Assembly: GCA_017503075.1 (NCBI GenBank)
Contig: JAFVTU010000014.1
Span: forward strand, 1 to 61,861
DNA length: 61,861 nucleotides
Direction of reading: 5' to 3'
Source: Paludibacteraceae bacterium
GTDB lineage: Bacteria > Bacteroidota > Bacteroidia > Bacteroidales > Paludibacteraceae
Position numbers and translations under genes: made by a program. The first letter of the stretch is position 1; each line of letters opens with the position of its first letter. The notes below the pieces were generated by a model. It did not search any database, was not told the origin of the DNA, and worked only from the letters and a program-made list of their open reading frames with translations. Positions 1 through 61,861 of the stretch are shown piece after piece.

Positions 1-177
1 GAACATAAATCTTGTCCTCGTTGTGGTGCTGCGTTTATTTGCCAGCACGAGAATCCCGCTAAGTGCCAATGTGCAGGCGTGGAACTCTCTCCTGCTACTC
101 GTGCACATCTGGCAGCGCAATATCCCAACCAATGCCTCTGCCGCAAGTGCCTCATCGAATTAGGAACATCAAACTAA
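1..177 (+). CDS. Cysteine-rich CWC family protein, C-terminal part
   Basis: Only the last 58 codons lie in the window; the start is upstream. The peptide has Cys pairs in the pattern CPRCG, KCQC, QCLCRKC, which fits the small cysteine-rich CWC family of probable zinc-binding proteins with no established function. The stop (TAA, 175-177) is 13 bp before the metallophosphoesterase start, so the two are probably co-transcribed. Identification rests on Cys spacing and the short length alone. Confidence 0.7.
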   Translation, partial: EHKSCPRCGAAFICQHENPAKCQCAGVELSPATRAHLAAQYPNQCLCRKCLIELGTSN

Positions 178-190
178 CGCCTTTTGCAGC

Positions 191-1270
191 ATGTTTATAT
201 CCTTCCTCATATTCTGCATCGTAGTGCTATTTCTCTGCCCTACTCTTGTATGGCTACTCTGCTGGATAGTAGCACGGCTGTGTCATCACACCATGCCGTA
301 TGCACCTTTTGCCTATACAGGTCTCGCACTCGCGCTGCTCCTTATGGGCACTATGCTCTACGGCTATTGGTTCGGACGTTTCCAACTGCGCGTGCAACAT
401 ACTACCTACACTTCGCCCCATATTCCCACTGCCTTCAATGGATATAAGATTGTGCATATTAGCGACTTGCACCTATCCTCTTTTGCCAATAATCCTAAGT
501 TTCTGCAACGCATAGTAGATAGGATCAACGCCCAAGAACCCGACCTTATCTGCTTTACAGGCGACTTCGTGGGCTTTGGTGTAGAAGAAGCAATTCCGTT
601 CACGGATATGCTCCGCCAACTGCATGCCAAAGATGGTATCACAAGCGTACTCGGCAACCATGATTTTGCACTCTACCACCACGGAATAACCGATGAACAG
701 AAAGAGCAAAAAGTGGAGCAACTAACCGCCTACCAACGCAACACCTTAGGTTGGCATCTGCTTCGCAATCAGTCGTATATCATCTCACGCGAAACCGCAT
801 ATCTGCAAATCATTGGCGTGGACAACACCTCCAGCCCAGGACAAGGATTTCAGACTATCTCCCGAGGAGATCTTATGAAGGCGATGACCTCTTTGAGCCA
901 AGAGCCAAGAACCAAGAGTCAGGATACATCAGTAACGACCGAACAGACTGAAGTAATCAGTCTTGACTCCTTACTCCTGAACCCTGAATCCATGAAGATG
1001 CAAATCCTGCTCTCGCACGACCCATCGCAGTGGCGAGGAGAGGTAGTACCTACCACAGATATTCCGCTGACCCTCAGTGGGCATACCCACGCAGGGCAAG
1101 TACGCATATTCGGCTACCCACTCTCTGCACTTATGTTTACCGAATCCGAGGGCTGGTATCACAATAATGAACAATCCCTTTACATCAACACAGGCATTGG
1201 CTGTACCCTACCCGTCCGCCTCGGCGTACCTGCAGAAATAACTATAATCACGTTACAGAATAAATTGTAA
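191..1270 (+). CDS. Membrane-anchored metallophosphoesterase (calcineurin-like, YkuE type)
   Basis: Predicted metal-dependent phosphoesterase; the substrate is unknown. Two hydrophobic segments (about residues 5-27 and 41-62) should anchor it in the inner membrane. The metal-binding motifs appear in order: D-x-H at 92-94, GD at 124-125, GNHD at 155-158, SHD around 276-277 and GHTH at 297-300, so the dimetal centre is complete. The family normally goes almost directly from the middle of the domain to the LLSHDP segment. Here about 35 extra residues (about 234-268) are present. The DNA for them contains two blocks of tandem heptamers (895-922 and 966-993) like those in the intergenic spacers of this genome. 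The insertion falls between motifs, so activity could survive. The start at 191 begins directly with the first hydrophobic helix. Confidence 0.9.
   Translation: MFISFLIFCIVVLFLCPTLVWLLCWIVARLCHHTMPYAPFAYTGLALALLLMGTMLYGYWFGRFQLRVQHTTYTSPHIPTAFNGYKIVHISDLHLSSFANNPKFLQRIVDRINAQEPDLICFTGDFVGFGVEEAIPFTDMLRQLHAKDGITSVLGNHDFALYHHGITDEQKEQKVEQLTAYQRNTLGWHLLRNQSYIISRETAYLQIIGVDNTSSPGQGFQTISRGDLMKAMTSLSQEPRTKSQDTSVTTEQTEVISLDSLLLNPESMKMQILLSHDPSQWRGEVVPTTDIPLTLSGHTHAGQVRIFGYPLSALMFTESEGWYHNNEQSLYINTGIGCTLPVRLGVPAEITIITLQNKL
895..993 (+). repeat. Two heptanucleotide repeat blocks inside the metallophosphoesterase gene
   Basis: Block 1 (895-922) reads GAGCCAA, GAGCCAA, GAACCAA, GAGTCAG. Block 2 (966-993) reads ACTCCTT, ACTCCTG, AACCCTG, AATCCAT. 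Each is four 7-bp units (28 bp). Together with the stretch between them the reading frame is kept. The same period and similar words occur in non-coding spacers, for example 42683-42710. Confidence 0.8.
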
Positions 1271-1350
1271 ACGGCTAATTGTACGAATTTCACTAATTCC
1301 CTTGATAATTTGTTCTATTCGCTTCATTCACCATTATAAAAAATATCCAC

Positions 1351-1857
1351 ATGACCATCCGCCCTACTACATACACCGATCTTGATGCCCTTATGGCAAT
1401 CTTTGCCCATGCTCGCACGCAGATGGCGGCTGATGGCAATCCTACGCAATGGGGCGATGGTTACCCTACCCGCGAGCAGTTGGAGAACGACATCCAACGC
1501 GGCGTGAGCTATGTCATTGAACACAAAGGAGTACCCTGCGCCACTTTCGTTTTTATTATAGGCGAAGACCCTACCTATCACTATATTGAGGACGGGCAAT
1601 GGTTAGACGACACGCTACCCTACGGCACTATTCATCGCATTGCCTCCAATGGGCAGCTACGAGGAATTTTCCGCACCATACTCGACTGGTGCTCAGCACA
1701 ATGCAGCAATATCCGCATAGATACTCACCAAGCCAATGCCCGCATGATTCACCTCATTGAGCAAGCCCAATTCACACGTTGTGGCATCATCTACACCCGC
1801 GATAACTCACCACGAATGGCATACCAGTGTTTAGGTACTGCTATTGTAAAAGACTAA
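1351..1857 (+). CDS. GNAT family N-acetyltransferase
   Basis: A 168-residue protein of the Gcn5-related acetyltransferase superfamily, which transfers an acetyl group from acetyl-CoA to an amine; the substrate cannot be inferred. The N-terminal IRPTTYTDLDALMAIF-type start, the central strand that ends in IHRIASNGQLRG (acetyl-CoA loop region) and the C-terminal IRIDTHQANARMIHL segment match the usual order of GNAT motifs. The A motif is a weak version of the Q/R-x-x-G-x-G/A signature. The preceding 80-bp gap has no clear promoter, so it is likely read from upstream. The stop is only 4 bp before the next start. Confidence 0.85.
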   Translation: MTIRPTTYTDLDALMAIFAHARTQMAADGNPTQWGDGYPTREQLENDIQRGVSYVIEHKGVPCATFVFIIGEDPTYHYIEDGQWLDDTLPYGTIHRIASNGQLRGIFRTILDWCSAQCSNIRIDTHQANARMIHLIEQAQFTRCGIIYTRDNSPRMAYQCLGTAIVKD

Positions 1858-1861
1858 AAAT

Positions 1862-2932
1862 ATGTTTAAAAGAATTTCTACTTTATTACTCTTTCTCCTG
1901 CCGTTTTCCTTGGCGATGGCAGACACTATCACAGGTCAATGTGGTGATTCTCTGTCTTGGTCATTTGATACCGAAAACCGCCATCTCGACATCACGGGCA
2001 AAGGCAAAATGCAACTGTACAAGTACCCTGCATGGACCACCAATAACAGCATTACAGTTGCCTCTGTATCGTTCCCAGACAGCATCACATCTATTGATAG
2101 TTATGCATTTGAGGGACAAGAACTTACGGAAGTTATCATTCCTGCTTCTGTCAAGAAATTTGGTAAAGATGCTTTTGCACAAATGCCTTCTCTATTGCGC
2201 TTTGAGTACGAAGGCGAGGGCTATGCAGAATCGGAGAATGGCATACTCTATAATTGCTACAATCTTCGCTACTTCAAAGGCATCACCCGTATGCTTGCCT
2301 ACAACGATGCTCTAGACACCCTTATTGTTACTTACGGCTATGCTTCCGCGAGTTTCCTCAACCGGTCATATGTAGACGATTCGCATGCATACGACAAACG
2401 CCTATTTGGCAAATACGATACTATACATAAAAAGATAAAGACCTATTTTCTACCCAGCGAATTGGAGGAGATTGGTGATTTCCTCTTGTGCTACGCTACC
2501 AATTTAGGAGGTATCACCATTCCTAAGAAAGTGCACACGATTGGTTCTGGTGCTTTTTTGTATTGCTCTTCGTTGGATTCACTAGTTTTTGATGGCGATG
2601 GGGTACAAACGATAGGTGATAGTGCATTTAGTCATTGCACACAATTATCCAAAATTCTATTACAAGACACCCTGCCTCCTATCATCGAAGCGCATACTTT
2701 TGAAGGCGTAGATCGTAGCATACCTATACATGTGCCATTGGGATCTAGCCAACGATACAAAGAAGCGCCCTATTGGTGTGAATTTCAAAACTTTATAGAA
2801 CCATCACCTGCAACCTATGTAGATGAAGTACATGTGCAACACAATGCTACACAAAAAGTCTTTCTTAATGGTCAATTGCTGCTTGTCAACGAGGATATAC
2901 TCTACAATATCATGGGGCAAAAACTCCCCTAG
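1862..2932 (+). CDS. BspA-like leucine-rich repeat surface protein with T9SS-like tail
   Basis: A secreted protein of 356 residues. Signal peptide: residues 1-20, predicted cleavage after AMA. The mature N-terminus (GQCGDSLSWSFD) is the typical entry of BspA-like proteins. It is followed by LRR_5-type repeats, e.g. SVSFPDSITSIDSYAFEGQEL, ITIPKKVHTIGSGAFLYCS and DGVQTIGDSAFSHCT. Such proteins are usually surface-exposed adhesins of Bacteroidales. The last residues (NGQLLLVNEDILYNIMGQKLP) resemble the C-terminal module of the two larger surface proteins in this window, which also end in a GQ-E/K motif, and suggest export to the surface. It follows the GNAT gene after 4 bp. Confidence 0.85.
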   Translation: MFKRISTLLLFLLPFSLAMADTITGQCGDSLSWSFDTENRHLDITGKGKMQLYKYPAWTTNNSITVASVSFPDSITSIDSYAFEGQELTEVIIPASVKKFGKDAFAQMPSLLRFEYEGEGYAESENGILYNCYNLRYFKGITRMLAYNDALDTLIVTYGYASASFLNRSYVDDSHAYDKRLFGKYDTIHKKIKTYFLPSELEEIGDFLLCYATNLGGITIPKKVHTIGSGAFLYCSSLDSLVFDGDGVQTIGDSAFSHCTQLSKILLQDTLPPIIEAHTFEGVDRSIPIHVPLGSSQRYKEAPYWCEFQNFIEPSPATYVDEVHVQHNATQKVFLNGQLLLVNEDILYNIMGQKLP

Positions 2933-2938
2933 CCTTTA

Positions 2939-2973
2939 AACTACAAGCTTGAAACTATAAACTAAACACCAAA
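2939..2973 (+). repeat. Degenerate heptamer repeats in the spacer before the alcohol dehydrogenase
   Basis: Five 7-bp units fill the 44-bp spacer: AACTACA, AGCTTGA, AACTATA, AACTAAA, CACCAAA. They end three bases before the ATG at 2977 and so form its A-rich translation start region. Confidence 0.65.
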
Positions 2974-2976
2974 CAT

Positions 2977-4143
2977 ATGTTATACGACTTCAGTTATCAG
3001 AATCCTACGCGGATTCATTTTGGCAAGAAAGCCATCAATAAACTTGCTAACGAACTTCGTGAGTACGGAAAGAATATCCTGCTCGTTTACGGCAAAGCAT
3101 CTATCAAGAAGATCGGTCTCTATGACCAAGTAATGAATATTCTGCAAGCCGAAGGCAAGACCGTTGTCGAACTGGCAGGCATCAACGCCAATCCGCGTTA
3201 TACCCAGTTGCTCGAAGGTGCACGTCTCGTGCGTGAGCACAATATCGACCTCATCCTTGCTGTGGGTGGCGGTTCAGTCATTGACTGCGCCAAAGGTATC
3301 GCTTGTGCTGCCTACGCCGAAGGCGATGTATGGCAACGCTACTACGTCAATCAAGAACCCGTGACCAACCGCGTAGTGCCTGTAGGTAGTATCCTCACGA
3401 TGGCAGGTACTGGTAGCGAAATGAACTCTGGCTCAGTTATCACCAACGAAGCAGAGAACCTGAAGATTGGACGCGTCTATCCATTGGCATTGGTCACTCC
3501 ACGTTTCTCTATCCTCAACCCCGAATACACCTACTCCGTGCCTAAATATCAGATGATTAGCGGTATCTTCGACATCTTCTCCCACCTAATGGAACAGTAC
3601 TTCTCCGGCGATGACGACTGCACCAGCGATTATCTCATCGAGGGACTGATGCTCTCACTCATCTCCGCTTCGCGCAAAGCCATCGTTAATCAAGAAGACT
3701 ACGAGGCACGCAGCAATATCATGTGGTGCGCAACGATGGGACTTAACAAGATTCTTGGCCTCAGCAAAACCCAAGACTGGGAAGTGCACATGATTGAGCA
3801 CCAATTGGGTGCCTATACCGACTGCGCACACGGTATTGGTCTGGCTATCATCTCGCCTGCCTACTACCGCTATATCTACCGCGACGGCTTGCACCGTTTT
3901 GTGCGCTATGCCAAGCATATCTGGGGCGTAGAAGACCACGGTCAGGGCGACGAAGCGATTGCATTAGAGGGTATCAACCGCCTTGAAGCATTTATCGCTG
4001 AATTGGGCATTCCTGCTACCCTCCGCGAAGTGGGTGCAACCGAAGAGATGCTACCACTCATTGCCAATTCCACCATTCCTGGTGGCGGTTACAAACAACT
4101 CAACGCAGAGGACATCCTGGCTATCCTCAAAGCCTGCTACTAA
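2977..4143 (+). CDS. Iron-containing alcohol dehydrogenase (butanol dehydrogenase/YqhD type)
   Basis: A cytoplasmic NAD(P)H-dependent alcohol/aldehyde oxidoreductase of the group III family, 388 residues (usual length). Seen: the nucleotide-binding GGGSVIDCAKG motif (about 98-108), the TMAGTGSEMN segment, and the metal-binding region with FDIFSHLMEQY (about 196-206), EHQLGAYTDCAHG and the following H-G-I-G-L. The arrangement fits the BdhA/YqhD branch, where NADPH-dependent reduction of short aldehydes is common; the true substrate is unknown. It is the last gene of the rightward group and is followed by a strong hairpin facing lysA. Confidence 0.93.
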   Translation: MLYDFSYQNPTRIHFGKKAINKLANELREYGKNILLVYGKASIKKIGLYDQVMNILQAEGKTVVELAGINANPRYTQLLEGARLVREHNIDLILAVGGGSVIDCAKGIACAAYAEGDVWQRYYVNQEPVTNRVVPVGSILTMAGTGSEMNSGSVITNEAENLKIGRVYPLALVTPRFSILNPEYTYSVPKYQMISGIFDIFSHLMEQYFSGDDDCTSDYLIEGLMLSLISASRKAIVNQEDYEARSNIMWCATMGLNKILGLSKTQDWEVHMIEHQLGAYTDCAHGIGLAIISPAYYRYIYRDGLHRFVRYAKHIWGVEDHGQGDEAIALEGINRLEAFIAELGIPATLREVGATEEMLPLIANSTIPGGGYKQLNAEDILAILKACY

Positions 4144-4165
4144 TTGATCATGCTTATATAACGAC

Positions 4166-4192
4166 ACAGAGCGGCACGCAGTGTCGCTCTGT
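4166..4192. terminator. Hairpin between convergent alcohol dehydrogenase and lysA
   Basis: A 12-bp stem (4166-4177 with 4181-4192, one G-T pair) and a 3-nt loop GCA lie in the 69-bp gap between two convergent genes. The T-run is short, so efficiency is uncertain; it can serve both directions. Confidence 0.7.
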
Positions 4193-4212
4193 ATTATTTA
4201 CATTGCTCATAT

Positions 4213-5358
4213 TTATAGTGGTAAATCTACCTCTTCATCAGTGTAGTTGGGTGGCAGAGGACGGCAATTATAGGTAGATGCCATCGATTCGCCATAAGCC
4301 CCTGCACTACGTATAGCCAACAAGTCACCTCGCTGAGTGATAGGTAGCAACACATCCTTGTCAAACACATCACTCGATTCGCAAATAGGACCAACGATGT
4401 CGTAGCGTTGTGTAGCGTGGTGTAACGATGGTATGGCGTGGTGGATTTTGTGCTTGGCTTGATAGAGTGCAGGGCGGATGAGTTCGGTCATACCTGCATC
4501 CACAATAGCAAACTGCTTGGTTGCCGTCTGCTTGACATACAACACACGCGTAATCAGACTGCCACATTGTGCCACCACAGAACGACCTAACTCGAAATGC
4601 AACGACTGCTCTGGGCGCAAGTGCAAGTGCTGGGTGAACACACGAAAATATGCCTTAAAATCAGCTATAGGATGTTCAGAAGGTGTCTGATAATCAATAC
4701 CCAGACCTCCTCCTACATTGATAACAGAGGGATAAATAGCATGTTTATGCAGCAGGTGCTGAATCTCGTTGATTCGTTGGCACAACGCCACAAAATCCTG
4801 CATATTAGTAATCTGGCTGCCGATATGGAAATGTAAGCCCAAGAAAGAGATATTGGACAGCTGCTGCGCCAATTGCACCACCTGTAGCATATCATGGAGC
4901 GCAATGCCGAACTTATTCTCCGCCATGCCCGTGATGATATGCGTATGGGTATGCGCTTCTACATCAGGATTGATACGCAAGCATACACGTGCGATTTTTC
5001 CTTCACGAGCAGCTAATTCGTTGATAACTTCTAGCTCAGGAATACTCTCGACATTGAAGCAGAAAATATCGTGCTGCAGAGCGGTCAATATTTCACGGTC
5101 GCTCTTCCCTACCCCTGCATAGACAATCTTGTCCGCAGGAAAACCAGCATCAATTGCCTTCTGCACTTCACCACCACTCACGCAATCAGCCCCTAAGCCT
5201 GCCTGCTGGATAATCTCAAGCAAACGAGGATTGGCATTCGCCTTCATGGCATAATGCACATGGTAGTTGGGATATGGCGCAATCTCCTTGGCTATAGCAG
5301 CCAATGTGGTACGCAGCAATGCGGTATCATAGTAATAAAACGGAGTTTCTGGAAACAT
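4213..5358 (-). CDS. lysA: Diaminopimelate decarboxylase
   Basis: Catalyses the last step of lysine synthesis, meso-diaminopimelate to L-lysine plus CO2, with PLP. The 381-residue fold-type III protein has the PLP lysine in HYAMKANANP (near residue 40), the HFHIGSQI and GGGLGIDY motifs and the CESSDVF segment that contributes to the active site of the partner subunit. An additional stretch HHAIPSLHHATQR (about residues 305-317), just before the conserved DIVGPICESS, is encoded by a decamer repeat (4402-4441). It ends a three-gene operon with sdaA and lysC; the start is 9 bp after the lysC stop. Confidence 0.96.
   Translation of the reverse strand: MFPETPFYYYDTALLRTTLAAIAKEIAPYPNYHVHYAMKANANPRLLEIIQQAGLGADCVSGGEVQKAIDAGFPADKIVYAGVGKSDREILTALQHDIFCFNVESIPELEVINELAAREGKIARVCLRINPDVEAHTHTHIITGMAENKFGIALHDMLQVVQLAQQLSNISFLGLHFHIGSQITNMQDFVALCQRINEIQHLLHKHAIYPSVINVGGGLGIDYQTPSEHPIADFKAYFRVFTQHLHLRPEQSLHFELGRSVVAQCGSLITRVLYVKQTATKQFAIVDAGMTELIRPALYQAKHKIHHAIPSLHHATQRYDIVGPICESSDVFDKDVLLPITQRGDLLAIRSAGAYGESMASTYNCRPLPPNYTDEEVDLPL
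4402..4441 (-). repeat. Decamer repeat inside lysA
   Basis: On the plus strand the four units are GTAGCGTTGT, GTAGCGTGGT, GTAACGATGG, TATGGCGTGG. Read on the coding strand this is the CTACAC-type decamer found upstream of pyrE and of the DUF1573 gene. It encodes His/Thr/Pro-rich residues just before a conserved active-site segment. Confidence 0.7.
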
Positions 5359-5367
5359 AATTGGCTA

Positions 5368-6681
5368 TCAGTCAAACAAATACTTACTCAGCGATTCAAG
5401 GGCACGCTTCTTGTCGTGAGCAGAAACAAGGAACGATATATTGTGATTGCTTCCGCCATACGAAATCATGCGCACTGGCACATCCTTCAACGCCTCAGCA
5501 GCCACCGATTCGAAGCCCACATTCCTCCAATCCAAATCACCTACCACACAAATGATACACATATTGTCATCCACCTCCACAACACCCAATTTCTTGAGTT
5601 CGTTGAGTATGGGCAAGAGATTTGTTTTATCATCTATTGACACAGACACACCCACCTCTGAGGTACAAATCATATCGATACTGGTCTTGTAGTTCTCGAA
5701 GATTTCAAACACCTTGCGCAAAAAGCCGTATGCCAATAACATTCGGCTACTAGTGATATTAATCGCCACGATATTATCTTTGGCCGCTACCGCCTTGATT
5801 TTGCGATGCTCTACCATATTGCTAATCACTGTACCAGGCGCAGTAGGATCCATCGTATTGAGCAACTTAACAGGCACATTGGCGTATTTGGCAGGTTGAA
5901 TACACGTTGGGTGCAAAATCTTTGCGCCGAAATAAGCCAACTCAGCCGCCTCGTCAAAGTGCAAATGACTCACAGGAGTAGTATTCTCTACAAAGCGAGG
6001 GTCGTTGTTGTGCATGCCATCGATATCTGTCCAAATCTGAATCTCCGACGCCGACAATGCGCCACCGAGTAGCGAAGCCGTATAGTCGCTACCACCACGC
6101 TGCAGATTGGAAATCTCGCCCTCGGCATCAAGACAGATAAATCCCTGAGTGATATAGATTTGCTTATCTGGATAAAGTGCCAATTGTTTGCTAGCATGCT
6201 CTTGAATATACTTCAAATCTGGCTCACCATCTTGGTTGGTGCGCATAAACTCGAGTGCAGGCAATAAGACTGCGTTATAGCCCTGCTCCAAGAGGTAATT
6301 GGTCATCATATTGGTACTCAGTATCTCACCTTGCGCCACGATAATCTTCTCCTCACGAACAGAAAAATCACCCTTAGTGAACGAACGGATATAGTCGAAA
6401 ATACTGTGCAACAATTGCCAAGTCTGATTCCTATACTCATCGGTAGTATAGAGTTGGTCAATATGTTGGCGGTACTTATCCTCTAGTTTGGTAATATAGG
6501 CATTGGCACCCTCTTGATTTTGCTTATAGAGGTAGTCTGCAATCTCCAAAAGACTATTGGTAGTGCCCGACATAGCAGACAAGACCACAAGATTTTGCTC
6601 ACCATCTGCAATCAATTCAACTACACTTTTCATTCTTTGTGGCGAACCTACAGAGGTGCCACCAAACTTCATTACTTTCAT
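5368..6681 (-). CDS. lysC: Aspartate kinase (monofunctional)
   Basis: Phosphorylates L-aspartate, the first step toward lysine, threonine and methionine. The 437-residue protein starts MKVMKFGGTSVGS (the K-F-G-G-T-S kinase signature) and has the RGGSDYTASLLG and WTDIDGMHNNDPR substrate-binding motifs. The C-terminal part (about 300-437) has two ACT domains (NITSSRMLLAYGFLRKVF and MCIICVVGDLD), the usual site of feedback control by lysine and/or threonine. No homoserine dehydrogenase is fused. It lies 25 bp after sdaA and 9 bp before lysA, in one transcription unit. Confidence 0.96.
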   Translation of the reverse strand: MKVMKFGGTSVGSPQRMKSVVELIADGEQNLVVLSAMSGTTNSLLEIADYLYKQNQEGANAYITKLEDKYRQHIDQLYTTDEYRNQTWQLLHSIFDYIRSFTKGDFSVREEKIIVAQGEILSTNMMTNYLLEQGYNAVLLPALEFMRTNQDGEPDLKYIQEHASKQLALYPDKQIYITQGFICLDAEGEISNLQRGGSDYTASLLGGALSASEIQIWTDIDGMHNNDPRFVENTTPVSHLHFDEAAELAYFGAKILHPTCIQPAKYANVPVKLLNTMDPTAPGTVISNMVEHRKIKAVAAKDNIVAINITSSRMLLAYGFLRKVFEIFENYKTSIDMICTSEVGVSVSIDDKTNLLPILNELKKLGVVEVDDNMCIICVVGDLDWRNVGFESVAAEALKDVPVRMISYGGSNHNISFLVSAHDKKRALESLSKYLFD

Positions 6682-6706
6682 ATATCTCTAATAAACCTAT
6701 TCTATA

Positions 6707-7927
6707 CTACTCCTTCTCCCCTATTGCTGCCAATCCGCCTTGCGAGGTCTCTTTATACAGCGATGGCAGGTCATGGCCCGTCTGCTTCATCACATCCACC
6801 ACTCGGTCAAACGATACGCTATGCGTTCCATCGGAGAAAGCAGCATACATATTGCTATCCAACGCACGAGCAGCCGCAAAAGCATTACGCTCAATACAAG
6901 GTATCTGCACCAAGCCACATACAGGGTCGCAAGTCATACCCAAGTGGTGCTCCAAGCCCATCTCGGCTGCATACTCAATCTGCGATAGTGTACCGCCAAA
7001 CAACTGATTCACAGCACCTGAAGCCATCGCACAAGCTACACCAACCTCGCCTTGGCAACCTACCTCAGCACCCGAGATAGAGGCATTCTCTTTCACGACA
7101 TTACCAATCAATCCCGCCGTAGCCAACGCATGCAAAATACGTGTCTCAGAGAAGTCACGCGAACGCCATGTATGGTACAACACCGCAGGCAACACACCGC
7201 ACGAACCGCAAGTAGGAGCCGTGACAATCTTACCACCCGATGCGTTTTCTTCGCTCACAGCCAAGGCATAGGAGAACACCAAACCACGTGTACGAAGGTT
7301 ATCCTTATACCCTGCCACCTTAATATAATAGCTCGCTGCCTTGCGACGGAGGTGTAATGGTCCGGGCAATACCCCTTCGTGGTCCAAACCGCGCTCCACT
7401 GCCTCACGCATCACTTGCCACACCTCACGCAGATAGTCCCAAATCTCTTTGCCCTCGTAATGCTCCACATACTCCCAGTAGTCCCAGCCCATCTTATCGC
7501 AATAATCCTTGATATCGCTCAAACGAGTAAGTGGATAGATAGACGCTTCGCCGCTAGGCGATGAGGCGATAAGGCGATGAGGCGATGAGGTAGGATCTTC
7601 CGCCAATGCTCCACCGCCTACGGAATATACAATCCATTCATCTAGCAAATCTCCTGTCTCGTTCCACGCGCAAAAACGCATGCCATTGGGGTGAAATGGC
7701 AAAAACTCATCATGCCACACAATCTCCACCGATGGAATCACATCGATAATGGCTGCATCGGTCAAGTGACCTTTGCCTGTAGCCGACAAACTGCCATACA
7801 AGTGCGCTTGATACTTTGCAGCATCGGGATAATGCTCCAGAAAAATCTCTGCCGCCTTACGAGGTCCCATGGTATGGCTACTGCTTGGTCCGTAGCCAAT
7901 ACGAAATATCTCACGAATTGATTTCAT
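6707..7927 (-). CDS. sdaA: L-serine ammonia-lyase (iron-sulfur, single chain)
   Basis: Deaminates L-serine to pyruvate and ammonia with a [4Fe-4S] cluster. The 406-residue chain contains both normal domains: N-terminal beta domain with SSSHTMGP (residues 15-22) and C-terminal alpha domain with TAPTCGSCGVLPAVLYH and CDPVCGLVQIPC, which hold the cluster cysteines. Residues about 113-124 (TSSPHRLIASSP) are a low-complexity insertion encoded by four 8-bp repeats (7557-7588) in a loop where relatives have a short turn. It is the first gene of the sdaA-lysC-lysA unit and has its own promoter. Co-transcription with lysine genes could tie serine breakdown to aspartate-family synthesis (inference). 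Confidence 0.94.
   Translation of the reverse strand: MKSIREIFRIGYGPSSSHTMGPRKAAEIFLEHYPDAAKYQAHLYGSLSATGKGHLTDAAIIDVIPSVEIVWHDEFLPFHPNGMRFCAWNETGDLLDEWIVYSVGGGALAEDPTSSPHRLIASSPSGEASIYPLTRLSDIKDYCDKMGWDYWEYVEHYEGKEIWDYLREVWQVMREAVERGLDHEGVLPGPLHLRRKAASYYIKVAGYKDNLRTRGLVFSYALAVSEENASGGKIVTAPTCGSCGVLPAVLYHTWRSRDFSETRILHALATAGLIGNVVKENASISGAEVGCQGEVGVACAMASGAVNQLFGGTLSQIEYAAEMGLEHHLGMTCDPVCGLVQIPCIERNAFAAARALDSNMYAAFSDGTHSVSFDRVVDVMKQTGHDLPSLYKETSQGGLAAIGEKE
7557..7590 (-). repeat. Octamer repeat inside sdaA
   Basis: Plus-strand units: GGCGATGA, GGCGATAA, GGCGATGA, GGCGATGA, GG. Two units of the same octamer occur in the non-coding leader of the 5-alpha-reductase operon at 56107-56122, so a spacer repeat is being translated here. 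Confidence 0.8.
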
Positions 7928-7962
7928 GCTTCAAGAATTTACATAATTACGCAATTTCGCTA

Positions 7963-7994
7963 CAAAGGTACAACAATTCTACGAATTGTGCAAA
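7963..7994 (-). promoter_or_regulatory. Bacteroidota promoter for sdaA-lysC-lysA
   Basis: Minus strand: -33 TTTG (7994-7991), 20-bp spacer, -7 TACCTTTG (7970-7963). Transcription should start about 30 bp before the sdaA ATG at 7927. It is a near-perfect match to the Bacteroidota sigma-ABfr consensus. Confidence 0.8.
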
Positions 7995-8034
7995 TCTTTT
8001 GGTATATTTATAAATTCCTCTATCCATCATACAC

Positions 8035-8062
8035 AAGAAAAGCGCAGAAATGCGCTTTTCTT
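8035..8062. terminator. Terminator after guaA
   Basis: A 12-bp stem (8035-8046 with 8051-8062) closed by a GAAA tetraloop, with T-rich flanks on both strands. It lies between the guaA stop and the sdaA promoter and ends the long leftward nucleotide operon. Confidence 0.85.
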
Positions 8063-8096
8063 CTTATTTCCAATAATCTCTTATAGTCGAACGTGA

Positions 8097-9365
8097 TTAC
8101 TCCCACTCAATTGTTGCGGGTGGTTTTGCAGAGATGTCATAGCAAACGCGGTTGACACCTTGTACCTTGTTGATAATCTCGTTGCTGCACTTAGCCAAGA
8201 ACTCGTATGGAATACGTGCCCAGTCGGCTGTCATCGCATCCACGGAGAGTACAGCGCGGAGTGCCACAGGATGTTCGTAAGTACGAGTGTCGCCCTTCAT
8301 ACCAGTACTGCGTACGGTGCTCAAAAGAATAGCACCTGCTTGCCATACCTTGTTGTATAAGCTTACACCGTTCTCATCTTTCCATTCGCGGAGCATGTTC
8401 ACAAAGATTGCATCTGCCTCTTGAAGGATATGCACTTTCTCTGGGGTGATATCTCCCAAGATACGTACACCAAGACCTGGACCTGGGAATGGGTGACGAG
8501 TGATAAGGTGCTCAGGTACACCCATATAGCGACCAATACGACGCACCTCATCTTTGAAGAGGAGCTTAAGTGGCTCGCAGAGTTTGAGGTTCATCTCTTT
8601 AGGCAGACCACCTACGTTGTGGTGGCTCTTGATGACCTTACCTGAGTGGTTGATTGACTCGATGATATCTGGATAGATTGTACCTTGACCAAGCCACTTT
8701 GCATCGGTAATCTTCTTAGCTTCCTCATCGAATACTTGGATGAAGTCACGACCGATAATCTTACGTTTTTGCTCTGGGTCAGTCACACCAGCGAGGTCGC
8801 CATAGAAGCGTTGTTTAGCGTCCACACCAATCACATTGAGGCCGAGGCACTCGTAGTCGCGGAGCACGTTTTCGAACTCGTTTTTGCGGAGCAAACCATG
8901 GTCCACAAAGATACAGGTGAGTTGGTCGCCAATAGCGCGATTAAGCAGAACGGCTGTGATAGAACTATCCACGCCACCAGAGAGGGCAAGGATAACGCGC
9001 TCATTACCAATTTGCTCTTTGAGTTGCGCAACGGTAGTCTCTACGAAGTTAGCTGGAGTCCAATCCTGTGCGCTATGGCATGTGTCAAGCACGAAGGGAC
9101 GGAGCTCATCTACTGTAGGTTGCTCGCCTTTAGCAATGTTAAGAACAGGGATACAGCTGCAGAAGCGGCTGAGAGTGTCTTGGAGTGCTTGAGGCTCTTC
9201 CACTGAGTCTTTATCTCCAGAAAGGATAAGACCGATGACTTCTTTGTCATCTTCGGGATACTTGTTGTAAGGTAAAACCTCGCAGAAAGTATCTAATTCG
9301 CGCACGCGACGTCCAATAAGTTGGGTAGTGTGCGAACCAAGATCAAGAATAATAATTTTCTGCAT
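8097..9365 (-). CDS. guaA: GMP synthase with degenerate, shortened glutaminase domain
   Basis: Converts XMP to GMP. The ATP-pyrophosphatase half (residues about 115-422) is complete: SGGVDSS PP-loop (129-135), [18 protein letters not shown], the [12 protein letters not shown] motif and the C-terminal KPPATIEWE. The N-terminal half is not. It begins normally ([21 protein letters not shown]), but the nucleophile motif G-V-C-Y-G-x-Q has become NIAKGEQ (76-82; Ala for Cys). Roughly 100 residues that should follow, with the catalytic His and Glu, are absent; the usual length is 505-525 against 422 here. The enzyme should therefore be unable to use glutamine by itself and should depend on free ammonia or a separate glutaminase subunit. 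Last gene of the pyr-gua cluster, 21 bp after guaB. Confidence 0.93.
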
Positions 9366-9386
9366 ATATGTATTGTTTAGCGTTGT

Positions 9387-10850
9387 TTATTGTCCACGAG
9401 TGTAGTTTGGAGTTTCACTGGTGATGGTGATGTCGTGTGGGTGGCTCTCGGTCATACCTGCTGCTGTAACACGAACAAATTTGGCCTGTTGCAGTTCGGC
9501 AATATTATGGGCTCCGACATAGCCCATACCCGAACGAAGACCGCCCATGAGTTGGTAGATCGTTTCGCTGACATTACCTTTGTAAGGTACGCGACCTACG
9601 ATGCCTTCTGGTACAAGTTTGTTGATGTTGGTCTCCTTGCCTTGGAAATAGCGGTCTGCTGAACCAGCTTTCATAGCATCGATAGAACCCATGCCACGAT
9701 AAGACTTGAACTTACGACCATTGTAAATGATGGTATCGCCAGGAGCTTCTTCGGTACCCGCAAACATACTTCCACACATCACGCAGTTGCCACCAGCAGC
9801 GAGGGCTTTCACCACGTCGCCAGAATAGCGCAAGCCACCATCGGCAATCATTGGTACACCTGTACCCTTCAATGCTTCTGCCACTTCGAAGATAGCCGTG
9901 AGCTGTGGAACACCTACACCAGCGATGATACGAGTAGTACAGATACTACCAGGACCGATACCTACCTTCACGCCGTCAGCACCATTCTCAACGAGGTACT
10001 TGGCTGCCTCAGCAGTAGCGATATTACCTACTACCACCTCTAAATCAGGGTAAGTGGACTTGATAGTACGGAGTGCATTAACGATATTCTTAGAGTGACC
10101 GTGTGCAGAATCAAGAACGATAGCATCTACACCTTCTTTATATAATGCAGCTACGCGGTCCATGAAGTCTGGGGTGATACCCACACCTGCCGCACAGCGG
10201 AGACGACCTTTAGCGTCTTTGCATGCGTTAGGGAAGTCTTTGAGTTTAGTAATGTCCTTGTAGGTTACGAGACCTACGAGTTTACCATCTTTATCCACTA
10301 CAGGTAGTTTTTCCACCTTATGCGCTTGAAGCGCGGCCATAATCACTTCATTTTCAGTAGAACTGATAGTGATGAGGTTCTCGCTGGTCATTACTTCGCC
10401 GATTTTGCGTGAATAATCGGTTTCGAAGCGGAGGTCACGGTTGGTAACGATACCTACGAGATTGTTCTCTGCATCTACCACAGGAATACCGCCGATGTGG
10501 TTGTCATGCATGAGTTGCTCAGCATCGCCCACGGTTTGCTCAGCGGTGATGGTGATAGGATCAGAAATGAGTCCGTTCTCAGCACGTTTCACACGGCGTA
10601 CTTCGGCTGCTTGTGCAGCGATAGACATATTCTTGTGAATGACACCAATACCACCTTCGCGAGCAATGGCGATAGCCATCTTAGACTCGGTAACGGTGTC
10701 CATAGCTGCTGATACCACAGGAATATTCAGGTGGATATTTCGGGAGAATTGGCACTTGAGGTCCACTTCACGAGGAAGTACCTCTGAATAGGCTGGGACG
10801 AGCAACACATCATCAAATGTGAGGCCTTCGTTTAAAATGCGGTCAGTCAT
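9387..10850 (-). CDS. guaB: IMP dehydrogenase
   Basis: Oxidises IMP to XMP with NAD+, the rate-limiting step of GMP synthesis, directly upstream of guaA. The 487-residue TIM-barrel enzyme has two CBS domains inserted at about residues 95-205 ([11 protein letters not shown] and [10 protein letters not shown]), the GVGITPDF and [13 protein letters not shown] segments, the catalytic loop GPGSICTTR and the flap motif around GRVPYKG. All expected parts are present. It follows pyrB after a 199-bp composite repeat (10851-11049), so it probably belongs to the same long transcript. Confidence 0.97.
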
Positions 10851-10861
10851 ATTTTATCGAG

Positions 10862-11049
10862 TTTAATATATTAAACGTTATTGGTTCGCTACGCTCACGA
10901 AAGTGGTTCACTTCGTTCACGAAAATGGTTTCGCTGCGCTCACGTTGATGGTTTCACGTAATTTACGTCGAAGACCACTCTCGCTTTAGCCACTTTCGTC
11001 GAAGACCACTTACGTCGCCAGAGGCGACCACTTTTCGTGCTTTTGGCAC
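10862..11049 (-). repeat. Composite hairpin repeat between pyrB and guaB (copy 1)
   Basis: This spacer is built of about 22-bp units of the type TTCGCTNCGCTCACG-AAANTGG, plus an array containing the perfect hairpin GTCGCC-AGA-GGCGAC (11014-11028) and GTGC...GCAC (11037-11049). It starts right at the pyrB stop and runs almost to the guaB ATG. A second copy with the same order of modules fills the gap between pyrE and pyrB. Confidence 0.85.
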
Positions 11050-12102
11050 TCAAAGTGCGTGGTCGCAGTAATAACAGCGGAGGACGCCGTCGGCATCGGT
11101 ATAAGCCTTGCGCTCTACTGGTTCGGTAGTGACAATGCAACGATCGTTGGAGCATAATCTGTCGGTGAGGATAGTATCCACATGATGTGATTCTTGTTCT
11201 TCTTTCCAAGAGAGTAATGTGTAGATAAGTGCCATACGGACATATTTACCATTTTCCACTTGACGGAAGTAAGCGGCACGTGGGTCTTTGTCCACGTCCA
11301 CAGTGATTTCATTCACGCGTGGGAGTGGATGGAGAACAATCATAGACTCTTTACCCAATGCCATCTTCTCGGTATCAAGGATAAAGGCATCTTTGAGACG
11401 TTCATACTCCGCTTGGTCAGCAAAACGCTCTTGCTGTACGCGTGTCATATAAAGGACATCGAGTAGAGGCATAGCTTCTTCGATAGTAGAATATTCGCTG
11501 TAATTGTCGCCTAACTCATGCTTCATGTAATCTGGCAAACGAAGCTCTTTAGGAGAGATGAGTACGAAATGTACGCCATCGTAACGCTTCATTGCCTTGA
11601 TGAGCGAGTGGACAGTACGACCATACTTAAGATCGCCACAAAGTCCTACGGTCAAATGATCGAAATGCCCTAATTCTCTGCGGATTGTGAGAAGGTCGGT
11701 GAGTGTCTGTGTTGGGTGCGAATGGCCACCATCACCCGCGTTTATGATAGGTATTCGGCTATATTCGGAAGCTACACGTGGTGCACCCTCTTTATAATGA
11801 CGCATGGCAATGATATCCGCAAAGCTACTCACTACGCGCACTGTGTCTGCCACCGTTTCGCCTTTGCTCACACTACTACTCTTGGCATCGGAGAAACCAA
11901 GGACATTGCCACCAAGTTCCATCATTGCTGCTGTGAAACTTAGGCGAGTGCGAGTACTTGGCTCGTAGAAAAGTGTAGCCAATTTTTTGCCATGGCATGC
12001 CTCGGCATACATCTCCTTGTGGTCAATGATATCCAACGCACGATTGATGATGATATCCACTTCGGCAGTGGTCAAATCAGTAGGGTCAATTAAGTGTCTC
12101 AT
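11050..12102 (-). CDS. pyrB: Aspartate carbamoyltransferase catalytic chain with fused PyrI-like zinc knuckle
   Basis: Condenses carbamoyl phosphate with aspartate in pyrimidine synthesis. Residues 1-about 310 are a normal catalytic chain: carbamoyl-phosphate loop STRTRLSF (about 50-57), [12 protein letters not shown] (flexible 80s loop), [10 protein letters not shown], the HPLPRVNEI segment and VRMALIY. After it come about 35 residues with C317-x4-C322 and C343-x2-C346 ([11 protein letters not shown] and [10 protein letters not shown]). This is the spacing and wording of the zinc domain of the regulatory chain PyrI. The nucleotide-binding (allosteric) domain of PyrI is absent, and no pyrI is present in the window. 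The zinc domain normally bridges catalytic and regulatory chains; here it may stabilise the trimer or contacts between trimers (inference). Confidence 0.95.
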
Positions 12103-12109
12103 ATGTTGT

Positions 12110-12297
12110 TCGTTTTACTCACGTTATTGGTTTCGCTGCGCTTCACGAAAGTGGTTCGTTTCACTCACGAAATTGGTTTCGCTGCGCTCACGTTGATGGT
12201 TTCACGTAATTTACGTCGAAGACCACTCTCGCTTTAGCCATTTTCGTCGAAGATCACTTACGTCGCCAAAGGCGACCACTTTTCGTGCCTCCGGCAC
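12110..12297 (-). repeat. Composite hairpin repeat between pyrE and pyrB (copy 2)
   Basis: Same modules in the same order as at 10862-11049, with point differences. Contains GTCGCC-AAA-GGCGAC (12262-12276) and GTGCC-TCC-GGCAC (12285-12297), then the TTCGCTGCGCTCACG-type units. It reaches from the pyrE stop to the pyrB ATG. The two copies flank pyrB as direct repeats. Confidence 0.85.
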
Positions 12298-12927
12298 TCA
12301 AAGCATCCAACTTTCGTCGGAAGGATTGTTGCGGAATTGGATTAAACGTTCTTTGTCTTCTGGGGCGATATATGCTTTTTCTGCCGCTACCTCTACAAGG
12401 GTGTCAAGGTCGCACAGACTAACGTTCTTCACTTCGGCAGTAGCCAAGCGTTCAAGGCCTTTCTTCATGCCGTAGGTGAAGATACTCACTACGCCAAGAA
12501 CATCGGCACCTGCTTCGCGGAGGACGTTCACCACCTCAATACAACTACCGCCAGTAGAGATAAGGTCTTCTACCACAACGACTTTCTGACCAGGGAGCAG
12601 TTTGCCTTCAATCTGGTTGCCACGGCCGTGGTCTTTGGCACCACTGCGTACATAACCCATAGGGAGGTCGAGGATAGTAGCGGTGATAGCTGCGTGAGCA
12701 ATACCTGCGGTAGAAGTACCCATAAGTACCTCTGCTTGAGGATAGTGCTCTTTTATCAATGCTGCGAGTCCGTTCTCTACATCGTTGCGTACTTGTGTGT
12801 CGCTCAGCGTGAGACGGTTGTCGCAATAGATAGGACTCTTGATACCACTAGCCCATGTGAATGGCTCGTTTGGACGAAGGAAGACGGCTTTAATCTTGAG
12901 CAAGTCTTCGGCGATAAGTTGTTTCAT
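12298..12927 (-). CDS. pyrE: Orotate phosphoribosyltransferase
   Basis: Transfers phosphoribose from PRPP to orotate, giving OMP. The 209-residue protein carries [16 protein letters not shown] at the N-terminus (orotate side) and the PRPP-binding motif [12 protein letters not shown] (about residues 117-128), with [14 protein letters not shown] as the flexible catalytic loop. Usual length. The ATG at 12927 is preceded by a decamer array instead of a ribosome-binding site. It lies downstream of pyrF in the pyr operon. Confidence 0.96.
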
Positions 12928-12930
12928 ATT

Positions 12931-12996
12931 GTGTAGAATTGTTTAACGTTGTGTAGTATTGTGTAGTATTGTGTAGTATTGTGTAGTGTTGTTTAG
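12931..12996 (-). repeat. Decamer array between pyrF and pyrE
   Basis: Six to seven units of plus-strand GTGTAGNNTT (12931-12996): GTGTAGAATT, GTTTAACGTT, three identical GTGTAGTATT, GTGTAGTGTT and GTTTAGCAGC. The last overlaps the pyrF stop and the first ends next to the pyrE ATG. On the coding strand this is the CTACACAATA-type decamer also found before the DUF1573 gene (18611-18672). Confidence 0.9.
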
Positions 12997-13694
12997 CAGC
13001 CGCAAAATTCCTCAACGCAGCGTTGGTATGCTGCTACCGGATCTTCGGCAGCGGTGATTGGACGACCGACTACGATGAAGTCAGAGCCAATCTCGCGTGC
13101 TTTGGCAGGAGTAGTGATACGCACTTGGTCTCCTACTACGCCGTCTGCAAAGCGGATACCTGGAGTAACCGTGTAGAAATCAGTACCGCATGCCTCTTTT
13201 ACCATACCTGCTTCGAGTGGAGAGCAAACCACGCCATCTAGGCCTGCTGCCTGTGCGTTCTTGGCATAGTGCACCACTACATCGCCGATATTGCCAGGGA
13301 TAAGCAAGTCGTTGTGCATACGCTCCTCGCTGGTAGAGGTGAGTTGAGTTACTGCCAAGAGGATAGGACGGGTGCCGTCTTCGCGTGTCAAGCCCTCTAG
13401 AGCGGCTTTCATCATTTCGATAGTGCCTGCTGCGTGGAGGTTACACATATCTACATCTAGGCGAGAGAGCACGGACATGGCTTTCTTGACGGTATTAGGT
13501 ATGTCGTGGAGTTTGAGGTCAAGGAAAATCTTGTGTCCACGGCGTTTGAGTTCGCGCACGATAGCAGGACCTTCTGCATAGTAGAGTTCCATACCAATCT
13601 TTACGTAAGGCTTTACATCGCCCATCTTGTCAAGGAAGCGATAGGTCTCTTCTGCCGAAGCGAAATCGCATGCTATGATTACATCTTTATTCAT
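12993..13694 (-). CDS. pyrF: Orotidine 5'-phosphate decarboxylase
   Basis: Decarboxylates OMP to UMP, the last step of the pathway. The 233-residue TIM barrel shows the catalytic D-x-K-x-x-D motif in [12 protein letters not shown] (about residues 58-69), VTPGIRF and the phosphate-binding VGRPIT near the C-terminus. Full length for the short (subfamily 1) enzyme. The ATG lies 8 bp inside the end of pyrD, which suggests translational coupling. Confidence 0.96.
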
Positions 13695-14604
13695 GGTTTA
13701 CTATTCCAATTATATCTGTTAGTTTTTCTATTTTCAGTTCATCCATTAGGGGTGGTAGGCGGTCAATAATCTCTTTTGCTACCATAGGGTTGGTGAGGTT
13801 GGCAGCACCAATCTCTACGGCTGTTGCGCCTGCCATCATCATCTCTATCACATCTTCTGCGCTGCTTACGCCACCGCAACCGATGATAGGCAGAGAAGTG
13901 GCGCGTGCTACTTGGTTCACCATACGTAGAGCGAGCGGGAAGATACCTGCGCCCGAATAGCCACCATAGCGGTTGGCAATCACGGGACGGCGACGGCGAA
14001 TATCTATGCGCATACCGAGTACGGTGTTGATGAGGCAAAGGCCGTCTGCTCCTGCTGCTTCGCATGCTTTGGCAATAGCTACGATGTCAGTTACATTGGG
14101 CGAAAGCTTCATATATACAGGCTTGGTAGTCACTGCCTTAACCGCAGCTGTGACTTCGGCTGCTGCTTCGGGGCTGGTGCCAAAAGCCATACCGCCGTTG
14201 TGGACATTAGGGCAAGAGATATTCACCTCGAGAATGTCGATTGGCTCTTTGTCCAAGAGAGCGCAAGTCTCCACATAGTCTTGCACGGAGAAACCGCTGA
14301 CATTTGCCACGATGCAGCCATTATAGTGGCTCTTGAGGCGAGGAAGTTCGTGGGCAATTACATGTTCTACACCTGGGTTTTGGAGTCCGACCGCGTTAAT
14401 CATGCCATAGTTGCCGCACTCAGCAATACGAGGCAATGGGTTGCCATAGCGTGCCTCGCGGGTAGTGCCTTTGAAGGAGATACCGCCAAGGCAGTTGATA
14501 TCGTATAACTCAGCAAACTCGTCGCCAAAACCGTAAGTTCCCGATGCAGGGATGATGGGGTTACTTAGCGCTTTGCCTGATAATATAATTTCCAATCTAT
14601 TCAT
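13687..14604 (-). CDS. pyrD: Dihydroorotate dehydrogenase, class 1B catalytic subunit
   Basis: Oxidises dihydroorotate to orotate with FMN. Its partner PyrK (directly upstream) passes electrons to NAD+, which defines class 1B. The 305-residue protein has ASGTYGFG (FMN contact), [25 protein letters not shown] (conserved Lys) and the phosphate-binding [11 protein letters not shown] near the C-terminus. It overlaps pyrF by 8 bp and follows pyrK after a 50-bp spacer with heptamer repeats and a micro-hairpin. Confidence 0.96.
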
Positions 14605-14614
14605 ATATTCTTGC

Positions 14615-14654
14615 CTCTAAACTCTAAACTGTAGCCCGTAGGGCGTTCTCTAAA
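14615..14654 (-). repeat. Heptamer repeat with nested micro-hairpin between pyrK and pyrD
   Basis: Units CTCTAAA (14615-14621, 14622-14628), then CTGTA, the palindrome GCCC-GTA-GGGC (14634-14644), and CTCTAAA again. The spacer before pyrK (15405-15456) has the same construction with a different palindrome. On the minus strand both read ACG-(palindrome)-CTACAGTTTAG, a core shared with five other sites. Confidence 0.8.
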
Positions 14655-15398
14655 CTAGAGCAGCAACTCGCTTGCTGCGAACACCGGGCCTTCTTTGCAG
14701 ACGCGCTTGGGTCCTTGGGTCGTTTGGATAGTGCAGCCCATGCATGCGCCAAATCCACAACCCATACGTTCTTCCATACTCACTTCGCCATTAGTGCCAG
14801 CGGCTTGCAGGAGCGCTTTGATCATTGGCAATGGTCCGCAGGTGTAATAGTAGGATTGTTTGCCGTTCAAGGCGTTGGTTACAAAGCCCTTTACGCCATG
14901 ACTGCCGTCCACAGTGGTGACAGTGACATCACAACCTAGGGCACGGAACTCCTCTTCGTAGAAGACTTCGTCTTTGGTATTGAAGCCAAGAATCACGCGC
15001 ACCGCTTTGCCCATTTCACGGAGTTGGCGAGCCAGCATGTACATGGGTGGAACACCTACGCCACCGCCCACAAGCAATGGTTTGTTGCCTGCCTTCGAGA
15101 GGTCGTAGCCATTGCCGAGAACAGTCAGTACATTGAGTTGGGTACCGATTGGTAGGCGACTCATCGCCTCAGTACCTACGCCTACTACCTTATATATAAT
15201 AGTAAGGTGTGGTTCAATATTGTTCAACGGTGGTTCAATATTGCATACCGATATTGGGCGACGGAGGAATTGTCCTTCTACGCGGATATTCACGAACTGC
15301 CCAGGAAGAATGCCCGTAGTGTCGCCACAAAGCTGCATGCGATAGACGTTCTTGGCTATCTGTTCGTTGGATTTTATTTCAAATAATCTTTGCTTCAT
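14655..15398 (-). CDS. pyrK: Dihydroorotate dehydrogenase electron transfer subunit
   Basis: Partner of PyrD; carries FAD and a [2Fe-2S] cluster and reduces NAD+. The 247-residue protein has the FAD-binding RRPISVCN (about 46-53), the NAD-binding GGGVGVPPMY and the C-terminal cluster motif C-x4-C-x2-C-x11-C (CGFGACMGC followed by Cys in KRVCKEGP). Between RRPISVCN and LTIIYKVVG there is an extra NIEPPLNNIEPH (about 52-63), encoded by three GTTCAA-type decamers (15212-15242). Relatives have only a short turn there, so the flavin-binding barrel has an elongated loop. Confidence 0.95.
   Translation of the reverse strand: MKQRLFEIKSNEQIAKNVYRMQLCGDTTGILPGQFVNIRVEGQFLRRPISVCNIEPPLNNIEPHLTIIYKVVGVGTEAMSRLPIGTQLNVLTVLGNGYDLSKAGNKPLLVGGGVGVPPMYMLARQLREMGKAVRVILGFNTKDEVFYEEEFRALGCDVTVTTVDGSHGVKGFVTNALNGKQSYYYTCGPLPMIKALLQAAGTNGEVSMEERMGCGFGACMGCTIQTTQGPKRVCKEGPVFAASELLL
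15210..15243 (-). repeat. GTTCAA-type decamers inside pyrK
   Basis: Three units, GTTCAATATT, GTTCAACGGTG, GTTCAATATT (10, 11 and 10 bp), near 30 bp and in frame. The same word is tandemly repeated in the non-coding leader at 55131-55243 and inside mutY at 52142-52171. Confidence 0.8.
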
Positions 15399-15404
15399 AA
15401 TTCT

Positions 15405-15456
15405 TGCCTTTAACCTCTAAACTGTAGGCGCTTGCGCCGTCCTCTAAACTCTAAAC
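15405..15456 (-). repeat. Heptamer repeat with nested micro-hairpin between pyrC and pyrK
   Basis: CTCTAAA units surround the palindrome GGCGC-TT-GCGCC (15427-15438). The layout is the same as in the pyrK-pyrD spacer, but the palindromic core is entirely different. The flanking text is conserved and the stem is variable. Confidence 0.8.
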
Positions 15457-16578
15457 GCTCACATTATATACTATTATTCCATTTACTATAGTCTTCACGC
15501 ACTTGCCATACACTTCCCATCCTTCGAATGGCATGGCTTGTCCCATGGAAAGGAAGTTGGCAGGATCAATGCGATAGCACGCGTCCAAATCGAAGTAAGC
15601 ATAGGAATTGCTATTGTCCAAACCGATGATGCGGGCTGGGTTGGTGGACATGAGTTCGATAAGGCGTTCGAGGGTGATGATACCCGTTTTAACAAAATGG
15701 GTGTACATCAGCGGGAAAGCCGTCTCTAAGCCCACAATACCAAATGCACTTTTCTCTAATCCCCTACTCTTTTCCTCAGCGCTATGAGGTGCGTGGTCGG
15801 TGGCGATACAATCGATAGTGCCATCTTTGATACCTTCAATGAGTGCGAGGCGGTCTTCTTCCGCGCGAAGAGGTGGGTTCATCTTCCACTTGCCATCCTC
15901 CTGTAAGTCGCTGTCTGTGAGGAGAAGATAGTGTGGAGCTGTTTCGCAGGTTACGGGCAGACCTTTCGCTTTTGCCTCGCGGATAAGTGCCACACTCTCT
16001 TTGGTAGAGATATGGCATATATGAAAACGACACCCTGTCTCTTCTACCAGACGGATGTCGCGTTCTATCTCTTTCCATTCGCTTTCAGACACGATGCCAC
16101 GGTGATTGTGTTTTGCGGCATACTCCCCTGCGTGGATATAGCCGCCATTGAGTAGCGCCTCCACTTCGCAGTGAGCCACCATCACACGATCTACCGCACG
16201 AATGCGTTTCATGGCCTCACGCATCAGTTCTTCGCTCTGCACGCCACGCCCATCGTCCGAAAAACCGCGTACATAGGGAGCCAATGCCTCGAAATCAACC
16301 AATTCGCCTGCACCTTTCTGCCCCATAGTGATAGAGGCAAAGGGATAAACGCCCGTGTATGTATCGCGCTTAATAATGTCCAACTGCTCTTGCAAATGCT
16401 CGATGGTGTCGGGAACGGGATTCAAATTGGGCATAGTAAATACTGCGCTGTAGCCAGATGCAGCTGCAGCCATGCTGCCTGTTTGAATAGTCTCCTTATA
16501 CGAAAAACCCGGCTCACGAAAGTGGACATGAAGGTCCACAAGAGCCGGAATCTGTATTATGTTGCGATTGTTCGCCAT
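15451..16578 (-). CDS. pyrC: Dihydroorotase
   Basis: Cyclises carbamoyl aspartate to dihydroorotate, a zinc amidohydrolase. The 375-residue protein has the metal motif DLHVHFREPG (about 15-24), MAHCEVEAL and HICHIST histidines, and the final TDHAPH (about 255-260) with the catalytic Asp. First gene of the pyrCKDFEB-guaBA cluster. Its leader is short (about 20 nt) and contains a perfect palindrome. No carAB, pyrI or regulator gene is in the window. Confidence 0.95.
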   Translation of the reverse strand: MANNRNIIQIPALVDLHVHFREPGFSYKETIQTGSMAAAASGYSAVFTMPNLNPVPDTIEHLQEQLDIIKRDTYTGVYPFASITMGQKGAGELVDFEALAPYVRGFSDDGRGVQSEELMREAMKRIRAVDRVMVAHCEVEALLNGGYIHAGEYAAKHNHRGIVSESEWKEIERDIRLVEETGCRFHICHISTKESVALIREAKAKGLPVTCETAPHYLLLTDSDLQEDGKWKMNPPLRAEEDRLALIEGIKDGTIDCIATDHAPHSAEEKSRGLEKSAFGIVGLETAFPLMYTHFVKTGIITLERLIELMSTNPARIIGLDNSNSYAYFDLDACYRIDPANFLSMGQAMPFEGWEVYGKCVKTIVNGIIVYNVSV

Positions 16579-16585
16579 CTTTGGT

Positions 16586-16602
16586 GCAAATTTTTAATTT
16601 GC
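16586..16602 (-). promoter_or_regulatory. Palindrome in the pyr operon leader
   Basis: GCAAATT-TTT-AATTTGC lies between the -7 box and the pyrC ATG, covering the predicted start of transcription. A 7+7 bp inverted repeat at this position could be an operator or an RNA hairpin over the start of the message. Function is inferred from position only. Confidence 0.4.
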
Positions 16603-16605
16603 GTG

Positions 16606-16636
16606 CAAAGGTACTATTTTTTTTTGATATACGCAA
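16606..16636 (-). promoter_or_regulatory. Promoter of the pyr-gua operon
   Basis: Minus strand -33 TTGC (16636-16633), 19-bp spacer, -7 TACCTTTG (16613-16606). It is the only clear promoter on this strand before guaA, so up to eight genes may be read from it. Confidence 0.8.
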
Positions 16637-16748
16637 GTGAAAAATGTATTTTTTTTCAATTGCAACATCCACTTATCTTTTCCGCCATCCTCTCAATGGT
16701 AGCGAAGCGTCCACTAAACAACAAAAATCACCTTTTTCAACAAATTTC

Positions 16749-16779
16749 TTGCACATATAAAAAAAAAGCTGTATCTTTG
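16749..16779 (+). promoter_or_regulatory. Promoter of rel
   Basis: -33 TTGC (16749-16752), 19-bp spacer, -7 TATCTTTG (16772-16779); start of transcription about 46 nt before the rel ATG. It is divergent from the pyr promoter, with about 110 bp of AT-rich DNA between them. Confidence 0.75.
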
Positions 16780-16832
16780 CATGTTTTTTTGTTAAAAAAA
16801 CACAAAAGTGCACCTCCAACCCCCTCACGGCT

Positions 16833-18605
16833 ATGGAACAAAGCGATTTTACACCTGAAGAAGAGCGTCTCATCGAAGATGAGTATCAAGCCCTATTAAG
16901 AGATTATCTCAATTCTATGCACAGTCAGCGCGTAGAGCTCATTGAGCGTGCCTACCGCCTTGCCAAGCAGGCCCACCATGGTGTGCGTCGTCTCTCTGGC
17001 GAGCCATACATGATGCACCCTCTATCCGTTGCGCGCATTGTTGTCAAGGAGATTGGACTGGGTAGTACTAGTATCTGCGCTGCGTTGCTCCACGATGTAG
17101 TGGAGGACACCGATTATACTATTGAGGATATCGAGCGTATGTTTGGTCCCAAGATCGCGAGTATCGTTGAGGGGCTCACCAAGCTCTCCGGAGGCGTCTT
17201 TGCCGACAAAGCTATGAAGCAGGCTGAGAATGTCCGCAAACTCGTTCTCACCATGTCCGAGGATATTCGTGTCATGCTGGTTAAGCTAGCTGACAGACTC
17301 CACAATATGCGCACGCTGGCCGCTCAACGTCCTGAGAAGCAGCGCAAGATTGCGGCCGAGACGCAGTACATCTACGCCCCTATGGCGCACCGATTGGGAT
17401 TATTTCCAATCAAAACTGAGCTAGAGAACCTCAGTTTCAAATACGAGTTTCCTGATAGATATGCTGAGATAGAAGCCAAGCTGCTTGCCAACAAAGATGC
17501 CCAATTGAGCAACTTTGAGGAGTTTGCAGCGCCGATTCGCAAGAAACTCACTATGATGGGCTATAAGTTCCAACTATATGCACGCACTAAGTCCGTATAT
17601 TCAATCTACAAGAAAATGACCAAAAAGGGCATTCCATTTGAGCAGATATACGACCTACTGGCTGCCCGAATTGTCTTTGAACCTACAGCTGAGTTCTCCG
17701 AGAAAGACCAATGCTGGATGATATACTCTGCCATCACCGAGATATATCGCCCGCACCCTGAGCGTATTCGCGACTGGATCTCCATGCCTAAAGCCAATGG
17801 CTATGAGGCATTGCATGTAACCGTCATGGGGCAACATGGCCAGTGGATAGAGGTGCAGATTCGTACCGAGCGTATGCACGAGTTAGCCGAACATGGACTA
17901 GCAGCCCACTGGAAATACAAGACGGGCGAAAACAGTGGAGGCGAACTCGACAAATGGTTGCAGGAGATCAAGGATGTTTTAGCCAACCCTGACGATGACG
18001 CTATCGCCTTTCTTGATACATTCAAACTCAACCTATTTGCACACGAAGTATTTGTGTTTACCCCAAAAGGTGATATTCGCACATTGGCACAGGGTGCTAC
18101 AGTACTTGATTTGGCGTACCAACTCCATACCGAATTAGGCGAACATTGCATTGGTGCCAACGTCAATCGTCATGCCCGACCACTCAGTTATATCCTTCAG
18201 AGTGGCGATCAAGTGGAGATACTTACCTCCCAAAAGCAGAAGCCCGAACCTGAATGGTTTGAGATTGCAGTTACGGCCAAAGCCAAGGATAGTATCAAAA
18301 AGTACTTTAAGAAGTCTAGAGGTATCATGGATACCATTTTTCATCGTACACCTGAGGACAAAGCGCGAATTGCTAAACTGCAGATCAAGGGAGAAGATTC
18401 TTTCGGCGTGCTTATGCATATACTAGACATTATCTGCAATGATTACAAGATCAACATACGCGATTTGCATGTCACCTCCGATGGTCCGTTCTTCCATTGC
18501 AATCTCGAACTAGTGGTCTTCAAGCAAAAAGTTGTTAGCCAAGTATGTATGAAGCTTCGAGAGATACCAAGTATTACCGCCGTCAATGTCATCGAAATCA
18601 CCTAA
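16833..18605 (+). CDS. rel: Bifunctional (p)ppGpp synthetase/hydrolase lacking the central helical region
   Basis: Makes and degrades the stringent-response alarmones. In order: HD hydrolase domain (about 30-180; MMHPLSVARIV, LLHDVVEDT, LADRLHNMRTL), synthetase domain (about 235-350; KSVYSIYKKM, ISMPKANGYEALHVTV, EVQIRT), TGS domain (about 405-465) and, almost at once, an ACT domain (about 510-590; IKGEDSFGVLMHILDII). Long Rel proteins of Bacteroidales have about 730-760 residues, with an alpha-helical and a zinc-finger/RRM-like domain between TGS and ACT. Here those roughly 130-150 residues are missing and only a short linker (AKDSIKKYFKKSRGIMDTIF) remains. Both catalytic sites look intact. 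The missing parts normally contact the ribosome and regulate the enzyme. Confidence 0.95.
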   Translation: MEQSDFTPEEERLIEDEYQALLRDYLNSMHSQRVELIERAYRLAKQAHHGVRRLSGEPYMMHPLSVARIVVKEIGLGSTSICAALLHDVVEDTDYTIEDIERMFGPKIASIVEGLTKLSGGVFADKAMKQAENVRKLVLTMSEDIRVMLVKLADRLHNMRTLAAQRPEKQRKIAAETQYIYAPMAHRLGLFPIKTELENLSFKYEFPDRYAEIEAKLLANKDAQLSNFEEFAAPIRKKLTMMGYKFQLYARTKSVYSIYKKMTKKGIPFEQIYDLLAARIVFEPTAEFSEKDQCWMIYSAITEIYRPHPERIRDWISMPKANGYEALHVTVMGQHGQWIEVQIRTERMHELAEHGLAAHWKYKTGENSGGELDKWLQEIKDVLANPDDDAIAFLDTFKLNLFAHEVFVFTPKGDIRTLAQGATVLDLAYQLHTELGEHCIGANVNRHARPLSYILQSGDQVEILTSQKQKPEPEWFEIAVTAKAKDSIKKYFKKSRGIMDTIFHRTPEDKARIAKLQIKGEDSFGVLMHILDIICNDYKINIRDLHVTSDGPFFHCNLELVVFKQKVVSQVCMKLREIPSITAVNVIEIT

Positions 18606-18610
18606 CAATC

Positions 18611-18672
18611 CTATACAACCCTATACAATTCTACACAACCCTATACAATTCTATATACAATTCTAAACAACA
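18611..18672 (+). repeat. Decamer array between rel and the DUF1573 gene
   Basis: Units CTATACAACC, CTATACAATT, CTACACAACC, CTATACAATT, CTATATACAATT, CTAAACAACA fill the 74-bp spacer up to the ATG at 18680. Same CTAYACAAYY decamer as upstream of pyrE. Confidence 0.9.
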
Positions 18673-18679
18673 CAACAAT

Positions 18680-19759
18680 ATGAAACGAATTATTCTTTTC
18701 GCTGCCATCCTTTTCAGCCTGACAGCTATGGCACAGATGCCAGTCATCACTTTTGACAAGACCACCCACGACTTCGGCAAGATTAACGAAGCTGATGGTC
18801 GTGTGACTACCGTCTTTGAATTCAAAAACGAAGGTATGGTACCACTCGTTCTTACCAATGTCCGTGCTTCGTGCGGTTGCACCACACCCAAGTGGACTCG
18901 CGAACCTATCGAACCTGGCCAAACGGGCACTATCACCGTTACCTACAATCCATCTGGACGCCCAGGACGCTTCCAGAAGACAGTCACTGTCACTAGCAAC
19001 ACCGAAGAAGCTACCACACGCCTCTATATCAAGGGAGAAGTGATACCCAAACCTGCAGCACCTGCTGTCACCTACCCTGTCAAGATGGGCCCACTCAGCC
19101 TAAATAAGAACTCACTCAACTTCGGTGTACTTATCAAACGTGAAGGAGGCAAGATGTTCTCTATCGAATATGCTAACCTCACCGACCAAGCCATCAAGGT
19201 TCAACTCATGACCAGCAACGAGCATAGCTATCTCAAACCTCTAGCTACACTCCAAAATGTGCAACCAGGCGAGACTGGCAAATTCCAATTTGCTCTGCAG
19301 ACATTGGAATGTCCACTTTGGGGACCTATCGAGGCGAAGGTTTATGTGGTCATCAATGATCAACCTATTTACACCGATGAGTATGCTATCACCATCAAAG
19401 CTGAGCTCAAAGAGGATTTCAGTAAAATGACCGTTGAGGAGCTTCAACAAGCGCCTATTGTTGAGGTGAAGATACCTAATCTAGACACTCTCAAAGCGAA
19501 CAAAAAGTACAATGCTCGTCTCACAATTTCCAATGCAGGTATCAATCCATTGGCTATCCGTCGTATCATCACAAGCGATGAGACCATCACTATCACCGCT
19601 CCTAAAGCCGCTATCAAGGGTGGTCGCAAGACAGATATCAATATGCTGATCAACACAGCGGGCTTAGAGTCTGGCAACTACTCTCGTATGGTCACCATTA
19701 TCACCAACGATCCTAAGAAGTCTATCCTAAAACTCTCACTCAACTGGGTTGTAGAATAA
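18680..19759 (+). CDS. Secreted DUF1573 domain protein
   Basis: A 359-residue protein starting MKRIILFAAILFSLTAMAQ. The reading frame opens 135 bp earlier, inside rel, but that extension runs through the decamer spacer, so the start at 18680 with a clean signal peptide (cleavage after AMA) is chosen. Two Ig-like DUF1573 modules are visible: residues about 20-115 (THDFGKINEADGR, NEGMVPLVLTNVRASCGCTTP, GQTGTITVTYNPSGRPG) and a second from about 265 with N-A-G-I-N-P-L and R-K-T-D-I-N. The family is common in Bacteroidota envelopes and has no proven function. Confidence 0.9.
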   Translation: MKRIILFAAILFSLTAMAQMPVITFDKTTHDFGKINEADGRVTTVFEFKNEGMVPLVLTNVRASCGCTTPKWTREPIEPGQTGTITVTYNPSGRPGRFQKTVTVTSNTEEATTRLYIKGEVIPKPAAPAVTYPVKMGPLSLNKNSLNFGVLIKREGGKMFSIEYANLTDQAIKVQLMTSNEHSYLKPLATLQNVQPGETGKFQFALQTLECPLWGPIEAKVYVVINDQPIYTDEYAITIKAELKEDFSKMTVEELQQAPIVEVKIPNLDTLKANKKYNARLTISNAGINPLAIRRIITSDETITITAPKAAIKGGRKTDINMLINTAGLESGNYSRMVTIITNDPKKSILKLSLNWVVE

Positions 19760-19789
19760 TCCGTACACTACACACCCCTACACCACACA

Positions 19790-20884
19790 ATGAAACATCC
19801 TGAAAATAGCAGCGAATACAAGGGACTGACCGTCAACGCAGGCGTTGAAAACCTGCCATCGGTCAATCCCTATGCCACTTTCCGCCGTCGCAAGCAGGTT
19901 CTCTCGGCCGATGAGTATGTTGAGGGAATCCTTCGCGGCGATATGCGACTTCTCAGCCAGGCGGTCACGCTCATCGAGAGCAACCTGCCTAGCGATCAGG
20001 TCATAGCCCAACAGGTTATTGAGAAGTGCCTACCCCATGCAGGCAATGCCATTCGATTGGGAATTACTGGTGTGCCTGGTGCAGGCAAGTCCACCTTTAT
20101 CGAGGCTATCGGCACTCAGTTATGCCGTATGGGCAAGCACCTTGCTGTGCTAGCTATTGATCCTTCATCTGAGCGAAGCAAAGGTAGTATCCTTGGCGAC
20201 AAGACACGTATGAACCAACTCTCTGTGGAGAACAATGCTTTCATCCGCCCTAGCCCATCGGCGGGCAGTCTGGGTGGTGTAGCGCGCAAGACGCGCGAGA
20301 CGATTGTGCTCTGCGAAGCGGCAGGTTTTGATACCATCATCGTGGAGACTGTCGGTGTGGGTCAGTCTGAGACGGCAGCACATAGCATGGTGGACTTCTT
20401 CCTACTCTTGCAGGTCACGGGCACAGGCGACGAACTCCAGGGCATCAAACGCGGTATCATGGAGATGGCGGATGGTATAGCCATCAACAAATGTGATGGT
20501 GCCAACGTAGAGCGTGCTGAGGCAGCTCGCGTGAGCTTCAAGAATGCGCTGGCGCTCTTTCCTCCTACCGAGTCGGGATGGAAACCCTATGCAGTAACTT
20601 GTTCGGCGATTGAGGGAAATGGTATCTTGGATGTCTGGGATATGGTAGAGCAATATATAAGGTTCGCGCGCGAGAGCGGTTATCTGGAGCACCTACGCAC
20701 CCAGCAGGCCAAGTATTGGATGTATGAGACTATCAATCAGAATTTGCTAGACGGGTTCTACAAGTCGGAGCAGATGGAGGGCATCATTGCTCGCACCGAA
20801 CAGCGAGTACTGAACAACGAGCTCAGTAGTTTTACCGCTGCATATGAACTCCTCCGCCACTTCCGCGAACTGAGTAAAGAGTAA
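19790..20884 (+). CDS. meaB: Methylmalonyl-CoA mutase-associated GTPase MeaB
   Basis: G3E-type GTPase that protects and loads the B12-dependent methylmalonyl-CoA mutase. The 364-residue protein has Walker A GVPGAGKST (about residues 93-101), AIDPSSERSKGSILGDKTRM (switch and metal region), the ETVGVGQSE motif and the NKCDGAN base-recognition motif. The mutase genes are not adjacent in this window. Methylmalonyl-CoA mutase in gut Bacteroidales works in the succinate-propionate pathway. 30-bp spacer from the DUF1573 gene. Confidence 0.94.
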   Translation: MKHPENSSEYKGLTVNAGVENLPSVNPYATFRRRKQVLSADEYVEGILRGDMRLLSQAVTLIESNLPSDQVIAQQVIEKCLPHAGNAIRLGITGVPGAGKSTFIEAIGTQLCRMGKHLAVLAIDPSSERSKGSILGDKTRMNQLSVENNAFIRPSPSAGSLGGVARKTRETIVLCEAAGFDTIIVETVGVGQSETAAHSMVDFFLLLQVTGTGDELQGIKRGIMEMADGIAINKCDGANVERAEAARVSFKNALALFPPTESGWKPYAVTCSAIEGNGILDVWDMVEQYIRFARESGYLEHLRTQQAKYWMYETINQNLLDGFYKSEQMEGIIARTEQRVLNNELSSFTAAYELLRHFRELSKE

Positions 20885-20885
20885 A

Positions 20886-20900
20886 TCTAGAATATCTAGA
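20886..20900 (+). repeat. Micro-hairpin TCTAGA-ATA-TCTAGA
   Basis: Perfect 6-bp stem with an ATA loop in the 41-bp gap between meaB and dnaB, followed by an A-rich start region. One of about 25 such elements in the window. Confidence 0.6.
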
Positions 20901-20925
20901 AAAAAAACAAAAAAATAACTCCCCC

Positions 20926-22485
20926 ATGCCAACACCAACTAACAAACGCAAAACCACCCAACCCACTATCATCAAGGTGGGTGCCAACGAAATAGGCAAA
21001 CTCCCCCCACAGGCCCTCGAACTTGAGGAGTCGGTGATTGCCGCTATGATGATTGAGAAAGATGCCTTCAATAGTGTCTCTGACCTGTTGCATCCCGAAT
21101 CTTTCTATGCGGATAAACATCGCTTTATCTTCGAGGCAATCCGCTCATTATCAGCTAAAGAAGCCCCTATTGACATACTCTCTGTGGCTGAGGAGCTCAA
21201 GCTCATGGGTAAGTTGGATCAGGTAGGTGGTATCATCTACCTCAGCGACCTCACACGCCGTATCGCATCGGCGGCACACCTACACTACCATGCTCAGATT
21301 GTTGCGCAGAAAGCCACTGCTCGCGACCTTATCACTATGGCATGCCAAATCGAGGAAAAGGGCTACGATGAGACGCAGGATGTGGACGAACTCGTGGAGG
21401 AAGCTACTGCTAAGATATTTGAGATTTCTCAGCGTGCTCAGAAGCGCGATGTCACCCATATCTATCCAGTCATCACTGAGGCCTTTGAGCGCATGCACAA
21501 GGCTGCTGAGAACGATGGTAATATCTCTGGTATCCCTAGTGGTTTTACCGCGTTAGACAAGATCACTTCAGGTTGGCAGAAGTCCGACTTGGTGATTATT
21601 GCAGCGCGTCCTGCTATGGGTAAGACGGCTTTTGTGTTGTCGATGGCTAAGAATATCGCGGTGGATTTCAATATCCCAGTGGCTATATTCTCCTTGGAGA
21701 TGAGCAATGTGCAGCTCGTCAATCGTTTGATCATGAATGTCTGCGAGATTGAGGGTAGCAAGATTCGCAATGGCCGCCTCACACCTACAGAGTGGGATCG
21801 ATTGGAGAACCAAATCAATGTGCTTCAGAACGCGCCTATTTTTGTGGACGACACCCCTGGTCTAAGCGTTTTCGAGTTGCAGAGCAAGGCGCGTAAGTTG
21901 GTCAAGGACAAGAAGATACAGCTTATCATCATCGACTACCTGCAGCTCATGAATGCCAATGGCAGTAGCTTCGGTAGCCGCGAGCAGGAGGTGAGTATCA
22001 TCTCGCGCAGTCTGAAGGGACTGGCCAAGGAATTGGATATACCTATCATTGCATTGAGCCAACTTAGCCGTGCGGTGGAGAAGCGCGATTCTAGCAATAG
22101 CAATGTGGATGGCAAGAAGCCATTGCTCTCCGACCTTCGTGAGTCTGGAGCTATTGAGCAGGATGCGGATATGGTATGTTTTATCCACCGTCCTGAGTAC
22201 TACAAGCTCTATGATGATGGCAATGGCAAGGATCTTCGTGGTTTGGGTCAAATTATTGTGGCTAAGCACCGTAATGGTGCCACGGATGAGATATGGTTGC
22301 GCTTTATAGGCAAATACACTCGTTTCCAAAACGAAGATGCGGCATATGATGATAATTTGTATGAGAATATGCAAACTAACACCCAAACGCGTACCAGTCG
22401 CATGAACTCTATGCCGATTGACGACGCCCATGGCGCTTCGCTCAACGACTCCTCCCGTATCGACGAACCTCCAACCCCATTCTAA
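20926..22485 (+). CDS. dnaB: Replicative DNA helicase
   Basis: Hexameric 5'-3' helicase of the replication fork. The 519-residue protein has the N-terminal primase-interacting domain (about 25-125, PPQALELEESVIAAMM), linker, and RecA-like C-terminal domain with Walker A ARPAMGKTA (about 228-236), Walker B LIIIDYLQLM, ALSQLSRAVEKR and the arginine finger region SDLRESGAIEQDAD. Full length; no intein in the usual P-loop or H4 sites. The C-terminal tail (about 475-519) is low in complexity and rich in Asn, Thr and Asp. Confidence 0.97.
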   Translation: MPTPTNKRKTTQPTIIKVGANEIGKLPPQALELEESVIAAMMIEKDAFNSVSDLLHPESFYADKHRFIFEAIRSLSAKEAPIDILSVAEELKLMGKLDQVGGIIYLSDLTRRIASAAHLHYHAQIVAQKATARDLITMACQIEEKGYDETQDVDELVEEATAKIFEISQRAQKRDVTHIYPVITEAFERMHKAAENDGNISGIPSGFTALDKITSGWQKSDLVIIAARPAMGKTAFVLSMAKNIAVDFNIPVAIFSLEMSNVQLVNRLIMNVCEIEGSKIRNGRLTPTEWDRLENQINVLQNAPIFVDDTPGLSVFELQSKARKLVKDKKIQLIIIDYLQLMNANGSSFGSREQEVSIISRSLKGLAKELDIPIIALSQLSRAVEKRDSSNSNVDGKKPLLSDLRESGAIEQDADMVCFIHRPEYYKLYDDGNGKDLRGLGQIIVAKHRNGATDEIWLRFIGKYTRFQNEDAAYDDNLYENMQTNTQTRTSRMNSMPIDDAHGASLNDSSRIDEPPTPF

Positions 22486-22563
22486 CCACCCTACACAACC
22501 GCTACTCAACTGCTACTCAGCGCATAGCGCTACTACACCACACTACTCAACACTACACCACTA
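22486..22563 (+). repeat. CTACAC/CTACTC tandem repeats and micro-hairpin between dnaB and the endonuclease gene
   Basis: The spacer is a run of CTACACAACCG, CTACTCAACTG, CTACTCAGCGC-like units of 10-11 bp. It holds the palindrome AGCGC-ATA-GCGCT (22519-22531) and ends three bases before the ATG at 22566. Confidence 0.75.
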
Positions 22564-22565
22564 AT

Positions 22566-23810
22566 ATGCGTAATATCTATCTTCTTCTCCTCTTGGCTCT
22601 TATGCCACTGCGCCTCTTGGCTGCTATCGACATGCAAGCCCATGTGGCTTGCGACGAAGGCAAGCAGGCATATACTGCTTACACAGCAGAACAAAACAAG
22701 TATTACACAGGCACTTACGCCTACTCCACTCTTATCACCTTATCGGGTGATGAGCTCTTCGGCCGCCTCAATCAGCTCATGGGCAACACCTGCAAGCTCG
22801 ATGCTTGGGGCTTGGATTATGGCGACCTTCGCTATGCCTACGTAGATGTAGATCGCGACCTCAATCGCTCGGGCTATATCATTGGTTATTATGATGGCAA
22901 GCAGCTCGATGGTGATTGGGGAAGCGGCTGGAACCGCGAACACACTTGGCCACAGTCCAAGGGCGCCAAGAAGGAGACCACCATGGGACACGATATGCAA
23001 TCTGTTCGCCCCACCAACACCTCCGTCAACTCCAGCCGTGGCAACACCGCCTATGGCGAGTCTGGCAGTTATTATGATCCAGATGATGAGATCTCCATCA
23101 ACAACTCTGCCTATAAGAAGATCAACCTCGGTACCTATCGTGGCGATGCGGCGCGTGTGATCTTGTACGACTATTTGGTTTATGGTCAGGCGGGTAGTTA
23201 CAAGAACGGCCTATACAATGGTAATGCACAGTTGCTCAGCAAGTTAGGCACTAGCGGAGTGTTCGAATCTATCCGTGTGTTGCTCAAGTGGCATATGCAA
23301 GATCCTCCTTCTCTCACCGAGATGGTGCGCAACGATGGTGCGCAGGATTATCAGGGCAATCGCAATCCTATGATTGACTTCCCTGAGTTGGCTATTGAGA
23401 TCTTCGCTGATTATAATAAGATTACGCGTTATAATGTAACTTATCATGTCAGCGCGGAGGTTTCACCTCGTTATATGCACACTTTGTCAGATGGTTTTAT
23501 CACTTATCTGACATCGTCGGATGGTTCACATCCTGCCAATGTGGAGGTCAAAGGTGCTAAGGCGGAGTACGATGCATCGCTTGGTCGATTGATTATCAGC
23601 AATGTTACGGGTAATGTTACTATTGGCAGCGATACAGCCACATCATTGGAGGATGTATCGGCTGATGCGAACATGCCATGTGAGGTGTATAATATCTCTG
23701 GCAAATTGCTCTCCACTACCGACGATTTGTCTAGCGTGCTGGAGTCATTAAGTACGGGTTTGTATATCATCCGTCAGGGCACTACCACCCGCAAGGTATC
23801 TGTTCGTTAA
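22566..23810 (+). CDS. Secreted endonuclease I family nuclease with T9SS sorting domain
   Basis: Extracellular DNA/RNA nuclease, 414 residues. Signal peptide about 1-20 (LLLLALMPLRLLAA). The endonuclease I core has the NREHTWPQSKG motif with the catalytic His (about residues 123-133), MGHDMQSVRPTNTSVNSSRGN and the downstream DPPSLTEMVRNDGAQDYQGNRNPMIDFP segment with metal ligands. Residues from about 340 form a type A T9SS C-terminal domain (CEVYNISGKLL ... LSTGLYIIRQGTTTRKVSVR), so the protein should be exported through the type IX secretion system and may supply nucleotides or break extracellular DNA. It is the last gene of the rel-dnaB group and is followed by a terminator. Confidence 0.93.
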   Translation: MRNIYLLLLLALMPLRLLAAIDMQAHVACDEGKQAYTAYTAEQNKYYTGTYAYSTLITLSGDELFGRLNQLMGNTCKLDAWGLDYGDLRYAYVDVDRDLNRSGYIIGYYDGKQLDGDWGSGWNREHTWPQSKGAKKETTMGHDMQSVRPTNTSVNSSRGNTAYGESGSYYDPDDEISINNSAYKKINLGTYRGDAARVILYDYLVYGQAGSYKNGLYNGNAQLLSKLGTSGVFESIRVLLKWHMQDPPSLTEMVRNDGAQDYQGNRNPMIDFPELAIEIFADYNKITRYNVTYHVSAEVSPRYMHTLSDGFITYLTSSDGSHPANVEVKGAKAEYDASLGRLIISNVTGNVTIGSDTATSLEDVSADANMPCEVYNISGKLLSTTDDLSSVLESLSTGLYIIRQGTTTRKVSVR

Positions 23811-23838
23811 TAGATTATTAATCATACCCTTAAAAAAA

Positions 23839-23870
23839 ACTACGCTGCGTCCACCAGCGTAGTTTTTTTT
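23839..23870. terminator. Bidirectional terminator after the endonuclease gene
   Basis: Stem ACTACGCTG (23839-23847) with CAGCGTAGT (23855-23863), 7-nt loop, A-run before and eight Ts after. Strong Rho-independent terminator for the rightward operon. Confidence 0.92.
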
Positions 23871-23995
23871 ACCCTCTATGCTACACTTTTTGTAATGCCC
23901 ATCTATCCCTCTCCTTTAACCTCTCAACTGCACCTGATCCGTCATATGTATTTGGATTGGAATGTACTTTTTTTTGAAAAAATTTTTTCATTTAC

Positions 23996-24026
23996 TTGCA
24001 TATATGCAATATTTGTTGTACCTTTG
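23996..24026 (+). promoter_or_regulatory. Strong rightward promoter with no gene behind it
   Basis: -33 TTGC (23996-23999), 19-bp spacer, -7 TACCTTTG (24019-24026). Over about 32 bp it is nearly identical to the asnS promoter and to the AAA ATPase promoter. The next rightward gene is 4.5 kb away, behind three leftward genes. Transcription should start near 24033. Confidence 0.75.
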
Positions 24027-24032
24027 TAGTCG

Positions 24033-24145
24033 AATTCAATGAACAACGGTTAAGACACTCTTTGAATGAACGCGGAAGGTATTGGGTATTAATCATTTGA
24101 AGAGGCGTAGAGTAATTCTAACGCTTCTTTTTGTTTACCATTCAG
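24033..24145 (+). ncRNA. Candidate small RNA
   Basis: Starts at the predicted transcription start of the 23996 promoter. The 5' part can pair ATTCAA (near 24035) with TTGAAT (near 24063). The 3' part has an imperfect hairpin (GAAG...GCGT...AGA with TCT...ACGC...TTC, about 24098-24127) followed by TTTTTG, a plausible terminator. No open frame of useful length. Could be a regulatory RNA, or the leader of a lost gene; not matched to a known family by eye. Confidence 0.4.
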
Positions 24146-24182
24146 GATCTGTCTTCTATATATTTTTGAGGTTAGAATATTT

Positions 24183-24309
24183 TTGCGCATAGCGCAAATT
24201 ATTTGGATATACACACCGACCATGAAAGACTAGGCTACTCGCTGAGTCGTTTGTGTGTATATATAAGGGTAATATATCCCTTATTGGGCGAATAGTTAGC
24301 CATTCACCC
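24183..24309 (+). ncRNA. Run of four hairpins in a gene-free stretch
   Basis: In order: TTTGCGC-ATA-GCGCAAA (24183-24199); a 9-bp stem TATACACAC (24209-24217) with GTGTGTATA (24254-24262) enclosing an inner hairpin (24229-24249, GACT...AGTC with further pairs); TAAGGG (24265-24270) with CCCTTA (24279-24284); and GGG-c-GAAT (24287-24294) with ATTC-a-CCC (24302-24309). The density and nesting suggest a structured RNA. The stretch after it to 24426 contains the TTTGACGTATTGATATGAT motif and nothing else recognised. Confidence 0.45.
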
Positions 24310-24426
24310 ACCAAACCGAGGAGATCTTTGACGTATTGATATGATGAAAAATCAATTTGGGTGTGTTTTGTTCACTAGCTGACCGCTACATCCGAAACCA
24401 CTCCGTTACCACTCGCTACTTTACCA

Positions 24427-25530
24427 TTAGTAAGCAACCTCATTTTGTATCAAACAAAGGCTCGGTTTATTGCTACATGTGGTGCGGTAGTTGGTGAGGG
24501 CACGTGCTGTGCGAGTGAAGTTAGCAGTAATAGTACAAGTTCCTGTTATAGTATTAGGAACATTACTCCAATTATTAAATGAATAACTATAATTTGCGTC
24601 CTTTGCTGCAGGTGTTGCTGTTACTGTTGTGCCATTAATAGTAATCGCATTTGAATTTTCTGTTACAGTTGTGCCGTAAGGTACATTAGCAATTGACGAT
24701 TGCGAAACTGTACCATATCCATTAGGGGATGCTGTGAAATTAACAGTATATTTATTTGGAGTCCATTGAGCAAAGAGCGGGATATTGTCATTGTTTATAC
24801 TGGAAAGGTTTACTAATTGTTGGTCGGTATATGCTACTGACCCATTTGCAGTTGTTGCCCAACCCGCAAATGTGTGACCAGTTTTGGTAAAAGAATTGGC
24901 AGTCAGTTTTTGCTCAACATCACAAGTGAATGTTTGATCGCTCATTGTGCCAGTTCCGCCATTGGGCTTAAATTGAACAGTGTATTTGCAAGAAGCGACA
25001 TCTTCGTAAGTAACAGTAATAGATTTGATATAAAATGAGTTATTAGTAGCAGTACTAGTCGCCTTAATAACAATGTCACCCTTTTCAGAACCAGTAAATG
25101 TTGCTTTTCTATTCGTTGTTTTAGCATTATTAGTATCGGAACTACCAAAACTTTTTCCACCCACTGTAGCAGAAACACTTGCTCCTGCGCTATTATTTCG
25201 ACTCCAAACAACTTCTATTTTTGTAATGGTGTAAGAAGAATAACTCGAACATGACAATGTTAATCCACCATTTACCACACTACCACTCCACTGCAAACCT
25301 CTCTTATCACTAGACGATTCGAAACCAGACGGTGTTGTGGACGCAATCCAAGTCACATCTGTGTTGTCATCAGATAAACTTGTAGAGTTTGAAGAGGTAA
25401 ATACACATGCACTCGGACTTGAGAGTGCTCCCCACACCTGCGTTACTCCGAGAGTTAGGAGGAGACTTAAGACAAGTGCCACGCGCTTTGCGAAATTCGT
25501 ATATATAGTATGTAAAGTTTTCATAATCAT
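24427..25530 (-). CDS. Short InlB-repeat secreted protein, apparently truncated
   Basis: A 367-residue protein. Long signal sequence (about 1-35, VALVLSLLLTLGVTQVWG). The next 140 residues form a beta-rich domain found at the N-terminus of large Bacteroidales surface proteins. Two InlB/Listeria-Bacteroides repeats follow (about 185-260, VQFKPNGGTGTMSDQTF ... HTFAGWATTANG ... LFAQW; and about 262-340, NKYTVNFTASPNGYGTVSQ). After ALTNYRTTCS, where related proteins go on with further repeats and a sorting domain, the frame runs into an unrelated tail and stops. No C-terminal sorting domain. It is probably a remnant, or a short secreted form, of a large protein like the one at 28524-37025. It lies 41 bp downstream of a second protein of the same type. 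Confidence 0.8.
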   Translation of the reverse strand: MIMKTLHTIYTNFAKRVALVLSLLLTLGVTQVWGALSSPSACVFTSSNSTSLSDDNTDVTWIASTTPSGFESSSDKRGLQWSGSVVNGGLTLSCSSYSSYTITKIEVVWSRNNSAGASVSATVGGKSFGSSDTNNAKTTNRKATFTGSEKGDIVIKATSTATNNSFYIKSITVTYEDVASCKYTVQFKPNGGTGTMSDQTFTCDVEQKLTANSFTKTGHTFAGWATTANGSVAYTDQQLVNLSSINNDNIPLFAQWTPNKYTVNFTASPNGYGTVSQSSIANVPYGTTVTENSNAITINGTTVTATPAAKDANYSYSFNNWSNVPNTITGTCTITANFTRTARALTNYRTTCSNKPSLCLIQNEVAY

Positions 25531-25571
25531 TTCATTTTTAATTGGTTAATACTATTTATTTCCTTTCGCTT

Positions 25572-26750
25572 TTATTGTTCGTAATCCGCAAAGACTGCGT
25601 AGAAGGTTGTTGGCTCTGTGATAGTTGGCGAACCTGCAACCGTTGTGAATACATCTGGAGCTTCGTTCTGTGGTGTTGCAATCGGAGCAATTGTCCAACC
25701 GACAAACTTATCGCCGCAACGATTTTCCTCTGGAATGTCTGAACTCGTTGGAACTTCAGATACCTGTTCATTCACATAAACTTCTTGTGTTTTAATAGGC
25801 GTACCATCTGCACTCCAAGTAACGGTATATTTTGCATCTTCCTTAAAGGTCGCAGAGATATTCAAAGTTCCATTGCTGCTTTTAGGAAGTTGGACTGTAT
25901 AGGTGTTACCTGAACCTGTAATTGTGGCATTAGCAATTCCACTAATTACAGGAGTATTACTGCTATAGTGTTGATTCGGATTTAAGGTAATAGTTATTTT
26001 ACGATCTTCATCATTATCGCTACAAGTTTCAATTGATGTTGGACTTGCTGTTATAGTTCCATGTCCATCATTTGTAGTATTAATGGTTACTTTGCTTCCA
26101 CAAGAGGAAGTTGCTTCGGTTACCTTTATACGCAAATCATCTAAGCGGATATTTGTCTTTGTGCTAGTTCGAACAAATTTTACTGCAATCGTTTTTTTAT
26201 TAGTCGTATTAATGTCTGACGAAGTAATATTTGCAGCTGCAGAACTTGTTGAATGGATTGGGGTCCAATCACCATCATCTAATTTATAGTGAGCAGTTAT
26301 AGAAGAAGCACCTCCTTGATTCCACATAATACAAACTTTAGTAGCTCCATACAACGGAATACCTTCTGCCTGAAAATACGCTGTAGTTTGTTTATTCAAC
26401 CATATATGGGCAGCTGTGCAATTGGTACCAGTGGTGGCTGTAAGCATTACATTAGATGCAGTATATTTAAGAGATGCGATATCGGCACTTTGAAACATAG
26501 TAGTTCCATTTTCCACGTTTGCTACATCTGAGATGACATCTGCAGTAGAAGCGGTAAATGTGGTAGTTGTACTTGTTGTTGTCCCAGTAAACGACTCTTG
26601 CCAAAGAATAGAATTTACCTCAGCACTTTGACCCCACACCTCGGTACTGACGGTAAGGGTTAGTAACATCACGAGCAAGAGGCGGAGTCTTGCTATGGTT
26701 GAAAACAATTTGTTTGCCACTTGGGCACCATTAAGTAGATTTGTCATCAT
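25572..26750 (-). CDS. Short InlB-repeat secreted protein, second truncated paralogue
   Basis: A 392-residue protein. The leader NKLFSTIARLRLLLVMLLTLTVSTEVWG (residues about 13-40) closely resembles that of the 2833-residue protein. A jelly-roll-like N-terminal domain follows (WQESFTGTTTSTT ... IRLDDLRIKVTEA), then a NDGHGTITASPTSI module and one complete InlB-like repeat (about 318-389, YTVTWSADGTPIKTQEVYV ... RCGDKFVGWTIAP ... TTFYAVFADYEQ). It ends exactly after that repeat, without the further repeats and sorting domain of its large relative. Bicistronic with the gene at 24427-25530. Confidence 0.8.
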   Translation of the reverse strand: MMTNLLNGAQVANKLFSTIARLRLLLVMLLTLTVSTEVWGQSAEVNSILWQESFTGTTTSTTTTFTASTADVISDVANVENGTTMFQSADIASLKYTASNVMLTATTGTNCTAAHIWLNKQTTAYFQAEGIPLYGATKVCIMWNQGGASSITAHYKLDDGDWTPIHSTSSAAANITSSDINTTNKKTIAVKFVRTSTKTNIRLDDLRIKVTEATSSCGSKVTINTTNDGHGTITASPTSIETCSDNDEDRKITITLNPNQHYSSNTPVISGIANATITGSGNTYTVQLPKSSNGTLNISATFKEDAKYTVTWSADGTPIKTQEVYVNEQVSEVPTSSDIPEENRCGDKFVGWTIAPIATPQNEAPDVFTTVAGSPTITEPTTFYAVFADYEQ

Positions 26751-26782
26751 ATCTTTATTGTTTTATAATTAGCACATCAATA

Positions 26783-26818
26783 GCCCTAATGGGCGTTGAA
26801 ATATAACGGCTCTGCCGT
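26783..26818. repeat. Two micro-hairpins upstream of the truncated InlB genes
   Basis: GCCC-TAAT-GGGC (26783-26794) and ACGGC-TCT-GCCGT (26806-26818) lie in the leader of the gene at 25572-26750. They are followed at 26830 by the motif TTTGACGTATTGA that recurs at 24328. Confidence 0.6.
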
Positions 26819-26857
26819 AAACTTGTTCTTTGACGTATTGAAATGACTGATTAAAAA

Positions 26858-26893
26858 CAGTCTGACACAAAGCATTTGCTCTGTGCCAGACTG
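26858..26893 (-). terminator. Terminator of the AAA ATPase gene
   Basis: 12-position stem with one mismatch (26858-26869 with 26882-26893, CAGTCTG-x-CACA). On the minus strand it is followed by a T-run (complement of 26853-26857). It separates the ATPase gene from the two InlB genes. Confidence 0.85.
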
Positions 26894-26938
26894 ATAGTGT
26901 GCGATTTTTGCACTATGCGAAAAAGTTCGCTTGAGTAA

Positions 26939-28021
26939 TTACGATATTCGTGATGGGTTTTGCTTTATTCTTAGCCACTCGCAGAAGAATGGATCCTCTA
27001 GCATATATTCTTTTGTGCGGATAATCACACCGCTTTTGACTAGACGCTTGAGAGAACTAAACGCTGTACTCGAAGCTACACTTCTGTTATTTAATGGGTT
27101 ATCTCCATTGGATAGTTGCAACAATGTACTTTTATCGGTATTGTTGAAGTTCTCCCATAATCGCTCATAATTGAGATCGTGTGCCTGTAAGATTGTATGG
27201 ATAGCGCGTGTTACAACATCTTCTTGTACGGCATTTACCTCAATTTGGTTCGACACTTCAAAAGCCAATTGCTGGGTGTAGTATGGGTGACAAGATGAGA
27301 ATGCCAAAATCTCTCGTGTAATATCCTCTTTGTTAGGAGCTTCTGGCAGACGCTCAAAAACGAATTGATAGAAATCTTCATAAGGAATCTTACCGAGTCG
27401 CATAAGTCCACCAAAGTGATAAAACGGAGATTTTTTACGTTCGAAAATCTCAAGCATCATTCCTTCTTGGCTGCCCATGAAGATATAATTCAACCCACTT
27501 TGAAGTTGTATAATAGAGCGCAATTGCTTGTCTAAGTCCTTGCTAATCTTGAGAACTTCTTGAAACTCATCAAAGATGACTATTAGTTTTTCCTCAGGTG
27601 TACTCAGCTTTTGCAGCAAAGCCATCACATCTTCAAGCATCGTATTATCAGCTGACTCAGATGGTTGAAAACCGAATTGACACTCATTGGTAATCGGATT
27701 GAGCGTGATAGTAGGCATAATGCGAAAGTGGCGAAGTTCATATCGTAGTCGTTCCATTGGATATTGAGCTAAAATAGCCTTCAGTAGTTGAGTAGTAAAC
27801 GATGCTACAGATACGACATACTGCAAATCCAACCAAATGTACGGACGCCCTACTTCCTCCACGCATTTTTTTACCAAACTGCTTTTACCATAACGGCGTG
27901 GGCTGATTAAAACAAGGTGGTTTTCGCTATCCAAGAATTGTTTCATTCGCAATAGTTCGCTTTTTCTATCAGTAAAAAAATCACCTTTAGCGAGAGTTCC
28001 ATAAGAAAATTTATTAGCCAT
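26939..28021 (-). CDS. Orphan AAA ATPase (archaeal-type ATPase/STAND-like)
   Basis: A 360-residue cytoplasmic ATPase. Walker A variant SPRRYGKSSLVKK (about residues 40-52), Walker B LIVIFDEFQEV (about 142-152), sensor-like FMGSQEGMM, and a C-terminal winged-helix region (about 270-360). This is the compact ATPase type that occurs in many copies in Bacteroidales genomes, often close to surface-protein or mobile loci; its role is unknown. It has its own promoter and terminator, so it is a single-gene unit. Confidence 0.88.
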   Translation of the reverse strand: MANKFSYGTLAKGDFFTDRKSELLRMKQFLDSENHLVLISPRRYGKSSLVKKCVEEVGRPYIWLDLQYVVSVASFTTQLLKAILAQYPMERLRYELRHFRIMPTITLNPITNECQFGFQPSESADNTMLEDVMALLQKLSTPEEKLIVIFDEFQEVLKISKDLDKQLRSIIQLQSGLNYIFMGSQEGMMLEIFERKKSPFYHFGGLMRLGKIPYEDFYQFVFERLPEAPNKEDITREILAFSSCHPYYTQQLAFEVSNQIEVNAVQEDVVTRAIHTILQAHDLNYERLWENFNNTDKSTLLQLSNGDNPLNNRSVASSTAFSSLKRLVKSGVIIRTKEYMLEDPFFCEWLRIKQNPSRIS

Positions 28022-28117
28022 AAAACGGAGTATTACAATGTTTTAACTACTTATTATTGCGTCATGCGAAAAAGTTCGCATCGAAAATATTCGCATGGGT
28101 TTATCCGAAATTTTTCG

Positions 28118-28148
28118 CAAAGGTACAACAAAAAATGCATATGTGCAA
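28118..28148 (-). promoter_or_regulatory. Promoter of the AAA ATPase gene
   Basis: Minus strand -33 TTGC (28148-28145), 19-bp spacer, -7 TACCTTTG (28125-28118). Predicted leader about 90 nt, in which the words TTCGCA/TGCGAA recur several times (28060-28117). Confidence 0.8.
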
Positions 28149-28199
28149 GTTTTTTTATCAAAAAATACACATTTATCAGTCATTTTCAACATTTCAAAG

Positions 28200-28475
28200 A
28201 TCACTTCGCGGCAGAGCCGCTATATTAGGTTATTGGTCAAAGGCGAAAGGTTAAAGGCACGAACCTCATCTTCGCTATGAACCTTATTAACTCAAAACAA
28301 CGCACCAAAGGTGCAAACAACATAACAACGTCGCTTTGCGACACACAACGTTCGGCTCGCCGAACAAGAAATATTGATATGATATAACGAAAACTACCTA
28401 TCTGTTTCGCGACCATTAGGCGACCACTATAGGACATCTATGTCACATCTATGTCACATCTATGTCTCACCAATG
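28200..28475. repeat. Spacer made of micro-hairpins, heptamers and a 12-bp tandem repeat
   Basis: Four perfect small palindromes: GCGGC-AGA-GCCGC (28208-28220), GCACC-AAA-GGTGC (28302-28314), GTCGC-TTT-GCGAC (28330-28342), GTTCGG-CTCG-CCGAAC (28350-28365). Heptamers GTCAAAG, GCGAAAG, GTTAAAG lie near 28236-28256. A 12-bp unit ACATCTATGTC(A) is repeated three to four times at about 28433-28470. No gene seen between 28022 and 28523. Confidence 0.75.
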
Positions 28476-28523
28476 TCGTAGCAGTAAAAACAACGCATAT
28501 TAACTACAAAACTTCATATAATT

Positions 28524-31500
28524 ATGAAAAGTTCTACTACTCGTTCCTTTATGGCTAAGAAACAATCTACTTCTTTCACCCAAGTGGCAACCAATCTTCT
28601 TAATGTATTGCAAGGGTATAGCAAGACTATACGTCTCTTGCTCGTCATATTCCTAACCCTTACCGTCACCACAAACGCGTGGGGTGAAACAGCGACATTT
28701 ACCGCAAGCCAATCAGGAGGTTGGACAGACAATGCAGGAGCTCAATCTGGTACAATAGATGGAGTAACTTTAGCAGTCACAAATGGAATTAACAATGGCA
28801 GTCAACTCCGCTGCTATGCAAGTGCTACTATGACTATCTCTTCTACCAATAATATCACAAAGATTGTTGTTACTTGTACAGGTAGTAATGCAGATAGTAA
28901 TGGTCCTGGTAAATTTTCACTATCTAATTCAACTGGCAGTTATGATTATAGTGGCACCATTGGGACATGGGAAGGTAGTGGTGCGACATCAGTATCTTTA
29001 ACAGCTAGCGCACAAGTACGCATGACACAGATTGTTGTCACTTATACTGCAGCATCTGATCCTTCTCTTACGACATCTACTACAGAAATAGATTTTTCTA
29101 ATGTGGCAGTGAATTCTACGAATACTAAAACGTTTACTTTTTCAGGATCAAACTTAACTGCTGATGCAAATCTTTCTATATCAGGGACAAATAAATCTTA
29201 CTTTTCAATTGATACAGAAATAGTTGCCCCCTCAACGGGAAGTATTAGCGACAAATCCATAACGGTAACATACAAACCTATAGCAACAGGTGCGCATACT
29301 GCAACATTAACAATTTCATCTTCTGGTGCAACATCCAAAACTATTACATTGAAAGGTAATGCTTTACAAGAACATACAGTTAAATTCTTCAGTGGAGGTG
29401 AAGAGGTTTCATCAAAGAATGTACTCAATGGTTCTACTATTGGAACATTGCCTTCTGCTACAAGTTGTGATCAAACGAATTACCCTCGTTTTGTAGGTTG
29501 GACAGAAAGTACAATTGATGGTACAACCACAACAAAACCAACTATTATAACAACCTCAACAACTATTAGTTCTAATAAAGAATACCATGCTGTATTTGCA
29601 GATAAAGAGGAGTCTACAGGTTCTGGAACTACAGGTAGTACAACATTTGCTCCTATAGGAAGTTCTAAATTATCTCCTTGGAGTGATAATGGTTCTACAT
29701 GGACATTTAGTAATATTACATTTGAGAACTCAGCGACTTCTGGATTTCCCAAAAATGGTACAGCTACAGTTACTTTGCCTACTGGAGCTGTTGCTAATAC
29801 AATAACAATAACACGAACGAGTAATGCTTGGTCTAAGAATATAAGCCTTCTTGTAAAAACAGGAAGTACCACAATCCAGACTTTGACTCAACCGAATAAA
29901 ACTACCACAATAAATTTAACGAGTGCAAATCAAAAAAACACTTACACTTTTTCACATAACAATGCAGCGACAAATGTTGCTTATGTAGATAATATTAAAG
30001 TAAATTATACGATTCCAGCGACACCAGCGACAGTAACTTACATCACTTCATGTAGCACAGAAACGAGCGTTACTCTGGACCCAAATGGAGGTACAATTGC
30101 TCCTCTTCCTGATGGATGGAATCCAGATGGTAGTAATTACAAACAAGAAGATGTTACTGGTTCTATTGACTTGCCAACTCCTACAAGAATTGGATATGAC
30201 TTTGACGGGTGGTATGATGGCGAAACTAAAGTAACTTCACCATACACTCCAAGTAAAACTGTGACACTCACTGCCGAATGGATTGCCAAAACTACTTCTA
30301 TCACATTAGATGCCAATACTAATAACAATGGTTCTGGTGAAAACTCTTCTGTGACTGCAACTTACGACCAAGCATTGCCAGAGTTCACAGCATGTACAGC
30401 TGCTACTGGATATACCTTAAATGGATACTATACAGCTGCTACAAATGGCACGATGATTATTGATAAAGAAGGCGAGTTTGTAAGTGATGTAGCAGGTTAC
30501 ACCTCTAACGAGGGAAAATGGAATAATGAATCCGCAAAACTCACTCTCTATGCTCAATATAAAATCAACTCATATACCGTGACTTTCGACGATCAAGGGC
30601 ATGGCATTAAACCTGATGATCAAATCATAAATCATGGTGGAAAGGTAAATAATCCTGGTAATTTAACAGCAAATGGTTTTATCTTCGGTGGTTGGTATAA
30701 GGAAGCAGAATGTACCAATGCATGGAACTTTGAAACAGATGTTGTTACCAGCAACATCACTATCTATGCTAAATGGACAGCCAAAATTGCAACCTCTCTC
30801 TCTTGGTCTGCGGCTACTTATTCTGCCACCATTGATGCAGATAATGAGTTCCCTATATTGACCAAATCGCCTGCTGATTTATCGCCAATCGCTTATTCTA
30901 GTTCAAATACCAATGTTGCAACCATTGATGCTGATGGTAACATAACTCTCAAAGCGGCAGGTACAACCGACATCACGGCTACTTTCACCGAAACTGCTAC
31001 CCACGCAGTCTCAACAGACTCCTACACCCTCACCGTCAACCCATCCAACTGCCGCTGGGTAGAAGCAGAAATAGGAGATATTCAAAGTGGCGATGAGGTT
31101 GTGATTACAATGACATCTGGATTAGGGGTCACATACGCTCTTCCAAGTAATCAGAGTACAGGTTCTAACCCTCAAGCTATTACGGTTGAGATTGATGGCA
31201 ATTGTCTTAAAAATAATGCATCAACACAATACGTGTGGATTATCAACAAAGATGGAGAGAATCTTACGTTTGAATCATTAAATCATGCTGGTTATGTCCT
31301 AAACTGTACCAATGAAAATGATGGGGTTCGCGTTAGTAGTGGTTCGGATAAAAAGAAAATATTTGTTATTGACCCTACAAGTGGCTACCTCAAAAATACT
31401 CAAACAACAGATGCTCGTTATTTAGGTGTTCATAATACAAATTATTATTGGTATTGTTATACGACTTATGGCAACAATACGGGCGGTCAAACCCTCAAAT

Positions 31501-34500
31501 TCTATAAGAAAGAATGTATTGCATCTGATGAGTATTGGATTATATACAATTTGGAGAATGTGACTTGTAACTCTGAAATGCCAAATTATATAGGGACTGA
31601 TGGTGAAATAGAATTGTATTTCAGCGCGAATAGTGGATATAAATTACCAGAACAAGTCTCTATTACAATGGGAGGGAATACTCTTCCAGAAGATGATTTC
31701 GCTTGGGAAGCAGAAGAGGGACTTTTGCTTGTACAGCCAACAGGTGGAATTACTGGTGATATCGTAATTACCATTGAAGGCTGTGAATTGCTTGCAATTC
31801 CAACTAATTTGAAAGCGGATGACATTACTTCTAGTTCTGCAACTCTTTCTTGGGATGAGATAGATCACGCGACAGAATATCAAGTACATATTACAGACGA
31901 TGATGATAGTACTGAAGATATAATTACAACGACATCGAATACATATTACGAGGTTACAGGTTTAAGTAGCGCAAGCGTATATTTATGGGGCGTTACACCT
32001 GTTGCTTCTGGGTATTGCGGTTTAAAACAAGAGGCGGAAATCTTCACCACACTAGATGTTTACACCGTCACCTTTAACTCCGATGGTGGCACGGATGTAG
32101 CACCTCAAAACGTAGATCACGGCACTAAAGCAACAAAACCAGCCAATCCAACAAAAACCGGCTACACATTCGCTGGTTGGTACACCGAAGCAGATGCCGA
32201 ATTTGACTTCAATACTCCTATTGAGTCAGCAACTACCCTTTACGCAAAATGGAATGCAAACCAATATACTATCACATTCTTAAAGCAATGGGGTGATGGA
32301 GGTACAGGAACTGCTACTGTACACTTCGATAATAATGACTTCTCCGTTAGTCCAATCATAGTCCCAACACGCAATGGCTATACTTTTGGTGGCTATTATA
32401 CTGCAGAAAGTGGCGTAGGAACACAACTCATTGATGTTTCTGGTGCTTGGCTAAATGCACCTACCTACATAGAAGGAGGAAAGTGGGTATATGCTGATAA
32501 CCTCAAACTTTACGCAAAATGGACACAGAACTTTACAATCACATGGATGGCGAATGGTCAACCATATCACACCCAAACGGCGATGATGGGTACCGCTATT
32601 GCAAAACCAGATGATCCAGATGCCAATGAGTTCGCTTGTGATGACAAAGTGTTTGTTGGTTGGTTAGATAAGACCATTTCTGGCAGCACCAACGAAGAAC
32701 CTACATTTGTGACTGACTTTGGTACTATTCAAGCAAATAAAACCTATTACGCAGTCTTTGCAAAACTTACAGGAACACCATCTAATGATTACAACCAAAT
32801 TACTGATATTAATGATCTAACAGATGGCGAGTATGTGATAGCATATGGATATAATACCTCGTCTCCATCTATTATATTGAAGGCCGAAGCTAAAGATGCA
32901 ACTAAGTTAGCTGCAACATCACTAGCTCCTACAAATAATAAATATACTAGTCCTGCCGCAGCAAATATTTGGGAGATAAAGAAAAATGGTGATAATTATT
33001 CCATTTATAATGCAGCAACCCAAAAATATGTTGAAGCGACAACTACACCATCGGTAGGCTTATCAGATAATCCGGAATATTATACTATTTCATGGAATTC
33101 TTCATATAGTTATTGGAAAATACAAATAGCGAATTCTACACACTATTGGTTTGTTGGATACATACAAGGTGAGACGAAATATTTTCAATCATATAACGTG
33201 GACAATGACAGATATAGAATTCAGTTGTACAAAAATGCTTCTACTGCCGTCTATTCCGATTATGTAACTACATGTGTGGAGATTCCAACACCACATTGGG
33301 AGGGTGCAGAGATTGATAATGCCAACATTGCAGTAGATTGTGGAGCTATTTCATACAAAACCAACGCTTCAACCATTACTTTCCCAACGGATAAAAACTA
33401 TGATTTGACATATCCTATCACATTGACTGCTTCTGAAGGTTTCTTACTTTCAACCAACAAGCAAAATAATATATACGAACAATCAGTAACTGTTACACCT
33501 GTACAATCAGGCGACAACAAAGGAAAGATAACTCAATCTGTATATGTTCGTGCGGATGCAACAGGCAAGAATACTAACTTCGATGGCACCATTACAATCT
33601 CAGGCGATCAACTCACAGAAGACCAAATAATAGAGGTACATGCGGTTGTTGACTGTCCACAATACACCCTCACCTTCAATGATTGTGGAGACACCAAGAC
33701 AATTACCGACTTTGCGGGAACATCCGTTGAAGAAATGGAACCATGGGCAGGTATTTGTTCCGAACCATTCCAATATGTGTTTGATGGTTGGGCAACAGAA
33801 CCCGTAACCAATGGTACTGAGGCGTATGAAAAGGTGGACTTCTCTACATTCACTATGCCAAACAACAACACCACAACCCTCTATGCAGTATATCGCTATG
33901 CAGAAGAAGGTGGAGAACCAGTTAATGGCTATGTAAAAGTCACCGAAGCCCTTGCCGACTGGAGTGGCGATTATGTGATAGTAGATGATGAGTTTAATGT
34001 CGCAATACAAAATACCTATGAAGAGGATACTGAAAATAATAAGACATTAAAGGATGTATCTGTAACAATTGAAAATGATAAAATAGTATCACCTACCAAC
34101 GATATCATTTGGACTATCAGTAAATATGGCGAATATTATACGGTGTATAATGCCGAGGCGATTAAATATGCAGGTATTACGAAGAATGAAACGAGAGCTG
34201 CAGGTTTAAGTGAGACCATTGCAAAAGGGTATAGTATGAATATTATCTTTGATAGTAATACTAAAATTGCAAAAGTTTCAAGTATAGATTATAACCGTTG
34301 TTTTAGTTATTCTGAGTCCTATTCAGAATGGCGTACATATTCAAACAATGATGCTAAAGGCAAAACTGGTTATCTTTACCGTTTTTCCAATAAAACTATC
34401 CGCTACACCTCTTCGCTTGTCTGCGGAACGATAGAAGCTGAAGATGCAATAGTTACTTCTACAGTAGGTCAAACTGTTAAGGTATATGTACCAATCACAT

Positions 34501-37025
34501 TGGAATACTCAGATGTTGCATCTATTACAGGTACAAGTGATAACGAGGCGTTTACTGTTGTGACCAAGAATGATGTAGCTGTAGGTGAATCAACAATCGA
34601 AGTACATTACAAACCTACTGCTTATGTAAATACCGCAAACCAAGAAGAAACAGCAACCATAACTCTCACCACCTCTAACGGTGCTACAACTACCTTTAAT
34701 GTCACAGGCCGTTGCTTACCAGAAACCTTCGCTATCGTAGCCAAAGTAGGAAATGTTTGGTACGCACTCCCATCACAAGGATTGAATTCAGGAACCACAC
34801 CAGTGGGTTATCCTGTAGAAGTGGATAACAATGACAATCCAACAGCTGTGACAAGTTTGCCAACCAAAGCCAAGTGGGCATTGCGTAATGTTTACAAAGT
34901 TAATGGTCCAAATGATCGCTTTGCTGCTAATGGAGAGAATTTGGTATTCGTAAATGCTGAAAACAAAACATTGTACGCCAATAACGGCAATGCCAATATC
35001 CAAACATATGCGGAATACACCAACTATGCTGCAAACAATCCTGATTGCTATGAGTGGGTTCCTACTACCGATTTGACCAATTATACACTCAAGAATGTGG
35101 AAAGTGCTAAGAATTTGTCTATCAATGTAAATGCCACTTTTGGTACCCATGCAAGCAATGTAGCAAGCAATAACCTCCGTTTCTTGCCAATTAATGTCAC
35201 ATACAACCCATTTGATATGCAAGTGGTAGAATGGTATCCAACCAAGGTGCTAGTGCAAACAGAAGCCGCTCTCACAAGTGTATCTGCTACAGTAGGTGGC
35301 GTTGCCGTTGCAAGCCCTGTTGTAACTAAAAAGGGTGGAAAACTACTCTACGAGATTAGCGGTTTGCCATTGGAGAACAACCCAACCAAGATACTGACCA
35401 TCAGTTATGACTCATATTCTTGCAACAAGGTAATACCTATTATTATATCGCGTGCTACGAAGAGCGTTACAGAGGCTCCTTTCACCACCTTGACCACTTC
35501 TGTATATAACTACTCCGACTTGGTAGTTCGTGATGGTGCTGTATTAAACATTACTGGTGCGAAGAATACTCCCGATAAATTCGTGAATGTCACCATCTAT
35601 CCTACTGCCAAGATTGTCGTGCCAGAAAACAACCAACTCAGTGTATATACTCTCACCTTCTTTGGTGGTATTGATGATATTTATGACGGCGAAAAATACA
35701 CCACCAATAAATACGGCGTACCTCAACTCTCACTCAAGGGCACTCTTGGCAAGACTGTTACCACTATGGATTATATCATGCGTGTAAATCTTGACCAAAT
35801 GTATCAAGTGGGTGTGCCATACGATGTGAATCTCAATGAGATTACCTATTGGGATGGTACTATTATGACATTGGGCGATGATTTGTACATATCTGCTTAC
35901 GACGGTCAAGCCCGCGCTAACAGAGAAAGCAAGACATGGATTTGGGAAACTGATTTTGCAGAAAAACTAGGTTCAGCGACTTTGAAGCCAGGTATTGGAT
36001 ACACCATCTCTGCTGAACCACAATCTAATGGTGACGAGTACTCTATCCTCCGTATGCCAATGAAGAGTAATATCGCTTCTGGTTCTTCAGAAGAAGCCAA
36101 GACAATCAATGTGGTGGCATACGACAACGAAAAGGGTGTAACCATCACCGCCAACCACAAAGGTTGGAACTACCTCAGCAACCCATACATGGCTGCCATC
36201 TCAGGTGCTGAAGCGGATAGCAAACTTGTAGTGGGTTATCTCCGTGAAACGGGTACAGGTCCATGGGAGTGGGTGAATGATGAGATACGCTATGTAACTA
36301 TCCCACACAATGATGGCGAGGATTACGATCAACAGAAGTTCTCTGAAGCCACCCTCTTGCCATTCAAGAGTTTCTTCCTGCAAATAGCGACCGGTGGAGA
36401 ATTATCATTTGCGCTTGCTAATCGCCAACCACTACCAGCTCGTATTTTGCAACAAGAGAATGCTCCTCGTGAAGTAGAGTTCGAGATTCTCCTCGCCAAC
36501 GATACTCGCTCCGACAACATGGGACTGCTCATTGGTGAAGACTACACTCCTGCATACGAGATCAACGCCGACCTTGAGAAGATGATTGGCTCTATGTCCG
36601 TCTATACCATCTACAATGGCTACAACCTCGCATACAATGCCCTCAGCCCAATCAATGCCCAAGAGCAAATACCGATTGGATATGTGGTGCCTGATGTGGG
36701 AGAATATACCTTTAAGTTGGATGAGAATGCGGATGTAGAGAATATCGAACATATCTATCTCAATGACTTCGACATGAACGTAGTAACTGATCTTCTAGAG
36801 AACGAATATACATTCTATGCATCGGAGAAGAAAAGTGAAGCGCGCTTTGTCATTAATGTGATAATGCGTTCTGAGCAAGAAGATGATACCCCAACTGGAT
36901 TAGAAGAATTAGAAATCAACACCAACCAACCAATCAAGTTCATCCATCAAGATCGATTATACATCCTGCGCGATGGAGTTATCTATGATGCAACAGGACA
37001 AGAAATTCAAACTATCAATAAATAA
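28524..37025 (+). CDS. Giant InlB-repeat/Ig-like cell-surface protein (2833 residues)
   Basis: Long signal sequence ending about residue 54 (LLLVIFLTLTVTTNAWG). Then a beta-domain (about 55-175), an ASPM/SPD-2-like Ig module (about 180-280, DFSNVAVNSTNTKTFTFSG), and many InlB/Listeria-Bacteroides repeats marked by GYTFGGYY- or GWY-type words with AKW or AVFA (e.g. about 545-590, 600-680, 695-755, 1177-1250). There is a Big_2 Ig domain (about 760-840), an Fn3 domain (about 1091-1175), and three copies of a GDYVI...W.I module (about 846-990, 1422-1575, 1799-1960). The last 500 residues form a beta-rich C-terminal region ending NQPIKFIHQDRLYILRDG-type, GQEIQTINK, similar to the tails of the proteins at 1862 and 38633 and probably a surface-sorting signal. 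Likely an adhesin or matrix protein. No clear promoter seen. Confidence 0.88.
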   Translation: MKSSTTRSFMAKKQSTSFTQVATNLLNVLQGYSKTIRLLLVIFLTLTVTTNAWGETATFTASQSGGWTDNAGAQSGTIDGVTLAVTNGINNGSQLRCYASATMTISSTNNITKIVVTCTGSNADSNGPGKFSLSNSTGSYDYSGTIGTWEGSGATSVSLTASAQVRMTQIVVTYTAASDPSLTTSTTEIDFSNVAVNSTNTKTFTFSGSNLTADANLSISGTNKSYFSIDTEIVAPSTGSISDKSITVTYKPIATGAHTATLTISSSGATSKTITLKGNALQEHTVKFFSGGEEVSSKNVLNGSTIGTLPSATSCDQTNYPRFVGWTESTIDGTTTTKPTIITTSTTISSNKEYHAVFADKEESTGSGTTGSTTFAPIGSSKLSPWSDNGSTWTFSNITFENSATSGFPKNGTATVTLPTGAVANTITITRTSNAWSKNISLLVKTGSTTIQTLTQPNKTTTINLTSANQKNTYTFSHNNAATNVAYVDNIKVNYTIPATPATVTYITSCSTETSVTLDPNGGTIAPLPDGWNPDGSNYKQEDVTGSIDLPTPTRIGYDFDGWYDGETKVTSPYTPSKTVTLTAEWIAKTTSITLDANTNNNGSGENSSVTATYDQALPEFTACTAATGYTLNGYYTAATNGTMIIDKEGEFVSDVAGYTSNEGKWNNESAKLTLYAQYKINSYTVTFDDQGHGIKPDDQIINHGGKVNNPGNLTANGFIFGGWYKEAECTNAWNFETDVVTSNITIYAKWTAKIATSLSWSAATYSATIDADNEFPILTKSPADLSPIAYSSSNTNVATIDADGNITLKAAGTTDITATFTETATHAVSTDSYTLTVNPSNCRWVEAEIGDIQSGDEVVITMTSGLGVTYALPSNQSTGSNPQAITVEIDGNCLKNNASTQYVWIINKDGENLTFESLNHAGYVLNCTNENDGVRVSSGSDKKKIFVIDPTSGYLKNTQTTDARYLGVHNTNYYWYCYTTYGNNTGGQTLKFYKKECIASDEYWIIYNLENVTCNSEMPNYIGTDGEIELYFSANSGYKLPEQVSITMGGNTLPEDDFAWEAEEGLLLVQPTGGITGDIVITIEGCELLAIPTNLKADDITSSSATLSWDEIDHATEYQVHITDDDDSTEDIITTTSNTYYEVTGLSSASVYLWGVTPVASGYCGLKQEAEIFTTLDVYTVTFNSDGGTDVAPQNVDHGTKATKPANPTKTGYTFAGWYTEADAEFDFNTPIESATTLYAKWNANQYTITFLKQWGDGGTGTATVHFDNNDFSVSPIIVPTRNGYTFGGYYTAESGVGTQLIDVSGAWLNAPTYIEGGKWVYADNLKLYAKWTQNFTITWMANGQPYHTQTAMMGTAIAKPDDPDANEFACDDKVFVGWLDKTISGSTNEEPTFVTDFGTIQANKTYYAVFAKLTGTPSNDYNQITDINDLTDGEYVIAYGYNTSSPSIILKAEAKDATKLAATSLAPTNNKYTSPAAANIWEIKKNGDNYSIYNAATQKYVEATTTPSVGLSDNPEYYTISWNSSYSYWKIQIANSTHYWFVGYIQGETKYFQSYNVDNDRYRIQLYKNASTAVYSDYVTTCVEIPTPHWEGAEIDNANIAVDCGAISYKTNASTITFPTDKNYDLTYPITLTASEGFLLSTNKQNNIYEQSVTVTPVQSGDNKGKITQSVYVRADATGKNTNFDGTITISGDQLTEDQIIEVHAVVDCPQYTLTFNDCGDTKTITDFAGTSVEEMEPWAGICSEPFQYVFDGWATEPVTNGTEAYEKVDFSTFTMPNNNTTTLYAVYRYAEEGGEPVNGYVKVTEALADWSGDYVIVDDEFNVAIQNTYEEDTENNKTLKDVSVTIENDKIVSPTNDIIWTISKYGEYYTVYNAEAIKYAGITKNETRAAGLSETIAKGYSMNIIFDSNTKIAKVSSIDYNRCFSYSESYSEWRTYSNNDAKGKTGYLYRFSNKTIRYTSSLVCGTIEAEDAIVTSTVGQTVKVYVPITLEYSDVASITGTSDNEAFTVVTKNDVAVGESTIEVHYKPTAYVNTANQEETATITLTTSNGATTTFNVTGRCLPETFAIVAKVGNVWYALPSQGLNSGTTPVGYPVEVDNNDNPTAVTSLPTKAKWALRNVYKVNGPNDRFAANGENLVFVNAENKTLYANNGNANIQTYAEYTNYAANNPDCYEWVPTTDLTNYTLKNVESAKNLSINVNATFGTHASNVASNNLRFLPINVTYNPFDMQVVEWYPTKVLVQTEAALTSVSATVGGVAVASPVVTKKGGKLLYEISGLPLENNPTKILTISYDSYSCNKVIPIIISRATKSVTEAPFTTLTTSVYNYSDLVVRDGAVLNITGAKNTPDKFVNVTIYPTAKIVVPENNQLSVYTLTFFGGIDDIYDGEKYTTNKYGVPQLSLKGTLGKTVTTMDYIMRVNLDQMYQVGVPYDVNLNEITYWDGTIMTLGDDLYISAYDGQARANRESKTWIWETDFAEKLGSATLKPGIGYTISAEPQSNGDEYSILRMPMKSNIASGSSEEAKTINVVAYDNEKGVTITANHKGWNYLSNPYMAAISGAEADSKLVVGYLRETGTGPWEWVNDEIRYVTIPHNDGEDYDQQKFSEATLLPFKSFFLQIATGGELSFALANRQPLPARILQQENAPREVEFEILLANDTRSDNMGLLIGEDYTPAYEINADLEKMIGSMSVYTIYNGYNLAYNALSPINAQEQIPIGYVVPDVGEYTFKLDENADVENIEHIYLNDFDMNVVTDLLENEYTFYASEKKSEARFVINVIMRSEQEDDTPTGLEELEINTNQPIKFIHQDRLYILRDGVIYDATGQEIQTINK

Positions 37026-37026
37026 G

Positions 37027-37061
37027 GTTTAATGTTTAGAGTTTAATGTTTAATGATTAAG
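37027..37061 (+). repeat. Heptamer repeat after the giant protein gene
   Basis: GTTTAAT, GTTTAGA, GTTTAAT, GTTTAAT, GATTAAG (37027-37061). An ATG at 37053 is part of the repeat, which argues for a start at 37065 for the next gene. Confidence 0.8.
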
Positions 37062-37064
37062 ATT

Positions 37065-37541
37065 ATGAAAGCAATGAAACAATTATTGATAGTTGTCGCA
37101 CTCATGAGTTGCAATACCCTGTTGATGGCAACCCAGTATAAATTGTATCAAACTTCCCCTGCTACATACCGCTCCATCGGATCAAATGGAGCAGGTTCCA
37201 AGAGCATTATAGGTAATGGCGTATATAGTGCATCTATGCCTGTTTCCAATATATCAGCAGGTGTAGCAAAGCCTTCTTTTAATTTCTATTCTACATCAGT
37301 TATGTCCACATCAGGCTCTACCCTACTTAGCACAGATACGGATATGGTAATCGGCACTGATAATCCTAACCCATCCGATCATGGCATGAGTGGCCCTCGC
37401 AAAACGCGTCCTGGAGATAATAAGGATCCATACGAAGATCCTCTCACCGATGCGGTACCATGTCTGCTTCTCCTCGCGCTGGGCTATGCCCTGCGCGTGG
37501 GCAAGAAATCTGGCCACCGACTGCCAGACGCCGGAAAATAA
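37065..37541 (+). CDS. Small secreted protein with hydrophobic C-terminal anchor
   Basis: Not a family I recognise. From the start at 37065 it has 158 residues; starts at 37053 and 37074 are alternatives, but 37053 lies inside a heptamer repeat. Signal peptide in the first 20 residues (QLLIVVALMSCNTLLMA). The middle is Ser/Gly/Asn-rich, with GSNGAGSKSIIGNGVYSAS. Near the end an acidic PGDNKDPYEDPLTDA stretch leads to a hydrophobic helix (VPCLLLLALGYALRV) and basic residues, i.e. a Pro/Asp-helix-basic tail like tripartite surface-sorting signals. The last residues (GHRLPDAGK) and the stop come from the GC-rich repeat that follows. The position directly after the giant surface protein suggests a joint role. 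Confidence 0.65.
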   Translation: MKAMKQLLIVVALMSCNTLLMATQYKLYQTSPATYRSIGSNGAGSKSIIGNGVYSASMPVSNISAGVAKPSFNFYSTSVMSTSGSTLLSTDTDMVIGTDNPNPSDHGMSGPRKTRPGDNKDPYEDPLTDAVPCLLLLALGYALRVGKKSGHRLPDAGK

Positions 37542-37655
37542 CAGGCTCCCGGCTCCTGGACACTGGAAAATAACAGGCTCCCGGCTTCCGGCTGCCGGTT
37601 GCCAAAAAAAACAGACAACAGGCTACCGGCTGCCGGTTGCCAAAATAATATAAAC
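37535..37655. repeat. GC-rich CCGGCT repeat cluster, left copy
   Basis: Repeated words ACAGGCTCCCGGCT, CCGGCTGCCGG and GGTTGCC alternate with short A-rich linkers (GGAAAATA, CCAAAAAA). The cluster starts inside the end of the preceding gene and stops 5 bp before the ATG of the four-helix gene. It occurs only here and at 38405-38620. Confidence 0.85.
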
Positions 37656-37660
37656 AGATT

Positions 37661-38404
37661 ATGTCATCAAGATTCTTTTGCAGCGGTTACTACAAACTCG
37701 ATGCTTGGGTATTAGCCCACTGTATAGCCATTTTCACGAGGCGGTTCTGCGAGCGCTTCCTAACCTTACAAAACGACCCCAAAGGTCGCCACTACGATCA
37801 GATGTATATGGCAGCACGCTCAGTCTATGCCAATATCGCCGAAGGTCGCGCACGACACAGCACCTCTACCGAAACAGAGATGCGTCTTCTGGATGTTGCA
37901 CGTGGTAGCGTCATCGAACTCTCGGAAGACCTTATGCAACTCATCATCGAGCAAAACGGAGAAATTTGGCGGGTGAATAACCCTACATTTTTAGCGCTGC
38001 ATCAGGTACCCTTTATCCACACCGATTACGAGGAAAACAACTGGTCACACGATGCTGCGGAGCGTATCAAAATGCAAGTAGCATTGTACGAACCATTGGT
38101 AATGGGCAACAATATCTCGGATTGCGCAAATGCCCTATTTGTGCTGTGCAAAAAAATGGAGAAGATGCTATCGGGATTTATAGACAAGTTGTTTGAGGAA
38201 TTTACGCAGAAGGGTGGTTTCACCGAGAGCCTCACCCAAGCTCGTTTGGAGCATCGCCAACAAGAGGCACTATCAGCCAATGCACCGCTCTGTCCCAAGT
38301 GTGGCAAACCAATGCTTCAACGCATGATAAAGAAAGGCACAAAACAAGGACAGACATTCTGGGGTTGTAGCGATTACCCCCGCTGCGACGGCACCCGAGA
38401 TTGA
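37661..38404 (+). CDS. Four-helix-bundle (S23/IVP-like) protein with topoisomerase-type zinc finger
   Basis: Two parts. Residues about 10-200 resemble the four-helix-bundle proteins first found in 23S rRNA intervening sequences: YKLDAWVLAHCIA, ARSVYANIAEGRARHST, LLDVARGSVIELSEDL. Residues about 215-247 are a topoisomerase I-type C4 zinc ribbon (CPKCGKPML ... FWGCSDYPRCDGTRD). Such helical bundles bind nucleic acid or act as partners of reverse transcriptases (Avd in diversity-generating retroelements), but no reverse transcriptase is present here. The gene is tightly flanked by GC-rich repeats on both sides that occur nowhere else in the window, which suggests an inserted cassette. Confidence 0.85.
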   Translation: MSSRFFCSGYYKLDAWVLAHCIAIFTRRFCERFLTLQNDPKGRHYDQMYMAARSVYANIAEGRARHSTSTETEMRLLDVARGSVIELSEDLMQLIIEQNGEIWRVNNPTFLALHQVPFIHTDYEENNWSHDAAERIKMQVALYEPLVMGNNISDCANALFVLCKKMEKMLSGFIDKLFEEFTQKGGFTESLTQARLEHRQQEALSANAPLCPKCGKPMLQRMIKKGTKQGQTFWGCSDYPRCDGTRD

Positions 38405-38620
38405 TAATAGGCCACCGCCCCCCGGCTGCTGGCTGCCAAAAATAATCGGCTTCCGGCTGCCGGATACCGGAAAATAACAGGCTCTCGGCTGCCGGCTGCA
38501 AAAATAAGATAGTCCCCCGGCTACCGGCTGCCAGAATAAGATAATCCCCCGGCTACCGGCTGCCAAAATAAGATAATCCCCCGGCTACCGGCTGCCGGCT
38601 ACCAAAAAACAGATAACATA
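38405..38620. repeat. GC-rich CCGGCT repeat cluster, right copy
   Basis: Same words as at 37535-37655. They are arranged in at least three near-identical units of about 40 bp (CCCCCGGCTACCGGCTGCC plus AAAATAAGATAAT linker) at about 38510-38600, preceded by more divergent ones. It fills the whole 228-bp gap to the next gene. Confidence 0.9.
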
Positions 38621-38632
38621 AAACAGAATAAC

Positions 38633-40807
38633 ATGAAAAAAATCTCCCTCCTTCTTCTCGCGCTCGCGAGCATATTCACGCTCCGCGCTGAGACATTCGT
38701 TAAGGTTACCGATGCTGCTACCCTACAAGACGGTGACCAAGTTGTACTTTGTTATGAAGCAGGCGCTAAAGTTAGTGCGGGTTTCTCTTCTACCAAGAAG
38801 TTCATTGCCACCACCGATGCCACCTGCAGCGAAGATAATGTCCTCCTCACAGAGCCGACAACCATCATCCTGAAAAAAGCAGGCAACTACTGGAACCTCT
38901 ATATCGGTACCAAACCCATCGGGCATAAGTCTGGCACTAGCGACCTAGACGCCAACCAAAAGACTACCACCGACTTCACAATCTCTATCGAGAATGGCAA
39001 TGCCAAACTGATCAGCCAAACCCCTGGCAAGAACAACAACGAGGTATTCTTTGCCTACAACGCTTCCTCACCTCGCTTTGCTCTCTACCACTCTGGCAGC
39101 AACATGAAGGAAGTTGCCATCTACCGCCTTGATGAATCTACCATACCCGAAGTATCGGTGAAGTCCGTAGAACTATCCGAAGAGGCCCTCACCCTCCGCG
39201 TAGGCGACCAAACTACCCTCACCGCCACACTACTCCCTTCAGACGCAGTAGATAAAACTCTAGCATGGGGTAGCACCAACCCCGAAGTGGCTACCGTTAG
39301 CAATGGCGTTGTGACTGCCGTAGCCAAAGGGTCGGCACAAATCTGGGTAAAGGCCACCGCAGTAGGCATCAGCGACACCTGCTCCGTGACTGTACTGGGT
39401 GCAATGGACCAAACTACTGTCACCTACAACGCAGTGAAAGACCCTGCCTTGCTCACCGATGGAGCCAAAGTGTTCTTCGGTACCAGCAAAGAGGGCGAAG
39501 ACTATATCATGGGAATCTACAACGAAGCCACCAGCAAAAATAATATCAAAGGCGTAGCCGCCACCTATGGCGAGAACCGTCATACCGTCACCGCTGAGCA
39601 GGCATATGCCTACACCGTCAAGCGCGAGGGCGACTACATCATCTTCATCGACCAAGACGGCAACTACCTACGCCCTATCAGCGATAGCAAACTGCGTAGC
39701 AGTACCACACTCGACAACCAATCCCGTTGGACCATCAGCGCTATCAACCAAGATGATGCCACCGTAGAAGTCAAGAACGCAGGCTTTACCTCTCGCTATA
39801 TCTACAACAATTGCCAAGGCACCAACGAGATATTCAATATCTATCAGGGCTACGATGCTAGCTATCTAGCCAAGACTATCCTCTACGCCAGCACCGCTCC
39901 CGAATGGGAAGACCGCGTACTGGATTCATGGATGAAGGTGGACACCACTACCCTAGACTGGGGACAAATAGAACCCGACACCACCTACGCTTCCGATGAG
40001 AACTGGAAAGACTGGGGCGATGCACGACGTTTTACACTCACATTCAATGACCTCACCGATGACATCACTGTCACGCTATCGGGCAGCGAGACCTTCTATT
40101 GCAGTACAGAGGTCATCAAAAAAGATGCCAAAAACCCTCTAGAAATCACCATCTATTGGGAAACCGACGAAGTGGGCATTTATACAGGTCAATTGACCCT
40201 TTCTACCGCTACCGAAGGCGTAGAGGATATTGTCATCAACCTACGCGCCGAGGCAGTTGCATTGGGCACACTACCCGACCCTAACAAACCAGCGTTCTCA
40301 CTATCCACCCATTCGCTAACCCTCAACCTCTTTGAGGAGAATGACTATAGCGACCTGCAGATGTTCACCTTCTCGGCATCCAACTTGCAAAAGACACTCT
40401 ACTGCAAATGGCAACACTCCAACAGCGTGCTTTTCCGCTATGAATATGAGAACGCCTGCATGGAGATCTTGGCGGGTGATTACGAATTGGAACTCAACGG
40501 CTCGGCGCACTTCGATGCCGGATACGACTACGAGGACGAGGAAGTGTATGTGGCAGTTGATGGACTAGAGTCCATTGGTGACTACACCACTCAGTTGCAC
40601 TTCTATTCGTATAAGCACGACAGCAAGACTGAATTGGCCATCGACGAGTATGTGACCATATATATCAAGGTAATGGGCATAGGCAGCGGATTGGAAACTA
40701 ACCCCGCCGAGACGACCAACAGCGTACGCAAAATCCTACGCAATGGCCAGCTCATCATTCTCCGAGATGCCAAGAACTACAGTCTGATGGGGCAAGAGGT
40801 AGAGTAA
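38633..40807 (+). CDS. Secreted Big_2-domain surface protein with T9SS-like tail
   Basis: 724 residues. Signal peptide about 1-20 (LLLLALASIFTLRA). A GDQVVL...W.LYIG module (about 21-165) and a second at about 265-425 are related to the three modules in the giant protein. A bacterial Ig-like Big_2 domain lies between them (about 175-260, VELSEEALTLRVGDQTTLTA, VATVSNGVVTAVAKGSA). Two further beta domains follow (about 440-690). The C-terminus, VRKILRNGQLIILRDAKNY-type ending in GQEVE, matches the tails of the proteins at 1862 and 28524 and probably directs surface export. Start directly after the GC-rich repeat; strong terminator 23 bp after the stop. Confidence 0.87.
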   Translation: MKKISLLLLALASIFTLRAETFVKVTDAATLQDGDQVVLCYEAGAKVSAGFSSTKKFIATTDATCSEDNVLLTEPTTIILKKAGNYWNLYIGTKPIGHKSGTSDLDANQKTTTDFTISIENGNAKLISQTPGKNNNEVFFAYNASSPRFALYHSGSNMKEVAIYRLDESTIPEVSVKSVELSEEALTLRVGDQTTLTATLLPSDAVDKTLAWGSTNPEVATVSNGVVTAVAKGSAQIWVKATAVGISDTCSVTVLGAMDQTTVTYNAVKDPALLTDGAKVFFGTSKEGEDYIMGIYNEATSKNNIKGVAATYGENRHTVTAEQAYAYTVKREGDYIIFIDQDGNYLRPISDSKLRSSTTLDNQSRWTISAINQDDATVEVKNAGFTSRYIYNNCQGTNEIFNIYQGYDASYLAKTILYASTAPEWEDRVLDSWMKVDTTTLDWGQIEPDTTYASDENWKDWGDARRFTLTFNDLTDDITVTLSGSETFYCSTEVIKKDAKNPLEITIYWETDEVGIYTGQLTLSTATEGVEDIVINLRAEAVALGTLPDPNKPAFSLSTHSLTLNLFEENDYSDLQMFTFSASNLQKTLYCKWQHSNSVLFRYEYENACMEILAGDYELELNGSAHFDAGYDYEDEEVYVAVDGLESIGDYTTQLHFYSYKHDSKTELAIDEYVTIYIKVMGIGSGLETNPAETTNSVRKILRNGQLIILRDAKNYSLMGQEVE

Positions 40808-40829
40808 TCCCGATTGCGAATCATATAAC

Positions 40830-40862
40830 AAATCCCCCGTTGCTCGCTGCAACGGGGGATTT
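40830..40862 (+). terminator. Strong terminator after the Big_2 surface protein gene
   Basis: A 13-bp perfect stem AAATCCCCCGTTG (40830-40842) with CAACGGGGGATTT (40850-40862), 7-nt loop, followed by a T-rich tail. Confidence 0.92.
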
Positions 40863-41003
40863 GATTTATGTATTATAGCATTGGTATCGAATGAAATGGC
40901 AGTTGTAGTTCCTACAAACGTTACAGAGCCTGATATGTCAACCGCTGGTACTAAAGAAATTACAGTGACTTATACAGAAGGTACGGCTTCGCCTTCCTTA
41001 TAA
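40863..41003 (+). pseudogene. Remnant of an Ig-like repeat protein
   Basis: An open stretch without a proper start encodes VVVPTNVTEPDMSTAGTKE followed by ITVTYTEGTASPSL and a stop. The words DMSTAGTKEITVTYTEG are typical of bacterial Ig-like domains in large Bacteroidales surface proteins. It begins immediately after the terminator of the preceding gene and is too short to be functional. The rest of the 381-bp gap holds only the asnS promoter. Confidence 0.6.
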
Positions 41004-41103
41004 TCACGCCCACCTGCTCACTCATGAGCAAGCTCAAATAGTGAGATAATAACAGTACAAATAGATAAAATCTATTTTTTCTTATAATATTTTCTCGCTT
41101 TGC

Positions 41104-41134
41104 TTGCATATGTGCATTTTTTGTTGTACCTTTG
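41104..41134 (+). promoter_or_regulatory. Promoter of asnS
   Basis: -33 TTGC (41104-41107), 19-bp spacer, -7 TACCTTTG (41127-41134). Leader about 48 nt. Nearly identical over 32 bp to the promoters at 23996 and 28148. Confidence 0.85.
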
Positions 41135-41188
41135 CGGGCTATTATGTAGATAGCAAAAAAAGTACGATAATAATAACACACAATCATA

Positions 41189-42586
41189 ATGAAAAGAACA
41201 GAAATCATCAATGCCCTGCAGCTGGCAGGCGAAGGACAACTCATCAACGTAAGAGGATGGGTTCGCAGCCGTCGTGGCAACAAAAACGTTAGTTTTATCG
41301 CCCTCAACGACGGCTCTACCATCAAGAATATCCAAATAGTAGTGGATCTGGCGCAGTTCCCAGAGGAGAACCTCAAGCCAGTTACCACTGGCTCATGTAT
41401 CTCTGCCACCGGTCACCTCGTTGCTAGCCAAGGTAGCGGACAAGCCGTAGAGATCCAGCTGACCGAACTAGAAGTATATGGCACAGCCGACCCAGAGCAA
41501 TACCCATTGCAGAAGAAAGGACTCAGCATGGAGTACCTGCGCACCATCGCGCACCTACGCCCACGCACCAATACCTTTGGCGCCGTGTTCCGCATTCGCC
41601 ACAACATGGCAATGGCTATCCACCAATACTTCCACGAGCACGGATTCTTCTACTTCCACACCCCTATCATCACCGCCAGCGACTGCGAGGGTGCAGGTCA
41701 AATGTTCCAAGTGACCACCAAGAACCTCTACAACCTCAAGAAAGATGAGGAAGGCAAGATCGACTACAGCGACGACTTCTTTGGCAAACAAACCTCGCTC
41801 ACCGTTTCGGGTCAATTAGAAGGCGAGCTAGCCGCTATGGCACTGGGTAAGATATACACCTTTGGTCCTACCTTCCGCGCCGAGAACAGCAATACCCCTC
41901 GCCACCTGGCTGAGTTCTGGATGATCGAGCCAGAGGTGGCATTCATCCAAAAGGACGAACTAATGGACCTAGAAGAGGATTTCATCAAGTACTGCGTTCG
42001 TTGGGCATTGGAAAAATGTCAAGATGATTTGCAGTTCCTCAATCAGTTTGTGGATAAAGGGCTGATTGCTCGCCTTGAGTCAGTGGTCAACACCGAGTTT
42101 GTGCGCCTCACCTACACCGAGGGTATTGAAATCCTGCAAGAAGCAGTGAAGAACGGCAAGAAATTTGAATTCCCATGCGAGTGGGGCGAAGATCTTGCAT
42201 CTGAGCACGAGCGTTATTTGGTGGAGGAGCACTTTGGCAAGCCAGTCATCATGTCCGACTACCCAAAAGATATCAAGGCCTTCTATATGAAGATCAACGA
42301 GGACGACAAGACCGTACAAGGTACCGACGTATTGTTCCCACAAATTGGTGAGATCATCGGCGGTAGCGTGCGCGAGGAGAGCCTCGACAAACTCAACGCA
42401 GAGATTGAGCGCCGCGAAATTCCTATGAAGGACATGTGGTGGTATTTAGATACCCGCCGCTTTGGCGCAGCACCTCACGCAGGCTTTGGACTGGGCTTTG
42501 AGCGACTGCTGCTGTTCGTGACCGGTATGCAGAACATCCGCGATGTGATACCTTTCCCACGTACACCTAAGACAGCGGAGTTTTAA
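41189..42586 (+). CDS. asnS: Asparagine--tRNA ligase
   Basis: Charges tRNA-Asn; class IIb synthetase of 465 residues. N-terminal OB fold for anticodon binding (about 15-105, [23 protein letters not shown]), then the catalytic domain with motif 2 ([22 protein letters not shown]) and motif 3 ([22 protein letters not shown]). The ending [11 protein letters not shown] is characteristic of AsnRS. Own promoter. The following spacer carries repeats and leads to the TonB receptor gene without a terminator, so read-through is possible. Confidence 0.97.
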
Positions 42587-42745
42587 GCGGCAAAGCCGCT
42601 GGACGCCTTTCGGGCTATGGGACGCGCTGATGGCGCTATGGGCAATGGGCGATGGGCAATGGGCGATGGGCGAAGAAACCTATAGCCAATAGCCAATAAC
42701 CAATAGCCGAAACACAACAAAACACTACACAAAAACAACAATATT
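42586..42745 (+). repeat. Micro-hairpins and heptamer arrays between asnS and the TonB receptor gene
   Basis: AGCGGC-AAA-GCCGCT (42586-42600) begins directly after the asnS stop. Two GGACGC...GCTATGG units follow, then heptamers GGGCAAT, GGGCGAT, GGGCAAT, GGGCGAT, GGGCGAA (42640-42674), then TAGCCAA, TAGCCAA, TAACCAA, TAGCCGA (42683-42710), and an ACACAACAA-rich start region. Confidence 0.88.
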
Positions 42746-45700
42746 ATGAGAAAAACATTTATCACTATTCTCCTAGCAGTCGCTGCGATTGTAGGTGCTA
42801 ACGCACAGACACGCTTGACAGGACGAATCATCTCTCCTGATGAGCAGGCGATAGAAGGTGTAGTAGTTACCCTAGTCAACCAGGGATACACTACCACCAC
42901 CAATGCAGAAGGAAAATTCTCTCTCACCTATCTAGAGGCGATAGATGAAGAAGTAATTATTGAGGCTACAGGATACCTCTCTGACATCCTGCTAGTGCAA
43001 CTACAAGAGAACCAACTCACCGATCTGGGAGATGTAGTCATGCAAGTGGACTTCGTGCGCGAAGCGCAAGAGGAGATCTTACTCAACATCGCAGAGATGG
43101 ACCTCAACGATGACGAGGGCAAAAGCCAATCTATGTCGTCGGCATCCAGTGCGAGTCAGGATGTATTCAACAGCACCATCTCTTACGCTTGGTCCAACGC
43201 TCGCTACCGCGGTCGCGGATATGAGCAGACCTATGAGTCGGGCTATATTGAGGGATTGAACTTCAACTCTGCTGAACGCGGACAATTCAACTTCTCAGCC
43301 ATGGGCGGTCTGAACGACGCTACTCGCTACAAAGAAGTAGTAGAGGGTATTGAGGCCAACAACTTCACTTTTGGTTCGATCGGACAAGCAACCAACTACA
43401 TGCAATCAGCTACCAACTACGCACAAGGTTGGAAAGTGGGATTGGCTGGTACCAACCGCAACTACAAGGGTGCCGCTCGTGCTACCTACTCTAGCGGACT
43501 GATGGAAAACGGCTGGGCATTCGCCGCACAACTAGCTTGGCGCTATACCCCATACATCGACATCAAGGGTCAAATTGGCGAAGGTATCAGCTACAGCTCA
43601 GTAGGTTACTTCCTCACCGCAGAGAAACAATGGAGCAAGGATATGCGCCTGTCGCTCATCACCTTTGGTGCACCTACCCGCCGTGGTCAATCGGCTGGTA
43701 TCACCCAGGAGACATACGATCTGACCAACCAATACAATAAGACCAGCTGGGGACACAATAGCTACAACCCATATTGGGGCTACCAAGATGGCAAAGTGCG
43801 CAACTCACGTATCGTACACAGCTACGACCCAACTGCTATCGCTAGTTTTGATTGGAAAATCAACGAGGAGAACCACCTGAAAGTGGCTGCTGGTTACCAC
43901 TACTCATTCTACAGCAACTCAGCCCTCACCTTCTACAACGCACCAGACCCACGTCCTGACTACTACCGCAACTTACCATCCTTCCTCTGGGACGGACAAA
44001 TTGACAAGAACGGTAACTTCATCTACGAAGATTTGAATGGTAATGAACTCGGCAATGGTGGATACATCAATGATAGTTATGTAGGCCCATCAATTGATAT
44101 GGACACCTACAATACTCTCGTAGATCTCTGGACTAGCCGCGATGACAAGACTACCCAAATCGATTGGGATGCCCTCTACGCTGCTAACTACGCCAACAAC
44201 GTGAACAACCCTGATGGTTCGGCTCGCTATATCGTAGAGCGCCGTCACAACGATATCCAAGAGGCAGTGGCTAGCGCCAACTACCGCAATACATCGGTAG
44301 AGCACCTAACCGCTACCGTAGGTCTCGAGCTCAAGGCAGCACAAGGTATCCACTACAAGTCGGTGGATGATCTGCTAGGCGGTAATCAATGGATCGACGT
44401 GGACCCATTTGCTGAGCGCGATATCAAGGAATTGGCAACCAATATCGGTCTCACACAAGCCGACATCGCCAATGTGAAGCAAAACGACTTGCGCAACCCT
44501 AATGCAGCTGCATTAAAAGGCGACAAATTTGGCTATAACTACCGTATCAATATGGCTAGCGCCAAGGTGTGGGCACAAAACGAATGGAAATGGAACGAAG
44601 TAGATCTCTACTACGCACTCCAACTCTCCTACAACTACCTACAACGCAGCAGCGACATGATCAACGGTCGCGCATGGTACCTAGCCAAACTCAACCCAGA
44701 CTACGCATGGTACTACCTCGCCGACAATGCAGATGCTATCCTAGCAGGCAACTACGATGCCGTAGCAGGTCGCATGGCGGGTTCACATCACCACTTTGTG
44801 GACCCAGCATTCAAAGTAGGTGCTACCTACAAGATCGACGGTCGCAACCAACTGAAGATTAACGCACTAGCAGAGACCAAAGCTCCTCTGGGACGCGATG
44901 CATACATCTCTCCACGTGTACACGACCGTGCTACCGAGGCAATCTATCGCCATGACTATGCAGCATACTATGCGCAACAATATGGCACCTCATGGCTACA
45001 AGAGTACTTCGGTGCTAGCCAAAAGATTGTAGGCGGTGACTTGACCTACTCATTCAACTACCCAATCGTTCGCGGTCGCGTGACAGGATTCTTCACACAG
45101 TTCTGGAACGGCACCGAGCTTAACGGCTACTACGACGATGAGGCACGCACCTTCGTCAACCAATCACTGACTGGCATCAACCGCCGCCACATGGGTGTGG
45201 AAGCAGCTGCTGCTGTGAAACTCGGCACCTACTTCACTCTCACCGGCGTACTCAGCATTGGTGACTATCGCTACACTAGCAACGCGATGGCGATCACCTC
45301 TGCCGAGAACGGTATGGCATTGGCTGAGAACGCCAATGGTCCTATCTACGAGCTTCGCGACAGCGTACTGCTCAAGGGATTGAAAGTGGCTACTGGTCCT
45401 CAACTCAATACCAGCTTGAAGCTCAGCTTCTTCCACCCAAAGATGTGGTTTGCTGACATCACCGTGAACTACTTCGATTGGAGCTATCTGGACTACGCAC
45501 CCGCTCGCCGCATGCAAGGTCTCTTCACCGGTACACGCGCCGACGGTAGCAAAGTCAACGGATGGTATGGCGATCAATATACGGATGCTATTGAAAAAGT
45601 GGATGGACAAGTGGTATATGACAACTATGGCGTACCAGTACTGAAATATCCATACTCACTCATGTCTAATCAAGAGATGCTGACTGCTAGCAACCCACTC

Positions 45701-45970
45701 CACCGTTTCCTAGTGGATGTGAGCTTGGGTAAACTTATCTACTTGCCTAACCGTCAGTCCATCTCTATCAACTTGACTGTAAACAACCTCTTGAACAATA
45801 CCCACTTCAAGACCGGTGGTTATCAACAAGCTCGTTTGCCTCGTCAAACACGCCAAGGTGTAGCAGATAGCGAGAACTCTGTGATTGGTCCTAACGCATG
45901 GAAATTCCCATCTAAGTACTACTACGCTTGGGGAACCAACTTCTATCTCAATATCCAATATAAATTCTAA
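42746..45970 (+). CDS. TonB-dependent receptor with carboxypeptidase-like N-terminal domain
   Basis: Outer-membrane transporter or barrel protein, 1074 residues. Signal peptide about 1-21 (ITILLAVAAIVGANA). The carboxypeptidase regulatory-like domain (about 24-100, LTGRIISPDEQAIEGVVVTLVNQGY-type) is typical of Bacteroidota TonB receptors. A plug-like region and a long beta-barrel follow (many alternating aromatic strands such as YYAWGTNFYLNIQYKF at the end, with terminal Phe). The Tyr/Asn-rich barrel is well conserved in type but the substrate is unknown. The partner lipoprotein (DUF5689) starts 5 bp after the stop. This pair is widespread in Bacteroidota and distinct from SusCD. Confidence 0.9.
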   Translation: MRKTFITILLAVAAIVGANAQTRLTGRIISPDEQAIEGVVVTLVNQGYTTTTNAEGKFSLTYLEAIDEEVIIEATGYLSDILLVQLQENQLTDLGDVVMQVDFVREAQEEILLNIAEMDLNDDEGKSQSMSSASSASQDVFNSTISYAWSNARYRGRGYEQTYESGYIEGLNFNSAERGQFNFSAMGGLNDATRYKEVVEGIEANNFTFGSIGQATNYMQSATNYAQGWKVGLAGTNRNYKGAARATYSSGLMENGWAFAAQLAWRYTPYIDIKGQIGEGISYSSVGYFLTAEKQWSKDMRLSLITFGAPTRRGQSAGITQETYDLTNQYNKTSWGHNSYNPYWGYQDGKVRNSRIVHSYDPTAIASFDWKINEENHLKVAAGYHYSFYSNSALTFYNAPDPRPDYYRNLPSFLWDGQIDKNGNFIYEDLNGNELGNGGYINDSYVGPSIDMDTYNTLVDLWTSRDDKTTQIDWDALYAANYANNVNNPDGSARYIVERRHNDIQEAVASANYRNTSVEHLTATVGLELKAAQGIHYKSVDDLLGGNQWIDVDPFAERDIKELATNIGLTQADIANVKQNDLRNPNAAALKGDKFGYNYRINMASAKVWAQNEWKWNEVDLYYALQLSYNYLQRSSDMINGRAWYLAKLNPDYAWYYLADNADAILAGNYDAVAGRMAGSHHHFVDPAFKVGATYKIDGRNQLKINALAETKAPLGRDAYISPRVHDRATEAIYRHDYAAYYAQQYGTSWLQEYFGASQKIVGGDLTYSFNYPIVRGRVTGFFTQFWNGTELNGYYDDEARTFVNQSLTGINRRHMGVEAAAAVKLGTYFTLTGVLSIGDYRYTSNAMAITSAENGMALAENANGPIYELRDSVLLKGLKVATGPQLNTSLKLSFFHPKMWFADITVNYFDWSYLDYAPARRMQGLFTGTRADGSKVNGWYGDQYTDAIEKVDGQVVYDNYGVPVLKYPYSLMSNQEMLTASNPLHRFLVDVSLGKLIYLPNRQSISINLTVNNLLNNTHFKTGGYQQARLPRQTRQGVADSENSVIGPNAWKFPSKYYYAWGTNFYLNIQYKF

Positions 45971-45975
45971 GCAAT

Positions 45976-47106
45976 ATGAAAAAGATTCTATATATCGCCC
46001 TCGTGGCATTGTGCGTAGTAGCATGTACGCCTCCTGATGTAGATCAAACCAAGCTATTCCTGACCGAGGATCAAGCGCAAGCATTGATTGACCAAGGCGA
46101 GGAATTGACTATCGAAGACTTGAAGGCACGCTATATGAGCGAAGAAGGTAACTATTGCTTGCCAGAGTTGTACCGTAAACGTTCGAAAGCTGGCGACTGC
46201 TACCTCTTCTCGATTGATACTATCCCAGCATCGAAGACCCCTGTATATATTCGTGGACGCGTAACTACCGACGACTATGCGGGCAACTTCTACAAGACCT
46301 TGTGTATCCAACAAGTGTTTGTAAATGGCAACGATACTACCCAACAAGCATTGCGCCTCTCTGTAGATGCAGGTTCGATCGGTGGTTTGTACCAACTGGG
46401 ACAAGAGATCTTGATTCGCGTAGATGGACTCGCTATCGGTCGCTATGCTAACCAACCACAACTCTGCTTGCCTTCCTATAACAATAATATATACGCCAAC
46501 AAGGCAGAAGAGAAAGTGGGTTGGGCATCTGGTCGTATTCCAATCGCTATCTTCAAATCGCGTACCCAATGCATTGGCATGCCAGATCAAAGTAAATTGT
46601 ATTACGAGACGTTACAAATCACCGATTATAAGTCTATTCTTGATTTGAAAGATGCACGTAGCTGGGATGCTAAGTTGGTGCGTATCAAGAATGTACACTT
46701 CACTGGTCAATACTACAACAATGGTACACCAGCCAAATGTACTACTGGCGACCCAGAGACCGATCAAAACGCTAATGTCTTCGCTCCTACAACCAACAAC
46801 TTGAATTTCCCTCAAGCTCGTGTATTCTATGATGAGAACAACAACCATAGTGCTGTTTCTACCTCAGAATATGCTAAGTATGCACACTTCTACTTGCCAG
46901 CAGAAAATTATTGGGGAGATGTAGTAGGAATCTTGGGATTCTACTATGACAATGGTTTGAAATTCTCGCAATATCCACCTGCAGCAGACGATTGGGCTAT
47001 CTCTATCCGTTCGGTGGATGATCTGCGTTTGTATGATGGTGATGAGCACTGGTTGTATGATGAGAATGGTGACTACAAACCAGGTTACGAGTATTCTAAG
47101 AAATAA
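45976..47106 (+). CDS. DUF5689 surface lipoprotein
   Basis: 376 residues. The signal sequence ends in LCVVAC, a lipobox with Cys 16 as the predicted lipid site. The body has a DUF5689 domain, including a nucleic-acid-binding-like OB region (PVYIRGRVTTDDYAGNFYKTLCIQ ... LRLSVDAGSIGGLYQLGQEILIRVDGLAIG) and a C-terminal beta part. It lies 5 bp behind the TonB receptor and probably forms a complex with it on the cell surface. Function of the family is not established. Confidence 0.88.
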   Translation: MKKILYIALVALCVVACTPPDVDQTKLFLTEDQAQALIDQGEELTIEDLKARYMSEEGNYCLPELYRKRSKAGDCYLFSIDTIPASKTPVYIRGRVTTDDYAGNFYKTLCIQQVFVNGNDTTQQALRLSVDAGSIGGLYQLGQEILIRVDGLAIGRYANQPQLCLPSYNNNIYANKAEEKVGWASGRIPIAIFKSRTQCIGMPDQSKLYYETLQITDYKSILDLKDARSWDAKLVRIKNVHFTGQYYNNGTPAKCTTGDPETDQNANVFAPTTNNLNFPQARVFYDENNNHSAVSTSEYAKYAHFYLPAENYWGDVVGILGFYYDNGLKFSQYPPAADDWAISIRSVDDLRLYDGDEHWLYDENGDYKPGYEYSKK

Positions 47107-47130
47107 TCTACTCATCACTCATAACTAACC

Positions 47131-47652
47131 ATGTCTTGGCTTGACATACTAATCCTTCTTCCCCTACTCATCGGCCTCATACGAGGTCTGATGAAGGGGT
47201 TGATTGTAGAAGTTACTTCTATCGTTGCTATCATTTTGGGCTTCTTCGGAGCCAAATGGTGGAGCGCAGCATTTGCCAGTTGGCTGATGCAGCAGTTCAA
47301 CTGGAGCGAGACCGCTAGCATTGTGGTAGCATATGCCGTACTATTTGCTGGTATCGCCTTGGTACTCAACATCGTGGCACGACTGCTCTCCAAACTCTTC
47401 CAGAAGATTCAGCTAGGCTGGCTCAACCGCCTACTAGGTGGACTATTTGGCACTGCCAAATGGGGCATAGTGATTGTTGCATTAGTACTATGCGTGCATA
47501 ACCTAGACAAGCAGTTTGGTCTAATCAAACCTGAACTGAAAGAAAAATCTGTGGTTTACACCACCCTTACCCCATACGCCGAAAAAGCATGGGAGGAAAT
47601 CAAGGCACAGATAGAGACGCAGAAAGCGCAGCAAGACGGTACGCAATCCTAA
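47131..47652 (+). CDS. cvpA: CvpA family inner-membrane protein
   Basis: 173 residues with four hydrophobic segments (about 5-25, 30-48, 65-88, 103-125) and a short charged C-terminal tail. The N-terminus WLDILILLPLLIGLIRGLMKG matches the colicin V production protein family; GxxxG-like helices and RLLSKLFQKIQLGWLNRLLGGLFG fit as well. In Bacteroidota it is often linked to envelope or cell-division functions, which remain uncertain. Last gene of the asnS group, followed by a terminator. Confidence 0.88.
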   Translation: MSWLDILILLPLLIGLIRGLMKGLIVEVTSIVAIILGFFGAKWWSAAFASWLMQQFNWSETASIVVAYAVLFAGIALVLNIVARLLSKLFQKIQLGWLNRLLGGLFGTAKWGIVIVALVLCVHNLDKQFGLIKPELKEKSVVYTTLTPYAEKAWEEIKAQIETQKAQQDGTQS

Positions 47653-47670
47653 TGCAAATAGCAATCAACA

Positions 47671-47698
47671 AAAAAGACAACCACTCGGTTGTCTTTTT
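47671..47698 (+). terminator. Terminator after cvpA
   Basis: A 12-bp perfect stem AAAAAGACAACC (47671-47682) with GGTTGTCTTTTT (47687-47698), loop ACTC. It also faces the 3' end of tRNA-His and can end its transcript. Confidence 0.92.
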
Positions 47699-47704
47699 CT
47701 TTGG

Positions 47705-47778
47705 GGTGGATAGTGGGGCTCGAACCCACGACACTCGGAACCACAATCCGATGCTCTGCCAACTGAGCTATAACCACC
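47705..47778 (-). tRNA. tRNA-His (GTG)
   Basis: Cloverleaf on the minus strand: acceptor GTGGTTA with TATCCAC, D arm GCTC/GAGC, anticodon arm TCGGA-TTGTGGT-TCCGA with anticodon GTG, T arm GTGGG-TTCGAGC-CCCAC. The additional 5' G (47778) opposite C73 (47705), the identity element of tRNA-His, is encoded. The acceptor stem has one U-U mismatch at 5:68. The 3' CCA is not encoded. Confidence 0.95.
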
Positions 47779-47805
47779 ATGTAACTTCCTTTTCGAAAGC
47801 GAGTG

Positions 47806-47837
47806 CAAAGGTACTGCTTTTTTTTGATATGACCAAA
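47806..47837 (-). promoter_or_regulatory. Promoter of tRNA-His
   Basis: Minus strand -33 TTTG (47837-47834), 20-bp spacer, -7 TACCTTTG (47813-47806), about 28 bp before the tRNA 5' end. Confidence 0.8.
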
Positions 47838-47849
47838 TATTTTACCAAA

Positions 47850-47883
47850 AAAAATGAGCAGAACACTATTTCTGCTCATTTTT
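47850..47883 (-). terminator. Terminator overlapping the end of the phosphopantetheinyl transferase gene
   Basis: A 14-bp stem (47850-47863 with 47870-47883), 6-nt loop, T-run on the minus strand (complement of 47846-47854). The stop codon of the gene (47866-47868) lies in the loop, so the last codons KNEQK are part of the hairpin. Confidence 0.85.
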
Positions 47884-48528
47884 AGTGCATATAGTGCATA
47901 TAGTGCATATATATCCCCTATCTAAATCTACTATTTCCTGCCATTCTACGGCAGTCGCATCTTGCAATATTGTGTGCATATCGGAAATGATACCCGTACC
48001 AAGCATCTTGACATATGCCTCCTTGCGTGTCCAAAGGCGAATAAACTCTTGCTCCGAATTGGCTGCAGCGGCGATCTGCGCTTGCTCCACGATGTTCATC
48101 GTCTTACGCACCAATCCCTCATCCACCTTGCGTAATCCTTCGATATCGATGCCTACAGGCCGATCACTCACTACTACCGCAATCCCCTGCTTGCAATGGG
48201 AAATGGAGAAACAAGGACCATCTTCCAGATAGGGCGCTCCATGCTCGTTGTAGAGGAATGTGGGCGTGTTTAGAGGACGCCTCTCTGAGGCTATTATGGG
48301 ACGCGGCAAAGCCGCTATTGGACGCCCTAAGGGGCTATTGGATATGGGATATCGGCAAGAGGCGAGGAGTTGCTGGAGCAGCTCATAGGACTTAAGGCAG
48401 CAGTATTGGCCAAAAGTATGGGTATATCGCAGTGCCTGTTCACGACGCTGCTCTGACACCAATGGCAGCATGCGAGCCACTTCCAGCTCGCTGCATTGGG
48501 TCATATCGTCGAAAATCAGGTATTGCAT
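47866..48528 (-). CDS. 4'-phosphopantetheinyl transferase superfamily protein
   Basis: Transfers phosphopantetheine from CoA to acyl or peptidyl carrier proteins. The frame is open upstream to 48627, but that part runs through CTATACAACC repeats and a micro-hairpin. The start at 48528 (MQYLIFDDM) gives 220 residues, the usual size. Family motifs: SISHCKQG, VGIDIEGLRKVD and WTRKEAYVKMLGTGI. Between LASC and FLYNEHGAPYLED lies an insertion of about 30 residues (RYPISNSPLGRPIAALPRP-like, about 58-90), translated from micro-hairpin repeats (48270-48350). The last residues ICTICTICTKNEQK come from a 9-bp tandem repeat. Confidence 0.9.
   Translation of the reverse strand: MQYLIFDDMTQCSELEVARMLPLVSEQRREQALRYTHTFGQYCCLKSYELLQQLLASCRYPISNSPLGRPIAALPRPIIASERRPLNTPTFLYNEHGAPYLEDGPCFSISHCKQGIAVVVSDRPVGIDIEGLRKVDEGLVRKTMNIVEQAQIAAAANSEQEFIRLWTRKEAYVKMLGTGIISDMHTILQDATAVEWQEIVDLDRGYICTICTICTKNEQK
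47884..47912 (-). repeat. 9-bp tandem repeat at the 3' end of the phosphopantetheinyl transferase gene
   Basis: About three units of TAGTGCATA (47884-47912), encoding (Ile-Cys-Thr)n. A copy-number change would alter the C-terminus by three residues at a time without a frameshift. Confidence 0.85.
48270..48350. repeat. GGACGC-(palindrome)-GCTATTGG repeats inside the phosphopantetheinyl transferase gene
   Basis: Three units with three different palindromes: GCCTC-TCT-GAGGC (48279-48291), GCGGC-AAA-GCCGC (48303-48315), GCCC-TAAG-GGGC (48324-48335). Each is flanked by GGACG and CTATTRTGG/CTATTGG. The same frame surrounds non-coding palindromes at 42600-42640 and 53821-53880. Confidence 0.88.
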
Positions 48529-48539
48529 GGTGGTATAAT

Positions 48540-48598
48540 AGCGCTGCGCGCTGTATAGGGTTGTGTAGGATTGTATAGTACACCAGCAGCTTTGCTGC
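48540..48598 (-). repeat. Decamers and two micro-hairpins before the phosphopantetheinyl transferase gene
   Basis: AGCGC-TGC-GCGCT (48540-48552), decamers GTATAGGGTT, GTGTAGGATT, GTATAGTACA (48553-48582), then GCAGC-TTT-GCTGC (48586-48598). This is the 71-bp spacer after the acyltransferase stop. The decamer is the same type as upstream of pyrE and the DUF1573 gene. Confidence 0.8.
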
Positions 48599-48599
48599 C

Positions 48600-49460
48600 C
48601 TACAAATTTTCCCAGGCCGCAGGCCATGGGTTGTGGGTGATGCCAGCCATACGGGTCATCTGCTCGTGCGCTACTTGGCGCAGGCGCTCTACCTCGGTCT
48701 TGCGAGGCTGAGTTGTATCCGGGAGGATAGGTTCGCCAATAGTGACAGTCAATAGTGGTAAGTCTTTTGGTCCAAAGAGGCGGAAGATACCTTTGCGCTC
48801 ACGGTAGGTAATCACGCATGGGAGCAGCGGTTTGGCATACTTATAGCTCATGGTGAATGCACCTTTTTGAAATGGACGCAAAGGTTTGTACATATCCCAT
48901 CGGCATGCCTCTGGGAAGATATGGAACCACCAACCACGGCGATGAAACTCATCAAAAGCCTCGTTGAACTTCTTGAGTGCCGACATATTGGTAGTAGAGT
49001 CTGGTATAGGCACTCCACCCGCTAAACGCATAAAGAATCCATCTTTGGTGCGGAAATTAGGTGCGAACATTGGTATTCGTGTGGTATGCTTGGCATTCAC
49101 AGCTAGTAGGACGCATGGACAATCCAATCGATAGACATGGTTGGCGATAGTGATAGCACCATGGGAGAGCTCTTGCTTGTATTGCTTGAGCACTTCTCTA
49201 CCTTTGATACGCAAGCCCATCTGCAGACGGAGTTTGAGGCGCAAAAAGAAGTGCACAATGAGGTAGTAGCCCCATATGGTATTGAACTTATATGTGATAC
49301 TATCATCCAAATATGGATAGTGCTCATCAAAAACGATATCCTTGACATGCTTAGGAAATAGTGTTCTCTCAAAGGGATTCTCCTGAGGATAATCCATAGC
49401 AGGTTGTGGGATATACACACCTTCGCTGACTTCTAACTCTTGGTACTGACGATTAGCCAT
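48600..49460 (-). CDS. Lysophospholipid acyltransferase (PlsC-like)
   Basis: Acyl transfer to a lysophospholipid or related lipid in the inner membrane. The frame is open up to 49592, but the promoter at 49490-49521 lies inside that extension, so the start at 49460 (MANRQYQELEV) is chosen; 286 residues. Seen: the NHVYRLD block (NHx4D catalytic motif; about residue 100), IFPEACRWDM (variant of the FPEGxR block) and a downstream Pro-rich block. A hydrophobic segment (YYLIVHFFLRLKL) precedes the catalytic motif. Followed by the phosphopantetheinyl transferase, which may be co-transcribed; both suit lipid or carrier-protein metabolism. Confidence 0.88.
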   Translation of the reverse strand: MANRQYQELEVSEGVYIPQPAMDYPQENPFERTLFPKHVKDIVFDEHYPYLDDSITYKFNTIWGYYLIVHFFLRLKLRLQMGLRIKGREVLKQYKQELSHGAITIANHVYRLDCPCVLLAVNAKHTTRIPMFAPNFRTKDGFFMRLAGGVPIPDSTTNMSALKKFNEAFDEFHRRGWWFHIFPEACRWDMYKPLRPFQKGAFTMSYKYAKPLLPCVITYRERKGIFRLFGPKDLPLLTVTIGEPILPDTTQPRKTEVERLRQVAHEQMTRMAGITHNPWPAAWENL

Positions 49461-49489
49461 AACAAATGTAATATTTATAATTCGTGATG

Positions 49490-49521
49490 CAAAGGTAGTA
49501 GTTTTTTTGCAAATATGCAAA
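49490..49521 (-). promoter_or_regulatory. Promoter of the acyltransferase gene
   Basis: Minus strand -33 TTTG (49521-49518), 20-bp spacer, -7 TACCTTTG (49497-49490), transcription start about 23 nt before the ATG at 49460. This decides the start codon of the gene. Confidence 0.8.
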
Positions 49522-49522
49522 C

Positions 49523-49556
49523 AAAAGCCACCTAATCCGTAGATTAGATGGCTTTT
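49523..49556 (-). terminator. Terminator after rng
   Basis: Stem AAAAGCCA-c-CTAATC (49523-49537) with GATTAG-a-TGGCTTTT (49542-49556), loop CGTA. Placed 11 bp after the rng stop and abutting the next promoter. Confidence 0.88.
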
Positions 49557-49566
49557 TAGGTTAATT

Positions 49567-51144
49567 TTACTTTTCTGACTCCTTGTTATCATTACCTGCT
49601 GTTGGGATATCTAATGCTTGCCCGTCTGCTGTGTAGAACTGGGTCTGCAGCATTCCCAAACTTTGGTTTTCTATGGTATGGATTCCATATTCTAGTCGCC
49701 ATTGCCATTTTTGGCTCCAAATGCCTTTGGAAATATAGGCATAGATAAATGGATGCACATGCAGGCGTAATCCTCTGCCATACTGCCGTGTCATTGCTTC
49801 GATCTGCTCCTGAATTTGATCTGTAAAGAGGATCGAAGGTTGCACTTTTCCTTTTCCCATACATGTCGGACAAGTCTCCATCACTTGCATTTCCACCGCT
49901 GGGCGCACGCGTTGGCGTGTGATCTGCATTAGTCCGAACTTACTGAGTGGCAATATGTTATGTTTTGCCCTGTCGTGCTCCATCAGTTCGCGCATATGAT
50001 CATATAGCGCTTGTTGATTGGTTTTGTCATCCATATCAATGAAATCCACGACAATGATTCCACCAATATCCCTTAATCGCAGTTGATGCACAATTTCGTC
50101 TGCAGCAAGCATATTGAAATGAAATGCATTCTGTTCTTGGTCTTCATAGAGTTTCTTACTACCGCTATTCACATCGATTGAGAATAGTGCCTCTGTTCGA
50201 TCCATGATGAGGTATCCGCCTTTTTTGAATCCTACGGTACGACCTAGTCCCGTTTTCATTTGACGCGTAATGTCAAACTTGTCAAATATAGGTTGCTCGC
50301 CTGTATAGTGCTTGACTACTTTCGCCGATTCTGGTGCTATGAGATCCAGGTACTGTTTGATTTCCTCATACACTTCTTGATCATTAACATAGATACTCTG
50401 AAAGTGTGGCGAGAAGATATCTCGTATAATCCCTATTGTGCGTCCCAGTTCTTCGCTAATCAGGCTAACTGGCTCTTTGCGCTGCAACGTACGCACAGTG
50501 TCTTCCCATCGTTTGACTAGCACACGCAGTTCGTTGTCCAGTTCCGCCACTCGTTTATCCTCGGCCACGGTGCGTACAATCACTCCAAAGCCGTGTGGCT
50601 TGATGGATTGCACCAATTGTTTGAGGCGTCCTTTCTCAGCTTGCCGACTGATTTTGCTGCTGACCATCACCTTGTCAATAAAAGGTATCAACACAAAATT
50701 ACGTCCAGTAATGGATATCTCAGCAGTCAATCTTGGCCCTTTGGAGTTGATTGGTTCCTTACTCACCTGTACCAAAATGGTATCTCCTACTTTCAAGAAA
50801 TCAGCGATTTGTCCTTCTTTACCACAAGCAGGCTGACGCTCGATTTTGTGTAACTCAGGTATGCGTCTTCGGTCCGAAACGAGTTTGGTGACATACTTCT
50901 GCTGTGTTAGAAACTCTGTTCCTAAATCAAGGTAGTGCAGAAAAGCATCTTTCTCATGTCCTACATCCACAAAAGCTGCATTAAGAGCTGGCATGATTTT
51001 CTTGACCCGTCCATAATAGATATTTCCCACCGCAAAGGTGTCCTCACCGCGTTTTTCGCGATTGACCTCCATAAGGCGATCGTCCTCAGTCAGCGCAATA
51101 GCAATCTCTTGTGGTGTAACATCCACAATTAATTCGCTTTTCAT
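49567..51144 (-). CDS. rng: Ribonuclease E/G family protein (RNase G)
   Basis: Endoribonuclease for rRNA and mRNA processing, 525 residues. S1 RNA-binding domain with YYGRVKKIMPALNAAFVDVG (about 48-67) and KDAFLHYLD. The 5'-sensor and DNase I-like catalytic region holds the two metal-binding Asp residues in VVDFIDMDDKTNQ (about 355-367). The zinc-link C-P-T-C is at about 425-428. No long RNase E-type scaffold tail. It starts at MKSELIVDVTPQE, the usual N-terminus. The upstream terminator at 51186-51239 separates it from the HU gene, but no obvious promoter is visible in the short gap. Confidence 0.96.
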   Translation of the reverse strand: MKSELIVDVTPQEIAIALTEDDRLMEVNREKRGEDTFAVGNIYYGRVKKIMPALNAAFVDVGHEKDAFLHYLDLGTEFLTQQKYVTKLVSDRRRIPELHKIERQPACGKEGQIADFLKVGDTILVQVSKEPINSKGPRLTAEISITGRNFVLIPFIDKVMVSSKISRQAEKGRLKQLVQSIKPHGFGVIVRTVAEDKRVAELDNELRVLVKRWEDTVRTLQRKEPVSLISEELGRTIGIIRDIFSPHFQSIYVNDQEVYEEIKQYLDLIAPESAKVVKHYTGEQPIFDKFDITRQMKTGLGRTVGFKKGGYLIMDRTEALFSIDVNSGSKKLYEDQEQNAFHFNMLAADEIVHQLRLRDIGGIIVVDFIDMDDKTNQQALYDHMRELMEHDRAKHNILPLSKFGLMQITRQRVRPAVEMQVMETCPTCMGKGKVQPSILFTDQIQEQIEAMTRQYGRGLRLHVHPFIYAYISKGIWSQKWQWRLEYGIHTIENQSLGMLQTQFYTADGQALDIPTAGNDNKESEK

Positions 51145-51185
51145 ATGTCAAATAATTATCTTAGGGGCTCGCTTGCCCCAAATTA

Positions 51186-51239
51186 AAAAAAATGCCTTGT
51201 GGCAACCTATTTGCGCCCAAATAGGTTATGACCACAAAG
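51186..51239 (-). terminator. Long-stem terminator after the HU and small basic protein genes
   Basis: Outer stem (51196-51202 with 51232-51239, one bulged A) and inner 10-bp perfect stem AACCTATTTG (51204-51213) with CAAATAGGTT (51218-51227). Minus-strand T-run is the complement of 51185-51192. Confidence 0.9.
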
Positions 51240-51259
51240 CCGTAGTAATGCGTCAAAGC

Positions 51260-51349
51260 TTACTTATGCTTATGACGATTCTTGCGCAAACGTTTTTTAC
51301 GTTTGTGAGTAGACATTTTATGTCTTTTGTGCTTTTTACCGTTTGGCAT
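51260..51349 (-). CDS. Very small basic protein (29 residues), probable ribosomal protein
   Basis: MPNGKKHKRHKMSTHKRKK followed by RLRKNRHKHK: more than half Lys, Arg or His, without acidic residues. Short proteins with the same opening (MPNGKK-K-R-H-K) are conserved across Bacteroidota. I believe this corresponds to the small ribosomal protein named bL38 from the Flavobacterium johnsoniae ribosome structure, but I cannot verify the match here. It starts 20 bp after the HU gene and ends before a strong terminator, so the two are co-transcribed and probably highly expressed. Confidence 0.75.
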   Translation of the reverse strand: MPNGKKHKRHKMSTHKRKKRLRKNRHKHK

Positions 51350-51369
51350 AATTGTAATGTATTAATAAA

Positions 51370-51642
51370 TTATTTTAATAATTCTGCAAAGCTATCAGCC
51401 GCTTTGAAAGCTGGAATCTTGTGCTCAGGAACGAGGATTGACTCATTCTTGGTAATGTTGCGTGCTACCTTAGCTGCACGAGTTTTGGTAGCAAAGCTAC
51501 CGAAACCACGGAGATACACTGCTTCGCCGTTAGCTACTGTCTTCTTGATGTTGCACATTGCCGACTCTACTACATTCAAGATTGTAGTCTTGTCATAACC
51601 AGTTTGGATAGCAATTGCATTAACGAGTTCTGCTTTTGTCAT
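51370..51642 (-). CDS. HU family DNA-binding protein
   Basis: Nucleoid protein that bends DNA, 90 residues, full length. N-terminal helices MTKAELVNAIAIQTGYDKTT, then the beta-arm domain with GFGSFATKTRAAKVARNITKNE, in which the typical R-x-G-R-N-P arm motif is modified to AARNITKNE-like. C-terminus IPAFKAADSFAELLK. Own promoter with a 75-nt leader; co-transcribed with the small basic protein. Confidence 0.94.
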   Translation of the reverse strand: MTKAELVNAIAIQTGYDKTTILNVVESAMCNIKKTVANGEAVYLRGFGSFATKTRAAKVARNITKNESILVPEHKIPAFKAADSFAELLK

Positions 51643-51721
51643 AATGATTTTATATTTAATAAGTTATACTTTTTATCTTCAAAAGTGAGGCTCATCGCCT
51701 ACAAAAAACCGAAATCGGGTG

Positions 51722-51752
51722 CAAAGATACTATAAATAAATGAATTATGCAA
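51722..51752 (-). promoter_or_regulatory. Promoter of the HU gene
   Basis: Minus strand -33 TTGC (51752-51749), 19-bp spacer, -7 TATCTTTG (51729-51722). Confidence 0.78.
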
Positions 51753-51799
51753 GAAATTGGGCAAAAAATATTGTATTTTTTTTACGAATAGCAGAAACT

Positions 51800-51831
51800 T
51801 TTGCATATTTACTAAAAAAGTAGTAACTTTG
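51800..51831 (+). promoter_or_regulatory. Promoter of mutY, close to a leaderless start
   Basis: -33 TTTG (51800-51803), 20-bp spacer, -7 TAACTTTG (51824-51831). The ATG at 51843 lies only 11 bp after the -7 box, so the message would have a leader of about 5 nt (or 11 nt for the ATG at 51849). Confidence 0.75.
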
Positions 51832-51842
51832 TAGTCCGTATT

Positions 51843-52925
51843 ATGAATATGAAATTGCTACATAATGAGCTGATCGATTGGTACGAACTCAACAAACGTA
51901 TCTTGCCTTGGCGTGAGACGGACGATCCGTATAAGATTTGGATCTCGGAGATTATTCTTCAACAAACGCGCGTGGCTCAGGGTATGGAATATTACATGCG
52001 CTTTGTGGAGCGATTCCCTAATATTCAGTCGCTTGCAGATGCCGAGGAGGACGAGGTATTGCTCTATTGGCAAGGATTGGGGTATTACTCACGGGCGAGG
52101 AATTTGCATAAGGCGGCTAAGATTGCTGCAAGTTCAGGATTGTTCAACATGGTTCAAAATAGTTCAACTTTGTACGAACAACTGCGTTCACTACCTGGAA
52201 TTGGCGATTATACGGCGGGAGCGATTGCTTCTTTTGCTTTTGACTTGCCCTACCCTGCCTTAGATGGTAATGTCTATCGTGTTCTCTCGCGACTATACGA
52301 CTGCGAGATTGCTTTCGACACTACACAAGGCAAGAAGCATTTTAGGAAGTTGGCAGAGGAGTTGCTAGACAGAGAGCGCCCACGTTTGTTCAACTCTGCT
52401 ATTATGGAGCTTGGAGCGTTGCATTGTGTCCCTACTGCGCCTGATTGCCATACTTGCCCGCTCAATACGTGGTGTAAGGCGCTGGCTAACAATACGGTAG
52501 AACTATTGCCCGTGCGCAAGCCTCGTCCGAAACTACGCGAGCGGTACTTAGAGTACACCATATATATTACGCCCGAACGGACAACGCTAATTCACCAGCG
52601 CAAAGGGAATGATATTTGGAAGCACCTATATGAATTTCCAGTTCAGGAAATTCATAGTTTAGAGGACGCCCATTCGGGCTACAGTTTAAGTGCACCCCAT
52701 AACGCTGCGAGCGTTATCGGAGCCCCCGCAGAAGTTAAAGGCGAGAAGATATTGGAGCTGACGCACGTGCTTTCGCACCAGAAGTTGCATGCGAGGTTCA
52801 TAATAAAAAACGTGCCAGAACTTCCGAAGATTCCTGACACGGTGGTGGTACATTTGTCCGATTTGGATAATTATGCGTTTTCGAGACTGACGCTGAGGGC
52901 AATAGAGTTCCTAGCGCAAAGGTAG
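51843..52925 (+). CDS. mutY: A/G-specific adenine glycosylase
   Basis: Removes adenine paired with 8-oxoguanine. 360 residues: helix-hairpin-helix LPGIGDYTAGAIASFAF (about 119-135) with catalytic Asp in YPALDGNVYRV, WQGLGYYSRARNLHKAA, and the [4Fe-4S] motif C-x6-C-x2-C-x5-C (CVPTAPDCHTCPLNTWC, about 197-213). The C-terminal NUDIX-like 8-oxoG recognition domain follows (from about 235), with VLSHQKLHARF. Two repeat-derived insertions: LFNMVQNSSTLY (about 100-111), from GTTCAA decamers, and about 30 residues around EDAHSGYSLSAPHNAASVIG (about 273-300), from palindromic repeats in the recognition domain. Confidence 0.95.
   Translation: MNMKLLHNELIDWYELNKRILPWRETDDPYKIWISEIILQQTRVAQGMEYYMRFVERFPNIQSLADAEEDEVLLYWQGLGYYSRARNLHKAAKIAASSGLFNMVQNSSTLYEQLRSLPGIGDYTAGAIASFAFDLPYPALDGNVYRVLSRLYDCEIAFDTTQGKKHFRKLAEELLDRERPRLFNSAIMELGALHCVPTAPDCHTCPLNTWCKALANNTVELLPVRKPRPKLRERYLEYTIYITPERTTLIHQRKGNDIWKHLYEFPVQEIHSLEDAHSGYSLSAPHNAASVIGAPAEVKGEKILELTHVLSHQKLHARFIIKNVPELPKIPDTVVVHLSDLDNYAFSRLTLRAIEFLAQR
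52142..52171 (+). repeat. GTTCAA decamers inside mutY
   Basis: GTTCAACATG, GTTCAAAATA, GTTCAACTTT: exactly three decamers (30 bp, 10 codons). The same repeat is non-coding at 55131-55243. Confidence 0.82.
52631..52717 (+). repeat. Palindrome cluster inside mutY
   Basis: Three perfect palindromes in 87 bp: TGAATTTCC (52631-52639) with GGAAATTCA (52646-52654); GCCC-ATTC-GGGC (52668-52679) inside AGAGGACG...CTACAGTTTA, the same frame as the pyr spacers; and ATAACGCT-GCG-AGCGTTAT (52699-52717). Confidence 0.85.
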
Positions 52926-52947
52926 CGCAAGGATAGCGCAAAAGTGG

Positions 52948-53775
52948 TTATTTCTGGAACTTACCGACTAGTTTAATTGCCCAGAACACGAGCCAGTCGG
53001 GAGTGTGCTTGAGCAATGGCGTTGCCAGCCAATTGAGGAAACCTGGAGTGTCGGCTTTCTTGCCGCGGAACAGTTTCTTCAGAGCGCGCTTAACCAATTT
53101 CTCAGGTGGAATAGATACCGTCAAGTTGACTGCCAAACGACGCAAGTGAGGTGCCAAGCCAAACAAAGCTGTATCTACAGCCCCTGGAGCCATCACGGTG
53201 ATATTCACGCCCTTAGGTTTGAACTCGTACCAAAGAGACTTGGAGAAATTATAGATAAACGCCTTGGTAGCATTGTAGGTTTGGATGCCTGGCATAGCCA
53301 TCCACGCAGACATAGAGGACATATTGAGGATATAGCCCTTTTGGCGTGGTTTGCGGCAAATCTTTTGCGCTTGTTCTTCTACGGTGAGTTGGCGGTTGAT
53401 CATATCCTCGCCAAAGAGACGAGTGAGTTTAGCCACCGTAATCATATGCAGGTTGAGCATCAGGTCAATGCGCTTCATACTGGTCTCGCAGTAGGGATTG
53501 AAGAAGAACACACCTGCGTTATTGATAAGGATATCCACTACGAGGTTGTTGTCCTTGCAGTATTGATGCAATTGCTCCGCTGCGTCTTGTTTGCTGAGAT
53601 CGGCGTATAGCGGAATAGTCTTTACAGCATATTGAGCAGCCAAGTCGGTGGCTACCTGATTGAGTTCTTCCTGCTGGTTACTAACCAACAGAATATCCGT
53701 ATGATAATCGCGCGCAAGTTGGGTGGCATATTGAAGTCCAATACCCGATGATGCGCCAGTAACGAGTGCAAGCAT
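52948..53775 (-). CDS. Short-chain dehydrogenase/reductase, candidate hydroxysteroid dehydrogenase
   Basis: NAD(P)-dependent oxidoreductase, 275 residues. Cofactor motif TGASSGIG (6-13), NNAG (85-88), catalytic Ser 153/154, Tyr 167 and Lys 171 (SS ... YNATK). The residue after the first strand cannot settle NADH versus NADPH. A C-terminal extension of about 40 residues has hydrophobic parts (LATPLLKHTPDWLVFWAIK), like membrane-associated members of the family. Third gene behind a 5-alpha-reductase homologue and an OYE-type reductase, which makes a 3-hydroxysteroid or bile-acid substrate plausible (inference from context; the family itself is broad). Confidence 0.88.
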   Translation of the reverse strand: MLALVTGASSGIGLQYATQLARDYHTDILLVSNQQEELNQVATDLAAQYAVKTIPLYADLSKQDAAEQLHQYCKDNNLVVDILINNAGVFFFNPYCETSMKRIDLMLNLHMITVAKLTRLFGEDMINRQLTVEEQAQKICRKPRQKGYILNMSSMSAWMAMPGIQTYNATKAFIYNFSKSLWYEFKPKGVNITVMAPGAVDTALFGLAPHLRRLAVNLTVSIPPEKLVKRALKKLFRGKKADTPGFLNWLATPLLKHTPDWLVFWAIKLVGKFQK

Positions 53776-53784
53776 GTTTCTTTA

Positions 53785-53889
53785 AGTTGAAAGTTTATAG
53801 TTGAAAGTTTAAAGGCAGGACGGCTATGCCGCAGTACTTCGCCTATAACCTATAGCGTAGCGTCCTATAGCAAAGAGGCGTCCTATAAC
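53785..53889 (-). repeat. Heptamers and GGACGC-type palindromes between the OYE and SDR genes
   Basis: AGTTGAA, AGTTTAT, AGTTGAA, AGTTTAA, AGGCAGG (53785-53819), then CGGC-TAT-GCCG (53821-53831). Degenerate units follow that on the minus strand read TATAGGACGC-n-GCTATAGG, ending at the OYE stop. Confidence 0.8.
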
Positions 53890-55131
53890 CTACTTTTCTG
53901 GATACCACATTTGTTCGTACTTGAGGGCTTCTTTCTTGAGGTATTTAGGGATATCCTTATCGCACTCGTGGCACTTCATATCAAGTGTGTACATACGCGC
54001 TACGCAATAGTTAGAGCGTTTACATTCAGAGTGATATTGCTCCTCGCGCATCTTATTCACGAAGTCAGTATCGCGCACCAAAGCGTGTCCAATCTGCACG
54101 AAATCAAAGCCCTCAGCCAGAGCTGTCTCTGCGTTCTCACGTCCCATGATACCACCGACATAAATAAGTGGCATCTTGAGTGCTTTGCGGAATTGCTTAG
54201 CCGTATCGAGGAAGAAGAGCTCTTTGAAAGGCACAGTAGGAATCATCAAATGACCCACGAAGCGAAGCGCAAGACGCAACCACCAGAATGACCATGGGTT
54301 CATATAGTGCGCCAATGTCTTGATTGGCATAGCTCCACCCATGACGGTGAAAGGTGCTTTGCTCACAAAGCCTGCGGTGAGTACGAGTGCGTGTACACCA
54401 TGCTTCTCAATCTCTTGTGCGATGCGGATGCACTCCTCTACTTTCAAACCCGACTTGAAGCCATCGTACATATTGGTCTTGACTACGACCGCCATATCAT
54501 CGCCTGCATGCTCCATCACCTCCGCCATCACTTCGTTCATGAAGCGCATACGATTCTCCAACGAACCACCATACTCATCGCGACGATGGTTGGTATATGG
54601 AGAAAGGAATTGCGAAATCAAATAACCATGACCTGCATGAATCTCTACGCAGTCGAAACCGCACTCACGGCAGAAGTCCACCGCATGACCAAACGCCTTG
54701 ACAATCTCCTTGATTTCTTCTTTCTTCAGTGCGCGATGCAAAGTTGGCGAATAGAGATTGAAACCTGTACTAGCACCAACTGGCATACATTTGCACGTAT
54801 AGAAGTGGGTCATATTACCGCAGTGCCCAAGCTGAATACTTGCTTTCGCACCCTCTGCGTGGATGCCATCAGTGAGGCGTTTGAGGTCTTCCTTGATTTC
54901 GTCGTGGATATAGAGTTGACCGTCGAAAGAGACACCCGAACGAGTGACAGAGCAGTATGCCACCGTGGTCATCGCTGCACCACCGCGTGCTACGGCAGTA
55001 TGATAGTTGTAAAGATCTTGACTAGGTTTGTTGCCGTATGCCATGTTCTCGAACGCAGCACTACGGATGGCGCGGTTGCGCAAAGTAATAGGACCGAGTT
55101 TATGCTCGGTAAAAAGGAGGTTATTATTCAT
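53890..55131 (-). CDS. Old Yellow Enzyme-type NADH:flavin oxidoreductase, candidate steroid reductase
   Basis: FMN-dependent ene-reductase, 413 residues, TIM barrel only. Seen: LGPITLRNRAIRSA (N-terminal FMN strand), QLGHCGNMT, the signature EIHAGHGYLISQFLSPYTN plus RRDEYGGSLENRMRF (about 170-205), and YVGGIMGRENAETAL with VQIGHALVRD for FMN phosphate. The C-terminal FAD/NAD domain of BaiCD/BaiH- or dienoyl-CoA-reductase-type enzymes is absent. A Cys-rich tail (C-x5-C and C-x2-C, about 374-398) could hold a metal or Fe-S cluster. It lies between a 5-alpha-reductase homologue and an SDR, so a 5-beta-reductase or enone reductase role on steroids or bile acids is plausible but unproven. The start codon directly abuts a decamer array. 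Confidence 0.9.
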   Translation of the reverse strand: MNNNLLFTEHKLGPITLRNRAIRSAAFENMAYGNKPSQDLYNYHTAVARGGAAMTTVAYCSVTRSGVSFDGQLYIHDEIKEDLKRLTDGIHAEGAKASIQLGHCGNMTHFYTCKCMPVGASTGFNLYSPTLHRALKKEEIKEIVKAFGHAVDFCRECGFDCVEIHAGHGYLISQFLSPYTNHRRDEYGGSLENRMRFMNEVMAEVMEHAGDDMAVVVKTNMYDGFKSGLKVEECIRIAQEIEKHGVHALVLTAGFVSKAPFTVMGGAMPIKTLAHYMNPWSFWWLRLALRFVGHLMIPTVPFKELFFLDTAKQFRKALKMPLIYVGGIMGRENAETALAEGFDFVQIGHALVRDTDFVNKMREEQYHSECKRSNYCVARMYTLDMKCHECDKDIPKYLKKEALKYEQMWYPEK

Positions 55132-55243
55132 TGTTCAAAATTGTTCAATGTGGTTCAAAATTGTTCAATGTGGTTCAAAATTGTTCAATGTGGTTCAAAA
55201 TTGTTCAATGTGGTTCAAAATTGTTCAATATGGTTCAATGTTG
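55131..55243 (-). repeat. 20-bp (2 x 10) tandem repeat forming the leader of the OYE gene
   Basis: About five and a half copies of TTGTTCAATGTGGTTCAAAA (each two GTTCAA decamers; 55131-55243), nearly identical to one another. The array begins at the last base of the start codon, so the complete translation start region is repeat sequence. Then AGCCC-ATA-GGGCT at 55271-55283. Confidence 0.93.
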
Positions 55244-55292
55244 AACGCGAAGCGCTGAACCATACTGAACAGCCCATAGGGCTATTGAACTA

Positions 55293-56081
55293 TTAGTATA
55301 TAAACGGAATAATACGTTTCAGTTTCTTTTCGTCGAACTCGTCTGCGAATTCTGCTTTATAGCGGTGGTAGATAGAGTTCGCACGAGGAACGAGGTTGCA
55401 GCATGAGAACCAGAAGAAGCTCAAACCAGCCCATGACCATGTGAGAATAGCAAAGCCAAGCCACTCGGTGATTTCCCCAAGATAATTGGCACTAGTCACA
55501 TACTTGTACATACCTTTCTTAGGTAAATAGTGATTAGTGTCACCAGGTTTGCGGAGGTGACGGATTACATGGTCAGAATGCATATTGATAATCCATCCGA
55601 TAAGGAAAATAACCGCACCTATGATAAAACGAGGATCAAGTAGCCAGCTTGCAGCATATGGCGCATAGAAAGGTGCTAAGTGGAAGAGCCAATAGCCTTG
55701 AATAAAACCATTTATCAAATTCCATATCACTGATAATCCCATGATTACCAATGGCATTTTACTATTCCCCTTGAGCAAAAATGGGAATACAAATGAGCGC
55801 TGGAAATAGTGGAATTGGAATATCAAGAAAAATATCAAATAAGGCAAATCAAACTTCACCGGCGATGTAGCCCATAGGTATAGCATTACCACAAATACAG
55901 GCATCTCCATTAGGCACCAGCCCACTTTGTTATTAATAGCAGGTCCCCATTTCTCGGTACGCATCTTGCCATAGCCAGCATCCACAAAATATAGGGCAAC
56001 AAATACCACCAACCCCACTAGGGCTAGCACAAAGAGAAAATTATGAAATGAGTCTAGAGTAGATATTCCAATCATAAGCAA
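55293..56081 (-). CDS. 3-oxo-5-alpha-steroid 4-dehydrogenase (steroid 5-alpha-reductase) family protein
   Basis: Integral-membrane NADPH-dependent enoyl reductase, 262 residues, with about six or seven hydrophobic segments. The C-terminal half has the family signature: HSDHVIRHLRKPGDTNHYLPK, MYKYVTSANYLGEITEWLGF-type (residues about 190-212), PRANSIYHRYKAEF and a basic end. Eukaryotic members reduce the 4,5 double bond of 3-oxo steroids. In gut Bacteroidales, homologues have been linked to allo-bile acid formation. First gene of a three-gene unit with an OYE and an SDR, with its own promoter. A fatty or sterol-like substrate other than bile acid is possible. Confidence 0.9.
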   Translation of the reverse strand: MLMIGISTLDSFHNFLFVLALVGLVVFVALYFVDAGYGKMRTEKWGPAINNKVGWCLMEMPVFVVMLYLWATSPVKFDLPYLIFFLIFQFHYFQRSFVFPFLLKGNSKMPLVIMGLSVIWNLINGFIQGYWLFHLAPFYAPYAASWLLDPRFIIGAVIFLIGWIINMHSDHVIRHLRKPGDTNHYLPKKGMYKYVTSANYLGEITEWLGFAILTWSWAGLSFFWFSCCNLVPRANSIYHRYKAEFADEFDEKKLKRIIPFIY

Positions 56082-56106
56082 TACATTTTGGGTTGCTAGG
56101 CTATGA

Positions 56107-56122
56107 GGCGATAAGGCGATAG
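56107..56122 (-). repeat. GGCGATRA octamers in the 5-alpha-reductase leader
   Basis: Two units GGCGATAA and GGCGATAG downstream of the promoter. The same octamer is translated in sdaA (7557-7588). Confidence 0.7.
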
Positions 56123-56141
56123 ACTAGAACCAATTAGGCGA

Positions 56142-56173
56142 CAAAGTTACAAAGTTTTTTTTAATTATACAAA
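56142..56173 (-). promoter_or_regulatory. Promoter of the 5-alpha-reductase/OYE/SDR operon
   Basis: Minus strand -33 TTTG (56173-56170), 20-bp spacer, -7 TAACTTTG (56149-56142), just after the EamA gene stop. Leader of about 55 nt. No other clear promoter lies between the three genes. Confidence 0.78.
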
Positions 56174-56179
56174 TAATTC

Positions 56180-57109
56180 TTAATTATTGTTATATTTTTC
56201 GTATCTTTGGCTTATAAATAAGCCCACTATAATAAGAAATATACCAACTAATTTCCAAATCGGCAGTATCTCGCCAAATATTATCCACATTAGTATGGCA
56301 GTAAACACTGCGCGCACATTATTAAATACATTCGCGCGCGTGACACCTATCTTGCGTACCGTGTAGCAGAAGAGCACGAAGGCCGCTACCGAGGCAAAGA
56401 TGGCTAGATAGAGGACGGCTAGGAGGGGTGTAGCTTGGTGTAGGGTGTAGAGCGTAGAGTGTAGGGTGTGGAGCAGTTGGCCGGCCTCGGTGAATCCCCA
56501 TAGCGGATAGAACATGCATAGCGCAAAGGCCTGCACATAAAAGACAATAGACAAGGGCGAATAGCGGCTGGGTATACGACGCAAAACTATAGAATAACTC
56601 ACTGACATACTGACAGTTAAGAAAGCCAACAAAACGCCCCACGGGTTGCCCAAAGCAAAGTTATTGGAACCGACCAGCAACAGTATCAACATACCTACTG
56701 TAGATAGCAATATACCGATGATATTATTGCGCGTGATTTTTTCGCGAAGCAAAACTAGAGCAAATATAGGTGCCAACACGGGCTGGGTACTCAGCAGTGC
56801 CTCAGCTATCGTAGGAGAATCAAAACTCTGATAAGTATATGTCTCAAAAATGAAATACAAGAATGGCTGAAACAATCCCCCTAATATAAATAACGGAATA
56901 TCCTGCTTATCAGCCAATTGCAATCCCAATATCTCATTTTTGCGAAATACTAGCCCTAACGCTAGCATCAGCAATACGGCTATCGTAAAACGCACTACTA
57001 TGAGCGTTAGCGGAGGAAAAACATGCAAAGCTTCTTTGACTGCAATCCCCGCTCCTGCCCAAATCAACATAGCTGTGATAATGGCTATGTATGGTAGTAG
57101 TTTTTTCAC
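56180..57109 (-). CDS. EamA/DMT family transporter
   Basis: 309 residues, ten predicted transmembrane helices arranged as two EamA halves (about 5-140 and 155-300). The first half opens LPYIAIITAMLIWAGAGIAVKE; the second ends with a cytoplasmic basic tail. EamA proteins usually export metabolites or amino acids; direction and substrate are unknown. A repeat-derived loop HTLHSTLYTLHQATP (about 212-226) sits between the helices. The ATG overlaps the GH3 stop by four bases (ATGA), a sign of translational coupling with the amide synthetase. Confidence 0.9.
   Translation of the reverse strand: MKKLLPYIAIITAMLIWAGAGIAVKEALHVFPPLTLIVVRFTIAVLLMLALGLVFRKNEILGLQLADKQDIPLFILGGLFQPFLYFIFETYTYQSFDSPTIAEALLSTQPVLAPIFALVLLREKITRNNIIGILLSTVGMLILLLVGSNNFALGNPWGVLLAFLTVSMSVSYSIVLRRIPSRYSPLSIVFYVQAFALCMFYPLWGFTEAGQLLHTLHSTLYTLHQATPLLAVLYLAIFASVAAFVLFCYTVRKIGVTRANVFNNVRAVFTAILMWIIFGEILPIWKLVGIFLIIVGLFISQRYEKYNNN
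56427..56475 (-). repeat. GTAG-type decamers inside the EamA transporter gene
   Basis: GTGTAGCTTG, GTGTAGGGTG, TAGAGCGTAG, AGTGTAGGGT, GTGGAGC: degenerate units of 10 bp on the plus strand, the CTACAC family on the coding strand. They fill an extramembrane loop. Confidence 0.65.
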
Positions 57110-58980
57110 TGCTTTATCGAGTGGTTCTTATTGCGCTCAGCGCGGCGTCCTTGGCGAGTCTCATTGCGTTCAGCACGCGCTTTTCTGCGACGAGTAATAT
57201 TAGTATCAATATTATCCGCTAGAGTCATAATCTTATCAGACAATGTCTCAAGGCGTTCAATCTGGTCAAATTTGCGACGACGCTTATCGTCTTGCATCAA
57301 CAGGTTAAACTTGAATTGACCATCGCGGAAACCATCACGCAAACAAGCGGCCTTAAAGCGTGCATAGGCATTACTGAGCAAGATATGTGCTTGAGGTTCT
57401 TTGAGACGGAATGAGGAGCGTTTGGACTCGTATTCGTTATTGATTTCCTGCAACTTACGATCAACCACTTTGGTAAATTCGTCAGCCGTTTGTTGATCAA
57501 CATCCTCGTCAACAAACTCGTAGTAAAAGTGGTATTTCGATTCGCGCACATCGGCAAAACCAACAAAGAACTTGGTCTTGACACCCATCAATTCTTCGGT
57601 CTTATGTACGGCATCAATGAATTGTGGTTCGTAGAGTTTTTCTCCCGTCATAGACACAATACCATTGACCTTAGATACCATGTGTACGGTAGGTGTATTG
57701 TAGAACTTGCCTCCCACCTCTACCAGGTCGTTCATGTTGTAGCGGAAGAGTCCAGAATATGTAGTGACATAGGCGCAGTATCGTTTGCCCTTTTCGAGCT
57801 CGTAGATTTGCAAGAAATGCTTATGTGGCTTATCTAGTTCGCTCTCTTCCACAAACTCATAGTAGTGGAAATGCGGGAACAGCACCGATTCGTTGGTTTC
57901 ATCCAGCGAGAATCCAAAGCGACATTCTGTAGCAATATAGCCCAATTCCTGATACATGGTTTTGTCCCAATTGAATTGGTCCAGATACTTCTCCATATAT
58001 ATCTTGGTGTTACCACATTTCCATGTCGAAAGCAGTTGCAACCATGGCCAGAAGTGCTTTGGTTCTAATTTACCATGCTCCGTCAGCAACTGACGCAACT
58101 CCTCTGCACGCTCTGGTAGAGGCGACATATACGCATGCAACTCCTCGCGGATATATTCTGAAATATCGAAGTTCCAGCTCAGTGTACCCTTCTCTATATC
58201 GTCAATCATCTCCTCTGTATTCTCATTGAGCGTACGCAGCAACTCAAGTATAGTAGATGGATTAGCCGTCGCCCACAATGTCACATCACGATGTTGCATA
58301 GCCAGTCGCATCAGTGTGTAGTTGCGCGCCGCATAATCATCAATCGACATCACACATGCAGGTGCTGTATAATGCTTCTTAATGATTTTTGGCACATCAC
58401 GTACCAGCACACCACTCACCGACCCAAACACTGTACCATCTGGAGCGTATCCCTCCAATTCCTTTCCCACGGTGGTAAATAGGTGTCCTCCGAAAATACG
58501 GCTACGATGAGTAATAAAATTCCATATCCACACGTGGGTCATCTTGCCATATACATCCTTGAGATACTTATGGGTCATAGGCACCCATTTAGGCTCAGAA
58601 GTAGTACCCGAAGTAGTGGCATACATATCTGGTTTGCCAGGGAAGAGCACATTCTCCTCGCCATTCTTATGACGTTCCACATATGGTCGCAATGGCTCAA
58701 AACTATCATTTACGGGCACATACTGGCGATACAAACGGAACAAGTCTTCTGTGGTGGTAGCAGATAGAATGCGATCAAAATGATGTTCTCTGCCGTAAAC
58801 TGTATCGCGCGAAATAGTTAAAATATCTCGCAACGTTTTTTCCGCAGCATGCTTGGGATGACGATTCCAATAGTTCAAGCGCAATCGTTGCGTACCACCT
58901 ACCAAGCATAATGCTGTGTTAATCAACCAAGGATATGGCAATGCTCTTCCTTGGTTATCTAAGTATGTTTTCTTTTTCAT
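57106..58980 (-). CDS. GH3 family acyl-acid amide synthetase-like protein
   Basis: Adenylating enzyme of the ANL-like GH3 family, known in plants for joining amino acids to jasmonate or auxin; bacterial substrates are mostly unknown. 624 residues with the ATP-binding motif YATTSGTTSEPKWVPMTHK (about 121-139), VSMTGEKLYEPQFIDA and YVTTYSGLFRYNMNDLVEVG (ATP/substrate motifs 2-3), and the C-terminal lid (about 500-600). The last 25 residues are a basic RRRKARAERNETRQGRR tail outside the family domain. It overlaps the EamA gene by 4 bp, which suggests that a conjugate is made and then exported (inference). Confidence 0.9.
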   Translation of the reverse strand: MKKKTYLDNQGRALPYPWLINTALCLVGGTQRLRLNYWNRHPKHAAEKTLRDILTISRDTVYGREHHFDRILSATTTEDLFRLYRQYVPVNDSFEPLRPYVERHKNGEENVLFPGKPDMYATTSGTTSEPKWVPMTHKYLKDVYGKMTHVWIWNFITHRSRIFGGHLFTTVGKELEGYAPDGTVFGSVSGVLVRDVPKIIKKHYTAPACVMSIDDYAARNYTLMRLAMQHRDVTLWATANPSTILELLRTLNENTEEMIDDIEKGTLSWNFDISEYIREELHAYMSPLPERAEELRQLLTEHGKLEPKHFWPWLQLLSTWKCGNTKIYMEKYLDQFNWDKTMYQELGYIATECRFGFSLDETNESVLFPHFHYYEFVEESELDKPHKHFLQIYELEKGKRYCAYVTTYSGLFRYNMNDLVEVGGKFYNTPTVHMVSKVNGIVSMTGEKLYEPQFIDAVHKTEELMGVKTKFFVGFADVRESKYHFYYEFVDEDVDQQTADEFTKVVDRKLQEINNEYESKRSSFRLKEPQAHILLSNAYARFKAACLRDGFRDGQFKFNLLMQDDKRRRKFDQIERLETLSDKIMTLADNIDTNITRRRKARAERNETRQGRRAERNKNHSIKQ

Positions 58981-59003
58981 AAATATATTTTGTAGAGTCT
59001 ATG

Positions 59004-59432
59004 TTACGACTCCTTCTTTTTATCTTTGTAAAATGGTCTTAGTACAAAATAGTTGATCACTCCAGCCAGCATAATTGCTACAATTCCAGCCCATTCTTCA
59101 CTTATGTGTAGCCAGATCATCACATTCAAGAACAGCAGTTGTATGCCATAATTGAGTGCACGCCCAAGAAGAAATCCTCCTGCGTTCTTCCAAGTTGGAG
59201 TCTTCTTAAAGGTGTAGAAACTGGTCAAAAAATAGTTCACCACCATCTCTATCATAAACCCTGCAGTGAATGCGACTGATGTCAACAATGCAACCTCTGG
59301 CCATTTGGTTTGAAACACCCCTAGCAACAAGTAGTAAATACCATATTGCAGCCCCGTTCCTAATGCTCCTACGAGCACGAAACGGACTGCACTACGATAT
59401 TTTATCGGTAAACGACCTGTTAGGGTTTTCAT
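59004..59432 (-). CDS. GtrA family membrane protein
   Basis: 142 residues with four transmembrane helices (about 14-36, 42-62, 80-98, 108-130), the GtrA/PF04138 layout. FVLVGALGTGLQYGIYYLLL at the start is typical. GtrA proteins help move undecaprenyl-linked sugars or serve in polysaccharide pathways. It sits between alaS and the GH3 gene (23 bp before the GH3 start) in the same direction. Confidence 0.88.
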   Translation of the reverse strand: MKTLTGRLPIKYRSAVRFVLVGALGTGLQYGIYYLLLGVFQTKWPEVALLTSVAFTAGFMIEMVVNYFLTSFYTFKKTPTWKNAGGFLLGRALNYGIQLLFLNVMIWLHISEEWAGIVAIMLAGVINYFVLRPFYKDKKKES

Positions 59433-59442
59433 TACTATTGAG

Positions 59443-59520
59443 GGTTAAAGGTTAGAGGTTAAAGGCAGAGTAAATCGGCATAGCCGCCTATTCCACACCT
59501 TTAAACATTAAACCCTAAAC
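59443..59520 (-). repeat. Heptamers and micro-hairpin between alaS and the GtrA gene
   Basis: GGTTAAA, GGTTAGA, GGTTAAA, GGCAGAG (59443-59470), CGGC-ATA-GCCG (59476-59486), then ATTAAAC, CCTAAAC-type units up to the alaS stop. Confidence 0.82.
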
Positions 59521-59521
59521 T

Positions 59522-61861
59522 TTACACTAACGCTGCTAGCATCTCCTCCATTGCAGCACCTAATCCAGCCACATTGCGACCACCTGCAGTAGCCATCCAT
59601 GCTTGACCGCCGCCACCGCCTTGGATATGCTTAGCAGCCGACTTGATAATCTGACCTGCGTTCTTGCCTGCATCTACCAATGGTTGCGATAGTACTACGG
59701 TAATCATTGGTTTTCCTTCCCACTCGGTAGCACCTACTACAGCGAACTTCACATCGGTAAACTTGCCTTTTAGCAACATAGGCACATTGCGCAGCAAGTT
59801 AGCATCTACGGTACCCTCTACGCGCACCAGTTTGATGCCATTGTAGTCCTCTGCCTTTGCAATCAGTTCATCGCGGAAACGCTCTACTTTCTCAGCCATG
59901 AAGGTCTCAATCTGCTTCTTCAAGCCCGCATTTTCATCAATGGCTTTGCGGATAGCGCCTGCCAAGTCTGGAGCGTTGTTGAACAATGCACGCAGACCAC
60001 CAATCATATCCACTTGCTTGTAGTAGAGTTCATCGGCCTTGGCTGCTGTCACTGCCTCAATGCGGCGAATACCCGCAGCCACACTGGTCTCCATCACAAT
60101 GCGCACCGCACCAATCTTACCCGTACTTGCCACGTGGCAACCACCGCACAACTCTGCGGATGGACCATACTTGATGACACGTACCTCATCGCCATATTTC
60201 TCGCCGAAGAGTGCCATTGCACCCATTTCTTTCGCTTTCTCTATTGGCGTGTTACGGCTTTCCTCAAGAGGCAAGTCTTGGCGAATCATCTCGTTGGCAA
60301 GCATCTCCACTTGGCGAAGCTCCTCCGCACTCACTTTCTGGAAGTGTGAGAAGTCGAAACGCAAACTGTCTGCCGATACGAAGCTACCCTTTTGCTCCAC
60401 ATGCTCGCCCAATACTTGACGCAATGCGTAGTGTATGATATGCGTAGCAGTGTGGTTGCAAGCAATGGCTTGACGGCGAGCAACATCTACCTCAGCCATC
60501 ATCTTGCTCTTGATATTCTCAGGCAATTCCGCACAGAGGTGTACTGCCAGATTGTTCTCGCGTTTGGTATCCAACACGCGCACATTGCCCAATGTACCCG
60601 AATCGCCGACTTCACCACCCATCTCAGCGTAGAATGGTGTTTGGCTGAGCACTACTTGATAGAGTTCTTTGCCCTTTTGGTTCACTTTGCGGTAGCGCAA
60701 CACTTGTGTCTCGCATTGCAGCACATCGTATCCATCAAACTCTGTCTCGCCTTCGCTAATCACTACCCAGTCGCCCAGTTCTTGTTTGTTGGCTTGGCGA
60801 CCCATCTCTTTTTGGTGCTCCAATGCCTTGTTGTACTCTTCCTCATTGGTGGTAAATCCGTTCTCGCTCAAAATCAATTGAGTAAGGTCGAGAGGGAAAC
60901 CGTATGTATCTTTCAATGTGAACACATCCACACCCGAAATCTCTTTACCTTGCGCCTCTTTCATCAGTTTGTCGAGCAAAGAGATACCCTTGTCCAATGT
61001 GCGGAGGAAACCATCCTCCTCGCTCTTGATTACAGGGGTGATTTGTGCCTCTTGCTTCACCAATTCGGGATATGCTTCGCCCATATCGGCAATGAGTTGT
61101 GGCACCAGTTTGTACATAAACGCCTCGCGTTGTCCGAGGAAGGTGTAGCCATAGCGCACTGCACGGCGGAGGATTCGGCGAATCACATAACCTGCTTTCT
61201 CGTTGCTTGGCAACTGACCATCAGCAATAGCGAAAGCGATAGTACGGATATGATCGGCTATCACGCGCATAGCCACATCCACTTTCTCCTCTTTGCCATA
61301 CTCAGAGCCGCAGATCTCGCCAATCTTCTTCAGCATAGGTTGGAAGACATCGGTGTCATAGTTCGACTGTTTGCCTTGCATAGTGCGCACCAAGCGCTCG
61401 AAGCCCATACCTGTGTCAATCACTTTGTTTGGCAAGGTATCAAGCGAACCATCGGCTTTGCGGTTGTATTGCATGAACACGAGGTTCCAAATCTCAATCA
61501 CTTGTGGGTGGTCTTTGTTCACGAGTTCGCGACCAGAGAGAGCCGCTTTCTCCTCCTCGCTACGGCTATCCACGTGAATCTCCGAGCATGGACCACAAGG
61601 ACCTGTATCACCCATCTCCCAGAAGTTGTCGTGCTTGTTGCCATTGAGGATATGGTCGGCAGGCAAGTGCTTAGCCCAGATCTCTGCTGCCTCGTTGTCG
61701 CGCTCGATGCCCTCTTCTGGTGAACCCTCGAACACGGTTACGTAGAGGTTCTTTGGGTCAAGTTTCAGCACGTCCACGAGATACTCCCACGCGAAGTCGA
61801 TGGCACCCGCTTTGAAGTAATCGCCAAACGACCAGTTGCCGAGCATCTCGAACATGGTGTG
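59522..61861 (-). CDS. alaS: Alanine--tRNA ligase, lacking its N-terminus (window edge)
   Basis: Charges tRNA-Ala. The window holds the last 779 or so codons; the first about 95 are outside (the window starts at [10 protein letters not shown], which is motif 2 of the class II core). Also present: DTGMGFERL (motif 3), the tRNA-recognition domain, the editing domain with HTATHIIH (HxxxH zinc site) and CGGCH, and the C-terminal DHH-type domain with [14 protein letters not shown]. All domains that can be seen are intact. Likely co-transcribed with the GtrA, GH3 and EamA genes, as no terminator is visible behind it. Confidence 0.97.

Follow-up and report, generated by a model that had tools for sequence, protein, structure and literature searches.

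Does a steroid-reductase-family gene that sits beside an ene-reductase and a short-chain dehydrogenase in a Paludibacteraceae genome belong to a steroid-transforming set, and on which compounds would such a set act? We examined this question in a 61,861-nucleotide stretch of DNA (the window) from a bacterium whose order name, Bacteroidales, was derived from its named kin. The ORF list, Pfam and a pattern scan together place three minus-strand genes, in the order 5-alpha-reductase (5AR), OYE reductase and short-chain dehydrogenase (SDR), downstream of a single Bacteroidota-type promoter, as follows.

56142..56173, minus strand: Bacteroidota-type promoter (TTTG ... TAACTTTG) upstream of the 5AR gene, exact pattern match
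55293..56075, minus strand: 5AR, SRD5A1/2-type membrane protein of 260 aa from the ATG (PF02544, Steroid_dh, 4e-42)
55133..55238, no strand: direct repeat, 20-bp unit, 5.3 copies, 98% matches, a tandem array in the gap between 5AR and OYE
53890..55131, minus strand: single-domain OYE/FMN ene-reductase of 413 aa, proposed 3-oxo-delta4-steroid 5-beta-reductase/dehydrogenase (PF00724, Oxidored_FMN, 1.1e-57)
53962..54024, minus strand: OYE Cys tail, C370-x5-C376-x10-C387-x2-C390, with S373 at the second-cysteine position of more distant relatives
52948..53775, minus strand: classical SDR (SDR1) of 275 aa, proposed 3-hydroxysteroid dehydrogenase (PF00106, adh_short, 1e-34)

The genes are established directly, and their Pfam matches agree with the three families to which an earlier note on this DNA had assigned them. 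The same note had claimed one promoter, one strand and no other promoter between the genes, which the scan confirmed: positions 56142-56173 match exactly the pattern TTTG-N16-24-TANNTTTG, the Bacteroidota-type consensus, and no second site of this type occurs on the minus strand from 49526 to 56141. The window holds 14 such sites, against 2.1 expected from shuffles. A sigma-70-type scan of the window was uninformative, with 20 sites against 17.9 expected, no better than shuffles. The intergenic gaps measure 161 bp (5AR-OYE) and 114 bp (OYE-SDR), exceeding those in 16/19 and 11/13 other measured loci, respectively, and neither contains a terminator-like site. The three genes are likely co-transcribed. 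A same-strand EamA gene upstream of the operon ends 7 bp ahead of the promoter, so read-through from it is also possible. The 5AR ORF runs from 55293 to 56081, with an alternative TTG start at 56081 and the ATG at 56075. Elsewhere in the genome, a looser pattern of the 20-bp repeat gave 5 more matches, spread over 4 places.

Among solved structures, the best relatives of the 5AR are PbSRD5A (7c83, 197 bits) and human SRD5A2 (7bw1, 157 bits), with fragment alignments giving 40% identity over 241 positions and 37% over 228, respectively. The catalytic Glu and Tyr are common to all three proteins: E59 and Y92 (262-aa numbering) align with the catalytic E57 and Y91, and both residues are retained in 83/83 5AR sequences (window plus 82, partial or stop-bearing rows excluded). 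Seven of the eight NADPH-binding residues listed for human SRD5A2 are kept as well, the exception being an Ile at the H231 position, and some other NADPH contacts of PbSRD5A are changed (R34 to K, Y177 to H and T219 to S). In contrast to both solved relatives, the window 5AR has M58 at the Q56 position; all 83 sequences read MEY and not QEY, the signature of SRD5A steroid 5-alpha-reductases. According to PMC7815742, PbSRD5A is an experimentally tested progesterone 5-alpha-reductase, and a Q56A/L substitution abolishes the activity of human SRD5A2.

The OYE was compared with the Fe-S flavoenzymes BaiCD and FadH (2,4-dienoyl-CoA reductase), with which it has in common an FMN domain with a conserved Tyr and a Cys motif after the barrel, where the motif of FadH is also placed. 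Membership of the BaiCD group was rejected. The model score is 204.9 against a cut-off of 825, the second cluster Cys is replaced, and the Pfam search detected no C-terminal flavin/NAD domain (Pyr_redox), all of which upholds the earlier description of an OYE unlike BaiCD, with a Cys-rich tail and no such domain. A single-domain OYE is the ordinary form in clusters of this kind, and the best solved matches are likewise single-domain OYEs, e.g. 3krz and YqjM. Across 105 close sequences (window plus 104; L100, with a stop in the Cys tail, the fragment L025, and the refetched copies L001, L111-L116, L119 and L120 excluded), E28, H165, H168, Y170, Q174 and R183 are invariant. One of the four Fe-S cysteines is non-Cys in all 105, and an additional cysteine, C390, three positions past C387, is gained in 82/105 and typical of the Paludibacteraceae-type branch. 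The metal, if any, of this putatively rearranged four-Cys site is not known to have a described counterpart. The steroid hormone 5-beta-reductase ci2350 of Clostridium innocuum also belongs to the OYE family, and 5-beta chemistry is what we propose for the window OYE; however, an alignment on the shared Tyr places G169 and Q174 opposite N166 and S171 of ci2350, residues given in PMC12238238, and a ci2350-type assignment was rejected. Position 169 is G in 87, A in 15 and S in 3 of the 105 sequences.

SDR1 carries Ser154, Tyr167 and Lys171, found in 66/66 aligned sequences, window included, and an SDR of this type occurs in 53/80 named loci (the best 80 of at least 566 relatives). A second type, SDR2, often stands beside SDR1 or in its place in relatives and is absent from this locus. 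The third-place gene of Phocaeicola massiliensis is of the SDR2 type, and because of this difference SDR1 may be of another type than the assayed 3-beta-HSDH. An SDR paralogue in the own genome groups inside the SDR1 clade of the SDR1 tree, so that SDR1 genes of different families may not all be orthologues.

The linkage of 5AR and OYE is also directly established. With an identity threshold of 49%, the OYE was found in 25 of 198 genomes of the order; a strong 5AR match accompanies it in 25/25, against 15/173 of the others (Fisher 1e-21, kinship ignored), and the two genes are neighbours in 20 of the 25. Among the named relatives (the best 80 of at least 566, drawn from at least 595 stretches of genome contigs), the fetched locus contains a 5AR in 60, within 400 bp in 56, and in 18 of the remaining 20 a full-length 5AR lies outside it. 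The closest named relatives of the window's bacterium are Paludibacteraceae sampled from the hindgut of buffalo and deer. A virus origin was rejected, as 19 stretches in viral_contigs matched a pattern and none of them was a relative.

How does the locus relate to known systems? Sato and Li are both said to have described, in 2021, a Bacteroidales cluster of 5AR, 5BR and 3-beta-HSDH genes making isoallolithocholate (isoalloLCA). The earlier note had invoked such a published cluster of the same three families, and reviews (PMC10382948, PMC11271093) bear it out; these and PMC12697870 describe a cluster of 5AR, flavin oxidoreductase and 3-beta-HSDH genes in isoalloLCA formation by human gut Bacteroidales. 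The window set resembles it in its three enzyme families, their clustering, the bacterial order and the 5AR catalytic and NADPH-binding residues, and differs in coming from another family and other hosts and in the extra Cys390 of its OYE. Phocaeicola and Parabacteroides records hold relatives from the same clades: the window 5AR groups with that of Phocaeicola massiliensis, and the window OYE with those of Phocaeicola massiliensis and Parabacteroides distasonis. These clades common with named gut Bacteroidales are observed directly, in comparisons that used proteins from the Phocaeicola and P. distasonis records as stand-ins for the enzymes assayed in P. merdae, Odoribacter or Bacteroides, and in trees of subsets (52 OYE, 41 5AR and 33 SDR rows) that were built quickly and leave many forks open. 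The interpretation of the earlier note is supported in part, by the families, the operon layout and this placement of 5AR and OYE; the third gene is SDR1 here and SDR2 in Phocaeicola massiliensis. The P. distasonis record shows an OYE-SDR1 pair, 5AR being absent from the stretch seen. This agrees with a chicken-isolate survey, where P. distasonis is without the 5AR gene, and with a review table that credits P. distasonis with 3-alpha- and 3-beta-HSDH and not with 5AR activity. Two Odoribacter isolates of the same survey lack 5AR as well, which weighs against the steroid-set reading. The set belongs to a known kind, in print for human gut Bacteroidales, and is real and widespread among relatives. 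Our weak, loosely matching literature searches returned no title describing it in Paludibacteraceae or rumen genomes.

Taken together, we consider it probable, on the combined analysis, that the three genes form a set for remodelling the A/B rings of steroids, like those known from gut Bacteroidales. In such a scheme, the OYE would, via FMN, act on the 4,5 bond and interconvert 5-beta-3-oxo and 3-oxo-delta4 steroids; the membrane 5AR would, with NADPH, convert the 3-oxo-delta4 steroid into the flat 5-alpha-3-oxo steroid; and the SDR would turn the 3-oxo group into a 3-hydroxyl, which the published scheme has as beta. The 5AR similarity and catalytic residues, the linkage, the common clades and the company of CBAH-family genes favour this reading; the MEY motif, the mismatch of the OYE with BaiCD and ci2350, the other SDR type of Phocaeicola, the low scores of the own CBAH protein and the foregut carriers count against it. 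Here we infer the substrate, the direction and stereochemistry of the reactions, co-transcription and the role of the SDR. Secondary bile acids would be the likeliest natural substrates for this bacterium, the closest relatives of which live in the hindgut.

The same chemistry might instead act on delta4-3-ketones from plant sterols, saponins or host hormones, with bile acids incidental, a reading that we regard as possible but unlikely. Bile enters the gut below the stomachs, and the 5AR is present in 14/19 foregut-labelled, 12/16 RUG-series and 2/3 apparent digester loci (within the best 80 of at least 566 relatives, a sample in which host-site counts are dominated by near kin). The occurrence of the set at such sites argues against a role in bile-acid metabolism alone. 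These labels were assigned from record titles, with 'RUG' interpreted as a series from the rumen, and 'AS..BPME' and 'Seed' as names for digester or sludge samples, and the sampling label of a MAG is no proof of habitat. In a search of 39 of the 80 named genomes, picked by sampling label, strong CBAH-family matches occurred in 4/15 hindgut genomes (L032, L033, L035 and L037) against 0/24 from foregut, abomasum and digester (p 0.017, kinship ignored). The foregut share of this was 0/19 strong and 5/19 weak, half-length matches; weak matches came from 11 further genomes in all (5 hindgut, 5 foregut, 1 abomasum), and L034, a near hindgut relative, gave none. Yet the window's own genome carries a strong CBAH-family gene, as do those four hindgut relatives, and bile acids are the reported substrates of the published Bacteroidales sets. 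Strong CBAH-family matches occur in 16/25 OYE-bearing genomes, the own genome included, against 13/173 others, and the own protein falls below both cut-offs, for bile salt hydrolase (NCBI equivalog, 197.7 against 350) and for penicillin V amidase (212 against 600). Tentatively, and with considerable doubt, one may also imagine that the set originally served plant or microbial sterol enones in bile-free foregut or digester Bacteroidales and was later turned to bile acids in gut lineages, the clade-wide Cys loss in the OYE and the typical Paludibacteraceae-type gain producing its rearranged four-Cys site.

An endogenous lipid or isoprenoid pathway, in which 5AR and SDR would act on the cell's own enone or enal like SRD5A3 and its partner dehydrogenase, or as a fatty-acid-elongation enoyl reductase, seems improbable to us. 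In its favour, the set adjoins GH3, PlsC-like and EamA genes in five relatives, and in a distant relative a 4-Cys OYE is paired with a flavoprotein resembling geranylgeranyl reductase (152.1 bits, cut-off 158.8). SRD5A3 serves in humans as a polyprenol reductase, according to PMC7815742. The 5AR also has a weak relative of solved structure in a very-long-chain enoyl-CoA reductase (22of, 5e-8), but in this comparison of solved structures it scores 36 bits against the 197 and 157 of PbSRD5A and human SRD5A2, the closest ones. Moreover, the family shows a patchy distribution of the 5AR, 44/120 genomes matching at E < 1e-40, a pattern that does not point to core lipid synthesis. Least probable, and to us very improbable, is a general clearance of reactive feed enones by a xenobiotic ene-reductase unconnected with steroids. 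Broad ene-reductase activity is common among OYEs, and the single-domain structures that best match this one fit such a role, but the company of a steroid-reductase-family gene in 25/25 OYE-bearing genomes would be unexpected for a generalist detoxifier.

If the steroid-remodelling reading is true, isoallo bile-acid flattening would extend beyond human gut Bacteroides, Parabacteroides and Odoribacter to a large group represented chiefly by livestock MAGs, and this could help explain the isoalloLCA reported from the cow large intestine. The foregut carriers of the set make the question of its original substrate testable. The cysteine pattern of the OYE, together with the alternating SDRs, provides simple sequence marks by which such sets may be sorted.

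Three complete ORFs, all in the same direction, occupy 52948-56173 of the minus strand. The earlier note had placed a 5-alpha-reductase (5AR), an FMN ene-reductase (OYE) and a short-chain dehydrogenase (SDR) behind one promoter here, and this layout was borne out by the ORFs, by their Pfam matches and by a pattern scan of the window, which found no second Bacteroidota-type promoter match inside the operon (14 sites in the window versus 2.1 expected).

Features of the operon and its flank
56142-56173, minus strand: promoter, Bacteroidota-type (pattern match)
55293-56081, minus strand: 5AR, ATG at 56075 the likelier start (PF02544, 4e-42)
53890-55131, minus strand: OYE (PF00724, 1.1e-57)
52948-53775, minus strand: SDR, of the type termed SDR1 (PF00106, 1e-34)
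51843-52925, plus strand: MutY, ending 22 bp from the SDR end

The operon is real and conserved. Upstream, on the same strand, the window retains GH3 and EamA genes (56180-58980), with 7 bp between the EamA end and the promoter; GH3, PlsC-like and EamA genes stand directly upstream of the set in five relatives (L089, L096, L102, L105, L110). The window corresponds to contig C4 in a genome assembly of 2.06 Mb and 30 contigs. Among the matches listed, the closest host-labelled relatives are MAGs of Paludibacteraceae (L032-L035; OYE identity 86-97%) recovered from the cecum and rectum of buffalo and deer; L031, a record stating no host, has an OYE 98% identical to the window's. L033 shares the gene order GtrA-GH3-EamA-5AR-OYE-SDR, with MutY, HU and Rng coming next. 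The window's 5AR-OYE gap holds a 20-bp repeat at 55133-55238 (5.3 copies, 98% matches), whose looser TTGAAC pattern gave five more matches at four other places in the genome; in L031-L034 the 5AR and OYE matches are 45-88 bp apart, leaving no room for such an array.

We examined how often the genes occur together. Of the 198 genomes from the order to which the window belongs, 93 had some OYE match and 25 had one at ≥49% identity (once as two contig-edge fragments). A strong 5AR match (PF02544 at E 1e-20 or better) was found in 25/25 of these OYE-bearing genomes versus 15/173 others, and comparison of the two match tables placed 5AR beside OYE, on the same contig and within about 550 bp, in 20 of the 25. 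Among the named loci, the best 80 of at least 566 relatives, 60 have a local 5AR, which in 56 lies no more than 400 bp from OYE; 53 have an SDR1-type gene and 49 all three genes; for the 20 without a local 5AR, a full-length match lies elsewhere in the genome in 18, a weak match in one and none in one. The 5AR-OYE pairing is therefore far beyond chance, although some genomes have lost the physical linkage. In the window's family a 5AR match was obtained from 48 of 120 genomes, 44 of them at E < 1e-40, including two just 36-38% identical and three with in-frame stops. Among the 18 full-length 5AR matches outside the locus, that of G210, the genome of L037, has two in-frame stops, reflecting a decaying copy or an assembly error.

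As in the window, 5AR (55% identity to the window's) and OYE (59%) are adjacent in Phocaeicola massiliensis (OY726067.1), but the third gene is of another SDR type, SDR2. Parabacteroides distasonis (NZ_OY725754.1) shares the adjacent OYE (56%) and SDR1 (39%); it has efflux genes upstream and no 5AR within the stretch examined. Both are 'plasmid' records of chromosomal look, the former (L117) with TCA-cycle-like ORFs by eye and the latter (L121) with annotated ribosomal protein L25 and pth, and could be chromosomal fragments deposited under a plasmid label. In the OYE tree, which has several open forks and some joins on long branches, both species' OYEs group with the window's in a large Bacteroidales group, the window's sitting in a clade of 23 Paludibacteraceae-type rows; homologues from Rhodococcus, Tsukamurella, Sphingobium, Burkholderia and Bacteroidales loci L026 and L027 are set apart. 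In trees with open forks, G041, a genome of the window's family, has its 5AR outside the window's group and its OYE inside, so the two genes may not always have moved as a unit.

The window carries SDR1 alone, and no close SDR2 was found in its own genome (best match 27%). SDR2 joins or replaces SDR1 beside OYE (for example L117:7967-8824); it occurs in 16 of the best 80 of at least 566 relatives, all 16 of which have a 5AR (13 also carry SDR1, 3 lack it), and in several further genomes. Because an SDR1 paralogue in the window's own genome (C26:17532-18116, 39% identical) falls inside the SDR1 group of a tree with open forks, the SDR1 genes found in other families may or may not be true orthologues. 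P. distasonis carries SDR1, and a table in PMC12692668 lists both 3-alpha- and 3-beta-HSDH activity for it; SDR1 may thus be an enzyme of either kind. That the two SDRs serve opposite faces, 3-alpha and 3-beta, is a reasonable guess.

OYE residues E28, H165, H168, Y170, Q174 and R183 are invariant in 105/105 sequences, the window's included. The Cys-rich tail described earlier is likewise upheld, with C370, C376 and C387 retained in 105/105 and an extra C390 in 82/105. In FadH and trimethylamine dehydrogenase, a motif of this kind forms a [4Fe-4S] site. The position of the second cluster cysteine is occupied by S, V, A, T or K in every one of the 105 sequences. It is C in the five Bacteroidales homologues of greater distance that were retrieved (L026-L030) and, by eye, in the Tsukamurella, Sphingobium and Burkholderia proteins; it is N in the Rhodococcus homologue, so loss of this cysteine occurred elsewhere too. 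C390 is typical of Paludibacteraceae-type sequences, though missing from L047, L087 and L092; outside them it occurs in L018, and it is absent from 7/7 rows of the Phocaeicola/Parabacteroides branch. With the second cysteine replaced and C390 gained, the OYE appears related to the Fe-S flavoenzymes, as a single-domain form whose cluster site is broken or rearranged. By analogy with YqjM, direct electron transfer from NAD(P)H to FMN would be the simplest guess. The OYE of L100 has an in-frame stop in the tail, again a decaying copy or an assembly error.

The window 5AR shares 40% identity with PbSRD5A over 241 positions and, over 228, 37% with human SRD5A2; it retains the catalytic Glu and Tyr. 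Seven of the eight NADPH residues that PMC7815742 gives for human SRD5A2 are kept (N160, D164, R171, N193, E197, R227, Y235), whereas H231 is Ile; further PbSRD5A contacts are changed (R34 to K, Y177 to H, T219 to S). All 83 sequences, the window's included, have Met in place of the Gln of the QEY signature, so the signature itself does not match. In the human enzyme, Q56A/L abolished activity according to the same paper. MEY is therefore either a working variant or the mark of another substrate. B. dorei is now classed in Phocaeicola, a genus in which MEY occurs. Since the review PMC10382948 reports B. dorei as active, a working variant appears favoured.

In two distant Bacteroidales genomes, an extended SDR is directly followed by a 5AR homologue (L111:2342-4083, L112:14243-16031); the extended SDR of L111 scores 197 bits for HpnA and 164 bits for SdmB, both below cut-off. 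About 9 kb away in both, a 4-Cys OYE adjoins a geranylgeranyl-reductase-like flavoprotein, identified by profile scan in L111 only and by eye in L112.

What the set acts on was weighed from its distribution. In favour of bile acids are the published Bacteroidales cluster, as described in PMC10382948, PMC11271093 and PMC12697870, the presence of isoalloLCA in cow large intestine reported in PMC9750977, and the association of OYE with strong matches to CBAH, the bile-salt-hydrolase/penicillin-amidase-like family (16/25 OYE genomes, the window's own among them, versus 13/173 others). Against a purely bile role, among the best 80 of at least 566 relatives 5AR is found in 14 of the 19 loci labelled as foregut and in 2 of the 3 that appear to come from digesters. 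A CBAH search covering 39 of the 80 named genomes, picked by sampling label, gave a strong match in 0/24 foregut, abomasum and digester genomes versus 4/15 hindgut genomes, an argument on the same side; weak half-length matches occurred in five foregut, one abomasum and five hindgut genomes, and the genome of L034, a near hindgut relative, gave none. The window genome's own CBAH protein falls below both the BSH and the penicillin-amidase cut-offs. Encoded at G000:C26:32420-33364 (L118:1852-2979), it has a signal-peptide-like start by eye and is intermediate between the models for BSH and penicillin V amidase. PMC11193847 reports that rumen microbes alter added bile acids, which shows a capability but does not imply that they normally encounter these compounds. 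On this evidence, other steroids are an unlikely main substrate, and we lean towards remodelling of the A/B rings of bile acids or steroids, secondary bile acids being the probable main substrate.

Weak, loosely matching literature searches found no report of such a cluster in Paludibacteraceae. The operon joins the known Bacteroidales steroid-remodelling cluster, with a function that we infer from its genes.
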